Assembly: GCA_016758965.1 (NCBI GenBank)
Contig: JAEPRB010000002.1
Location: forward strand, 62,001 to 126,000
Source: Circinella minor
Taxonomy: Eukaryota > Mucoromycota > Mucoromycetes > Mucorales > Lichtheimiaceae
Reading direction: 5' to 3'
Length of the DNA stretch: 64,000 bases
Under the pieces are notes generated by a model. That model saw only the letters and a program-made list of their open reading frames with translations, did not search any database and was not told the DNA's origin. Position numbers and translations under genes: made by a program. Positions 1 through 64,000 of this stretch are shown here, piece after piece (the first letter of the stretch is position 1; each line of letters opens with the position of its first letter).

Positions 1-3000
1 GATGAGCTAGATACTCATGCATAAAAATGAGGTTTTATATTACGAAGTTGATGGTAAATGAAGCGCTTTTCCAGCTCTAATCCACTTGGTGATATTGTTG
101 GTATCATTCATCACTGTGCGCAGAACAAGTCCAATTTTGTGTATCAAAGTACTCATAATTTCGTATCACAAACGGAGAAACTGACGACCTGTAAGAATTT
201 CTGTATATTTATAAACCTTTCTGAAAAATATTACGTATTTGTTATAGATATTGTTTTTAACTTTCAACAAGCAATATTGTAACATTGCCAAATTAAAATA
301 TTATGGTGTGACGTATTCTCATGCAGTACATAAAAAGAGGAAAGCAATGAAGCTATGAAATTTGCATCGAATACAATAAAAATATTCAAAGTATATAGCA
401 TACGTATTTTGCTATTATACTTCAGGGCTACACATGATCTATTCGATTTATTCGTCATGTTTACTTGATACATAAACACTTGTAGATCATTATAATTGTT
501 TTTAATTCATATAATCAGCCGACATAATATCCAAATTATGTTTTGAAATGAAAAGTAGTATACAAATGGTTTTGAAAAAAAAAACAATTTTTAAATCAAT
601 ACCCAATACATCAAGTATTATATCCATTCATTACCACTTGCACTCGTTCTGTTTGATGTCCAAGTCATTGTGTTGCTCAATATCTTCATAAACAGCAGTT
701 TATCATACCTCTATGTATACAGATGTTGATTCAAATATTCACACCAGACCTTTTATACCGCTGGCACAAGGCAAACTATTTAAATGGTCGTTCATACCGC
801 TGGATTCAAGCTTAATTAACTAATTAACCTTGTAATTAATGGTAAACTGGTAAAATTACTCCAAGAAATTTACCATTTCATGTGTGTATGTGTAATATTA
901 AAGATAGATACTTCTTGTTTGGAACTGCTACTATGGATTACATTATTCATTTGTGTACTTAACAATATAGTGAAAAAAGATAAGAACTTTTGACTATTCT
1001 CCGTAAAATAAATACGGTATAAATAGTATATAAATGATGAGAATATGACACAAGCGTGTCAGGTTGTTGAATATCTTTGAAGAATTATAAGTGAGCTTTT
1101 CATACGGGATGGAATTACTTAATTTAGTATGTTTTTGAGATATCAATAACAATTCCCATCAATTTTATACCGGTATAACAACATCAAAATCATGTTTATT
1201 TATTGAGTTTACTTTCAACATTTTTAAAAGGTATGTAAGGTGCATACATTTTAGAATCGAATTTTTTTCTGTCTATTTTCAATGGCCTATTAATAAACAC
1301 AACTAAACCCAAAACAAAAACTAACCCACAAAAATGAAAGATATAACCACGGAGAACAATATTTGTGGATTAGTCTGTTTTGTTTTCACAGGATTTTTTT
1401 TTTTTGAGGCTCAAAGTTGGTGGGTGATTTCCAACTTTGGCTGGGGATATCTTATGATCGAACCAAAGTTGAAACACTCGTAAATCTAAGTAAAATAACG
1501 GGTATATATGTAACCGTATATGTATATATGGATGTTGTCATTTGATACATAAAAATAGCGTCATAAAATGGGAAGAGTAAAGAAAAAGGTGTGGAGCACA
1601 AAGCAAAAAAAGGTATGCTAGGCAAATTTGTTTCTAAAAGTTAAAATGTTGAAGAAAAGAAGTACTAACTAAAATGTGATTATTCATTCAAATTCTTTAC
1701 AAGAAAGCATTCATGGGTTTTGGATGCTGCTAGTAATATAAAAAACCTAGAAATTATTATAATATATGTTAACGATATATTGAATTATATTGTTCAGTAA
1801 TGGATGCTATATAAATAATTGAAGTCATTAGAAGTTCTAAAATGATATAAATCTCACTATAGAGTTACTGAACAAGTGGAACATATAACCTTTCATCTAA
1901 TATCATATATCCCTTTTCCATTACCTAATAAAAATTAGTATAGTGGCGGTGGTTAAAAGAATAAAATTGAAACATTACTTATAAAAATTTCGACTCTAAA
2001 ATGTATGCACCTTAACCAGTAAAAAGGTACTGGAAACATTCTATTGCTCACAGACCAATTTCGTTATAGTAATTTTCATTCTTTCTCAATAAAAGGAGAA
2101 TTTATATTAGAAAAACTTACTCTGGTATTTCTGAACTATGTTTAAAGTAATACATATTAAGCAGGACCTTAGAAACACTTTTGTCGTGTCCGGAAAATGA
2201 AATGACATACGTAACTGCATAGTCATTGCTCTCATTGAGAGGTATCCTTCATTTTTATCGACAAAAAAAAAGGGACATAGCCTTGGAGCCTTGTGCTTGC
2301 ATCCTTGGAAAGAAATCAAGTAGTGAATTTATATTTAAAGCAATAGTAGCAATGCGAGTAGCATAGGTGATATGAGTTATCTTCGTTTCCTTCTTGATGG
2401 ATTCGTTTCAAGAACAAAAAAGACATATAGATGTTAACCGATCAGCAACTTGTCTCATTATCACACGGAATCGTTGCCATCCACAGCTTTTTGCACTGCA
2501 GCGACATTTATTACTTTTTTTCGGTTCAATATTTTACTGTATACATATAATCTTGAGTGTTTCCTTTCGAATGGCAGTCACTACCATCGTCCGGTACTAT
2601 TTACTCATCGTATATGTATTCTCATTCGGCAAATAAATAAGTATTGAGTAGTAGAACATTTATCTTCTGTAAAGATACTCCGAAACAATACTGGAAAAGA
2701 AAATATGTCGGTTTATTTGAGTAGCCCAATTCCAAACTTTAAATGGCAATGCAGCAGCATAAAATAGAATATTCTCTGAGGTCGATCGGTTAGACATAGC
2801 ATAGTCTAATTTTATTAACTGGGAAATCACCTTTACTTTGGCACGAATACTGCCTAATTTATTTTATTGACACGGTGACAATCATAACTATACTTTATGC
2901 TGTTTGTCAATGTATCGTCATTGTTTTTATATATATACTAAACTTTCTCCATTGATGAGCAACAACTATTCCATGTGTACATCAACTTGTTAAATAGCTA

Positions 3001-3268
3001 ATAACATTGAATCCAATCATTATTCCTTATACCAAATGTTTGTTTGTTTTTAATAATATTAATAATAAAATGAGAAAAAAAGAATTTGACGGGGAAGAAC
3101 ATATGTCGTTGATAATGTTGCTGTTTGTTGCTGATGGATTATGTTATACTACTGAAAAAATATATATTTAAGATTCGTCCTCTGAAAATTCTTTCTTCGA
3201 CCTTGATTTTTCACCTTTTTGGTTGTTATTGTTGTGTGTATGATTTGTTGAATGTTTTTATGGATTTT
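1..3268. other. AT-rich gene-free stretch at left edge
   Basis: No supported gene on either strand. The open frames are short, low in complexity and unlike any family I know. The only local structure of note is a 9-bp inverted repeat at 1412-1439. The last part (about 3140-3268) is presumably the 3' UTR and terminator of the PP1 gene that ends at 3269. Confidence 0.6.
1412..1471. repeat. Short inverted repeat CAAAGTTGG / CCAACTTTG plus a third copy
   Basis: CAAAGTTGG at 1412-1420 is followed 10 bases later by its exact complement CCAACTTTG at 1431-1439, giving a 9-bp stem. A third arm, CCAAAGTTG, lies at 1463-1471. The motif resembles the CCAAAGTTCG repeats near 18.96-19.06 kb. Function unknown. 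Confidence 0.5.
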
Positions 3269-4841
<1,573 letters not shown>

Positions 4842-7547
4842 TCTAAGATAAACAGAAAATAAAATAATGTAAGTAATGATATCATATCAAATCTATGTAT
4901 ATAAAGAGTTTTCCTTTTTTTTTTTTTTGATCCATCTTTTTTTTTTCCTTTTTCGAATAGTACTCAATGATCGCAATCTCTTCCTTTTATTCTCACATTC
5001 ACTTCAAAAGTGACAATAATTCATTCCATTCATTTCTCTTATTCCCCATTACACATCGTTGAAAAAGGATCTATTTAGATATGTACGTACGAAAAAAAAA
5101 GCTTGTACTGAGAAAGTAGCAAAAAAAAAAAAAAGGTGGTCAAAGATGAAAAGGAAAAAAAAAGCAAGCGGGATTGAAAAAGAGTCGGTCTTCGTCCAGC
5201 GGGGTTAAAGCTTGCTGTGTAGGGACCACAATTAATTTTAGTTAAGAGAACTGTTAAACTATAAAGATAATTAGATATGTAATTCTAAATACAAAAGTAT
5301 GATTCTATCCTTCCATTGTTATATATCGTTATAATGATTGTTGTTATAGATATAAAACTATATGACAATATTATATACATAATAATGATTTTTATGTTTA
5401 ATAATCAGGTATATTAGATACCTGAGTGAAAAAAAGTTTATATCAGCAACAGAGCCAAATATATGTGTCTTACATATATACGTAAAAACAATATCTTAAT
5501 AATACTATTTTAATTAAAACACATTTATAACAGAGTACTCAACTTGTTTTTATCTTAGAAGAAATAATAAAAATACCTTATGACATCTGTGATCCGGATG
5601 CTGTTATAATAGCTGTAGCCAGTAATCAAACTTATAAGATCGCAGTAAAAAAAGCCTAAATTGACCTTTTTTCTTACTTTTTCTTTTCTTAATTCATTCT
5701 ACGTAGTTAAAATATATGATAAACTATATATTATCAAATCGTGATACATTAAAAGTCTGTGAGCTGTTTCTTCTTGAGTATTATTACTAGTATCGTTGAT
5801 GTATTAACAAAAAAAATCTTTTATTTAAGGTTGAGCTCGAACATGAACCATGACTCATTTGAGGCAGGTACCTGCTAATATATGTTGCTCGAGACGCTTG
5901 GATATGGAGGTAATTCTTGTTCAGTTATTTTAAATTATTTAAAAATATGTTTTGTTCTTCTTCTTTATTAGGCAATATAAGAGACTGAAAGGTGACGGAT
6001 TGATAAATTTTAGTTTTGTGCATTACTCTAACTTATGAATATTATACCAAGATGATTGGATATACTACTACGAAGCTTTAAATTTCCTGCTTCTAAGCTA
6101 CGTACTGATATACTTTATGTATATACATTCACTTGTTTATACAAGTTGAAAGTCGATGATAACTCAAAAACTCATTTTTCAGTACTCCAATTAAAGATAT
6201 AACTTAGTTGTCAATAAAAGATGATGCTCTGTATCATGATGTCTGTCGTTATTTAGGCTTCCTCATTGGTATGTTTCTTTTTTTACCACCGTTATTTTAT
6301 TCGTGGAATCATGAATTACGAAAAAGAGAGCTTATACACAATAATAAGCAGAAGAAAAGGTAGTTTTAATACGATTGTTTCGATAAATAGGCTTCTGACC
6401 ATGTAGTACGATCTTTGAAAAAAGAGTAAACAAAATCGGACGTGATTTCGATTTCTCAACTTTGAATTGTGACATTCCTGAGCTCCATACTGTTGGTGAA
6501 TATTCTTCGACTCCACTTTAGACTTTATCTGAATCGTCTACTTCTTATTTCTCTTTCTTTATACAAATTATATATGAATATCAATTCTATAAAAGCTATA
6601 TTAGTTTTTCAATCATAAACTAAATATAGAGAAAAGATTCTTAAAATTATATATCTCATTACGTATATAAGCAAGTAATTGTATTTTACTGAGTCTGTAT
6701 GTATAAAATATTTGTCTGTGTTAGTAACCGCGCTTGTTTTGACGTTTTGTAACACTATCTATGCCTTATTTATATAAACATTCAGCTACATTATAAATGA
6801 AGCTACTAGCTCGACAACTTCGCAAACTTATTTTTTTTATTTCGAACATCCTGTACGACCTACAAAGCAATACAGTGTTAATTACAACGTTTTCCATGCT
6901 ATTACGCTATTGTGCTGAAAAATGGTTTTTTTTTTTAAAAAAAATATAGCAGTGTACTGAATTGAGAGAATGTTCAGTTGAATTCAACAACTTTCATGGG
7001 ATAAATCGAAAAAATTTTGCTTGCTGTAGTGCTTTATTCAAATAAGAAATCATAATAGCAGTATATACGTATGCCTGAATTATTTTAAAATTTAGTTACA
7101 TACAGGATTGCTTGCTTCCTCTGGCCTTTGTTAACTGAGGCGTCTAAATTCTGCACGCGATATTGATTGAACATTGCATCGATTAGCATATATCCACACT
7201 TTGTTATTTCGGCCTTTCGTTACCATATGATTGACTTACAGGCATTGTTGTTGATATCTTATTAACAGTTCATTAAGAATTACACCGTCTATGATTGACA
7301 TCAAAGAAATCTTTTGATTTTTATTCATCAGCTGAAATTTATATTTAATTGAAGTTACACTATATATATCGGCTTCACCGGCACATACACAGGCTTGTGC
7401 GCCTTCGTTTCACGGCCCCTGTGCCGCATATAAGTTTTACAGGAATGGAATAAACATTGTCCCGCTTTATTCGTGTTACCCTCAGAAAAAGAATATAATA
7501 TTTCTTTTCTCAGCAACATCAAAAAAAGTTTATCAAGTAAACCAACT
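4842..7547. other. Intergenic: PP1 5' region and ceramidase upstream region
   Basis: Divergent intergenic space between PP1 (-) and the ceramidase gene (+). The first few hundred bases hold pyrimidine/purine tracts and a TATATAAAG-like box near 4904, compatible with a PP1 promoter. The rest is AT-rich with no gene I can support. Confidence 0.55.
7427..7434 (+). promoter_or_regulatory. TATA-like box of the ceramidase gene
   Basis: CATATAAG lies about 115 bases upstream of the chosen ATG at 7548, in a locally GC-richer patch (7380-7430). It is a plausible core promoter. Assigned from position and sequence only. Confidence 0.4.
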
Positions 7548-9264
7548 ATGCTAGAAGAAGAATACTGGGGTGTTCCGTATGTATAAAAGAATGTATATAT
7601 ATATATATATATTTGTAAAATCAGTATTGAAGTTAATAAGTAACTATTTTTTTTTATAGAACGTCAACAATTGACTGGTGTGAGGTAAAAAAAAAAGCAT
7701 TTTGTTTCCATGACAAAAAAAAAACCATTGACAACACGGAAAAAGGGAAACGCGTGCCAATTAACTCAAATTTCTATAAACTTTGTTTTTTACATTTTCA
7801 TTAGGAAAACTACATTATTTCAAAATACATTGCAGAATACTTTAATGTAAGTAGTTAAAAGAAAATAACTGATTTTGTTGAATTTTATATATTCTTGGTT
7901 GGTTTAATAAAAATTAATAACTTTATCTACTTTCTTTAAAGACAACGACAAATTTAGCTTTTGGTAAATATATTATTATTAATATTAATATTATTACCAT
8001 TGCTATTGAAGAGAAAATCTCAATGATATTAACTTTATCTAAAATACCATTTTAAAGGCTTTTTGGCCCTGTTTGGTATTTATAACACTATCACCAATGG
8101 ATTCAGCAAGTCATTTGTTATTGCACACCTGTCTGTTATGTTTGTAGGAGTTGGCTCGTGCGTATTTATTTTGGTGCTCGTATTTCTTATTTATTCTTTT
8201 CCCGCGATACTAATTAATAATATTTATCTTATTTAAACAGATGGCTCTTTCACATGACACTTCAATACGAAATGCAACTATTGGATGAACTCCCAAGTAG
8301 GTCTTGAATAAATGTACTTATTCAGTGTTTTGTTTGTTTATCGGATAACGTCTAACAAAAAAAAATGATTTGCATACACATAGTGATTTATGCAGCATGC
8401 GTGATGGTCTGGCACATGTGAGTGTATACTGATCATACTGGTTGTTATGATGATTGATCAGGAAATTTACATATATGGATCATATTATATATGAATTATG
8501 TATCATTATTAAGCCCCAGATTTTCTATAATGCATGACCTTTTTTTTTATTAGTTTCGAAATTCATCCTCAAAAACGTTATGGCATCCTTTTACCATTAT
8601 TTTTGGTTGGATATTCAGCATTTGTATCCTATTCATACATTATTATCAACAATCCAGTTTATCATCAAATCTGCTATGGTTTAGTAGTTGGGACTATTGT
8701 TATTCGATCAGTTTATGTTTGCCACAAAATTCCTGCAGCTTACCAAGGATATGAACAGTTATGGATGTCACGATTATTATGGTTGGGTGCTGGATGTTTC
8801 GGAGGTGCTTTTTTGGTTTGGAATATTGATAATCAATTTTGTGATATTTTGCGAGGTTGGAGACATACAGTTGGTTTACCCATTGGTGCTATCAGTGAGG
8901 TATGTTATAATATACAGAATACTTTTTTTTTCTTCTCTCCTTTTTTGTCTCATTTATTGCATTCTGTTATCTTGTTTTATATTTTTTTTTTTTGGCGAAT
9001 CCATATTTAATATATTAATATAGTTACACGGTTGGTGGCATATCGGAACCAGTAAGTAAAAAATAACAGAAATTTCTTTTCTTCTCTTTTCTCGTACTAA
9101 ACGGTTTAATGCTATATTATTTAGGTCTTGGCGTGTATTATTTTATCGTTTACTGTGAATGGGTTCATCAAGCTATGAGTGGAAAAGGACCACGTTATGA
9201 AATCGAATGGGTTGGACCATTATGTTATTTAAGACCTGCGAAAGGCCAACTCAAAACCAATTAA
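7548..9264 (+). CDS. Alkaline ceramidase (ACER/YPC1/YDC1 family)
   Basis: Integral membrane hydrolase, expected in the ER or Golgi, that cleaves (phyto)ceramide to sphingoid base and fatty acid. Ten exons close in phase to 273 aa: 7548-7576, 7660-7684, 7805-7846, 7942-7963, 8058-8157, 8241-8296, 8384-8417, 8554-8899, 9024-9051, 9125-9264. Family hallmarks span several junctions: EEYWGVPTSTIDWCE and the NYIISKYIAEYFNT segment at the N-terminus, [20 protein letters not shown] with the metal-ligand His, and LHGWWHIGTGLGVYY with the paired His residues. About seven hydrophobic segments are visible. The 5' splice site after GVGS is GTGCGT; the alternative GTATTT would break the frame. The long exon 8 carries the central membrane segments. 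Length and motif order match yeast and human ACER proteins. Confidence 0.94.
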
Positions 9265-10353
9265 TTTCAAACTTGGATATCTACATTATCAGATCGGTAT
9301 CAATGTTTGAGCCGAAAAAAAAAGATTTAGCGATAAAACACAAACTAGAAAGTTAGAAATAATTAGAAGAATAATTAAAGGATGTACAGATCCTCTTTCA
9401 CCCTTTTTTTTAAAAAAAAAATGGCTCTATAAGTACAAAGCTTATATTATTACTCTTCTCAACTTGACTTTTTAAACATTAACAATTAACTTATTCTTTA
9501 TTTTGTGCTGTATAACTACAATATCATTGTATTTGGAGAATGGATTGGGATCGTACAAAAACTAAAGAGAAAAAATAGACTAGTACTTAATTAATGAGAC
9601 TTAGTGTGTAAATGTAACACTTGGCATAGATGTTATAATTTTAAAGTGAGCTACAGTGACTAACCAACTGCACATTGTTGTTTATGCTAAACTATTAATG
9701 ATCCGATCTAATGAACGAAAGTGTTATTCATGCCTTGGCGGGCACATTTTGCTAAGCTTAACTTTCAAGTGCTACCAAATAAGGAAGTATCCTTGTGATT
9801 TTGCTTCAGCCGACCAAAAACTCAAGGCACAAATGACCCCACCATTTAGTAAACATGCCTTGATTTCATTTTATTCCATGTATATAATAATAATAATATT
9901 TTCCAATTTTTTTTTTCAAAATTTAAATTTGAGGGGTAAAGATAGAAAAAAGATGGGGAATTATAAGATGATCAAAATCTATTGATTTACATAGGAAGTA
10001 ATAGACGGTAGACCGAGACTAAGCAGGTTTTGCTAAATGAGGGGTGAGGAGGTACACCTCACCCTGCATCCCTTTTTATTGCCTTTTTTCGCCAATATCA
10101 AATTATATACATATTAGTAGCAGCCCAATATTGAAAAAGAACGCCTTTATAAACAAACATATGTAAACATTAAATCAACTATTTATTACCCTTTTCTCTT
10201 TTTGCTTCTCTCTCTCTTTCTTCCTTTTTTTGCTAGTATTACTAACAAAAAGTTGTTCATATAATATAATAGTAATCTATACATTCAAAAGCAAAGTAAC
10301 TTTTCTGTGTTCTTTTACTAGTGTTAAACGAAAAATACTATTTATTGTTTAAA
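9265..10353. other. Intergenic: ceramidase 3' region and HSF upstream region
   Basis: Same-strand spacer of about 1.1 kb. It contains a GC-rich perfect hairpin at 10042-10064 and long pyrimidine tracts at 10185-10235 that look like promoter or leader sequence of the HSF gene. An open frame at 9656-9985 is low in complexity and I do not call it. Confidence 0.5.
10042..10064. other. Perfect 8-bp GC-rich hairpin upstream of the HSF gene
   Basis: GGGTGAGG (10042-10049) and CCTCACCC (10057-10064) pair perfectly around a 7-nt loop. It stands out against AT-rich surroundings about 290 bases before the HSF start codon. It could be a protein-binding palindrome, a leader hairpin or the end of the upstream transcript. 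Confidence 0.5.
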
Positions 10354-12374
<2,021 letters not shown>

Positions 12375-12760
12375 ATAAAAAAACGACATCCTTTGTTTTT
12401 TATGCCAAATGAAAAGCAAGAGTATGCTTGTCTTTTATGTTTATGTGATTTGCAGCAGTAAATGTGCTCATATAAAAAGAGCAACACTACATACGACTCG
12501 CGTACCAAGTACTTCTACAATGAATAGCTTTTTTTTTCTTTTTGATTTTTAAATTGTACATAGTATACATCATCTTCGTCTTTTCATTTATTTTATTTGC
12601 TGATATTTTTTTTCTTCTTAATATGTATACCTAACTCATCCCTTCTACTTTACATTTCTCACTTATATTCTCGTTTGTATTTATTATATACACATGTATA
12701 AAAAAACAAAAACTTTATACAAAAATACATTTTTTTTTTAAAAAAAAACCTTCAGTAATT
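12375..12760. other. Convergent 3' intergenic region
   Basis: Short AT-rich space between the 3' ends of the HSF gene (+) and the FAD oxidoreductase gene (-). It holds T-rich tracts and polyadenylation-like AT motifs, presumably the two 3' UTRs. No gene. Confidence 0.6.
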
Positions 12761-14674
12761 TTACAATTTGGCAAAACGATTATCAGGATCCCATTTTTGC
12801 TTAAGTTTGCTTAGTTCCATATAATTAATACCATATTCACGAGCACTTGGACCATTAAAGTCAGAATGGTTGGCGTATAATCGATAGCTATCACCACGTG
12901 ATGACAAGTATTCTCCAAAGTCTTGCGCCCATGCCACCATCTTATCTTCAAGATTGCGGTCAGTAAATACCGCTGCAATGCCAACATCAAAATGATCATC
13001 TCGCCAGCCAAATGCCATATCCGTTCGTTTATGTTTCATTACACCATCCGGTTGAACCATCAAAATCAATGAACCCGTACCACTTGCATTGGGCTCTTCT
13101 GCATAGAGTTGATCCAGTCGTTCCAATGCAGTACGAATATGATCCACGTCTAATTGTGGTTTAATGTTGGCAGATGCAAAACGGATGGGAACACCAGCGT
13201 ATAGATTAGGTTCATCACTCAAGGTATTAATTTTCCAATAAGGCATGGAAGATGTATTTTGGGCAGTAGGTGTCAATTTTAAAAGTGGCTCAAAGTTGTT
13301 CTTTGCGTCTTCTTCTGGTCCATCATAAAAAGGAAGAACAGTGAACCCAGCTTTACCATCTGCTCCTTTACCAAGAGCAACGGCTGCAGCTGCTTTGACG
13401 TTATGTTTAGCAAACCATGTGTTAAGTGCTTCGACAACCTCTTTTACTTGACTACCAGAGTAAGTAATAGAACCTCCCCAAACGGATGATGCAACGGGAT
13501 GCGCTTGAATTATAAACTAGAAAAAAAAGGACTATTTTAATGATACAGATATCACTTAAGTACATATTTGCCATTGCTTTTTTTTTTATTATTTTACCTT
13601 TGTTACGACACCAAATTTGTTACCCGCACCACGGATACACCAGTATAAATCGGGATTTTCATCTTTGCTTGCCCATACAATTTGACCTTTGGCGGTAACA
13701 ACTTCAGCTGCAACAATATTATCTACAGCCAAACTTGGAAAGTTATATCTATGAGTTAGCATATGTAATAATTGAAAACTTGGCGAATTCTTTTTTATCC
13801 TTTTTATCTTACCCATATTCCCCTGTCAAGTATCCATAGCCTCCATGCAACATTAATCCACCAATACCAACATGGCTAGTTGACCCAGTTACTATATAAA
13901 AGCCAAAAACAAGAAGTTATTTACAATGCTTCACCCTCCCCTTTTTTTAGCTCTTCCTACATTCTCTCAAAAAGAAATATAAACTTTTAACTTACCACAT
14001 GCAAGACCATATTCAGCAGCCGCTTTAATTACATGACTAGCTAAGGCACCTCCTCCAGCAACCACTTGTTTTTCATCTGCCTTGACAAATGTTTCAGTCA
14101 TCAAACTTAAATCAATAACAATACCATTCTCAATACTTGACGCGCCGCCTGGTGAGTGTCCACCACCCTTTACAACGAATGGTAAACCATGGCTTTCACA
14201 CATGATAATCTATTTAGAAATAATCAGAATATATTCATTTGGTTGTGTTTTTATTGTATGCATGTATATGTAGGCAGATAAAGGGTTATATGTTATAGAA
14301 AAACTTACGGTTTTACGAACATCTTCCGCACTTGTAACCATGACAACAGCCAATGCTCGTTTCACGGCACACTTTGACCAACGTCGAATAGCATTATTAT
14401 AAGCTTGACCATGGTGGCCCATAATGACGCGTGAAGTGGTTGACAAGGACGAACCAAATGTTGTTAATTGTTGTGTAGTAATTCTTCCACCTGCTTGATA
14501 ACGTTTGTTTGTTGGCTTTAAACGGAAAAAGTTGGGTGCTGGAGCATCACCATTACTAGCTCCGGTTACTTCTGTTTGTTGCTGCTGCTGTTGTTCTTCA
14601 GCTCCATTATTGGTGTCAGCAGGATCGTCAAAATAAGCAGCAAAAGCTGGATCGACACCACAGAATTGACACAT
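12761..14674 (-). CDS. FAD-linked oxidoreductase, berberine-bridge-enzyme-like
   Basis: Flavoprotein oxidase or dehydrogenase of the VAO/PCMH superfamily; substrate unknown. Five exons close in phase to 521 aa: 14674-14309, 14209-13996, 13891-13813, 13748-13598, 13516-12761. The FAD domain shows PFVVKGGGHSPGGASS, whose His is at the usual 8-alpha-histidyl attachment site. It also shows GSTSHVGIGGLMLHGGYGYL and NPDLYWCIRGAGNKFGVVTK. The C-terminal BBE motif is YGINYMELSKLKQKWDP. At the place where bicovalent BBE enzymes carry a second FAD-linking Cys (GTC..VG) this protein reads GSTSHVG, so only mono-covalent flavin is predicted. No signal peptide is seen (start MCQFCGVDPAFAAYFDD), unlike most fungal secreted BBE enzymes. 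A short polyQ lies near residue 30. The substrate cannot be read from sequence. Confidence 0.93.
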
Positions 14675-16320
14675 TTTTATATTACTAATATAATAAAAAT
14701 GGGGAGCTTTTTTTTTTTAGAACAAGAAAAAAGGCAAAACTTTTTAATCTATCTCAAGATGCATTCGTTGGTAGGGCTTTTAGAGTTAACTTTGCAATCC
14801 GCTCGGGGAATTTTTTACTTCAGAGATGCTTCCTGATAAGGGAAAAAAACAATGCATATGCATTATGATCGGGAAAACTAAAAACAATTAAAAATATTAA
14901 TAACTACTCCTGAGCTCGTTTATGTTCATACGTGTTATTCACGGTTTTAAAACCATTAGGCGACGATAACCGGTTTCTTTTCCCGTGATATCAAAGAATA
15001 TTCTTAGTCTCTGTTACTTCAGCTAGTTTATATATGCTGTTTCAGACCATATATCATCAGTATTAAATTGTGGACTGTGTTTCAAGCTGTGGATCATGTG
15101 TCGAAAGTATGAGCGTATATATATATTCTCTTTTGATAATCTGTACATCTATTTGGAAGTATACAGCATCATTGACATTCTGAGATATAGCCTTATTGAT
15201 CACATTACATAACACAGTGATACTATATGTATTAGCATATTTAATGTTGCTAAAATAAGAGTTATGATGTGAACATTAAAGAAAGTTATTTTAAACAAAA
15301 TGATTTTCTGAATAAATTTACATGATAAAGAATGATATCACTTGGTCATTACTTGTTTGATGCTAAGAAGCTTAAAGCATCAAGCATCAGAACTTTCAGC
15401 AATCTTTGGGTCGAGACATATTACTCTTTCCTTTATTCTTACAATACCAAAAAAGTATGCCAATCTATCTATTTATTTATTCATGTTACTCTAAACAGAT
15501 AATAAACCTTTTGAGCTACTTGGATATTTTTGACGCTTCGATTGTACAAATTGTTACGTACGTAATAATATTTCATGATTAATCATTATTGTTAAACCAC
15601 AACAGAAACCGCTCATGCTGTTAAACTAAACATTTGAACATCATCTTTTAAAAAAATGATGTAGAATCAAGTACCATAGTTGGATACATTATTGATCATC
15701 ATTATATCTACATACTTGCCGTCTTCTCTGCTGTTTTTATTTTCGGATATCAACACTATACATTGGAATCAAATTTGGAAGATGATTAACCAGAAAAAGA
15801 AATTTTAACGTTCAAATATATCATAACTGATACGTACCAATAATCCTACAAAAACAATCACAGTGTTTCATTCTCACACATATGCGTAGAATTTTCCCAA
15901 CGAGCACTATAAGTACATAATTAAAAACAGTTTGGCTTTTTTTTTTTTTGAGCGAATGAATACGTATACAATATTATGTACGTATCAACAAAAAAAAAGT
16001 TTATCTCTTACGTCTCATGATTGATTCATATATCAACACATTATTTTTCTATTATAAAACGTTTTGTGTTAAACTGATATTATATACTTTGCAGAAGTTA
16101 CAAGACGCCGCTAAAAGCATTTGAAAAATTTAATTAGCATAGTCATCATTCGCCAGCCATTTGACACAGACCAAATTAGTTTTAATCGCTCACCGGAATA
16201 TTTAAGTTCCAAATGGGGTAGTCAGTCCCTGAAAAGTCTCCGTGACAACTTTAAGTTTTTTCTATCTTTCTTATTTGCTCTTTCCACTTTCCTTTTCTTC
16301 TTCTTTAATAGCATAAACCA
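14675..16320. other. Divergent intergenic region
   Basis: Lies between the 5' ends of the FAD oxidoreductase (-) and CobW (+) genes, so it should contain both promoters. AT-rich, with no ORF or RNA that I can support. I cannot assign individual sites. Confidence 0.55.
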
Positions 16321-17783
16321 ATGAGTAAAAACAATCTCATTCCTGTTACTGTATTAACTGGCTTTTTGGGCAGTGGAAAGGTAAACTCATTGTAAGTTCG
16401 ATAATTAGCAACCATTTGACAAAATTCATTCTAATAACAGATTCTTTTATTTTATTATTATTTTTTTTGCGGTTCAATACTTAGACGACTTTATTGAACT
16501 ACATACTTAAAGAACAGCACGGTAAAAAAATAGCAGTAATAGAAAACGAGTTTGGTGAAGTTGCTATCGATGATAAACTTATAGTTGTTGATGCTGGTCA
16601 GGAAATCTATGAAACACAAAATGGATGGTAAGCATAAGAAAAGGAGGATAAACTTTTTGCATTATTCTGAATTGAGTAGTTAATAATCCTTTCTTTATGA
16701 TAGTCTTTGTTGCAAGGTATATTGTTCTTCGAGTAATATGGGGATATAAATAGTATAACAGTATGGAAAATTAATGATTTATTTCTCATTGTAGGTTCGA
16801 GGTGATTTAGTAAAAATTCTTCACGAATTGATTGAATCCAAAAAACAATTGGATATGGTCTTGATCGAAACCACAGGTATGGCAGATCCAGGACCAGTAG
16901 TACAAACATTTTTTGTGGATGAAAAGGTTCAAGAATCGTTTCGTATGGATGCTATAATTACCATGGTAGATGCCAAACATGCAGAATTACATTTGACAGA
17001 GGATTCAAATCATCGTATGGAAGCATATCAACAGATTGCTTTTGCTGACATTTTATTATTAAACAAAATTGATCTTGTTCAGCGATCAGATCGAGATAAA
17101 ATTATTAGCCGGATAAAGGAAATCAATGATGTCGATATCATTCCATGTGAACATGGCCATGTCGATCTCGATAAGATTATCAATATTGGTGGATTTGATC
17201 TTGATCGTGTATTGGAACGTGAACCTGCCTTTTTAAAAGAAGTGGAAGAAGGGGATGAAGGACATGAACATAAGCATGGACCTGAACATGTAAGTTAAAG
17301 GGAGAAAGAAAGTGAGCGTTTTTAGTTTTATAATTGAAATTGTGCAGAAAGTGGAGGGGCTGATTTTATATGCTATATGTAATAGAAACGTCATGATGAG
17401 TTAATCACATCCGTAGGCATCAGTGAAAAAGGAGAACTCGATTTCGATCATCTGAATCGATGGATTCAAAGTGTATTAGCATCTTTGGGACCTAATATCT
17501 ATCGTATGAAAGGAATCCTTAATGTGGAAGGGGAAAATGATCGATATGTCTTTCAAGGCGTTCACATGGCAAGCAGAAAAATTGATAGTTTATCATTGTA
17601 ATGTATATGTACATATACTTGAATTTCTAATATAACGATTATTTAAAATAGGTGTTTGATGGACAGCAGGATCGAGCATGGCATGAAGACGAGGATCGAA
17701 CAAATAAATTAGTATTTATTGGTAAAAACTTGAAAAGAGAAGTTCTTGTAGAAAGTTTTAAACAATGCATTGTAAACAATTAA
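16321..17783 (+). CDS. CobW/ZNG1-type G3E GTPase (metal chaperone)
   Basis: G3E-family GTPase; relatives deliver Zn2+ or other metals to client enzymes. Six exons close in phase to 341 aa: 16321-16380, 16485-16627, 16704-16716, 16795-17289, 17386-17568, 17652-17783. The Walker A GFLGSGKTT is split by intron 1. The metal-binding CxCC motif (NGCLCCKVRGDL) is formed by a 13-nt microexon with its neighbours. [11 protein letters not shown] is the switch region and NKIDL is the G4 motif. A His-rich loop (HEHKHGPEH) precedes the C-terminal CobW_C domain ([20 protein letters not shown]). Intron 5 begins with GC (ATG|GCAAGC) because no GT donor keeps the frame, and the product then reads GVHMVFDGQ, which is conserved in CobW_C. 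The gene is convergent with PTH1, whose stop lies 113 bases away. Confidence 0.95.
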
Positions 17784-17896
17784 AAAATGTACATGGATGA
17801 AAATAATAAATATGATTGATTTAAAAATAAACTCTATAATGTTATGTGGGTGCGGGTGTATATATATATGTATGAATGAATGTAACTCTATTGTTA

Positions 17897-18803
17897 TTAT
17901 GCTGTCGTTGCTGCGCTACCAGTTGTTGCTTCTGTGCTAGTTTGCTTTTCCTTGTTTTCTATATCATCCTTTTCAGCAGCCACTTTCTTTTTAGATAACT
18001 TTTGTTTCATCTGTTTAGGTTCACGCCACAATTGATTCCGGAGAAGCAATGTTTCCAATCCCAAACCAGAACCGATATCCAAAATTGGATAAGTTTTGGA
18101 TTCCAATGCCCTGATTTCAACGGGTGAAAAAGGTGCTAGTACAAAATCCGACACATCATCTACTTCACGAGATTCAGGTCGACCCACACCTAACCGTACC
18201 CTCCAAAATGCGTCTGCTCGTAGATGTTGAATAACCGACTTTATACCGTTATGACCATTAGCTGAACCAGAGGCTTTTAAGGACGTCTTGCCAAGCTCGC
18301 GTTGTAAATCGTCTTGGAATACATATATGTTGGCTGCGGGAATGGCAAGATCGCGAGCTATATATAAAATACATATAGAAATATATTAAATATATGTTAG
18401 TTATTGTGGACTTTGGTAGTTTTCTACTGGATATATATATATTTATTTATTTTACCTGCTTTAGCAACGGAGGGACCAGATACATTCATAAGAAGTCTTG
18501 GTTTTAATAAGGTCAATTCAACTTCTGTATACTCTGTACTTTTATTGCGATCAAAAGGAAGTAAAATTTTTGTTTGTGCAATGTGACCTTTCCAAGGTTT
18601 ATGTGGAGTCCAGGATAATTGTAAACGGCTAGCAAGGTGATCGAGAATCATCATACCAGCATTGTGTCGAGTATTTGGATGAGTATAATTACCCAAACCA
18701 ACAAACTATGAATTGTATATATAATGATTAAATGGAACAGATCATGATAAAAAGAAAGGAAAAAAAAAGAGTCTACACCTACCAATACTTTCTTTTGTGA
18801 CAT
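17897..18803 (-). CDS. PTH1: Peptidyl-tRNA hydrolase, bacterial-type (PTH1)
   Basis: Hydrolyses peptidyl-tRNA released from stalled ribosomes. The eukaryotic PTH1 type usually serves mitochondria, though no clear targeting peptide is visible. Three exons close in phase to 243 aa: 18803-18783 (only 7 codons), 18705-18456, 18357-17897. The N-terminus reads MSQKKVL/FVGLGNYTHPNTRHNAG, giving the catalytic Asn of GLGN and the catalytic His of TRHN. YVFQDDL supplies the conserved Asp, and SANGHNGIKSVIQHL the second Asn and the substrate-clamp region. RVRLGVGRP completes the family core. The last 40 residues are a Lys/Glu/Thr-rich extension beyond the bacterial length of about 195 aa. Confidence 0.95.
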
Positions 18804-19484
18804 TATAATAGTATGTAGTGAAGAGAAAGAAAGTATAGCAACAGGGAATATTTGAAAGCGGAAAAAAAACAGAAAATGAAAACTCTATTTATAAACAACG
18901 AAAAAAGTTTATGCAAAAAGTAGTTAATTAGTCATATTATGTCAATACAGCTGCTCCACCTCCAAAGTTCGTTTTCCAATTTTATAGATTCACGGTCAAA
19001 GTTCGTTATTGTAAATCATCCAAATTCGCTTTGGCATCACCCAAAGTTCGTTATTGCATTTGAATATTTCGCTTTTATTTTATTTTATTTTATTTAGGGC
19101 TTATCTAAAAAAATTATAGTGGAACACTTTATCAAGTTCTCGTTACTGCTTTTCATCGTTTACAACGTTCTTATTGTCGTTCTTATTGTTATTATTATTG
19201 TGTCGTTTTGTGCTGATAATTGTAATTTGACAGGTCAAGTTAATTAATTGTGCAATATGACCGCTATGTAAGACATTCGGCTCGTATAATAGATTGGAAG
19301 TTGACAACAGTTTAATTGAAAGAGCCCTCACTGTTTGAGTAGCAGTATTTAAATAAATTTCTAAACAAACTAAAACGAATTATGATTTGAATCTTGGATA
19401 TTGTAATGTTTTATAATAAAACGTGCATATCTTTTTTAATGTAATAATGTATTATTTGATATGTACGAATACGACAAATAACCT
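18804..19484. other. PTH1 upstream region up to the DNA transposon
   Basis: Holds the presumed PTH1 promoter, including three CAAAGTTCG repeats (18962-19056), followed by AT-rich DNA with no supported gene. An open frame on the minus strand at 19143-19331 ends in an Asn/Lys repeat and is not called. Confidence 0.5.
18962..19056. repeat. CCAAAGTTCG repeats with an imperfect palindrome
   Basis: CCAAAGTTCG at 18962-18971, CAAAGTTCGTTATTG at 18997-19011 and again exactly at 19042-19056. A palindrome-like CCAAATTCGCTTTGG lies at 20 bases or less from the last copy (19020-19034). The cluster lies 160-250 bases upstream of the PTH1 start codon, so it may be a promoter operator. It may instead be a remnant of a repeat family. 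Confidence 0.6.
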
Positions 19485-19492
19485 TATTGAAA
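19485..19492 (+). repeat. Target-site duplication, left copy (TATTGAAA)
   Basis: Exact 8-bp direct repeat immediately outside the left inverted repeat. The partner is at 20807-20814. Marks the insertion point of the element. Confidence 0.85.
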
Positions 19493-19586
19493 GGGAATGA
19501 CTACGGGCGCGCCAAAAATTCATAATCAGACGAGGGGCGCGCCAATTCTGAGCCGGCACTTTAGTAACATGGCGCGCCCTTCGTCT
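19493..19586 (+). repeat. Left terminal inverted repeat
   Basis: 94 bp with GGCGCGCC at 19506-19513, 19536-19543 and 19571-19578. The inner part can fold on itself: AGACGAGGGGCGCGCC (19528-19543) is nearly the reverse complement of GGCGCGCCCTTCGTCT (19571-19586). Confidence 0.95.
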
Positions 19587-20712
19587 GTTTTATTTATGCT
19601 TGCTCTTGTTCAAGTCTGCTATAATATATGAAACGTGTCTTATTTAAACTGGGTTTTACTCTACTTTAATTAAAAGAAGTATGAATAAAATCAACCCATT
19701 CGAAGATCTATTAAAATATATTGTATATATATCAAATTAAATTAAGAATTAATTTCCTAAAGTAAAAAAAATCATATACTGTTTTTATTTTTATTTTTGA
19801 AGACTTCAGTGATGAGATCTTGAAATATTTATGTAATGGAAATATTGTACTTATACTAATATTTGATATTTATATATTAATATAAGCTTGCTATTACGGG
19901 ATCCAGCGACAAGCAGGATTTTCAACATAAGCTCATTCTAACAAAGATAATAACATTTGAAGACTATACCGCTATCTTTCGTACAAAGTGTTTTTGTGCT
20001 TACTGCTTGTGCTTGACTCATTCAACAATATTACAACAATATTTCATATTAGGATGTAATAGAAGTCTTGTTTAAGAATCAAAACCTTGGCTCTGGAGTC
20101 TACCATGAGCTACAAGAGGAAGCTATGACTTTTAAAAGTGATTTCTACTTATAAGCTATTTTTATTCATATTTATACGTATTGATCTGATTTTTTTTGTC
20201 GTTTTGTACTATTACATTAGTGTCATCTTTTTTTTTTCGTTCTACTATGTATGACCCATATTCTTTTTTCTTCCCTATTCATATGGTATTTTCTTACTTC
20301 GTAATCTGTATTATATGAGTTATTTCTTTATTATTCTATGGATAATAATCCTTTTTTCAGCAGCTCTTATGACCCCACCCATTCAATATCATAATTCATA
20401 TGTTCTTTTCTTGTAATTTCGTTTATTTATGACACAACATAATATATTTACGTACGTATTACTGATATATGCTCATATTTAGTACCACTTTTTGATCTAT
20501 TTGCCATACTGTTTCGCTCCTTTGATTTCTTGTTACTGGCTTCTTTGTATGTATAGTTACAATATATTGCATTCTTTTATTATTTTTTGCTTACAGTAAT
20601 TTTTAAATATATTTTATGGGTATAAATGGAAAGAAACTCTATGTTCAATTGACACACTATGTTAGATATATTGTTAATAAGTATTTTTGAGATTGTGAAT
20701 ATCTTGAATGGT

Positions 20713-20806
20713 AGACGAAGGGCGCGCCATGTTACTAAAGTGCCGGCTCAGAATTGGCGCGCCCTCCGTCTGATTATGAATTTTTGGCGCGCCCGTAGTC
20801 ATTCCC
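20713..20806 (-). repeat. Right terminal inverted repeat
   Basis: Reverse complement of the left TIR with a two-base difference; same three GGCGCGCC octamers and the same internal hairpin. Confidence 0.95.
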
Positions 20807-20814
20807 TATTGAAA
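20807..20814 (+). repeat. Target-site duplication, right copy (TATTGAAA)
   Basis: Exact copy of 19485-19492, directly abutting the right TIR. Confidence 0.85.
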
Positions 20815-20985
20815 TTTGTCCATTTGTGGAGTTTACTTTTTCACTCGTTTTCAACTTGAAAATGCGTCTTTTCCAGTTTTCACTGAATCAAAAGACTGGT
20901 TCCATATAAAAAATGTTCAAAAACAAAAACAGCCTTACTAAAGACTATGACGCTTGGATTTAGCCAATCAACTTTGACTATGACA

Positions 20986-22570
20986 TGTTACTGAGACTTA
21001 AACAGGTACGTACGTAGCATAAAACATAAGAGAAAAGAAAGTTATTACTATCATAGACTACACCAATCATTATTTTTTTTTCAAATACCATATATAAAAT
21101 ATAATTATCATTTTACAATAGTATAATCTCTCTTTCGCTTCGCTACTAGAGGCATTTCCCAATTAGAGACAATTAATTCTCTGCCTCATACATGGTATCA
21201 GGGCCTTTCTTTTTCATTTGCAATCTATTGGTACTTGTTTCACTTATTTTTTTTTGCTGCCTGACAACTTTTTGTCCAGATCCAAACCTGTTACTATTCA
21301 AGCTCCCTCAAAAAAAGCTACCCGGTTCTGATTTAATGTCAAAATTAATATTACGCGACCAAGAAATCATAAATATCATAGCAACAACATTAATTGGTAA
21401 GTGTATCTTTCTTCCTGCTGTCGGGCGCAAAATGAAAAATAAAATGATTCTTACTTAAGGTTTATATAGGACCGAGGCCCTCTACGTACCCCTACACTCC
21501 ACGTCCAACAGAAAGTCCAGACGGGACAAACTCAGATGTTCTCTACACACCATCAGTAGTATATCTGCCAACTTCCCATCCATGCTTATAGAAATCTAAC
21601 ATACTATGTATTGGTCAATCCTTCATTAACGGCCTGCTCAATTATTCATTGAATGTAAAACAAGAATATGAAAGTCAAGCCAATGATACTGGTATATGGT
21701 ATTGAAGAACATGTAACTATATATCGACAGACTTTGAAACAACACAACGTTCCTTTGTCAAAAAAATTCGATGCAAGTATTGAGCTGAATATTGCTTTTT
21801 TATTGACCATAATACAATCAATGATGACATCAAAAAACTTTCACTTCACTTTTTGTTAGCTATTGGAGTTTTTTTTTGCAATCAAAAATTATCATTGATA
21901 TCCATGGAACACAAAGAAGATACAACAATACCGAATCGCCAAAGAAAATATGGAGAAAGAAAATGTAGAAAAACCAATCACAACAGCCATGATCGATGTT
22001 TGTAACCAGACAAACCTACAACTGCAAAAATAATAAACGTGATAGAGGATATGCCAAACAGTCTTCTTAAAAAACGCGCACTAGCCTACGCAAACGATGG
22101 AGTTTTATATATGGAGACATGTAAACGCAAAAATTTTAAGAGCTCTTTGTCTGTATCGTCAATGCCAGCACCTTTGGAATTACCTACAAACACTTTATCT
22201 CTTCACAAACAATATTCACACTCTCGCTCTGCTCACACACACACACACACACACACGTTTTTTTTTTGTGCCTGCTCTTCCAATGAAGTGTAAGTATTCT
22301 ATATTCGTAATTATATTTATTTCCCTGCTACCCTACTTTAGACAACATGATACTTATTTTTTTTACTAATAATGACATGTGTTTCTTTATTATGATTGTA
22401 GTTCCCAGGACGGTTGGCACCATCTTCAAGATCCCCTGGGTCCAAGGCTCGTGGGTGGATTACTATAAGCTTAACACTTTCGAACATTTATTTACTTCTG
22501 AATTTGTGACGAGCTTGAAGAATGTATTTTCAACCTGCAATAATAATAATAATAATCAAAAGTAAAAGAT
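20986..22570 (+). mobile_element. Probable decayed Ty1/copia-type LTR retrotransposon relic
   Basis: TGGTATCAGGGC (about 21192-21204) resembles the initiator-Met-tRNA primer-binding site TGGTATCAGAGC used by many copia elements. The bases just before it end ...TCATACA. A candidate LTR could run from TGTTACTGAG at 20986 to about 21191, with TG...CA ends. Downstream, a broken frame at 21910-22005 reads KCRKTNHNSHDRC, similar to a gag zinc knuckle, then hits a stop. No intact gag or pol and no second LTR was found in the window. The right boundary is a guess. Type and extent are inference. Confidence 0.35.
22234..22257. repeat. (CA)n microsatellite
   Basis: About a dozen CA dinucleotides in the decayed region, followed by a T run. 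Confidence 0.85.
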
Positions 22571-23123
22571 AAAGGCAAAAATCGAAAAAAGCATTTTGCC
22601 TAGTACGATTCCTGTTGTATAGTATATATCAGTGTATGTACTTAAGTTAAAGAAGATTCACAAATCAGAAACGTAAATTTTGATACTATGCATGGAAAAA
22701 GCTCTGATTTATGGACGGATATATAAGATATCAACGCTTCCGTTTCAGTACCCAAGCTTATTTTCATATTCCATAGAGTACATATATTATAGAAGACCTT
22801 CATACAAGTGAAAGAATCATACGCAAAAATAAAAAAAAATAAAAAAACAGAATTAAATATTAAAATCAATTAATTTGTGGGTAGTAAATGTATCCAACAT
22901 ATTCAGATTATTGGGAAGGGTATTCCAGAGAAGTAAATGTTTAAAATGATAATGATGGTTCCCTTTTTAATTCATTGTTGATACGGCTCCTATCACAATA
23001 AAGTTTCGAGACATATGAATCGGATAATCTTATATGTGCAACCAGCTTGTAAGTTTTGATATAGTGAAGCACAATAGCGACAATCTATTTTGAGTTTCAT
23101 TGTAATCGTTTCATAATTTTAAG

Positions 23124-23570
23124 TTATTCTTTGACGCCATCCATGCAACATGTTGCAGCACCCATATTTCCCATGTATTTTGAAATATTTGGGAATATTA
23201 GCTGCAATTTGAAAAAAAAGACTTGATCAAAGAAATTAATAACTTGCTCTAATTGCTTTCCGGGATTTTTCAATACTTGTTTAAGCTGTCGGGAATCTGG
23301 TATCGTTACTAGTTGTGGTAGTCCTGGTGATAATCATGATAATATTTTGTAAGACTTGTTTATTAACATCAAGTACTTGCTCATAGTAGCTTTGGCATTT
23401 ATGAAGTTACCAAGCGAAAAATATCCAGTGGTCAATGTTGGTTGGTTTTGATTCACTGTAATCGCTTCTTCCAATTCTACTGAGAGACTAAGGCTTTTTG
23501 TCCAAGACGAACGGCTCGTGCAATCATTATTGTTTTCTCAAACAGATTCAATAATAGTAACGGGAATGGC
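23124..23570 (-). pseudogene. Decayed protein-coding fragment, unknown family
   Basis: Reading the minus strand, about 120 codons run with coding-like composition to a TAA at 23124. They include TLTTGYFSLGNF, LPQLVTIPDSRQLKQVL, QLEQVINFFDQV and MGNMGAATCCMDGVKE. One in-frame TGA interrupts at 23334-23336. A reading-frame change near a run of A (23490-23499) separates an upstream piece reading LFEKTIMIARAVRLGQKA. I do not recognise the family. The frame breaks and the neighbouring transposon debris suggest a dead gene, but sequencing error at the A run or an unrecognised intron cannot be excluded. Confidence 0.45.
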
Positions 23571-24091
23571 AACGGAAAATAACATGAATTACTTGACTGA
23601 GGGGGATGTTTTAATTCTGTGCTAATCGTTCTTATGCTTTAGGTTTTGGTATTATAACGGTGATTTTTTCTAGCAGAGGGATAGTAGGAGCAAAAAAAGA
23701 AAAATGGAAGAGCTGGATAAGAAAAAGCTGTTTAATTAGCGCTGCTGCCATGTGTTCAGAAGCTTCCTTGTTTTACGTTCCCATATATGAAACTTACTTT
23801 GAAGTAACGACAGTTTTGTTTTGTTTCTCTATATAAAAGAAAATAATATAATATTGTACATTGGTCTCTACGGCAACATTAGTTGTCTCTTGGTAAGCTA
23901 TCCTTTGCTGCCAGGGCTTTATATGGAACTTATCATCATGTTGAGCTCGAGAGACCTCGAAAAAGGGTTTAGTGGAATCCAAGTGTCAAAAAGTTGTAGC
24001 GGGACCTGAATCGTGAAAAAGAAAAAATATGAACGCGTGCACCGAACCTTGACATCTCCACTTCTTCCTTTAACAAAAATCTTATACCAAA
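23571..24091. other. CCT3 upstream region
   Basis: AT-rich, with a TATATAAA-type box near 23830 and no ORF that I trust. Presumably the CCT3 promoter and leader. Confidence 0.4.
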
Positions 24092-26544
24092 ATGCAAGCA
24101 CCTGTCCTTGTTATGAGTAATACCATATTCCAATATTCTGTCTTTTTTTTATATAAAATATATTGAACTAGTTTGAAAAAGCAGGTATTGATTCATTAAT
24201 ACATTTAAAATAGACACCAACATGGAACGTGAGCAGGGTCGTAAGGCTCAGCTTTCCAACATTACTGCAGCAAAGGTAAGCCATCGTTTTTTTGATTAAA
24301 GAAGAAAGTTTCTTTTTTTTCAATTTTTTAATATATGAAACAGATCGGGTATAAAAAAAGACGATGTCCTCTATATGATGAATAATACGAAACTTTTTTT
24401 TGTGCAATATCTAAATCTCTCGATTATTTTATATTCATCTTTTTTTTAATAGACTGTTGCTGATGTCATCCGTACATCGCTCGGTCCACAATCCATGCTC
24501 AAGATGTTGCTTGATCCTATGGGTGGTATTCTTTTGACAAACGATGGTAACTCCATTCTTCGTGAGATCGAAGTAGATCACCCTGCTGCCAAAAGTATGA
24601 TTGAACTTTCTCGAACACAAGATGAAGAAGTCGGTGATGGCACAACCAGTGTTATTATTCTTGGTAAATTATAATCTTGTAAAAAAAAAAATAACAGTAT
24701 ATTTTCACGTATACGGGTGAATGTTATTTTTTTAATACCATTTTGAAATTTTTATTATTACTTTTATTTTATTTTCAGCTGGTGAAGTCCTTGCACAAGC
24801 ATTGCCCCATATTCAAAACAATATTCATCCTATCATTATCATCAGTGCATTCAAGAAGGCTCTTGAAGACGCATTGCAAATTGTTGAAGAAATTTCTCAA
24901 CCTGTCGATGTAAACAACACAGAAGAAATGTTGGGTCTTATTAAATCTTCAATTGGTACAAAGTTTGTTAGCACGTGGAGTGATTTGATGTGTAAGCTTG
25001 CATTAGACTCTGTCCGAACGGTTGCACAAGAAGGTGAAAATGGCCGTCGTGAAGTTGATATTAAGCGTTATGCCCGTGTCGAAAAGGTATAAGACTCGAA
25101 AGAGAGCTGTATAAAAAAAGAGAGTAGATTGTATATGATATATATAGGTGTGTGTGTATTTCATTAAAAACGTGGATGTTCTAAATACTGTCGAATAACG
25201 ATAGATTCCCGGTGGTGAAATTGAAGAGTCCCGAGTATTGGATGGTGTGATTCTTAACAAGGATGTTACCCACCCTAAAATGCGTCGACGCATCGAAAAT
25301 CCACGTATTGTCTTGTTGGATTGCCCTCTTGAATATAAGAAGGGTGAATCTCAAACCAACATCGAAATTTCCAAAGAAGCTGACTGGAACAGGATATTGC
25401 AAATTGAAGAAGAACAAATCAAGTCTATGTGTGAAAAAATTATTGCACTTAAGCCTGATTTGGTCTTTACTGAAAAGGGTGTCTCAGGTAAAATTTAATT
25501 AAAAAAAGAGTCGATGAACATTAGAATTAGAAAGTGAGATAGTTAGGAGATCAAGTTTTTTTTTTTTTACTCAACGAATGTGTATGTGTATATTGAATAG
25601 ATTTGGCCCAACACTACTTTGTCAAAGCAAATATTACTGCCATTCGTCGTGTTCGAAAGACCGACAATAACCGTATCGCGCGTGCCACTGGTGCCACCAT
25701 TGTCAATCGTGTTGATGATCTTAAGGATGTTGATGTTGGTACCAAGTGCGGTCTTTTCAACATTGAAAAGATTGGCGATGAATACTTTACCTTCTTGAGC
25801 AAGTGCGAAGATCCCAAGGCTTGTTCTATCATTTTGCGTGGTCCTAGCAAGGATATTATCGCTGAAGTAGAACGTAATTTGCAAGATGCTATGTGTGTTG
25901 CTCGTAATGTCTTTTTCAATGCCAAGTTGGCACCTGGTGGTGGTGCTACCGAAATGGCAGTATCTGTTAAGTTGGAAGAAAAGGCCAAATTATTAGAAGG
26001 TGTTGAACAATGGCCATACCGTTCGGTTGCCGAAGCTATGGAAGTCATTCCAAGAACTCTTGTACAAAACTGTGGTGGTAACGCTATTAAGACCTTGACA
26101 CAATTACGTGCCAAGCATGCAAATGGTGAACATACATATGGTATTGATGGCTTATCTGGTAAGGTCGTTGATATGAAAGAATATGGTGTTTGGGAACCAT
26201 CTGCTGTCAAGGTTCAAACTATTAAGACTGCTATTGAGGTAAGATTCATTTATATGTTATATGTATATTTTATCCTATTATGCTTCTAATTTTACTAATC
26301 AAATCATGAATGGGATTAAATATTATAGTCTGCATGTCTATTACTACGTGTCGATGATATTGTATCAGGTCTTTCAAAGAACAAGGGTCAAGGTGGTGCT
26401 GGTGGAATGAGTGCTGAACAAGCTCAGGTAACTTTCTTGCTATTTTAAAAAACTGATAAAGAAATCAAGAAAGAGAATAAGAAATCTAACTTACTGTAAA
26501 TGTATTTTTTTTATTGATAGGAAATGGCTGAGCAACAGCAATAA
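24092..26544 (+). CDS. CCT3: T-complex protein 1 subunit gamma (CCT3)
   Basis: Subunit of the cytosolic group II chaperonin TRiC/CCT, which folds actin and tubulin. Eight exons close in phase to 549 aa: 24092-24116, 24214-24275, 24453-24663, 24779-25086, 25205-25487, 25601-26238, 26329-26427, 26521-26544. The first exon is only 25 nt (MQAPVLVM) but is needed: joined to exon 2 it restores the family N-terminus [18 protein letters not shown]. Using the ATG at 24221 would lose it. Chaperonin signatures: [38 protein letters not shown], the ATPase motif [13 protein letters not shown], and [18 protein letters not shown]. The C-terminus is Gly/Gln-rich. Confidence 0.98.
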
Positions 26545-26976
26545 GTGTTTGTTGAAAAAAAGTAGTTTAGTTCCATTTTTATTATTAGATGCATTAAAAA
26601 AAAAGCTGAAAATCTGTGAACTCAAAAAAAAAACTTCATGCATATTGATTTCTGCGTTGAAGTACAATTTTATCTTTCTTATATTAGAGGGGGCGTGGGC
26701 ATAGTTAAAAGATTTATTGGTTGTACACTTTGCCATCACTGTAACCATCTAGGGAGAACTTTAAGAATTAAAATAAGAACAGTTTTATACTTTTTATTGT
26801 AACACAAGAGCTCTATTTTTAGCTTCAGGACATATTCTATTTTTTCTTTTGAGGGTGTTATTGATCACAGAAGAGAATAAGCCTCTCCAGCCCAACAATC
26901 GACTTAACCCCCTTTCCCTTCCAACTAAAGTCGTTCGACTTATCCCTCTTTCATCATCTCATTAGCTCATTACAAC
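26545..26976. other. Intergenic between CCT3 and the secreted protein gene
   Basis: Same-strand spacer. Pyrimidine-rich sequence at 26885-26975 looks like the core promoter and leader of the downstream gene. No ORF. Confidence 0.5.
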
Positions 26977-27595
26977 ATGCATTCTCGTTTATTAGCAACG
27001 CTTGTCGCTCTTTTCTGTTCTATCGGTTTTACTATTGCTGCAGATATCATTCGAATCGACCAACCTACCAATAATCAACAAATTCCTAGTAACACTGATA
27101 TTGCTTTCCAATACACAATCTTGGGTGCTCAAGCTAGTAAGTATTTTATTTTTGTTATGGGAACCGCTCCATTTTATATATTTCATTATCTGAAACTGTT
27201 GTTATGGTAACCTAAAAATTAATTATTACCATATTTTTTTTTATCAAATTATAGACGGAATCACAGACGCTTATTATCCCAATTCCTTTGCTGTTGATTT
27301 TCAATGGGTTCAAAAAAGCGATGAGAGCAATGTGTTGAAATTCACTGCAATCAGCTCTTTGGAATCTAGCCCCGCACCTGCAGGTGTTTCTGATAAGCAA
27401 TACACAAACACTTGGAAAGTACCTAACTGCCACTTCTTCACGCGCTACCAAACAAACGATTACACATTTTCCATGGTGGTTACACCACAATATTCCACTC
27501 TTACTGTCAATCAGACTGCGCCTGGACCTGAACAATCAGTTATTTCTGTACCTGTTAATATTCAAGTCAATAACGGTACTTTCCCTCGATGCTAA
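26977..27595 (+). CDS. Small secreted protein, possibly Kre9/Knh1-like fold
   Basis: Two exons (26977-27136, 27255-27595) close in phase to 166 aa. The N-terminus is a clear signal peptide (MHSRLLATLVALFCSIGFTIA, cleavage probably after AA near residue 22). The mature part begins ADIIRIDQPTNNQQIPSNTD, like the beta-sandwich seen at the start of fungal Ser/Thr-rich GPI-anchored and Kre9-type cell-wall proteins. There is a single Asn-X-Ser/Thr near VNQTAP and another at NNGTF. It ends in Cys with no GPI signal or membrane segment, so free secretion into the wall or medium is likely. The family assignment is tentative; secretion is well supported. Confidence 0.82.
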
Positions 27596-28291
27596 ATGTA
27601 ATTAGAAGTGAGAGAGGAAAAGGGCTCTGGCCTTATTTATATTAGAATCGATCAAAAAACAATAACATTAACGGTGCAATTTTTTTTTGTAATTGAATCA
27701 AACCCTTAGCATTATAATAACTCGTTTATCATCTAATTCGCGTACTCTTCTTCTTTCTTCTATTATCCGTTAACACCATACAAACCATCTATATCTGTTT
27801 TTTTTTTTTACTTCTTTGTTTCTTTGTTTGTTTATTTGTTTTTTGCATAGCAAAGTATGAAGAGTATAATATATTTTTATTTTTATTTAAAAAAAACCAA
27901 ACTCATCAATTTTCTTCCTATAATGAATGTATTCTCCGGTTCATCATACATGTGCGAAGCTCCTTATAAATTATTCTTTGTCAATGGCGGCATACGACGT
28001 CAGATCTTTTTTTTTAGTAAAAGCGGACTGACTCAACAACTCCGCATTGTTACCAACTTTGGTTTCTCCTTGTGACTATTCATCTAGATTTCTGAGATAA
28101 TCGTTTAATTGTGTGGGTTTCCATCGCGTTCAAAAAGAGATTGCTTTGTTTGAAACTGACTTCTTTTTAAGTTCACTCTCTTTTCTTTTCCTTCTCAACC
28201 CTTCTTCCTTTTTACTTACATTAAAACTACGGGTTTTTTTTTCTTTAACTCATATATCCTTTCATCTTATTTTTTCTTTACGAAATAAATA
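27596..28291. other. Intergenic between the secreted protein and homocitrate synthase
   Basis: AT-rich, with pyrimidine tracts at 28160-28280 just before the homocitrate synthase ATG, typical of a fungal promoter and leader. A 72-codon frame at 27857-28075 has no family resemblance and is not called. Confidence 0.5.
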
Positions 28292-29818
<1,527 letters not shown>

Positions 29819-32800
29819 TAACCACTTATTACCAGTACAAGATTCAATTTTTTCAAGCATTTAAATTTTCCAACAGCATAACCCTTTTTTTTTTTGACTC
29901 ATTCTCTCTCTCTCTTTTTTTTCTTTTTTACCCTTCATTTTATCTTATGTATAAAAAGTTTGCAGAATTATATATTATTAAATACACATACTCTCCCATA
30001 ACAAAAAAAAACATCCGCACATATAAACATATATAAATATATATTAGTACATATCACTTTTTTTGAAAAATAAAATATTTCAAGTTTCTATCATGAGATT
30101 GATTTGACATCGTTGTTGTACAAAAGTAGGACACTCCTGACACCAGGTTTTTTGACGCATGCTTTGTCATTAACTTTAAATTCATGCTGTAACTCCGCTA
30201 TCAAAAAAAAATATGCCCTACATATGCATGCATCTTTCTAAGATGCAAATATCCTTTCAATGAGCTGAAGATTGATTATTATTATTAATGAAATGTTTTA
30301 TGGTGGTATACTACCATTACTTTAAACCCATACAAGTAGAAAGGGGGAAATAAGACGATGGTATTATCATAAATGGTAAACATTTGAATTGATGATGCTG
30401 GAGAAGAAACGAGGTACTTTCTGGTCAGAAAAAGTTATATAATACAGGATTGTGTGTTGAATACTAGATTCAAGAGAATAACATTTTATAATGAGAGAAT
30501 AGTCTACACCAGTCTTTTCCATATTCGAAGGGAAAAATTTTCATATGTTGAATTACCAGGTTTTTTAGTACGTACACGGACCAAAAATAAAAAATATCAG
30601 TCTACCCAAATCGAAAAAAAAATGCAACCCCGTTCATGAACATTTCGCCCCTGGAATACGGACAAGGTTAACGTTGACTGTGAAAAATAATTCTCTTGGA
30701 TCTGGTATTCAATGCAATATCCTGTGTTTTTATATTTAATGTACATCATTCCATTATCGATGCATTGTAAGACCAAAAGACTCGGTCTTTCAAGTACAGC
30801 ATGTTAATGTTGTGTATATTCTTTTTATAATACTACCTGGTGGCCGAAAGTTGAAGATGAATAATTTCAACCACAGTCAGTGAATATATCATGTATACAA
30901 GATGACATTAAGTTTGACTGATTTAAACAGCGAATGAAGTTTGGAAATATTATATAAGAGCTGTGATGTTCATGAACATTTTACTCTTCTCCTTATGTAG
31001 CGAATGTGAGAATTTATGTGAATGAAAAATTAAAGCATCAAATTAATACAAAAATGAACTTTTTTTGAGACTCGTTGGATTAATCTGTTAAAGAACAACT
31101 ATAGATACCTTTTACAATAAACCCATAGAATTCGACCTTGAAAGTTGGTAGTAATAAATAAACTTTTGTATAGTTACATACATTATGACAGTACGTAATT
31201 TATGAGTACCCTTTTAATCATTCTATGTTGATGTAAAAATTGATATTAAAAATGAAGAATAAATTATGAAATTATTCTTGAAAAATGGCGATAACCCCTC
31301 TTTTTTCCGCGTTATTCTGCAAGCAGTTGTCCAAGGTATCTATTTATCGTATATGTGCTTAGTATACTTTAATTTTTTATTCTTTATCAAAATCTTGTTG
31401 GTATGTAGTATTGTAGCATATACTAGATTGTTACGTAATTCACACTATCAATTTCTTTTCAAGGACCAAGTTTTTGACCATTTTTTATTTCTAGTCATGA
31501 TTTAATAAAGTATTTTCTTTTATCAGATAATATAAAGAATCATATTAAATTCATTATTGAAATAAAACATACTATTGATAAAGAAAAAAGAGAACATTCT
31601 TTTCAATATTTTACGTTTGATACTAATTTATTACTGACGTTCTCTATTTTATTACTTTTGATGGTGCACAAAGTAGTATACCTGTACAGTATAATAGACT
31701 TGAACTATTCAAAATTCAAGTTCGTGTAGTCATACATTTTGCTTCTACGAGTTTTAATCTCGATTTCGTACAAACTATTATAACTGCTGTACTAATATCG
31801 ATTACTATAATATATGGCTGGTATGCTCCGAACATAAAGATACATCATCAAATGTGGTACATACATTACGTATAAAAATCAAACAAACAGAGAAGTTCGA
31901 AATTGAAATATCGCATCTGATTTTTGTTCTCTTATATAAAAGGAAATTGGAAAACATTTTTTCTGCAAAATATCCTGTTTTACTTTATATAATATAGTAC
32001 GTATGATACTACATATAAAATATAATTTATCTCAGGCACAATAGTATAAATTATTATTATTTTCTTCATGGAACTGTGACGAATAAGAGAGCTATATTAT
32101 GTTATCTCTCTCAAAGGATAAAAGGTTTCCGAATACTTTAATTGGCACCATTAATCATATATTGTGCTTATATATATATAACAAATTTACAACGACAATG
32201 AAGCTATAGTCTACGTCATCTACTACTTACACTTAGTCTTCAATATGCTGTCGAATGGTCATTCATATTGATATAATTAGATTGTTTCTCCAGGTTTTAT
32301 GAGTAATACAGGACCAAATTACAGGCCATTAAAGAAGCTTCAACTGACGACCCATTCAATAGAGACCTAGTACAAAAGTTTTTTAAGTGCGGGGAAAGAT
32401 ATACTGTAATTGAATAATTCCTATTCAAAGTAATAGTAGATATACAGTAGTAGAACTACAGAACTTGATCGTTAATAAGAAAACGGTTGGTTTTAAAAGC
32501 ATTTATCCGATCTTGTTTACCAGACCTAATTTGTAACCACTTATTTTATGCTATTTACAGCGACGTTTATATAAAAAAAAAGAATTAAACATTTTTTGAT
32601 TGTATACGCAAGTATAATGTTATGGAATGTTACTGAATACTATTTTATTGTAATTTATATTATTATGATACTGAAATCTATCATGAAAAAATAACACGAC
32701 TCTCTGGAACCATAATAAATGTTTATTACACTACAAAGTGGGTGTATCTACAATATATATTATAATTTGTGGAAATAAACTACAAAAAAATTCATACGTA

Positions 32801-34621
32801 TGTATAATATGGTGATGAACACTAATAGTGTTTGAAAGAAGACACTGGAATACGTCCAATAAAATGTCATAATTCCAGGGTATCATATATAACAGTATCC
32901 AAAAACAAGAAGAATAAAAAATCGCGTATACGGTGTTTTACATTTTTTCAGTTACGATTTGTTATATTATAACGAAAAGTAACGGTTAAATAAGTTGTAT
33001 GCGTATATTTCGAACAATTGAGTATAAATAAAAACAACAAATATATTATTTATTACCACAAAACTCATTCTTTTTTCTTACAAGAGCTGCTTTACAGTAT
33101 TTAAAAGAAAATTTTAAAAATGAAAATTATGAATTAGATAAAAGTATGCATTATGCATATATTTAATATATAATAAAGTTACGGATATGCTGCAGCATAA
33201 TGTTACTTTATACGTATAAACCATTTTTGGTTCTTCTATTATAGAACAATTCATTACTTGCTTTACATTTACGAATCAATAAGAAATACTAATCAGGTCT
33301 GATGCTTCATGATTCTTTTTTCTTCCTAAGACGTCGAATTTATCGTAATAATGTGAAAGTTGGAGTGCATGTAGCATTGTAAAACATAACCCCTGAATCA
33401 GAAAAAAAAAAGACCTTTTTTTTACTACGTACATATGCATTGATATATGTCCCAACACCATCATTATATTATTATTATTGAGAATAATTAAACATGCTCA
33501 CAATAATGACTAACATTATACAGAGCATTACAGTACATTCCTTGTACTTGGATATCCATTCCATTAGAAAAATCTAGGGTTATGATGCGTTGTCGGTTGT
33601 ATTTTCACATCGATTTAATTCGAAACCAAAAAGACTAAAATACAAAGATTATCATCTGTAATACACTAACACCAATCTAGATTAACTTATTGAATCGTTC
33701 CAAATAGTACTGCACATAGGTATTATTATTATTATTATTATTTGTCGTAGTTGTCGTAGATGTTTCTCATGCAATATTTATTTAAAAAACCGCTACCACT
33801 ATGATATGGTATTAGCATTTTGTATACGACTGATCTAGTTTTAAAATCACAGAATATTATAATATATATAATATAAATTGGCTATATACAAAATCACAGA
33901 GGCATATCATTATTTTTTATTATATATATGGCAATATAAATATGTTATCGTATTTCTTTTTTTTTTTTTGCTCATGATATTAAGGGGCATATAAAAAAGT
34001 CGTTACAAATATTCTAACCAAGTCCTTGAAAAAGAAAAAAAACACAAACTTTTATATAAAGGCGTTTATACTACATCTTATTATAAAACAACCATGCGGG
34101 GGTATCTGCAGGTCGATTTAGCCTCGACAGGTCTTTATTATTTGTGGCTCATGCTTCTTTTCTTTCTTACTATTTAAACGTTACTTTTGATCGCCCCTGA
34201 TTGAATGATATTCCGCTGCTCTTATCACTGTAAATTTTTCACCCCTGTTGATTAACATAGAAAAACTGCATTAAAAAGAAAAAGAAAAACTGGCAATCAT
34301 TACAAAGAAAAAAAAAACCAGGAGTTGGATGAGTGAGGTAAAAAGGGGTATGGCAGCGTGATTGTATTAGTATTATCAGGACGACAAGCAACCAAGAAGG
34401 GGGGTTTCTTTCAACAACTTTATATAAAACTGTTATACATTATGTTTTGAATAATGTTTAATTTTTGCCACTTCTCCCTTTCTCTTTCTTTTTATTACTT
34501 TTATTTTATTATTTAATATAATATACTATATTACATTATAGAGAAGCAAAAAGAAAAGCAGAACGCGTGTAAATAAACATACATACATACATATATACCA
34601 TACAAATACCTTTTTTTAAAC
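29819..34621. other. 4.8-kb AT-rich gene-free block
   Basis: After the homocitrate synthase 3' UTR, no coding frame or RNA gene that I can support on either strand. The longest frames (31266-31505, 33276-33464) are low in complexity. The final 600 bases carry TATATAAA boxes (34421-34428) likely serving the next gene. Confidence 0.55.
34421..34428 (+). promoter_or_regulatory. TATA box upstream of the SCAMP-like gene
   Basis: TATATAAA about 190 bases before the ATG at 34622; position-based assignment. Confidence 0.4.
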
Positions 34622-35895
34622 ATGTTTTCGCAACATATTGTAGACGATTTACCTAATATTATGTATAAAAATCCAGCAGTAACGACAAAAAAAATCAATC
34701 ATAACGACAATAACAGCAACTCACATTTATATAACCATGAAAACGACGATGATGGTGATGACAGCATCAGTATATTACATTATTACTACGCTAACAACAT
34801 AGCTAATAACTGTGGTGGTTCTTATTTCCAATATAAAGATACATGTCATGATCCATTTCAAGAAATCAATAATATACCATATCATGATGTAGACCTTGAT
34901 ACTTTAACTGAATCATCTTTGTCACTGGAACTAGAAGACGATGGAGACGAACGTGTATATTATGAAAAGGAAGAATACAGCAACAATGAAAATAAATATA
35001 ATCATCAATATGACAATATTGAAGCTCAACAGCAGGAATGGAATAATAATGACATTACCACTGCATATCGGATTTTTTCACCATCAATTTATCATCATCA
35101 AAAATCGGATATGAAAGCAATGACCACTTTAAAAGCAATTCCTATGGAACATCGTTTTACAATGCAATGGATTCATCGCGAATGGATTGGTTTCTGTATC
35201 ACGCTCTTTTTAAATTTTTTTGCTTCCCTTGCTACATTTTTTGATCGACCACCACTACTTGCCAATACCGCACATATATCACTTGGAGTTGCTGCTGCCG
35301 AAGGAATTCTATATAGTCTTGCAAGTTATTTTCTGTGGAAAAAACCTGCATGCAATGCATACATGACAAGTGATCCGGTGCAATACAGTAAGTTACATCA
35401 CTTTTAGCTCTTTTTATTTACTGCCCATATTATTAATATTATGGTTATGTAAACTAATATGTGCATTTATAATATTACTACTACTTATTATTATTATTAT
35501 TATTTTTGATCAGTGCGTTTTTTTGCATTTAATGCAATTCAAATCATATTTATTGTTTATAAAATAATTGGTGTTCCAATAACGTAAGTATCTTTTTTAT
35601 GACTTTTTTTTTTACTCCTATTCCCTATTCTTTGTTGTTGTTGGAGAGGAGAAGCGAATCATATATATATATAATATACTTAGTTATGTATTTATATTAA
35701 CTATAAAGTTCTTTCATACCAAAAAATAATAATAGTGGCAGTGCGGGTATTGTACAACTAATGATTTTGTTCTCAGAAGGAGGGTTCATTATCAAACTAA
35801 TCCTGACCCTTTTAGCTTTGATTAGCTGGTTGTCGTTACTTTTTCTTTCGTTATTTTTGTATAAAGAAACTTATAAGCATTTTCGATCCATATAA
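34622..35895 (+). CDS. Four-helix membrane protein, SCAMP-like
   Basis: Three exons (34622-35387, 35514-35583, 35736-35895) close in phase to 331 aa. The first 180 residues are disordered, rich in Asn, Asp, His and Tyr, with acidic patches. Then four hydrophobic segments follow: WIGFCITLFLNFFASLATFF, ISLGVAAAEGILYSLASYFL, FFAFNAIQIIFIVYKIIGVP and FIIKLILTLLALISWLSLLF. The protein ends YKETYKHFRSI. The third-loop pattern (IGVPITGSAG, near the SCAMP IGIPGWG site) and the final helix followed by Lys/His/Arg resemble secretory carrier membrane proteins, which act in vesicle recycling. NPF repeats typical of animal SCAMPs are absent. It could instead be another tetraspan family. Confidence 0.5.
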
Positions 35896-37643
35896 AGAAA
35901 GAGTGATCGATCACACAACGCCAAATCGAAAATAGATTAGACATGTGAAGAAAAATGATGAATACGGAGCTAATGACAGCAAAGAACAACAATAAACTTT
36001 ATTTATTTATTTTCTTTATTCTAAATAATACTTTTCTCCGTCTTTTTTTTTTTTATTGTGATTCGTTAGCACCCAATGCTGTTCAAAAAAAAAACAATCA
36101 AAATTAAAATTAAAAATCGGAATAAGCTCTTATAGGGATATAGATAGATTTGAAAGGAGTGTGTACAAAAAGATATATGGGAATAATATGTTTGTAAGTG
36201 ACTAATATAATACTTGTTTTGTATATAAAAATTATTTATTTTATATTCGTGCGATGGTTGCTGGGATCGACACCATAGTTACGTCGTTTACTGTACAGCG
36301 TTGGAAAATTAAATTTGACCAACAATAATGATATTTGATATAGAGAGACTCTAGATGAAAAAAAAAATACTCTTTTAGAGTTTTGTTTTATGTGTTTCTT
36401 ATACATTTTACGGTATCATATGTACTTATTTTCTCACTACTGTTTTAATTTTCTTTGTCTCACCATTATACGACTTTCTACACTAGTATAGCTTTCCTCC
36501 ATTTGAAGGGAGGGAAGGGTTAGTTACAACTATCATTTCTCTACCTTAGTTTTTTTTAACATCTTATTCTCATGGTACCGCAAGGAAGCGATTATAAATC
36601 TAAAAGTATCAACCATTTAAACCTTCCACTTTAATAAAATATAAACTTTAAACTATAGAAATCAATGTGTATTGTTTATTCGGGACCCCAGATGCACTTT
36701 ATATGTCCATTACTTTTTTTGTGGTTAGAAAATAAGCACTACCGATTGAGAATTAAGCACATACGTATAAACCAGGAACAGTTAATTATTTAAATAATCC
36801 CAAATCCATTCTTATTGTGATACCTTAGGTCAACACAGTGTTAGAGATTATATCTTCTCAATGTATATTTATATCGGTACAATGAAACAACGACTCAACC
36901 AAAGTAAATCCAAATTGAATCACATAGTTGGGTCTACACCGACTCGTTTTTAGTACGGTTTGAATCAAATAATTCGGATTATAGTGTCAACGGATCGGAT
37001 CGGATTTGGGATCATTGTTATATACTCTGGATTGTTAATACTATTGGGATATATAGATCTGTTATCAAAATTATGAATTCATGGATAAAGTTTCTTATTT
37101 AGTCTTGTAGTAAAAATACAATAAAATATAGAGTAACCATTATTTCAGTAAATATGTCACCAAGTCTAGGTACCACAGATAGCTAAAATTTATAAAATAA
37201 AAGGTTTACTTTATGCAAAAGTATTTCATCCAGAGATATAAATATAAAGGAAGTATATACATATATATATATTAAAATTAATAAGTGAGTAACATGATGT
37301 AATAATGAAATAAAAATCTAAACTAACTATTATGATTTTTAATGTTTTTTATATATAAAAATGATTCCGTAGGATAGACTTATTTGATAATATTTGTACA
37401 ACAAAAAATACGTAAGAGAGAAATAAAGCATGTGAAATTCTTTTTAAAATTTTATTAAAAAAAAGTACATGTGATAATTTCTCCACATTTTTTGTGCCTT
37501 TTTTTTTTTTTCAAACTCTTTCCCTTTCTCTTTCTCTTTTTTTTTTTTCTTGCTCTCTTTCTTTGTTTGTAAGGCATATTTAATATATATAATATACATA
37601 CTTTACCTTTCATATATTATAAGCCCTTACAAAATAATAAATA
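35896..37643. other. Intergenic, gene-free
   Basis: AT-rich spacer. The last 150 bases have T/C-rich promoter-like tracts before the ABC transporter gene. A GGATCGGATCGGAT patch near 36999 stands out slightly. No gene supported. Confidence 0.5.
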
Positions 37644-40592
37644 ATGCCACTTTTTTCTCAACCACTTGACCACCGACCATGGTTTCAGTCAAATAATTTT
37701 ATTATATATTCTTCTTTAGCAGCTGCAACAGCTGCTTTGGCTTATCGAACTTCGCAACAATCAACTTCATCAACAAAAACAACAGCAGCTGATCTATTAA
37801 ATAGCACTAAAAGAACCCTTTTCAAAGAAACTGAAGAAGAAACATTTAAACAACATAAACCATTGTTTCCTGTTGTAGACGTTGTTAAAAAAGTTGGTGT
37901 CAATGATGAATTCTTTCGACAATTAAAATCAATTGCAAAAATTCTTTTTCCAAATTACTATACAAAAGAAGTATTTTTGCTTATTTTGCATTCTATCTTT
38001 CTTATTCTTCGTACTTATTTAAGTGTCGTAGTCGCAAGAATTGATGGTCGTATTGTTAGAGATTTGGTATGTCTTTTTCTCTTTTTGTTTAATATATATA
38101 TATATATATAGTTAAACTCATCCTATATGATTATTTTTATTTATACAGGTCAGTGGTCGTGGAAAACGATTTCTTACTGGATTAATGTATTGGTTCGCAA
38201 TTGCTATTCCAGCAACATATACAAATAGTATGGTAATATATTTTTATTTTTATTATTTAAAGAGATGTAATTTGTTATGAAGGGGAATAATTGGTTATAA
38301 GTAAATAGAACCTTTTTTTAACTTATAATTATTTATATTTTATAGATTCGATACTTGCAATCAAAACTTGCGATTGGTTTTCGTACACGATTAACACGAT
38401 ATGTTCATGATTTATACTTGAATGATGATAAAACCTTTTATAAATCTATTAATTTAGATGGTAGAATTCAAGGTGCTGACCAGTAAGTACTTCTTTTATG
38501 GGTTCAGTTGTATTATGAGATTTGATTTTTGATTTTCTTCTCGTATCATTTATAATAGATTCATTACAACAGATATTGCCAAGTTCTGCGATACATTATC
38601 ATCATTATACTCCAATCTTGCAAAACCCATGTTGGATATGTTAATTTTTAACTATCAATTGATGAAATCCATTGGTATGGCTGGTACAATTGGACTTGGT
38701 CTCAACTATGTTGTAACAGCAAAACTTTTACGGGCAGTAACACCTTCCTTTGGTAAACTTGCTGCTATTGAAGCCAAATTGGAAGGTGATTTCCGTGCTG
38801 CTCATACTCGATTAATTACGAACGCAGAAGAAATTGCTTTTTATAATGGTGGTGAATTGGAACATTCTATCTTGGATAAAGCTTATTATGGACTTGTTAA
38901 ACATATTAATTCAATTTACAAGATTCGTATTAATTATAATATGTTTGAAGATTTTTTGATTAAATATGCTTGGAGTGCGTTTGGTCTTGTTCTTTGTGCT
39001 ATTCCTGTGTTTGCGCCTCATATGGTGGGCGATATTGCTGGAAATATTACAAAAGAAACAAGTGAAGATGCTCAAGTAGGTTCACGTACTCGTGGATTTA
39101 TTACAAACAAGAGGTAACAAAAGAGAAAGAAAGATATATGAGAATGAGTATGCTAAGATGAATATGCTATGATAACATGGGATTAACTTTTAAATATTTT
39201 TTTTTTTACATTTAATAAAAGATTGATGATGTCTCTTGCAGATGCTGGTGGTCGCATGATGTATTCATACAAGGAATTAGCTGAATTAGCAGGTTATACA
39301 ACTCGTGTGTATAGTTTACTTTCAGTACTTCATTCATTACACGTAAATGAATTTGATGGACCAAAGGAAGCCATTCCATTCGCATTGACTAATATTCAAG
39401 GAAAAATTAAACTTGGTGAAGATGGTATCAAATTTGAAAATGTACCTATTGTCACTCCTGCACCTGGTAAAGATCGTCAAGGTGAACTTTTGGTAGAGAA
39501 TTTGAACGTTCATATCCGTTCTGGAGAACACATGTTGGTCACCGGTCCAAATGGTGTGGGCAAAACTGCTGTTGCACGTGTCATTGCCACTCTTTGGCCA
39601 ACATTTGGTACTTTTATTTTTTATTTATTTATTTATTTGTTTGATGCATTAGATCTAAAGAAGATAAACTTACTAGTGTTTTTTTTTTTTTTTTGCAAAA
39701 TATAGAGGGTACATTATCAAGACCTGAAGATAGAAATATCTTTTATATTCCACAAAGACCCTATTTAAGTATGGGTTCTCTTCGCGATCAGTAAGCATTT
39801 TTATTTTTTATTTTTTATGTTGCAGATTGGTTTGGATATCAAAAAATCCATGGTTATTAATTTCTTATCTATATTATGTTACAGAGTCATTTATCCTCAT
39901 ACTCATGAAGATATGAAAAAGGCTGGACGAACAGATGATGAACTTATGAAGATTCTTGAAGTTGTTCGCTTAGCTTATATTCCTGACCGTGAAGGTGGTT
40001 GGGAAACCAAGAAAGAATGGAAGGATGTATTCTCCGGTGGTGAAAAACAAAGAGTAAGTTGATTAATTAATTATACTAAGAAGCTAACTATGATAATGAT
40101 AAAGAAGGAACTGACCAAAAACTTCATGATTATGATAGATTGGTATGGCGCGCTTGTTTTATCATCATCCTAAATATGCTGTATTGGATGAATGTACAAG
40201 TGCTGTATCCACTGATGTTGAAGGTCTTATGTATGCACACGCCAAAGACATGGGCATTAGTAAGTTACTTTATGCTTTTTTTTTTTTTTTTTGTAATATT
40301 ATATAATATTATATACGAGTTATGAAAAGAGTAAAGATATTAACCGTTATTTTGACTACGTAATATAGCACTTTTGACAATTTCTCATCGACCTGCATTA
40401 TTCAAATATCATCAATATCTGTTACGACTTACTGGTGATCATGGCAAGTGGGAATTAGAACAAATTGGTACACAACAACAACAACAATCTTTAGATAAAG
40501 AAATGCAAACTCTTGAAGACAAGTTACAAACTGTAGAGGCATTGAAATCACGACTTGGTGAAATTGATGGTGAACTCAGTTTGAAGCTATAA
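37644..40592 (+). CDS. Peroxisomal ABC half-transporter, subfamily D (PXA/ABCD)
   Basis: Imports long-chain acyl-CoA into peroxisomes for beta-oxidation; works as a dimer of half-transporters. Nine exons close in phase to 727 aa: 37644-38066, 38149-38232, 38346-38482, 38559-39113, 39222-39607, 39706-39790, 39885-40053, 40139-40259, 40369-40592. The N-terminal membrane domain includes the ABCD hallmark [16 protein letters not shown]. One nucleotide-binding domain follows: Walker [20 protein letters not shown], the Q-loop region [18 protein letters not shown], signature [15 protein letters not shown], Walker [13 protein letters not shown], and H-loop [13 protein letters not shown]-terminal coiled coil of about 40 residues ([20 protein letters not shown]) ends the protein. 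I cannot tell from sequence alone whether it is the PXA1 or the PXA2 partner. Confidence 0.95.
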
Positions 40593-43129
40593 AAAAAAAA
40601 AGGATGTTATTAATATTTTTTATGGGGGTGCCATGTTGATCATAGAAATTTTTTAATTTTCTGTGTGATTTGTAGCAGTAATTTTTTTTTTATTATTATT
40701 ATAGAAGTTTTTGTTGTTATTATATACTTCATCTCTTTTTTCTTCTTACTCTTTCTTTTTTTAATGTGAATCACACATTCTATGACCTTTTTATATATAT
40801 ATATATAAACCGTCCCAAGCTTTCTATATATTTCTGCTTAGTTTTATTATTACAAATTACCTTATTTTATTCTTTATATTATCCTTTTTCAAACATTTTG
40901 TACGGATTCCTTAATATACCACAAGTGACACATCCATCCACATAAACCTTAAATAATAATAGAAACCTGTAAGTTTTAACATATAAATACAAATATATTA
41001 TACAACAAAATCTTTCCTGTGTATCACACCAATATATATATATATTATTGTTAGTGGATTGCAGTATTGTTCGTGGATGGTTTATTATGATCATTGAAAC
41101 AAGTAATTATACAAAAAAATATTTTTGGTATCATCTTTCTTACTGAATCATCATACTGTGGTTTTCGTATTATGGCGTTACATACAGTCTATATTCTCCT
41201 GCATTATTATTACTGACATATAGCAATACCAAATAAACACACAACAAGCCTGATAATTGCTATCAACAATTCTTTCAAATAATAACATGATATCCATGTA
41301 TTGGAAAAGAAGTCATTGCATAAATAAACTCACGATATAGTCGATTTGATTAAGAGTCTATGAGATTATTAGAACAAAAAGTAGAATAAGAGAACAACTT
41401 CTTCAGTACTATAGTACTCACATTACAAAATAAATGCGAAAATGATTGATAAGGGTAATCAAAGAGTTATTCAGGGTGGGTAGTTTCCTGTCATGATAAT
41501 CACAAGCAAACTGAATAATGAATATATTGTGGTATTGTCTCTAGAAGATTTGAAACAGCCACTATAATTATCACGGAACCTATTATCATTCATATCGCGA
41601 ACCGCGTTTCTCGTATTCGCTTTTGACATGATTTGAGGATTATCCCCATGTCGAAACGAACCCAAACTAATACTTATGACGTATTTAGATGTTCATCTAT
41701 GAAAATTGAAATAAAACAGAGAATAAGATAGCCATATGGTGCTGAGATGATACTTGTTGCTATGAACAATAAATAATCAAATTAAAATGGTGTAGATAAT
41801 TGAAAATCCTATAATGATCTGATTCGATATCATAGGCCAAGACTTTGATATACTGTACTAATGTAGAGTATCCCTATGCAAATAATTTAGATGTTTAAAA
41901 AAAATATATATTTTATGATGCACAATACGTATGACAACATTTTAGTAGTTTTTAGTGCTGATGTACATCTGCCATTACTACTATATTTTTGTTCTGTAAA
42001 AGTAAGTCTTATTTGCTATTTATGTCATATATCATATATCATACCCATTGCATTTGCTTATATATACGTTCTCGACCTATCTACTCGAAGACTTATTACT
42101 ATTAAATGACTGATTGTTTTATCCCATTTTATCTTTAGCAGCATTTAATTGGAGGTGTATATTTCCATTTATGAATGCAGACCAAAATTGGGCTTTTTTT
42201 TTAATCTATATAATTTTTTTTTAAAAAAACAAATTCCACATTTTGTATGTAGTATTCTTATTATATGAAGATCAGATCTTTAGTATTATAAATAATGTCC
42301 CAATGTGCCTGTTATTTTCACATACTCTTATTTATCATGTGTCACACTTCTCACATGCATTCGTGTTGCATGAATAAAGTGAAATTTTTCCTGTTAATTT
42401 CATATATTATTGTATAGTGAGTTTTGTTTGTTCCACGTCTTGAATTTAGGTTACTCAAAAATACGCGTAAAAAAAATGTTGCATAATAAATTACAATTCA
42501 TTCCCCTTGAGATAAAAAAAAAGAAAATTTTACTTCATTTACCATTGTTGACTTCAGTTCTTGTCTATTCTTCATCTTCGAAAATACCCAGTGAATACTT
42601 TGTAAAGAAAATTTTCTTTTCTATTATTTTATATAGACTAACCCATTCATATGTATGGGTCTGATTCATAACATCCAATTATTATTTTTGTTTTTACACT
42701 TTCCTCTTTCTTTAATGTTACTGCCAAGTATCCAATTACCTGTTTGGTTTACTATCTGGCTATATATTATAGCTATATGTAAATTGTTGAAAGATAACAT
42801 ACAGGCGGGCGCTGTTTCAACCAACTAGACTTAGGAATCGGGTATTCAAGGATCTGCAGCTTCAATGACTCATTGATGGGACCATGTATCTCTTTTACAC
42901 CTAAAATTCAATGAGCGGTCTTTTGTTTATCCCTTCTCACTTGACATCAAAGATCATCTAAATAAATGATTTCAAGGGTTCCCCTAACAATTTTTTTTTC
43001 TCATGGAGGATTGGGGCGGGAACCCAGAAACCAACAAATTATATAAAGGGGAACAAAAAAGACATATCTTCTTTTTGCTTCTTTCTTCTTTACTATTTTA
43101 ATTTCACCAAAACTTCTTAACAAGCAAAC
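40593..43129. other. Intergenic, gene-free, with THI5 promoter at its end
   Basis: AT-rich, with no supported gene on either strand. The terminal 130 bases hold a TATA box and a pyrimidine-rich leader of the THI5 gene. Confidence 0.55.
43040..43048 (+). promoter_or_regulatory. TATA box of the THI5 gene
   Basis: TATATAAAG 82 bases upstream of the ATG at 43130, followed by a T/C-rich stretch. Strong core-promoter look and a short leader. The leader carries no riboswitch. Confidence 0.6.
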
Positions 43130-44342
43130 ATGTCTACTGATAAAATTACCTGTGTTATGAACTGGTAAGCTTATAATTTTTTTTCTAGAAAATTTATTCG
43201 GTTAAAAGTTTTTTTTTAACTAATCAGTAAAATATTATCTATTTTACAAGGCACGCTATTCCGTACCATCTTCCTGTTTATCTTGCTGAAAAGCTCGGTT
43301 ATTTTGTTGAAGAAGGTATCAAGGTTGCCATCTTGGAACCCAATAACCCTTCTGATGTCACTGAAATTGTTGGTAGTGGTAAATCTGACTTGGCTTTAAA
43401 AGCCATGATTCATACCATTGCTGCCAAGGCTCGTGGCTTCCCCGTCAAGTCCATTGGTACTCTTTTGGATGAACCTTTTACTGGTGTTGTTTATTTGCGT
43501 TCCAAGAGTGGTATTACTAGCGACTTCCAAAGTTTACGTGGAAAGCGTATTGGTTACGTTGGTGAATTTGGAAAAATCCAGTTGGACGAATTGACACGTC
43601 AATACGGTATGACTCCTGAAGATTATACCGCTGTTCGTGTTGGTATGAACGTGACCGGTTCCATTATTCGTGGTGAGATCGATGCTGGTGTCGGTCTTGA
43701 GAATGTTCAAATGGTTGAATTGGAAGAATGGTCTGTACAACAAGGTCGTACTGCTGATGATGTTGCTATGCTTCGTATTGATGAACTTGCTCACTTAGGT
43801 TGTTGCTGTTTCTGTTCGGTAATAAAGATATACTTATCATGTCTCTTTTTTATATATATATATAAAGAAGAAATCCAAGTGTATTAACTTTTGCATAATA
43901 GATCCTTTTCATTGGTAACGAAAACTTTATTAATAACAACCCAGAAAAGGTCAAAGCCTTCATGAAGGCTGTCAAGCGTGCAGGTGATTACATGTTCAAA
44001 GATCCTGTCAAGGCCTACGATCTTTTTGTTGAAATGAAACCTCACATGAACAGCATTGTCAACCGCAAGATTTTCCAACGTTCGTTCCGTTACTTCTCGC
44101 GTGATTTCAAGAATGTCCAACGTGATTGGGACAAGGTTACCAATTACTGTAAACGTTTGGAAATTGTTGACGATAAGTTTGAACAAAACCAAACCAATGA
44201 TTTCTTGTCTTGGGAATTGTTGCCTGAATCTACTCCTGGGGTTGAACCACCTACTGTTGATACTGGTGTTGTCAGCTGTGGTTGTCGTACTAATCATCCT
44301 CAGGGTCCAACCCCTGACGTTGTTTCTGCTATCAAGGCTTAA
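43130..44342 (+). CDS. THI5: HMP-phosphate synthase THI5/NMT1 (thiamine pyrimidine)
   Basis: Makes the thiamine pyrimidine precursor HMP-P from its own active-site His and bound pyridoxal phosphate; a single-turnover 'suicide' enzyme in yeast. Three exons (43130-43164, 43251-43818, 43902-44342) close in phase to 347 aa. Periplasmic-binding-protein fold start [40 protein letters not shown] carries the candidate active His. The diagnostic iron-binding LGCCCFCS motif is followed by the exon 3 start [21 protein letters not shown]-terminal HRDWKKV-equivalent is [15 protein letters not shown]. An odd Cys pair near the end (SCGCRTNH) lies outside the core. The stop is followed within 6 bases by a consensus 5' splice site and then by a TPP riboswitch, so feedback by thiamine pyrophosphate at the 3' end is likely. 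Confidence 0.98.
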
Positions 44343-44347
44343 CAAAT

Positions 44348-44649
44348 GTAAGTTCTAAATTATTGGATCCAATAAGTACTTTTTATATTGAAGTGGAAAT
44401 TGTGTGTAGGTGTGTAATTGTATTAAAAAAGATGAATATTATACTGACAAAATATTTTTGGTTTTATACCTTCCATTCCAATTTTTTTTTTTTGGTTTGG
44501 TTGGGGTTCGGTTTTTCTTTTAAAAAATTTATTCACTTTATAGTGGTCGAACCTAGGGGTGCTCGAGTTTATCTTGGGCTGAGATCATTACCCTCCGAAC
44601 CTGATCAGGTTAATACCTGCGCAGGGAAGCGTTCGACCATTTTTTTTAG
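44348..44649 (+). other. Probable 3'-UTR intron of THI5 containing the riboswitch
   Basis: GTAAGT at 44348-44353 lies just after the stop codon. Two acceptors are possible: TTTATAG ending at 44543, which abuts the 5' side of the aptamer, and TTTTTTTTAG ending at 44649, ten bases after it. The second choice places the whole aptamer inside the intron. An AATAAA at 44660-44665 follows. Splicing is inferred from the signals. Confidence 0.65.
44544..44639 (+). promoter_or_regulatory. TPP riboswitch (THI-box aptamer) in THI5 3' region
   Basis: Complete thiamine pyrophosphate aptamer. P1 is a perfect 9-bp helix (TGGTCGAAC 44544-44552 with GTTCGACCA 44631-44639). P2 AGGGGT pairs with ACCC. The pyrimidine-sensing J3/2 is GGGCTGAGATC (44576-44586). 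The pyrophosphate-sensor arm is GAACCTGATCAGG (44597-44609) plus TTAATACCTGCGCAGGGAAG (44610-44629), with P5 CAGG/CCTG and P4 CCTG/CAGG. This is almost letter-for-letter the TPP consensus. It is on the sense strand of THI5, 200 bases beyond its stop. The next gene (46702-47268) is 2 kb away and on the opposite strand, so it is not a leader of another gene. Related fungal switches control splicing. Confidence 0.97.
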
Positions 44650-46701
44650 CTAGTTTTTCAATAAAGGATAGCTTTCTAAAAGAAATTTTGTTTATTTTGG
44701 TCTATTTTATTTTGTTTCTGAAGTGATTTCTGTTTTTATTAAAAAAAAAACAGATGACGGCAAAAACCGGGATGATATGGGGTTACTTTTATGACCAGCG
44801 GTTACATTTTACCCTGGTTGCCACTTTTTAACTTATTCTCATAATGTGATGTGTCCATAACATTGGTTCTGATCACCAATGGGCTTTTCCTATTAAGGAT
44901 AGTGTTTCTTTTTTCTTCTAAATCAAAAGAAAACTAATACAACTACTTCGTATGCTTCTTATCCTGTTTTACGCGATTTACTTGTTTTATTTTGTATGCT
45001 TAACCACAACTTTTGATGAAATCCATCCTTCTCTATCTACGCAATATACATTAAATTTTTGATTGCCATTACGATTAAAACAATTCTAATTCCAAATATT
45101 TTGGGTGTATGCCTGTAAATAATGGTGATTTTCACATTAAAATTGTTAGTCCTATGAGAAAAGTTCAAAAATAGCAGATTTTTAGTCCGAGTTTACTCAT
45201 TTATTATCAGGAGGATACGCTTTTATTCCTTTCAGATGCCTCGCTGAAGAAGTGTCATTTTTAATATAATAATAACTTCAGTAATACAATAATAAGCTTA
45301 AAAGTTGGCGATAACGGCAAATCGACTTTTGTTCCCTCGTCAATGCTATACGCTCTAAACAAATTGAGCACATACTTTATATAATGACTACGAACACGAC
45401 TTCAATCAGTTTCACCCATCATTACTTAATCATTTACAACCATCATTGAACCAACTCAATCCATTAAATTTAGCTCAATAACCAAACACGATCAATATGG
45501 TTCGCATAAAGCACCCTCGACTCGGGCACAAGAAGTTGATTAGCCTGAATCGTTCATAGACGATGTTTTATGACAACCAAGTGAAAGCATATACTTGAAT
45601 CAAACCATGATAAGTGATTTTTTTTAAATCAAAACTCAATTGGCTATCACCTGTTGCATTGGTAAAGCAACATATGTTTTTTTTCCAGTCCACATATTTT
45701 TAAAATTACTTCTCATCCAAATATAATAAGATTTCTTATAGTTTTAGATATAGAACATGTGGAATAATTAGAGGAAATCTTGAACACGTTCGTTTGTGGG
45801 TAGCAGAGAATTTAATGCGCTTAATTATAAATTTCTGTAAAGAAACAGAGGTTATGTGACGGATGTAATTTGAAATGAGAAATTATCAAGCCAAATAAAC
45901 CAAACGTGGCTATAAAATTGTTTAATGTATGAGACCGAGCTTAGATAATGGATATAAAATCAATATGAAGGCTTAATGAGTTCCTTATTCATAATATACA
46001 CATTCTTAATTTGTAAGAAGAGGAGAAGCTGCGCAACACTATTGTATATCAGAGACCACCTACAAGGAATTAGATAAATATATGTAAAAACTAAATCCAG
46101 ATTGGTGTGAGCCAGAGAGAAGATTTATTGATCTGTCTTATGATCGAAAAACGATATAAAATACTACTATGAAAAAAAAAAACATTCACATCAAACCAAT
46201 AGTATTTATTGTAACTACTTGAGAACTCATCTTTCGTTCATGAGATAGACCACCTTTTGGAAATCCATCAAATGTATTGTATTGAAGCCAATCACTATCG
46301 ACAGTTGAATCATTTTTTTCCAGAGTTCCCATTGCTCTACTCTCAATTGCCCGTTATCAATCAAATTGTTGTGATAAAATGCTTACATGTCGAATCTAGT
46401 ATCCTGATTATTACTCCCAGATGCTTTATCCTCTCAACAGACAATATTATGACCAACATATCTCTAAAAAAGAAAAGCACGAATTGACTAATATACAGAA
46501 TTATAACACGCCTTTACTTTTCTAGTATAATCAAATCCATTCATCTTCATACTAATTAAAACACTTCCAATAAAAAAACCACATAACAATAGTAAATTTC
46601 ACAACAAATCAAAACATAAAAAAAAAGTATCAAATATTTTGTAAGATCATGACAAATGCCTCTTTTATTGCTAAAAGTTGTCAACATGACTTCCGTCACA
46701 C
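44650..46701. other. Intergenic, gene-free
   Basis: The THI5 3' end (AATAAA at 44660-44665), then AT-rich DNA with no supported gene. The small frame at 46257-46487 is not family-like. The right end is the eL30 3' UTR. Confidence 0.55.
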
Positions 46702-47268
46702 TTATTGAGTGGCAAGAATGTCAGAATCACCAGCATCAGTGATGGAAAGGACGGTGGTGCGGAAAAGCTTACCACAAGCGGTACCAAGATCGATGTTGTC
46801 TAAAGTAAATAAAAATTTTTTTTAGCACACCAATTCTTTTGTCAAATTTTTTTTCTGTTTTATTTCGAATACGTACTGCCGTTGTAGTGATGGACACCAG
46901 TCTTGGACAACATAGCGTAGTATTCAAGTTCGGACTTGCGAAGAGGAGGGCAGTTACCAGCAATGATGATCAACTTAGCTATAGACAATTAAAAAAAATC
47001 ATGACAAATGGTTAGTAAAACGGGAGGGGGACGATCTCAGCCCGAACAGTAAAACCCAGGGCGACTACTTTGCATAGCTTTTTTTTTCCTGGGCTCCTGT
47101 CCCCCAAGTAGTCTTTTAAAAAAATTAATTGTAATACTTACACTTTCCTTGACGGAGGGTCTTCAAGGTGGACTTGTAACCCAAGGTGTACTTGCCAGAC
47201 TTGGTGACGAGTTGAAGGCGCGAGTTGATAGATTCGCTGTTCTTCTTGGACTTATTAGCGGGAGCCAT
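46702..47268 (-). CDS. RPL30: 60S ribosomal protein eL30 (RPL30)
   Basis: Component of the large ribosomal subunit; a kink-turn RNA-binding protein of the L7Ae family. Three exons (47268-47142, 46978-46877, 46799-46702) close in phase to 108 aa. The protein reads [20 protein letters not shown], then [53 protein letters not shown] and ends [13 protein letters not shown]. The exon 1 donor must be T|GTAAGT because GTGTAA would cause a stop, giving GKSKL where most relatives have GKAKL. Intron 1 carries a candidate L30-binding kink-turn (47026-47113). The 5' UTR may have its own intron (47421-47275: CAA|GTAAGT ... TATAG). Divergent from EF-Ts. Confidence 0.98.
47026..47113 (-). promoter_or_regulatory. 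Candidate L30 autoregulatory kink-turn in eL30 intron 1
   Basis: Read on the minus strand: stem GGGGGAC (47105-47099) with GTCCCCC (47032-47026), second stem GCCC (47094-47091) with GGGC (47043-47040). They are separated by a purine-rich asymmetric loop AGGA / TGAGATC. The loop supplies the tandem GA.GA pairs and a 3-nt bulge of a kink-turn. The pattern GGAG ... C-N-GAGAU is the same as in the yeast RPL30 transcript that L30 binds to block its own splicing. A competing 8-bp helix (GACTACTT 47113-47106 with AAGTAGTC 47070-47063) overlaps this fold. Function is inference. Confidence 0.6.
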
Positions 47269-47607
47269 GTCTAACTATATGAGCAGTAAAAAGTGTTTGT
47301 ATAAGTTGTTTATTCGAAGCAAATAGGAATAACCATTATTATTGTTTAAAATTTTAAATGTGCAAAAATTACCAATTAGATTGAGAGGGAGGAAAAGAGA
47401 GGAAGGTCTTCAGATACTTACTTGGTCCGCCTGTAAAAAAGTGAAAAATTTTGGTGACAAGCCACTTTTTTACGTTAATTTTTATCCTGCCTTGAAAGAA
47501 GTTTATGTCGGAGACTATGCGGGCTTTATTTTCTTCTTAAAACTAAAGGAACCTTCGGGCTGGCAGGGGTTTTTGTCTATAATAAAGGAACATATAAAAA
47601 ATTAAAA
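47269..47607. promoter_or_regulatory. Shared divergent promoter of eL30 and EF-Ts
   Basis: 340 bases separate the two start codons. The interval holds a possible eL30 5'-UTR intron (47421-47275) and must supply both promoters. Both genes serve translation, so co-regulation is plausible. An open frame running through it has no family likeness. Confidence 0.5.
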
Positions 47608-48771
47608 ATGAACAGTTGGACACCATTGACTTGTCAAGCACGTCGTTTATTATGCAGAAACTATGCTGCTGCTGCTACTATCAAACCCAATATTAAGTTA
47701 CTAAAACAGTTACGTCAAGAGACAGAAGTTTCCATGACTAAGGCAAAAGAAGCTCTTGTCAAGAATGCTAATGATTACCAAAAGGCATTGGAATGGCTTG
47801 AACAAGACGCGCAAGTATCTGGTGCAAAGAAGGCTCAAAAAGTGGCTGGACGCACAGCTGGAGAAGGTCTTATTAGTATTGCATCTGTTAGTGCCGAAGG
47901 AGCACAAAGCAAGAGCACAATTATTGAGGTATATATATATATATATATATTCATACTACACTTTTGAATATTGTTCAACTATAAATGGATCCATCATTTA
48001 TTAAACAAACCTTCTATTTTTTTATGCGTATTATTCATATTATAGCTTAATTGTGAAACAGATTTTGTATCCCGTAACGATGTATTCAAAAACTTGGCTT
48101 CACGTATTGCTGCTACATCATTGTTATTGCATGATCCATCATCTGCTGGTGTTGCGGTTGAACAAATTCCTGTTGAAAGTTTATTACAATCTCCTTTGAT
48201 GCCCCTTCCAGATCAACCTGCCAACGATCTCGACGTAGCTAGTGGAAAGACAGTTAATGAGACTATTGTTGAAGCAATTGGAAAGCTTGGTGAAAATATT
48301 ACTTTACGCCGTGCTGCTATTGCCGTGGCCCATGGAGCCACAGGAAGCTATATCCACGGTGGAGATACTGTTGCTGGAAAGATTGGCGGTTTGGCTACTA
48401 TACAACCACTTAAGGTATCCAATTTGAATGACTCACAAGCAGCTGGATTGAGCAAGATTGCTCGTCAAGTCGCACGTCAAGCTGTTGGATTCAAACCAAC
48501 CTATCTCAATACAAATGATATCCCTGCTGACGAATTAAATGCACAATCGGATCAGAAGCAGTATATTTCTGAATGTGTGTTGAATGAACAACCTTATCTT
48601 TTGAACCCTGATATGACAATTGCTCAACATGTTACTAAGGCAGCTCAAGATGCTGGTGTCCAAGATGGTGTAATTGTGTCTGGCTATATTCGTTGGGAAG
48701 TTGGAGAAGGGATTGAAAAGAAGGAAAATGACTTTGCAAGTGAAGTCCAAAGAGCTGCCCAAGGCAACTAA
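47608..48771 (+). CDS. TSFM: Mitochondrial elongation factor Ts
   Basis: Nucleotide exchange factor for mitochondrial EF-Tu. Two exons (47608-47928, 48046-48771) close in phase to 348 aa. The N-terminus MNSWTPLTCQARRLLCRNYA is Arg-rich without acids and fits a mitochondrial presequence. The UBA-like domain follows: LLKQLRQETEVSMTKAKEAL with KNANDYQKALEWLEQDA. The EF-Ts core shows the hallmark LNCETDFVSRNDVFKNLA across the intron, then later GKLGENITLRRAAIAVAHG. The C-terminal module has YLNTNDIPADELNAQ and LLNPDMTIAQHVTKA. An insertion of about 30 residues (SLLQSPLMPLPDQPANDL) sits between the core subdomains. Divergent neighbour of eL30. Confidence 0.97.
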
Positions 48772-51700
48772 AAAAAATACATCATTCATCTAATTCCTCA
48801 TTTATTTACACGTCTCTCTTTTTCCATTATTAGAACATTTAATTCAAAAACATCAGCCCTGTAATTCCTTTGTATAAACCAAAATTATAATTTTCATTCG
48901 TTGTCTTGTGATTTTTTTATATATAATATACATAAAAAAACGTAATGATATTACACTGTACCATACTACTAGTAAGCTTCTCGTAGGATATATAATGTTG
49001 TCAATGGTATGATTACTTTCGTAATCACCACTGAACCAAGTAATTTTTTGACATCTTGTGTAACCTACTTTCAACCTTAAACACAAGTAACAGATTCTAG
49101 GTTGATGTATTGTTTAAAAAAACTTGCAAGTCGTAAAATATAACATAATTAAATAGTACTTTGTTAGTATCGTGAAGTACACCAAACAGGTAAACAATAA
49201 TCCAATAACAATACAGCTTTCTCTTATTATTAAGCGAGAAAAAAATCGCTTGATAGGATCTAATTTAAGTTTTAGCTTAATTACCTAGTAATAAAAACAG
49301 ATAAATTTCAACAGTATACTTTGAAAATGTGATAAAATATGAAGAATAAACGACCGATTCTTTTTATTAGGATGTCTCCAGAACGCTTCAGAATCTGTCA
49401 ATGATTAAAAACTTGGATCTGTGGTGAATGACTTTTTACAGCGAGGCTATAATTAACGGATTGAACCCATCTTTCACCGGCAGCGAGAAGAATTACAAGC
49501 TACACTTTATGATGTCAAGCTAAGAACGTGGTATCTTGTTATCAAGAAGAAGGGTGATTACTAAAAAAGATAATCAATCTATGTGTAATGAACAACCTTC
49601 TTGTTAATGATTGCACACATAAAAACCAAAACGACGTTAAAAGCCCAATACAGTAAACCATGATAATCAAGCTTTACTAGATAACTAAAGAATTGATATA
49701 TAATATCACTAATTTCTTATACTTAACTTTGATTTAAAAGAAAACGTTAAAGGATATCGTTTTCTTTAAATTACATCCCGTAGTTGCATAACAAGACACT
49801 TCTTTTCACTTTTTCACGCCATGAGAATTGTTACATAAAAGGGTGAGAAAAATTCTGATATTTGGTTATTTTAATAAGAGTAGGAAATAAAAACAGACAA
49901 GGTATAAAATCCTTTGAGACTTTGTTATATATCTTTAATAATAATTTGAAAATTAGAATAAAGTTCTCGTTTCTTAAAATAATATTTACAACGACGTATT
50001 TATATGATTTCTATTCTATGAGTTATGGGGCTTAGTCAATTGAATGATATAAGTGATTGATATTAAAGTCGGGTACTTGAGATTGGTCATTAATATTGAG
50101 AAGGTTACTATAGCTACTATTCTGAAGTATACTGGGCTTGCGTAGCCATGATATGATTTCTTATTTCATCTGGGATAGATCAAGAGGTAATGCTCTTATA
50201 ATACAACAAAAATGATTACCAGAGAATATTGTCCATATCATGGGGTATCGCAACATAATTGTGGATCGACATGAGTGTTATCACGATTTATAGTTTTTAC
50301 GCCTCTAAATTTATTTTTTCTTCATGATCTGGGTACCTTTTTTTTTATTTCTAAATATTTATCTACCACAGGTATAGAATACTACACAGTAATGCTATAG
50401 TTTTATGCATTGATTCGCAATATAATAAACTGCTGTATTTTATTTTTTTCATAATGAATGGATAATCTTTGACCTAATTTTCTATTCTTGTATAACAGTT
50501 TAATATAAAATGAGTTTTATATTTAATTCATTTTTCGCTCAATCTGCTTCTTGATGAATATGAAGCTGCTAAAAAGAGAAAATAACAGTTTAATTTTATT
50601 TATAGGAGATGTAGTAATGATTTTACTATGAACGTCTACAAGATGACATGAAGCATTGACTTGTGCCATTTTTGGCCCATCATCCTATTTATCTTCAATA
50701 AAAAACAATCAACTCAAAATTATATCACACAATACGTGCTAATAAGTCAAAGTTAAATTTTAACACATTGCTCTAATTCGATACCAGATAGTTAGCAATG
50801 ATAATGGTTATAATATATATCTTGTCATATGTATACTTTTATATTTTACATTATGATTGTTTAATACAAGATGTTCTTTCAAGTTAATGAGATTCTGTTT
50901 GATTTTTCTTATTAATAACGAAAATGCTAAATCACACTAATATACAATACCTTGAGATACCCGATTGTTCCCACCAGAAGAAAGCTAATACGTATTAATA
51001 ATTGCGGTCGCACTTTGTTTTACATAATGATGCATGTAAATATAGATACCATAGTTAACTGATTGCTCTAAAGAACCATATCTTGTTTACTCAATATGTT
51101 CGATAACATACAGTATGTTCAATTTTTTCCAGTCGGCTGCACACTTAATTTTATTTGCTATTTCTATTTTATTGCTATTGGAATAAGTTACACGCTATAA
51201 ATGGTACAAGTTTTAAACCAAGTAACAACACAGTCTACAATACTATTAGTACCATCGTTGAATAAAGAACAAATCAGTCCACTTAATTGGCTGAAATGAA
51301 CTTGTCTTTTGTCTAACTTTTTCGGTATACTGTACATGCTATCTATGTATGCAGTATAAATGGTACCCTTTTTTTACTACATTAGATTTTTATCACAATT
51401 AATATAGTATATTAGAGCTATAAATAAAGTAGTGTTTACACTATAGGAAAAAGCCACGAGGTTCGCGAGGGCTAGTGTACGTAGCAATTATGAGCAAAGT
51501 ATCCTTTGTTTGAAAATTTGTGAAATGTCGATTTAGGCCATAAATATATAATTATTCAGTATCATCGTATTTACTATCATTCCATTACGATGTATCTTTT
51601 TTCAAAAATAATTTTAATTCTAACTTAGTGGCGTAAAACCTCTATATTTAGTGAGTAACACAGCATGTCGATGTTACAATAAAAAAAAACTTAAAATCGG

Positions 51701-53065
51701 ATATGATGTTCTGATAAAGTGCAGTAAAAAAAACCAAAGAGAGTAGGTAAAATATCACTAAAAATATTAAAAAATGAGTATAACAGTTTGTCGAGAACAA
51801 GCTGTAACACCAAATTGATGAATTGACGAAAGGCAAGAGTTTTCTCATGTACGTACAATTTTCTGCAATTATATTTACAAAACATATATCAGACTTTCAA
51901 TTGAACAATATTATAATACAATGTCACATCAAATTTCCTTTATTTGCTTGTCTGGTGACTATCGTCTTGCACGTAGATATATCAATCAATCAATCATTAT
52001 TGATCAGCATTTTTTTGTTTATTTCTAAGAAGAAAAGAACAGTAACACATTCTTTATATTTATCGTTTTAAATTTAGGGTACTTTTTTTCTTTTGTTGTT
52101 TTTTTTTTGTTTATTTACTTTACCCTGAAATTAATCTAAAAGAGGATAAGTTCAAGCTAATGTGTGGTCAATTTATTCCATAACATAAAGATATATTTGT
52201 AATGCTTCTTTGGTACATAATTATCCATATACGTACCAAAAAATAGGTGGATTTCGATCCATGATTTAAGCCATTTTTTTTATGGTCTGTCTTCCCGTTT
52301 ATCCCATAGAGAGTTAGTAGTTGGGTTAATCGGCTTTACAGGAGTATCCGACCTGTGTATGTGGGTACACACAGCGGTAATTTAGGTTTTCATATTAAAT
52401 GTACATATATATTTATGTTTATAGCAGTACAAAACGAGTTGGAAAAAAAAAGCAACTGTACACTCAGAAGTAGCCTGGAAAAGTTTTTTTATTTTGTTTG
52501 TTGGCTTGCTTTATTGATAAAATTTCAAGATTTTTTTTTTCATTTACATAGAGTTGTATTTTTTGACCTAAAAAACATATACGCGTGACAGAATATTTCT
52601 CCCTTATCAGCTATAACCATGTGGCTTTCTCTATAAGTCAATGAAAAAACAAACACTTAAACAATAAGCGGAATACTAAATAATCCTTTATCGAATCTGT
52701 TTAATGATAAGAATAGTGGTAAGCAACAAGAAAGGTATTATTATAGTGAAATACACCAATGATTTTAGTGAGAAAAGAATGAGAAGAGAAGATAAGGGGA
52801 GTAAATAAATGAATAATACAACTATGCTAGTTCGTACAAGTTTTGTTTTTTGAAATAATAGTATAAAGAATAATAATGATAGATGATAATGATATATGCT
52901 AGAAAAGGAATTCAATATATTAATTTCTATTATATACAGGAAAGATGAAGAGGCAGAGAGACCAGCAAACGCACTTTAGTTTAGATTTTGAAATTTATAA
53001 TGAAATGTTTCTCTGAATGTATTGATAAAGGTGTTGTTGATTGTCGCTGCTTTTTAAAGCTAATT
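48772..53065. other. 4.3-kb AT-rich gene-free block
   Basis: No supported gene. A short coding-like stretch at about 49465-49562 (plus strand, reading EPIFHRQREELQATLYDVKL, then a stop) may be a relic but is too short to classify. Remaining frames are low in complexity. Confidence 0.5.
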
Positions 53066-54349
53066 TCAGGAAGATAGAAACACGCCACTATCTCGACTTT
53101 CGCAGTCGTCGCTACTACTGTCGGTATAATAACAAAGTGTAGAAGAAGAGGAAGGTTGGCTCGACAATTGATGGCATGTGATTTTCGAGAAAACTGTTCT
53201 TCTAGTAGGAGCAGTTGAGCTGACGGTAATAACGGATGAAGGTGTCATAGAGAAAGCAGGTTTTAATGTGTGTACCAGTTCGACAGGGAACTCGAATTGT
53301 AACTTGTCGTCATATCCTTGTGCACTACTGAAGGCAAGTGTCACACAAAACCTATGTCGGATTTTGATCATTTCCATCATTACGGTAGGATGTGGTTGTT
53401 GAACTTCAGAAGTAAATGTAATAGGTAAGTGGCAGGGCTGTGTCCATGACTGTGCAGGAGACATTAATATCTGGGTTGAAATCATACGAGGCTCAACCCG
53501 CCTACATGTATATATAAATATACGTGTAAGTCTTCTTTGTATAATATATATATAATGGAGGAGAGATGAGAATAAATAGAAAAAAGAAAACAAGCTTTAT
53601 TGAAAAAAGTATAAAAATACGTATACACTTTACCCCTTTGGATGATGTTTGGTTTCAACAGTTTCAAGCAGCTGACATGCAATTAGACAAGATTCCAATT
53701 TAGACTGATTTACCGACTTGAAAGAAGAACGAACTCGAACACTCAATGTGAATCCTTGTTCTTGTTCTTTTTGCTGTTGAAGGATCGGAATAATAGTTGG
53801 CATTTCAACTTCGTATCGCCAGCGTTTACTATTTGTTGTGCCCCAATAGATACGTGTTTTTGGATGCTGCTGATGGTTACTATTACAAGAGCGAAACACT
53901 TTGATGACACGTGTTGTGTGAGTTCCATAGCTTGGTAAGAAAGCCGTCATGCTGTATTTAATCATTGCTTCATTGTGTATGGACAAAGTAGGTGGTAAGT
54001 TGCCAGGAATTTGAAACATAAAGGGTGCAGCATAACACTCTTCTTGTTCCAGATAGTACCATTCATTAATTGTTTGTCGATCCTTGAGCACAATAATTGT
54101 ACTATTATCATTATCATTGCTACTTTTGTCATTGGTATTTTCATTGTTGATGGTGATCTTTTCGATTTTTTTACTGATCGTAAGTTCCTCGCCCGACCCC
54201 ACGTGCCCGTAACCTACAAGATTTAATTGGCCATTGATGCAGCTCAGATTTTGAGTAGATCTTGCACGTAATAACCCACTGATTATAGCAGGTTTATCAG
54301 ACAAAGTTAAATATGATTCATCCAGATCAATCGTAAAGGCTGTAATCAT
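53066..54349 (-). CDS. Arrestin-fold protein (alpha-arrestin-like)
   Basis: Two exons (54349-53634, 53501-53066) close in phase to 383 aa. The N-domain begins MITAFTIDLDESYLTLSDKP, then ISGLLRARSTQNLSCINGQL and LVGYGHV, the usual arrestin start (LD...L..G..I.G.v). FMFQIPGNLPPTLSIHNEAM matches the conserved 'F.F.lP..lPpS' strand. The C-domain holds PCHLPITFTSEVQQPHPTV and ends in a Ser-rich tail. PY (PPxY) motifs that recruit Rsp5 ubiquitin ligase are not seen. Alpha-arrestins adapt ligases to membrane proteins; the target here is unknown. The start at 54349 gives the family N-terminus. An upstream in-frame start at 54559 would add about 70 hydrophobic residues and is judged less likely. Confidence 0.75.
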
Positions 54350-54940
54350 ATCAGTTAAAAAAAGGATGAGTTTCAATAACGTAGAATATATTTTTGTGGG
54401 TTTTTTTTTGGCTGTAGCAAAGAAAGAAATGGCAAGTAGAGAAATAGGAGTAGAAAAAAAAAGACGAGAATAAAAGGTGGAAGAGAAAGGGAAAATAGAG
54501 GTGTTGTTTAGATATCCGATAAATAAAAATAAAAATCCCATCTGGAACACAATACACAAGGCATAAACAGTTTATTTTGATGTGTTACAGAAATGTTGTA
54601 ACAAAGGGTTATCTGTAATATATAATTTAAACAAAGAGCAAGGCCAATAATACTTTCACACTGTTCGTATAACGCTGGGAGAAGAGAAAAATGTTGATCA
54701 TCTGGATTTCACATATTGTTACTATCATTATAGCATGTGTATGCGCTTTTTTTGTCAAATAAAGTAGTTTTACATAAACTATTAGCATTTGGCGAAAAAG
54801 ACGCTAATGTAGGTAACAATGAAATAATGATGAATGAGGATGACCTCTTCTCAAAAATGCCTATCTCTTTTATATTTTTATTAATTTTTACTGTTATTAT
54901 CATTATCATTATTATTAAGTATTATTATAGAGTATTATTA
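54350..54940. other. Intergenic between two minus-strand genes
   Basis: 5' region of the arrestin-like gene and 3' region of the DHHC gene. Open frames across it are in AT-rich low-complexity DNA. No gene called. Confidence 0.5.
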
Positions 54941-57276
54941 TTAAACAACATCATCTGCTTTTTCCATATGTTCCTCCTCCTCTTCCTGCTGCTGTTGTAT
55001 CCGCTGATCTTGGTGGGATTGTTGATAGCGAACGGCCTCCTCATCCGTAATATCCAATATTCGCGCTGCTTTATTGCTTTTACTATGTCGTTTATTCATC
55101 GGTGACGAAGGGGATGATGATGACGAAGATGAAGATGAAGATATTTTTTCATCTAATATTGACATATCCAAGCCCATATCATCATCGTAATTAGGACCTC
55201 CATCTTCGTCAGAATCCAACGTCAATGTAGGCCGAATTGTCTGAGTAGCCAATAACTCCTCCATGTGCACGTTATGATGCCGTACCGAAGTCGCTAATGG
55301 GCGACACCTCCTTGATCTTTTACGCTTTGCTGTTGTTGAAATATCTCGGCATAATGCAAATGATAATCCACGCCACAATAGGTTCATACCCTGAAATGGA
55401 TTATTATCGTGACGCCTTCGTCCTCGTCGTTTATGAAGTTGATGATAGCGATTATACCCAGGTAAATATCGTCGAACTAATCGACGCCATGGTCGTCCTA
55501 CTTTCCTTAATAATCGTAAACTTCGTACAATATATTGTCCCCCTCCTGTTGAAATTAACATTGCTGCAGTTTTGTTGGTAGCTGCTGATGTTGCTGTCGT
55601 CGTTGATATAGTGGGTAATGGATTCCACATATCGTTGTCATCGTCATCATCATCAATTTCATACTCTAATTCCGAATCAGGTCCAGAAAATTCATCATAG
55701 TAATCATCAGAACAGTTCTCCTCGTCATCTGTATCGTCGTACAAGGAGCGATAATGGCTCGTTCGGTTGATATACTCTACTGTAGTTGTATTCATGCAAG
55801 CTTTTTTTTCCCGCACAATGGTAGATAGAGATTTTTTTTTCAGTCAAGGTTGTGATCAAAGGTTTCTGTTTTTATTTCCGTAATATAACGTCCGAATGGA
55901 TTCTTTTATAATTATAATTATTCTTACCTAATCGAATATGAAAACATAATAAACGTAACATCGCGATTGTACCTATCAAAGATAATATGGCCAATAATAC
56001 TGTAATAGCTATACTCAAATAATATGAACGACTGATACTTGTATCAGCTTCCTCAGATTCAGCTTTCAAAGCATAATTTGAATGGAGTAACTCCCACGCT
56101 AAATGATAAAAAAAAAGCCCATTATAAGCAAAAATACACACATAGGTAATACAAACACTGTCCACTTTAAACACATAATCACTCCTCTATTCTCTCTTTT
56201 TTTTTTTTGCTTGTCTTCTTCCTTTCTTTCTCACCTTGTCCAGCAAATCTATTGGTTTGATAAGCACTTGACCATAAAGTATAGATAGCCACGCTTGAAT
56301 ACCAGACCAATGCAACAAATGTGTAAATGATTAATATCATAAACATTCTAAATTTGTAACGTAACCATAATTAATGTGAGTTGTTTGTTCTAACATTTTT
56401 AACATTTTTAACATTTTTAACATTTTTAACATTTTTTTTTTACCTATAATTACGTTGTCCAATACAACAATTGAGCCAGCGACAATGGTGATCCATTCCT
56501 GCAATACACTTGTTGCACAATTTGCAGTGTCGCGTCGATCGTGGACTAATATATTAATAATAGGATGAAAATAAGGAGTTAGGACCATTGGTTACACTTT
56601 ATGCTGTTATTATTCAATATAAATAAATAACTCCTTAATACAAAAAAAGAAAAAAGAAAAAACAATTCTCCTTACACTTTAATACGGCAAATCCCACAAA
56701 CACCTGATGATGAATCAACTACTGCGATGCCATATCTACGAACATAAGTTTTACTTCGAGGAACTTCATGACGTTGTGTGGTAACAATGGGTTCCTCGGT
56801 AGGTATAAATGATGTAAGGATACTAAGTACTTTGACACCTATACTAAATATTACCATGACGTATAATGATGAAACACATGCATTAAGTCAAGGATTATAA
56901 ATAAATTTCCCGGGTACCTTTCCCAAATCCCATATATATCTATATAACATAATAGCTATTTCATATCATTATTCAAAAAGGATATTTGCCAACTCCGGGT
57001 TGCCCATGGCCATTCAATAATTTGAGTGGAATCTTGTACTGGATTCCAAGCTTTGACTAAAGTATTGGTAACGTCAGAAATAGGTTCGTCATTAATAAAA
57101 TAATACATGAATCCGAAGAACCCGACATCGACAATTACACCTGCGATCCATTGAAGTAACAAATAACTATCCAATGGTAATTCATATCCATGCGATCGAA
57201 ACCATTCATTTTGTTCCCATGGTGGATTCTTATTTTCACTGTATGCTGAACGTGTAAAGGGTATTCGTAGAATCAT
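54941..57276 (-). CDS. DHHC-type palmitoyltransferase (ZDHHC1/11-like) with long tail
   Basis: Integral membrane S-acyltransferase that transfers palmitate to Cys of target proteins. Exon 1 starts at 57276; later exons 56843-56676, 56545-56444, 56347-56235, 56098-55928 and 55800-54941 close in phase. Exon 1 gives the cytosolic N-terminus and TM1 ([20 protein letters not shown]). The Cys-rich domain spans a junction: [10 protein letters not shown] / [13 protein letters not shown], then [19 protein letters not shown] with the catalytic DHHC. TM3 and TM4 follow, then the TTxE motif as [12 protein letters not shown] at the start of the last exon. That last exon adds about 270 residues of acidic, Arg-rich and Ser-rich disordered tail. 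The join between exon 1 and 56843 is unresolved: a 22-nt microexon (ending GGGAAAG near 56917) or a GC donor would fit the phase. Confidence 0.9.
56392..56436. repeat. Five tandem copies of AACATTTTT (9 bp)
   Basis: Perfect minisatellite inside the DHHC-gene intron between 56444 and 56347. It leaves the splice sites untouched. Confidence 0.9.
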
Positions 57277-59161
57277 GTGTATATAGAATGAAGGATATAT
57301 GTATATTTTCGTATGTAAAAAGAAAGGTATGTGTCCACTTTATTCGAGTTGCACTGTGAAGCTGCCTTTGTTGGAGATCTTTTTGTTCTTTTCTTTTTTT
57401 CGTAAAGTGGTTATTTTTATCTGTTTTATATTACTGAACTTTTGGTGATGACATTGGCTTGGTTTGATGAAAAAAAAAAAAACAAGATGAAAGATAAAGA
57501 AAAATAATGGGAAAGGAGGAGATCGTTATTTCTTTGAGGGAGTGGAAAAAAAGAGTACCAAGTTGTAAAACGCAACATAAAACGGATACGATATAATAAT
57601 TATTAATAATAATAATAATATTGTACAGTTTACAAAAATGAAAACTTAGTGTTACACTTAACAAGGAGTTAATAATAAAGGATTAAAAAATACCACAGTT
57701 TTCTGTATATCCTCCTCTTCCTCAGTCTCTTACACATAACCCTACCCTATAATTACCTTTTTTTTTTTTTGTTTCTGATTAAAAAAAAAGTACTCACCTG
57801 GATTATCATTTTGTCAATCTGTTGGAGTCACAATACCAAAATAAGGTTGTTTCTGGGACAAAACAAATGTATTATTACCGGGCAACATTCGACCTTTATT
57901 CTATAGTTACTTCAGCACCATAACGACGACATAAATATTTTGATTTTCAGGAACCTATATACAAAATCATTATGTTTTAGACTTTATTCTAGATTGTACA
58001 TAGTAAAACAAGAGCTTTATTATAAAAGAATTGTCCCAGTTCTCGTGGTAAAATAAAAAAAAGGTGTATTATGAATATAATTATGAGTTTATATAATATT
58101 TAAATTTTAAAGTAAAAATATTAAATAAAGTAAATATTCTCCTTTTTATATTATTACACAATATGCATCACATGTACGCAACGTATTGAAGTCCAAAAAT
58201 AATGCAAAATGCAGTATTCTTCTTCCGAATTAACTATGTATAAGATACTAAAAAATATAGCCCTGATCACAAAGGTCACACAGTAAACCGGCACTGACCG
58301 CATAATTGATGATCATTTGAATGGGTAGCAAAAAGATCTCTTTCTCTTTCTCTCTGTATTTGAACCACAACAAAATTATTTCTTGACAATGCTTGTTAGT
58401 ATTCATTGTAAATTTAAGTTTATTTAGAAAAAAAAGTTTAATTTCTCATTATAAAATATTTGATGCAGAAGGGAGGAGATATATTACCAATTTCCGTATA
58501 AAGGAGGACGACCTGTTGTGATTTGTTCTTTCAAATGCTTCTTCCTTATTTTAAATCTCCCAGAGAATCAGGAAGAAGAAATTTTTTAAAAAAAACTTCA
58601 GATCATCTGGTGTTACTGTTTTAAACCAACGAAGCTTTTTTCACCTTCCCCAAAGTTCGCCTCGTCAGAAATTTTCGAAAAATTTTTGTTGATAGTAATG
58701 TAGAAGCTTTATGTTTCAATCCTAAAAAGTATAGGCTAACAATTTTTAATAAAAATTATATAATATGCCATATGGCTAAAAGAAAAATCATCTAAAATGG
58801 ATAAAAAAAAGGCATTATGTTTTTCTCTTTTGTTTGTTGATAATGATAGTTCCACGCAATGATAATTATTATAGAGAAAATTGTCGTTCAATCTATTCAA
58901 TCTATTTGATGGGTGAAAAGCATGAGTGCACCGTCATCGGAGTCATTGTCCGACCCCAACTAATAGGACTTTTTTTTTCAGTAAAGTTTATATCAGTGTG
59001 TGGAAAAGATAAACTTATAAAGATGATGGTAACTCTGGTGATATAAAACGACTCTTCTTTCTCTTGTTTCATTATTCTTCATTACAAACATACACTCCCC
59101 CCCCTACTCTTAATCTTTTTTCTTTTCTTTTCTGCTGCAGTTTTCGTTTCTTGATACCAGA
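57277..59161. other. Divergent intergenic region
   Basis: Lies between the DHHC gene (-) and the OPT transporter (+), so it holds both promoters. The right part has a TATA box at 59042-59048. One CCAAAGTTCG copy occurs near 58652. No gene supported. Confidence 0.5.
59042..59048 (+). promoter_or_regulatory. TATA box of the OPT transporter gene
   Basis: TATAAAA 114 bases before the ATG at 59162, followed by a T/C-rich leader. Confidence 0.5.
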
Positions 59162-61582
59162 ATGAAACGGACTTCTAATACCCCAGCAAAGAACAAGAAA
59201 TTACAAACAACTACAGAACGACAGTATGAACTAGAACTCAACGATTTTGATGATATCGACAAAGAAAATAAAGATACTACGAATACCAGCACTAGTGATG
59301 TTGAAGAGCTAGAAGAACACCAGTTCACATGGCGTGCAGCTATTATAGGCTCTTTTCTCGGATGTTTCGTTGGTAAGCTTATCATCAATTTTTATTCCTG
59401 TTGTCTATATATATTTAAACTTTTAATAGTTATCGCCCTTATTGTTACACAGCGCGATTGGTCCCTGAATTTTTATTCTTCTTTCGGGTTCAAAAAAAAA
59501 AAAAAGAATATTTTTCTTCTAAAACAAATAAAACTTTTTAAAAATAGCTGCATCAAACTTTTATCTTGGTTTAAAGGTCGGGTTTACATTTGGTGCTGGT
59601 ATTTTCGGTGCTATATTTTCATTTGCCATTATCAAACCGCTCTCTGACCGGATTCCACTTGCGTGGGGTGGTGGATATTTTGGGCCAAAGGAAAATGTTA
59701 CCGCACAGACCGCAGCAACTACATCAGGTGGTTTGTTCAGTGGGTTCATCTCATCTATTCCTGCATTATATAAACTTGGCCTGATGACTACACCTCGAGA
59801 AGATATAGTTGCATTGACTTTGTTCACTATTTCAGCAGCTTATTATGGTTTATTTTTCGCTATTCCACTTCGACGGCATTTCGTTGTCAAGCAAGATTTA
59901 ACGTTTCCTACTCCGCGTGCAGCAGCCACAACGATTGTTGCACTTCACGATTCTAAAACTGGTCAAGAAAATGGTATGAAAAAAGCAAAATGGATGGCAT
60001 TTTGGTTCTGTTTCACGTTCATTTGGGGTATTATAAGCTTCTTTGTACCATTCTTTGATACTTGTAAGTATAAGCATATTCTAGAAGTAGTAACTTTTAT
60101 ATATGTCAAAAAGAAAAAAAAATCCTTCACGGACTTGGTCGCATTTCTTTTTTCTATACACCACAAATACTTTTTAATTTATCAATTCTATTTTATTTAG
60201 TACACATTTTGTATTGGATCGGATACGCGGCAAGCTATGGGAATTTGGTGGGTGCTGACGCTACTTGGGGATGGCACTTTAAATTTGATTTCCCTTTCTT
60301 CGGTGCAGGCCTCATGACGCCTGGCGCCGTTGTTATACCGTTCTTAGTGACGACTATTGTTGTATATGGTATAATTGGTCCATGTTTAGTTTCGAGCGGC
60401 TATTTTGTGAAAGCATATGGGTTTGTCGATCAAGGTGATACAACTCGGTCCTTCTTTTTGTGGCCAGGAATTGCCATGCTGGTGTTGGCTGCCTTCGCGG
60501 AGCTGTTTGTTCGTTACGATACATTATATCGTGGTATCAAGGGTGGTGTTCTAGAAATGGTGTATGTTACCAGACGAGCATTCAATCATATTTACTGTAT
60601 GATGGCTGGTAAGCATACCAGTTATTCTGTACGACAACCTACTACTCACAAGGACGAATCTTATGAACTTCAAGAACTTGTTCCTGCATGGTGGTGGATG
60701 GTTGGCCTTGCCGTTTCTGTCATTTTTACTTGTGCTATAATGGGTGTCTATTTTGGAATGCCCGTCTATCAAACTATCGTTTCCGTCATTTTAGCTTTTA
60801 TGATGGCATTTGTCGGTATCCAAGCTTCTGGCGAGACAGATATAAACCCAACAGGTAGCGTGGCCAAAATGTCGCAATTGATTTTTGCTGGTATGCCAGG
60901 ACCTAGCCTTGAACAGATCCAAATGAATAATTTGATGGCAGGTAATATTACTGCTTCTGCTGCTGCTCAGTCTGTTGATATGGTGGGTGATCTCAAAACA
61001 GGCCAACTGGTCGGTGCCTCTCCTCGTTCTCAATTCATTACTCAGTTGGTGGCTTCTGTTGTGGCTGTTGGTATCGCAGTAGCACTTTTCATTCTTTTTA
61101 CTGACGCATATCCATGCATTACTGCTATAGATGTCAATATGCCTTGCGAATTTGGATTGAGCGGTGTCTGGGCATGGATGAGCGTGACAAAGTTGCTTAC
61201 TGGTGGTGCATCATTATCAACAGATTGTATTATCGTTACGTGCGTCTTTGCTGTTATTGGTGTTACTGGCCCTGTGCTTCGTCATTTCTTTTTACCCCAA
61301 AAATATCACAAATATTTTCCTTCGTTGAGTGTTGCCGGGCTCGCTATGGTTAACAGTACTCCCGATGTACCAGTAGCTATGTTTACTGGTTGGGTATTTG
61401 GTAAGGTTTGGAAACGTGTCAAACCAGATCAGTATTATATGTATTTATATAGTGCCGCTGGTGGCATGATTGCTGGTCAAGGTGTTTCTGCCATTATCAA
61501 AGCTGTTTTCCAACTTGCCAAGGTCAAAGGTAACGTTATTGCTGTAACATGTATAGAACAACTCACAGAAAATTGTCCTTAG
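59162..61582 (+). CDS. OPT-family transporter (oligopeptide/metal-chelate, YSL-like)
   Basis: Proton-coupled carrier of the oligopeptide transporter superfamily; substrates in the family are small peptides, glutathione or metal chelates. Three exons (59162-59372, 59548-60063, 60201-61582) close in phase to 702 aa. A charged cytosolic N-terminus of about 55 residues precedes TM1. The junction of exons 1 and 2 recreates the family motif AASNFYLGLKVGFTFGAGIF. Other landmarks: WGGGYFGPKENVTAQTAATT, FPTPRAAATTIVALHDSKTG, GMPVYQTIVSVILAFMMAFV, GETDINPTGSVAKMSQLIFA and SVAGLAMVNSTPDVPVAMFT. The ETDINPTG loop is typical of the YSL/metal-chelate branch and of fungal 'OPT superfamily' members. About 14 hydrophobic segments. 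Probably in the plasma membrane; the substrate is not readable. Confidence 0.95.
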
Positions 61583-64000
61583 TGATTATAAATTTGTATT
61601 ATATTATACCTTACCGTTTTCTTTATTATTTCATTCAATTTTGTACCATAAAATACTTGCTATGTAACATACAACATTTACATATTGTAAAATAAAATAA
61701 AAAAAAGTCATATACATAAGAGAGTTTTTTTCAGAATGTATTTTCTATATGTAGTAATAGTAACCCAAAACACCTGAGTTGTGTTATGGTGGTACGACAT
61801 CAAACTATTATAACATGGCTCCACATATAAGGTATATCTACCGACTACTTTGTACTCCCCAATAATAAGAAGTCAACAGGTGCAGAAAGCAATGCCTGAA
61901 TATATATTCTGCAATTTTTTTTTCTTATTGTGAAATACTGTTTGCGAAATAATAAACAAATATTTCAACAAAAGTAACAGTACAGTACTATCAGCACCGC
62001 TTGTTATTCTAATCTAGTGAAGGTTTCTATACAAGCTACGTAAAAGAATTATACTGTATTTATGCACAGTAAGCTGTATTCAGTCAGTTTTTTTTAATCA
62101 AGTATAATGCATTTTTTACTCCTCTGAGCTGGTTTTTATTATTATTGCTATAGAATCAATTTACAGTTAGATACCTTATTTACTTAATCGAATAATAGCT
62201 TTGCGTCATTGAGACAAAAAAAAAAGGTTTTAAAGCTATGTAACATTTTATAAGAAAAGATTAAAACAACGGCCTTTTTCTCTACCAGGAAAAAGTAAAA
62301 ATATTATTAGGAAAAAAAGGAAAGGCTTCTTTGGCAGTATGATATCCGCTAGAAGGAGGCACTAAGAATATAATTGTATGTAGGTTGAGCAATGGACGTA
62401 CTGTCTATTGCTAAATACAAAAAATACATGATAGTTTAATCTATAAACCTATCGTTGTTGTTCGTTATGCAACTAATATTATCTTTTTTTATTCATAGCA
62501 TTTCCATAAAATCCATTTTATGATCCACAATGGCCCCTTTCACATTTTCAAGATCTCAAGAGCCAAAAATAGTCTTGAAGAATTGATGGCTATAAGAGTA
62601 TGTCTTAAGTTCAACTTTTCAAGTTAGAGAGTTAAATAAAAAAAAAATAGCCACTGGAAAAGAAAAGCAGGGGATCATTGTTCTATAACGTATACGTAAG
62701 GATCTCGATGAGGTATCAAATAAAAGATATATAATATAGTAGCTTTATATCGGGTTACTTCAAGCGTTCTTACATATACCAATAGATGTAAAATCATTTT
62801 ATCCATGTATCTAATACTTTTATATTGTAGCTTACCAGCATGTTGCTTTATACTGACTTAATCTTTGTCGACTTCCATTCCGTGAGTATTTCATATTCTC
62901 GTACTAGTACATAGTTCTAAATGCATACATGTAGTTTTTCGTATGATATTGGGCCAAATAATAGAGCACAAGGCGTTACAATCAAAACTATTTACAAGTT
63001 GAGAGCTTTCCTGTATTCTTAAAACTTGGACAGTATTCGTCTACTTTGCTTCATGATGTTGAAAATTAATTAGCTTTTTACGAACGCCTTTTTAAGGGCA
63101 GTGGCGAGCGAATTGAGCAGAATTAACGGATCGAGAGCAAAAAATCTAACAGGAAAAAAAAATAAACTACTGCGGATAACATACTCCAGTCTATTGCTCA
63201 AAATACTTGATCTGGGGATTTCTCATCTAAATCTCTCTTGCTTTTCAATCGCTTCCTGATAATTGTGAGCTGAGGACTGTGACCTGAAGGCAGTTCAAAT
63301 TTTCAATCAATGTAAAGCGTTTTGAAAGTTAGTCCCATACTCTTATATATTGTACTTCTTATATTTTTATCGGATCAAGTACACGCATGCTTGAGATATA
63401 ACTGATTTTCGACAACTTGTTATATAAAGTATTTTAATAAAAAAACAAAGTGAATGAGCACTACTTTTTGATTTATATTAATAAATAAAGGAGTAGGATA
63501 TGATGAGGAGATAGTAGTAACTGTCGTTTAAGAAAATGATTCACGCCCACCAAAGCCATGTATATGTGGAGTATTCTATTCATTATGTATTAGCCTAGTA
63601 TAAGAGATACATTATAATGCTGTTAATTATTATAACTTGCATGTTGTTGCATTTACTGTCCCAACGATTTTGCTAAAAAAAAGTGCCATCACTAGACTTT
63701 GTGGGTTACAACGAATCGCACCGACCATTTTTTTTATGGCTGCTGGCCATATAATTATCTAAACACACCCGTGCCAATTTAGATAATGTTTTACAATATT
63801 ATATTTTGTTTTCACCTCGTCGTTTATTGTATCACTTCTTTCTCAGATCTACGTATGGGGAAAAAAGATTCGTAAAAAACCTTTGCAATTGTCAAGAAAA
63901 AGGTAATATTTTACTGTTGTATATATAAATACTTGATTTATTAGATTAATAATTGGTATAAAAAATTTTAGCGTCGTGTTGTGGTGAGTATGATAATAAT
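61583..64000. other. Gene-poor right edge
   Basis: OPT 3' UTR, then AT-rich DNA without a supported gene. The last 170 bases contain splice-like signals (acceptor CTCAG near 63847, donor GTAATA near 63903, acceptor TTTTAG near 63971, donor GTGAGT near 63984). They may belong to a gene that continues beyond the window. Confidence 0.4.

Follow-up and report, generated by a model that had tools for sequence, protein, structure and literature searches.

A complete TPP aptamer lies 3' of the THI5 coding region in the mucoralean fungus Circinella minor

Results

A TPP aptamer behind the THI5 stop codon

The window analysed here, the whole 64,000-nucleotide stretch of Circinella minor DNA, contains a real and complete TPP aptamer 3' of the THI5 gene, a position unusual for fungi. 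From P1 to P1, the aptamer spans positions 44544–44639 of the forward strand, which is the sense strand of THI5, and P1 begins 201 nt after the stop codon (44340–44342). A cmscan search of the whole window matched RF00059 at 44545–44645 (+) with 63.8 bits (E 3.4e-10; model positions 1–105 of 105), compared with a gathering cut-off of 54.3 bits; this was the sole gathering-level Rfam match. On the segment 43000–47400, the E-value was 2.3e-11 and no other match was found up to E 1. P1 is composed of UGGUCGAAC and GUUCGACCA, which form nine perfect pairs. The CUGAGA and GCG motifs are present in the RF00059 alignment, and the strand folded alone forms P1, P2/P3 and P4/P5 at −39.9 kcal/mol. The preliminary description of this DNA had claimed a complete TPP aptamer with a 9-bp P1, located about 200 bases after the THI5 stop codon on the sense strand, and had suggested the RF00059 search; the single match, the nine pairs and the measured distance bear it out.

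THI5/NMT1 comprises three exons on the forward strand (43130–43164, 43251–43818 and 43902–44342, the last including the stop codon), which together encode 347 aa without an internal stop. The joined protein matched Pfam NMT1 with 239.9 bits, and a database protein from Circinella umbellata (Mucorales) has an equal length and 99% identity over the full length. The earlier naming of the gene as THI5 is thereby upheld, and the fungal lineage proposed for the DNA was also correct, the organism being mucoralean. The two matches that THI5 has in the genome correspond to its own exons in the window, and the gene is therefore single copy. A TATA-like TATATAA (43040–43046, +), which may be the promoter element, lies 90 nt upstream of the ATG and suggests a short leader. 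No RF00059 match lies 5' of THI5 within the window (cmscan), and the 5'-leader (type I) arrangement of ascomycetes, with the aptamer in a 5'-UTR intron together with a uORF, is not found at this gene.

On the strand of the aptamer, the nearest Pfam-supported gene downstream is EF-Ts, about 3 kb away, represented by the ORFs 47608–47967 (EF-Ts_N, 31.8 bits, slightly below the cut-off of 33.2) and 48094–48771 (EF_TS, 76.2 bits). Three forward-strand ORFs of at least 60 aa lying wholly inside 44700–47607 have no Pfam match. Thus, the claim that no gene follows the aptamer in its own orientation holds, in terms of Pfam support, for about 3 kb. Elsewhere in the window, ORFs at 39817–40592 contain SGGEKQRVS; judging by eye, we take them to resemble the ATPase portion of an ABC transporter of the peroxisomal type.

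Three aptamers in the genome, each 3' of a gene

The assembly (46,642,965 bases in 619 contigs) was searched with RF00059; a first look gave 1071 candidates, 49 of which were scored. Three aptamers were found: one at C453 (65.7 bits), the one in the window (63.8 bits) and one at C63, which is divergent (46.2 bits, below the cut-off of 54.3). A conserved-core pattern recovered the identical three aptamers and no others, with no hits in the reversed control; an earlier, stricter core pattern recovered those of THI5 and THI4 only. Each of the three sits 3' of a same-strand gene, namely THI5, THI4 and a sugar transporter gene, so that the plant-like 3' placement put forward for THI5 is shared by the other two aptamers found in the genome.

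At C453, 119 nt separate the stop codon of THI4 (Pfam Thi4, 259.1 bits) from the Rfam match; a search for the THI4 family yielded this one strong locus and a borderline one at C70 (25.9 bits, or 26.9 with neighbours; cut-off 26.2). At C63, the aptamer lies 61 nt 3' of the transporter stop codon (Pfam Sugar_tr, 229.7 bits). THI5 acts in the pyrimidine branch of thiamine synthesis and THI4 in the thiazole branch, so that thiamine genes account for two of the three cases. All three aptamers keep P1–P5, CUGAGA and GCG, and their P1 sequences differ yet still pair. The remaining 2 kb behind the THI4 aptamer, up to the contig end, contain no same-strand ORF of at least 70 aa, and the next same-strand ORF of at least 90 aa behind the transporter aptamer is 2.9 kb away. 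In these searches, no gene that could be the target came to light downstream of any of the three aptamers.

The sequenced piece carrying the THI4 locus (L004) also contains a 550-aa ORF (2011–3663, −), which is presumably glutamine-synthetase-like, and, upstream of it, ORFs at 451–1334 that, by eye, we take to resemble a Tc1/mariner-type transposase. Directly behind the transporter aptamer (L005:4438–4533) lies a long inverted repeat, AAAGGAACAATAAC...GTTATTGTTCC. Its weak likeness to the plastid family psbA-3 (42.4 bits vs a cut-off of 48.4) is probably due to symmetry alone, and the repeat could be a 3'-end element.

A close paralogue of the transporter (C314; 83% identity to the C63 protein) gave no match to RF00059 at E-values up to 5. 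Its 3' flank (L025:1231–1420) has GTAATA 5 nt past the stop codon and, read by eye, TTTCAG at stop+60 followed by sequence resembling a decayed aptamer. The alignment of the two transporter flanks scored 111.5, above all 70 natural controls (maximum 110.0) but below the best of 500 shuffles (maximum 118.5), and for this reason we regard a decayed TPP aptamer in the paralogue flank as likely, not as certain.

Splice-like and poly(A)-like motifs in the 3' regions

The THI5 3' region contains, all on the forward strand, a set of motifs that may serve RNA processing. Two donor-like sites precede the aptamer: S1, GTAAGT (44348–44353), 5 nt past the stop codon, and the weak S2, GTGTGT (44410–44415), 67 nt past the stop codon and right behind a TAG (44409). 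CTGAC (44444–44448) is the sole match to the branch-site pattern YTRAY between stop codon and aptamer, and this candidate branch site lies about 95 nt from the putative acceptor. No AG occurs from 44432 to 44541; the acceptor-like TATAG (44539–44543) then abuts the first base of P1. Within P2, the AG of AGGGG (44555–44556) is at the position described as the plant and green-algal acceptor (PMC9544697). Since CUAGGGG, with this AG in it, is part of the TPP consensus at large, its presence is weak evidence for a masked acceptor. An alternative acceptor-like site, TTTTTTTTAG (44640–44649), directly follows P1, and a candidate poly(A) signal, AATAAA (44660–44665), lies 20 nt behind P1; the segment 44640–44685 is predicted to form a hairpin with the AATAAA in its loop (unpaired 1.00). 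The only poly(A)-like motifs within 44348–44543 are AATAAG (44371) and ATTAAA (44422).

At THI4, a donor-like GTACGT is located at stop+12 (11 nt between), the first YAG after the stop codon is the P2 AG at stop+131, and AATAAA occurs at stop+357, far behind the aptamer. At the transporter, AATAAA occurs at stop+32 and TTGTAG at stop+55, just before P1, and the 3' region has no donor except GTGAAA, which overlaps the stop codon. GTAHGT within 12 nt of the stop codon is present in two of the three genes; its chance of occurrence, calculated after the motif had been noticed, is about 0.011 per gene (about 1.1%).

The seven coding introns of the three genes, those of THI4 and the transporter being placed by reading-frame continuity alone, are 73–159 nt long, end in AAG or TAG and start with GTAAGC, GTAATA, GTAAAG (twice), GTAAAT, GTATGT or GTAAGT. 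The putative 3'-UTR introns of THI5 (S2 to 44543, 134 nt) and THI4 (120 nt) fall inside this length range, and a putative THI5 intron from S1 to 44543 (196 nt) would exceed all seven.

Complementarity between sensor and donor-like sites

In THI5, the segment 44403–44413, which covers S2, is complementary over 11 bp to 44613–44623 (both +), the P5–P4 3' strand including GCG (−14.4 kcal/mol). In THI4, 11 bp can form between the downstream side of the donor-like site and the P1 5' strand (−13.7 kcal/mol). Complementarity as good as that of THI5 occurred in 26 of 500 shuffles of the upstream sequence, 49 of 500 shuffles of the aptamer and 22 of 249 natural windows, and as good as that of THI4 in 12 of 500, 8 of 500 and 13 of 252, respectively; both thus appear only modestly above chance. 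No such complementarity was found at the transporter, where 438 of 500 shuffles are no worse than the real sequence. Given that the pairing partner differs between THI5 (P5–P4) and THI4 (P1), no common platform emerges, and a sensor–donor helix shared by the three genes was looked for but not found.

Folding models were used to compare states with and without the aptamer; a TPP energy of −10 kcal/mol, used in one run, was an assumption. For a nascent THI5 RNA that stops short of the P1 3' strand, the minimum-energy fold includes 9 of the 11 pairs; once the strand is complete, the aptamer itself is the equilibrium minimum-energy structure, even with no ligand. Forcing the aptamer left the predicted accessibility of the THI5 donor-like sites unchanged (S1, 0.44 to 0.45; S2, 0.20 to 0.20). 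For the THI4 donor, accessibility went from 0.50 to 0.65 in one run and from 0.41 to 0.37 in another. A thermodynamic opening of the donor is therefore not supported by these models for THI5, and for THI4 they are contradictory. The ligand-free alternative of THI4 is predicted to be favoured by 10–13 kcal/mol, a rough figure because the aptamer state was represented by the minimum-energy fold of the isolated strand, with poor P4/P5. On the acceptor side, the predicted access of the P2 AG fell on aptamer formation from 0.29 to 0.20 in THI5 and from 0.04 to 0.00 in THI4; the other run gave 0.25 to 0.17 for THI5 and 0.21 to 0.00 for THI4. Access of the TATAG at 44543 barely shifted (0.36 to 0.33), and that of the THI5 AATAAA did not change (1.00 to 1.00).

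Comparison with known TPP riboswitches

The mechanisms of eukaryotic TPP riboswitches are summarized in PMC10043782. The sensor of the plant THIC switch, as described in PMC10226581, base-pairs with a 3'-UTR donor. Circinella THI5 resembles it in having the aptamer behind the stop codon of an HMP-P synthesis gene, a donor-like site between stop codon and aptamer, and the P2 AG. It differs in that the gene is THI5/NMT1 rather than THIC, and in that THI4 and the transporter of the same genome share the 3' placement. The plant logic, in which a poly(A) site is spliced out, does not clearly apply, since no AATAAA occurs within the putative intron, the one present (44660) being located past the aptamer.

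The same gene is controlled in N. crassa by a switch in a 5'-leader intron with two donors, where the riboswitch is described as pairing around the second donor in the absence of TPP (PMC5997356). The likeness extends to a sensor complementary to the second donor-like site. Unlike in N. crassa, however, the Circinella aptamer is 3' of the coding region, which makes a uORF role impossible, S2 is a weak donor, and its pairing is only modestly above chance. According to PMC2258182, P4–P5 took part in every example investigated up to then.

According to PMC4260697, SSUA/THI5-like genes of Micromonas sp. RCC299 and Aureococcus anophagefferens carry TPP riboswitches in the 3' UTR; these combine a THI5-like gene with a 3'-UTR aptamer as in Circinella, but the algal genes are single-exon and intronless. 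The diatom THIC and SSSP genes likewise are thiamine genes with an aptamer in the 3' UTR, but the diatom P2 reads GCGG and offers no AG acceptor, and the THIC aptamer of P. tricornutum is reported not to respond to thiamine (PMC9544697).

Among fungi, PMC5882874 describes TPP switches in 138 fungi, located in 5'-leader introns, internal introns or the leaders of single-exon genes. It includes one NMT1 switch from a species of Mucor, with the position given in the supplement, and one 3'-UTR case, in Postia placenta beside eIF5B, which was not validated by the energy method. For Mucoromycota, TPP switches of THI4, NMT1 and sugar transporter genes are reported in PMC11683625, which places the sugar-transporter group (TPPswSUGAR) consistently in the 5' UTR. 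That group and the C63 locus, likened here by description and position only, share a divergent TPP aptamer adjoining a Mucoromycota sugar transporter gene, but the Circinella aptamer lies 61 nt 3' of the stop codon. The literature searched yielded no fungal 3'-UTR TPP switch beside a thiamine-synthesis gene, although supplements and subscription papers could hold one.

Discussion

It is plausible, judging from the sequence, that the THI5 aptamer is a working regulator. As to how it would work, we tentatively favour TPP-dependent splicing in the 3' UTR through release of a donor. The intron would start just past the stop codon and extend to the 5' edge of the aptamer. In the absence of TPP, a part of the sensor (the P5–P4 3' strand in THI5, the P1 5' strand in THI4) would pair with the donor region and close the donor; with TPP, the sensor would fold and the donor would be freed, and splicing would then move to an isoform that is less well made or less well kept. 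Transcription through the aptamer, use of the splice sites, the direction of the TPP effect and the consequence for the mRNA are all what we infer here. In THI5, the covered donor would be S2; an exon junction there, at 67 nt from the stop codon, could bring about decay of the mRNA, which splicing from S1, at 5 nt, should not do. This contrast follows from the rule that places the limit at 50–55 nt between stop codon and junction, a rule that may not hold in Circinella. The genome encodes the exon-junction and decay factors Mago and UPF3, which makes junction-dependent decay possible.

A less probable reading, and one that we consider unlikely, places the control at the other end of the intron: the TPP-bound fold would hide an acceptor at or in the 5' edge of the aptamer, with the result that the 3'-UTR intron is retained or that the terminal exon, which would hold the aptamer, the poly(A) signal and little more, is left undefined. 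In all three genes, a YAG abuts the aptamer or falls within it, the sole platform feature common to them; the predicted access of the P2 AG drops on aptamer formation in both THI5 and THI4; the paralogous transporter, devoid of an Rfam match, retains TTTCAG at stop+60; and TPP binding in algae is described as leading to intron retention (PMC10043782). However, the TATAG ending at 44543 lies outside P1 and its predicted access is nearly constant, plant splicing to the P2 acceptor is reported to accompany bound TPP (PMC10226581, PMC9544697), and a route from retention to lower expression is not evident. On balance, we infer TPP-controlled splicing in the 3' UTR, with release of a donor ahead of masking of an acceptor.

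Control without splicing, in which the folded aptamer alters the use of neighbouring cleavage sites, is improbable. It would suit the transporter, which is without a convincing donor and whose AATAAA at stop+32 would direct cleavage to the 5' portion of the aptamer, and the AATAAA of THI5, so near to P1, is predicted to be unpaired; yet it is equally accessible with the aptamer, that of THI4 is far past the aptamer, and a test of the model in diatoms is reported to have shown no effect (PMC9544697). Diatoms are also the precedent for aptamers that have ceased to regulate their genes, whether or not they still bind TPP: the 3'-UTR aptamer of P. tricornutum THIC is described as unresponsive in transcript, 3'-RACE and reporter assays (PMC9544697). 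The divergent, sub-threshold transporter aptamer and the decayed-looking flank of its paralogue point the same way. We nevertheless find such a loss quite improbable in Circinella, where three unlike genes keep P1–P5, CUGAGA and GCG with P1 helices that vary yet pair, and where THI5 and THI4 have AGGG in P2, unlike the diatom aptamers (PMC9544697). That the aptamer forms part of the leader of some downstream transcript, so far unrecognised, and controls that transcript would agree with the usual 5' location of fungal TPP switches (PMC5882874, PMC11683625); the distance of about 3 kb to EF-Ts, the ORF-poor sequence behind the other two aptamers and the presence of thiamine genes upstream in two of the three cases make this highly improbable.

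Release of a donor by TPP can be embedded in a wider picture, which as a whole we regard as doubtful. The entire TPP regulon, that is THI5, THI4 and the sugar transporter, would work from the 3' UTR; the two-donor switch of ascomycetes would have moved behind the stop codon, with TPP selecting between decay-resistant and decay-prone forms of the 3' UTR and with convergence on plant THIC; and the published '5'-UTR' switches of Mucoromycota would include such cases.

The 3' placement is unlike that in most described fungi and like that in plants, and all three of the aptamers found show it. In the accounts cited above, the fungal TPP switches described act mainly before or within the coding region. 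The transporter locus questions the 5'-UTR assignment of the sugar-transporter TPP switches of Mucoromycota. If the Circinella aptamers work, they would represent a second, fungal route to vitamin feedback from the 3' UTR beside that of plants, and the same sensor would be movable between the two ends of a gene with its link to a splice site kept.
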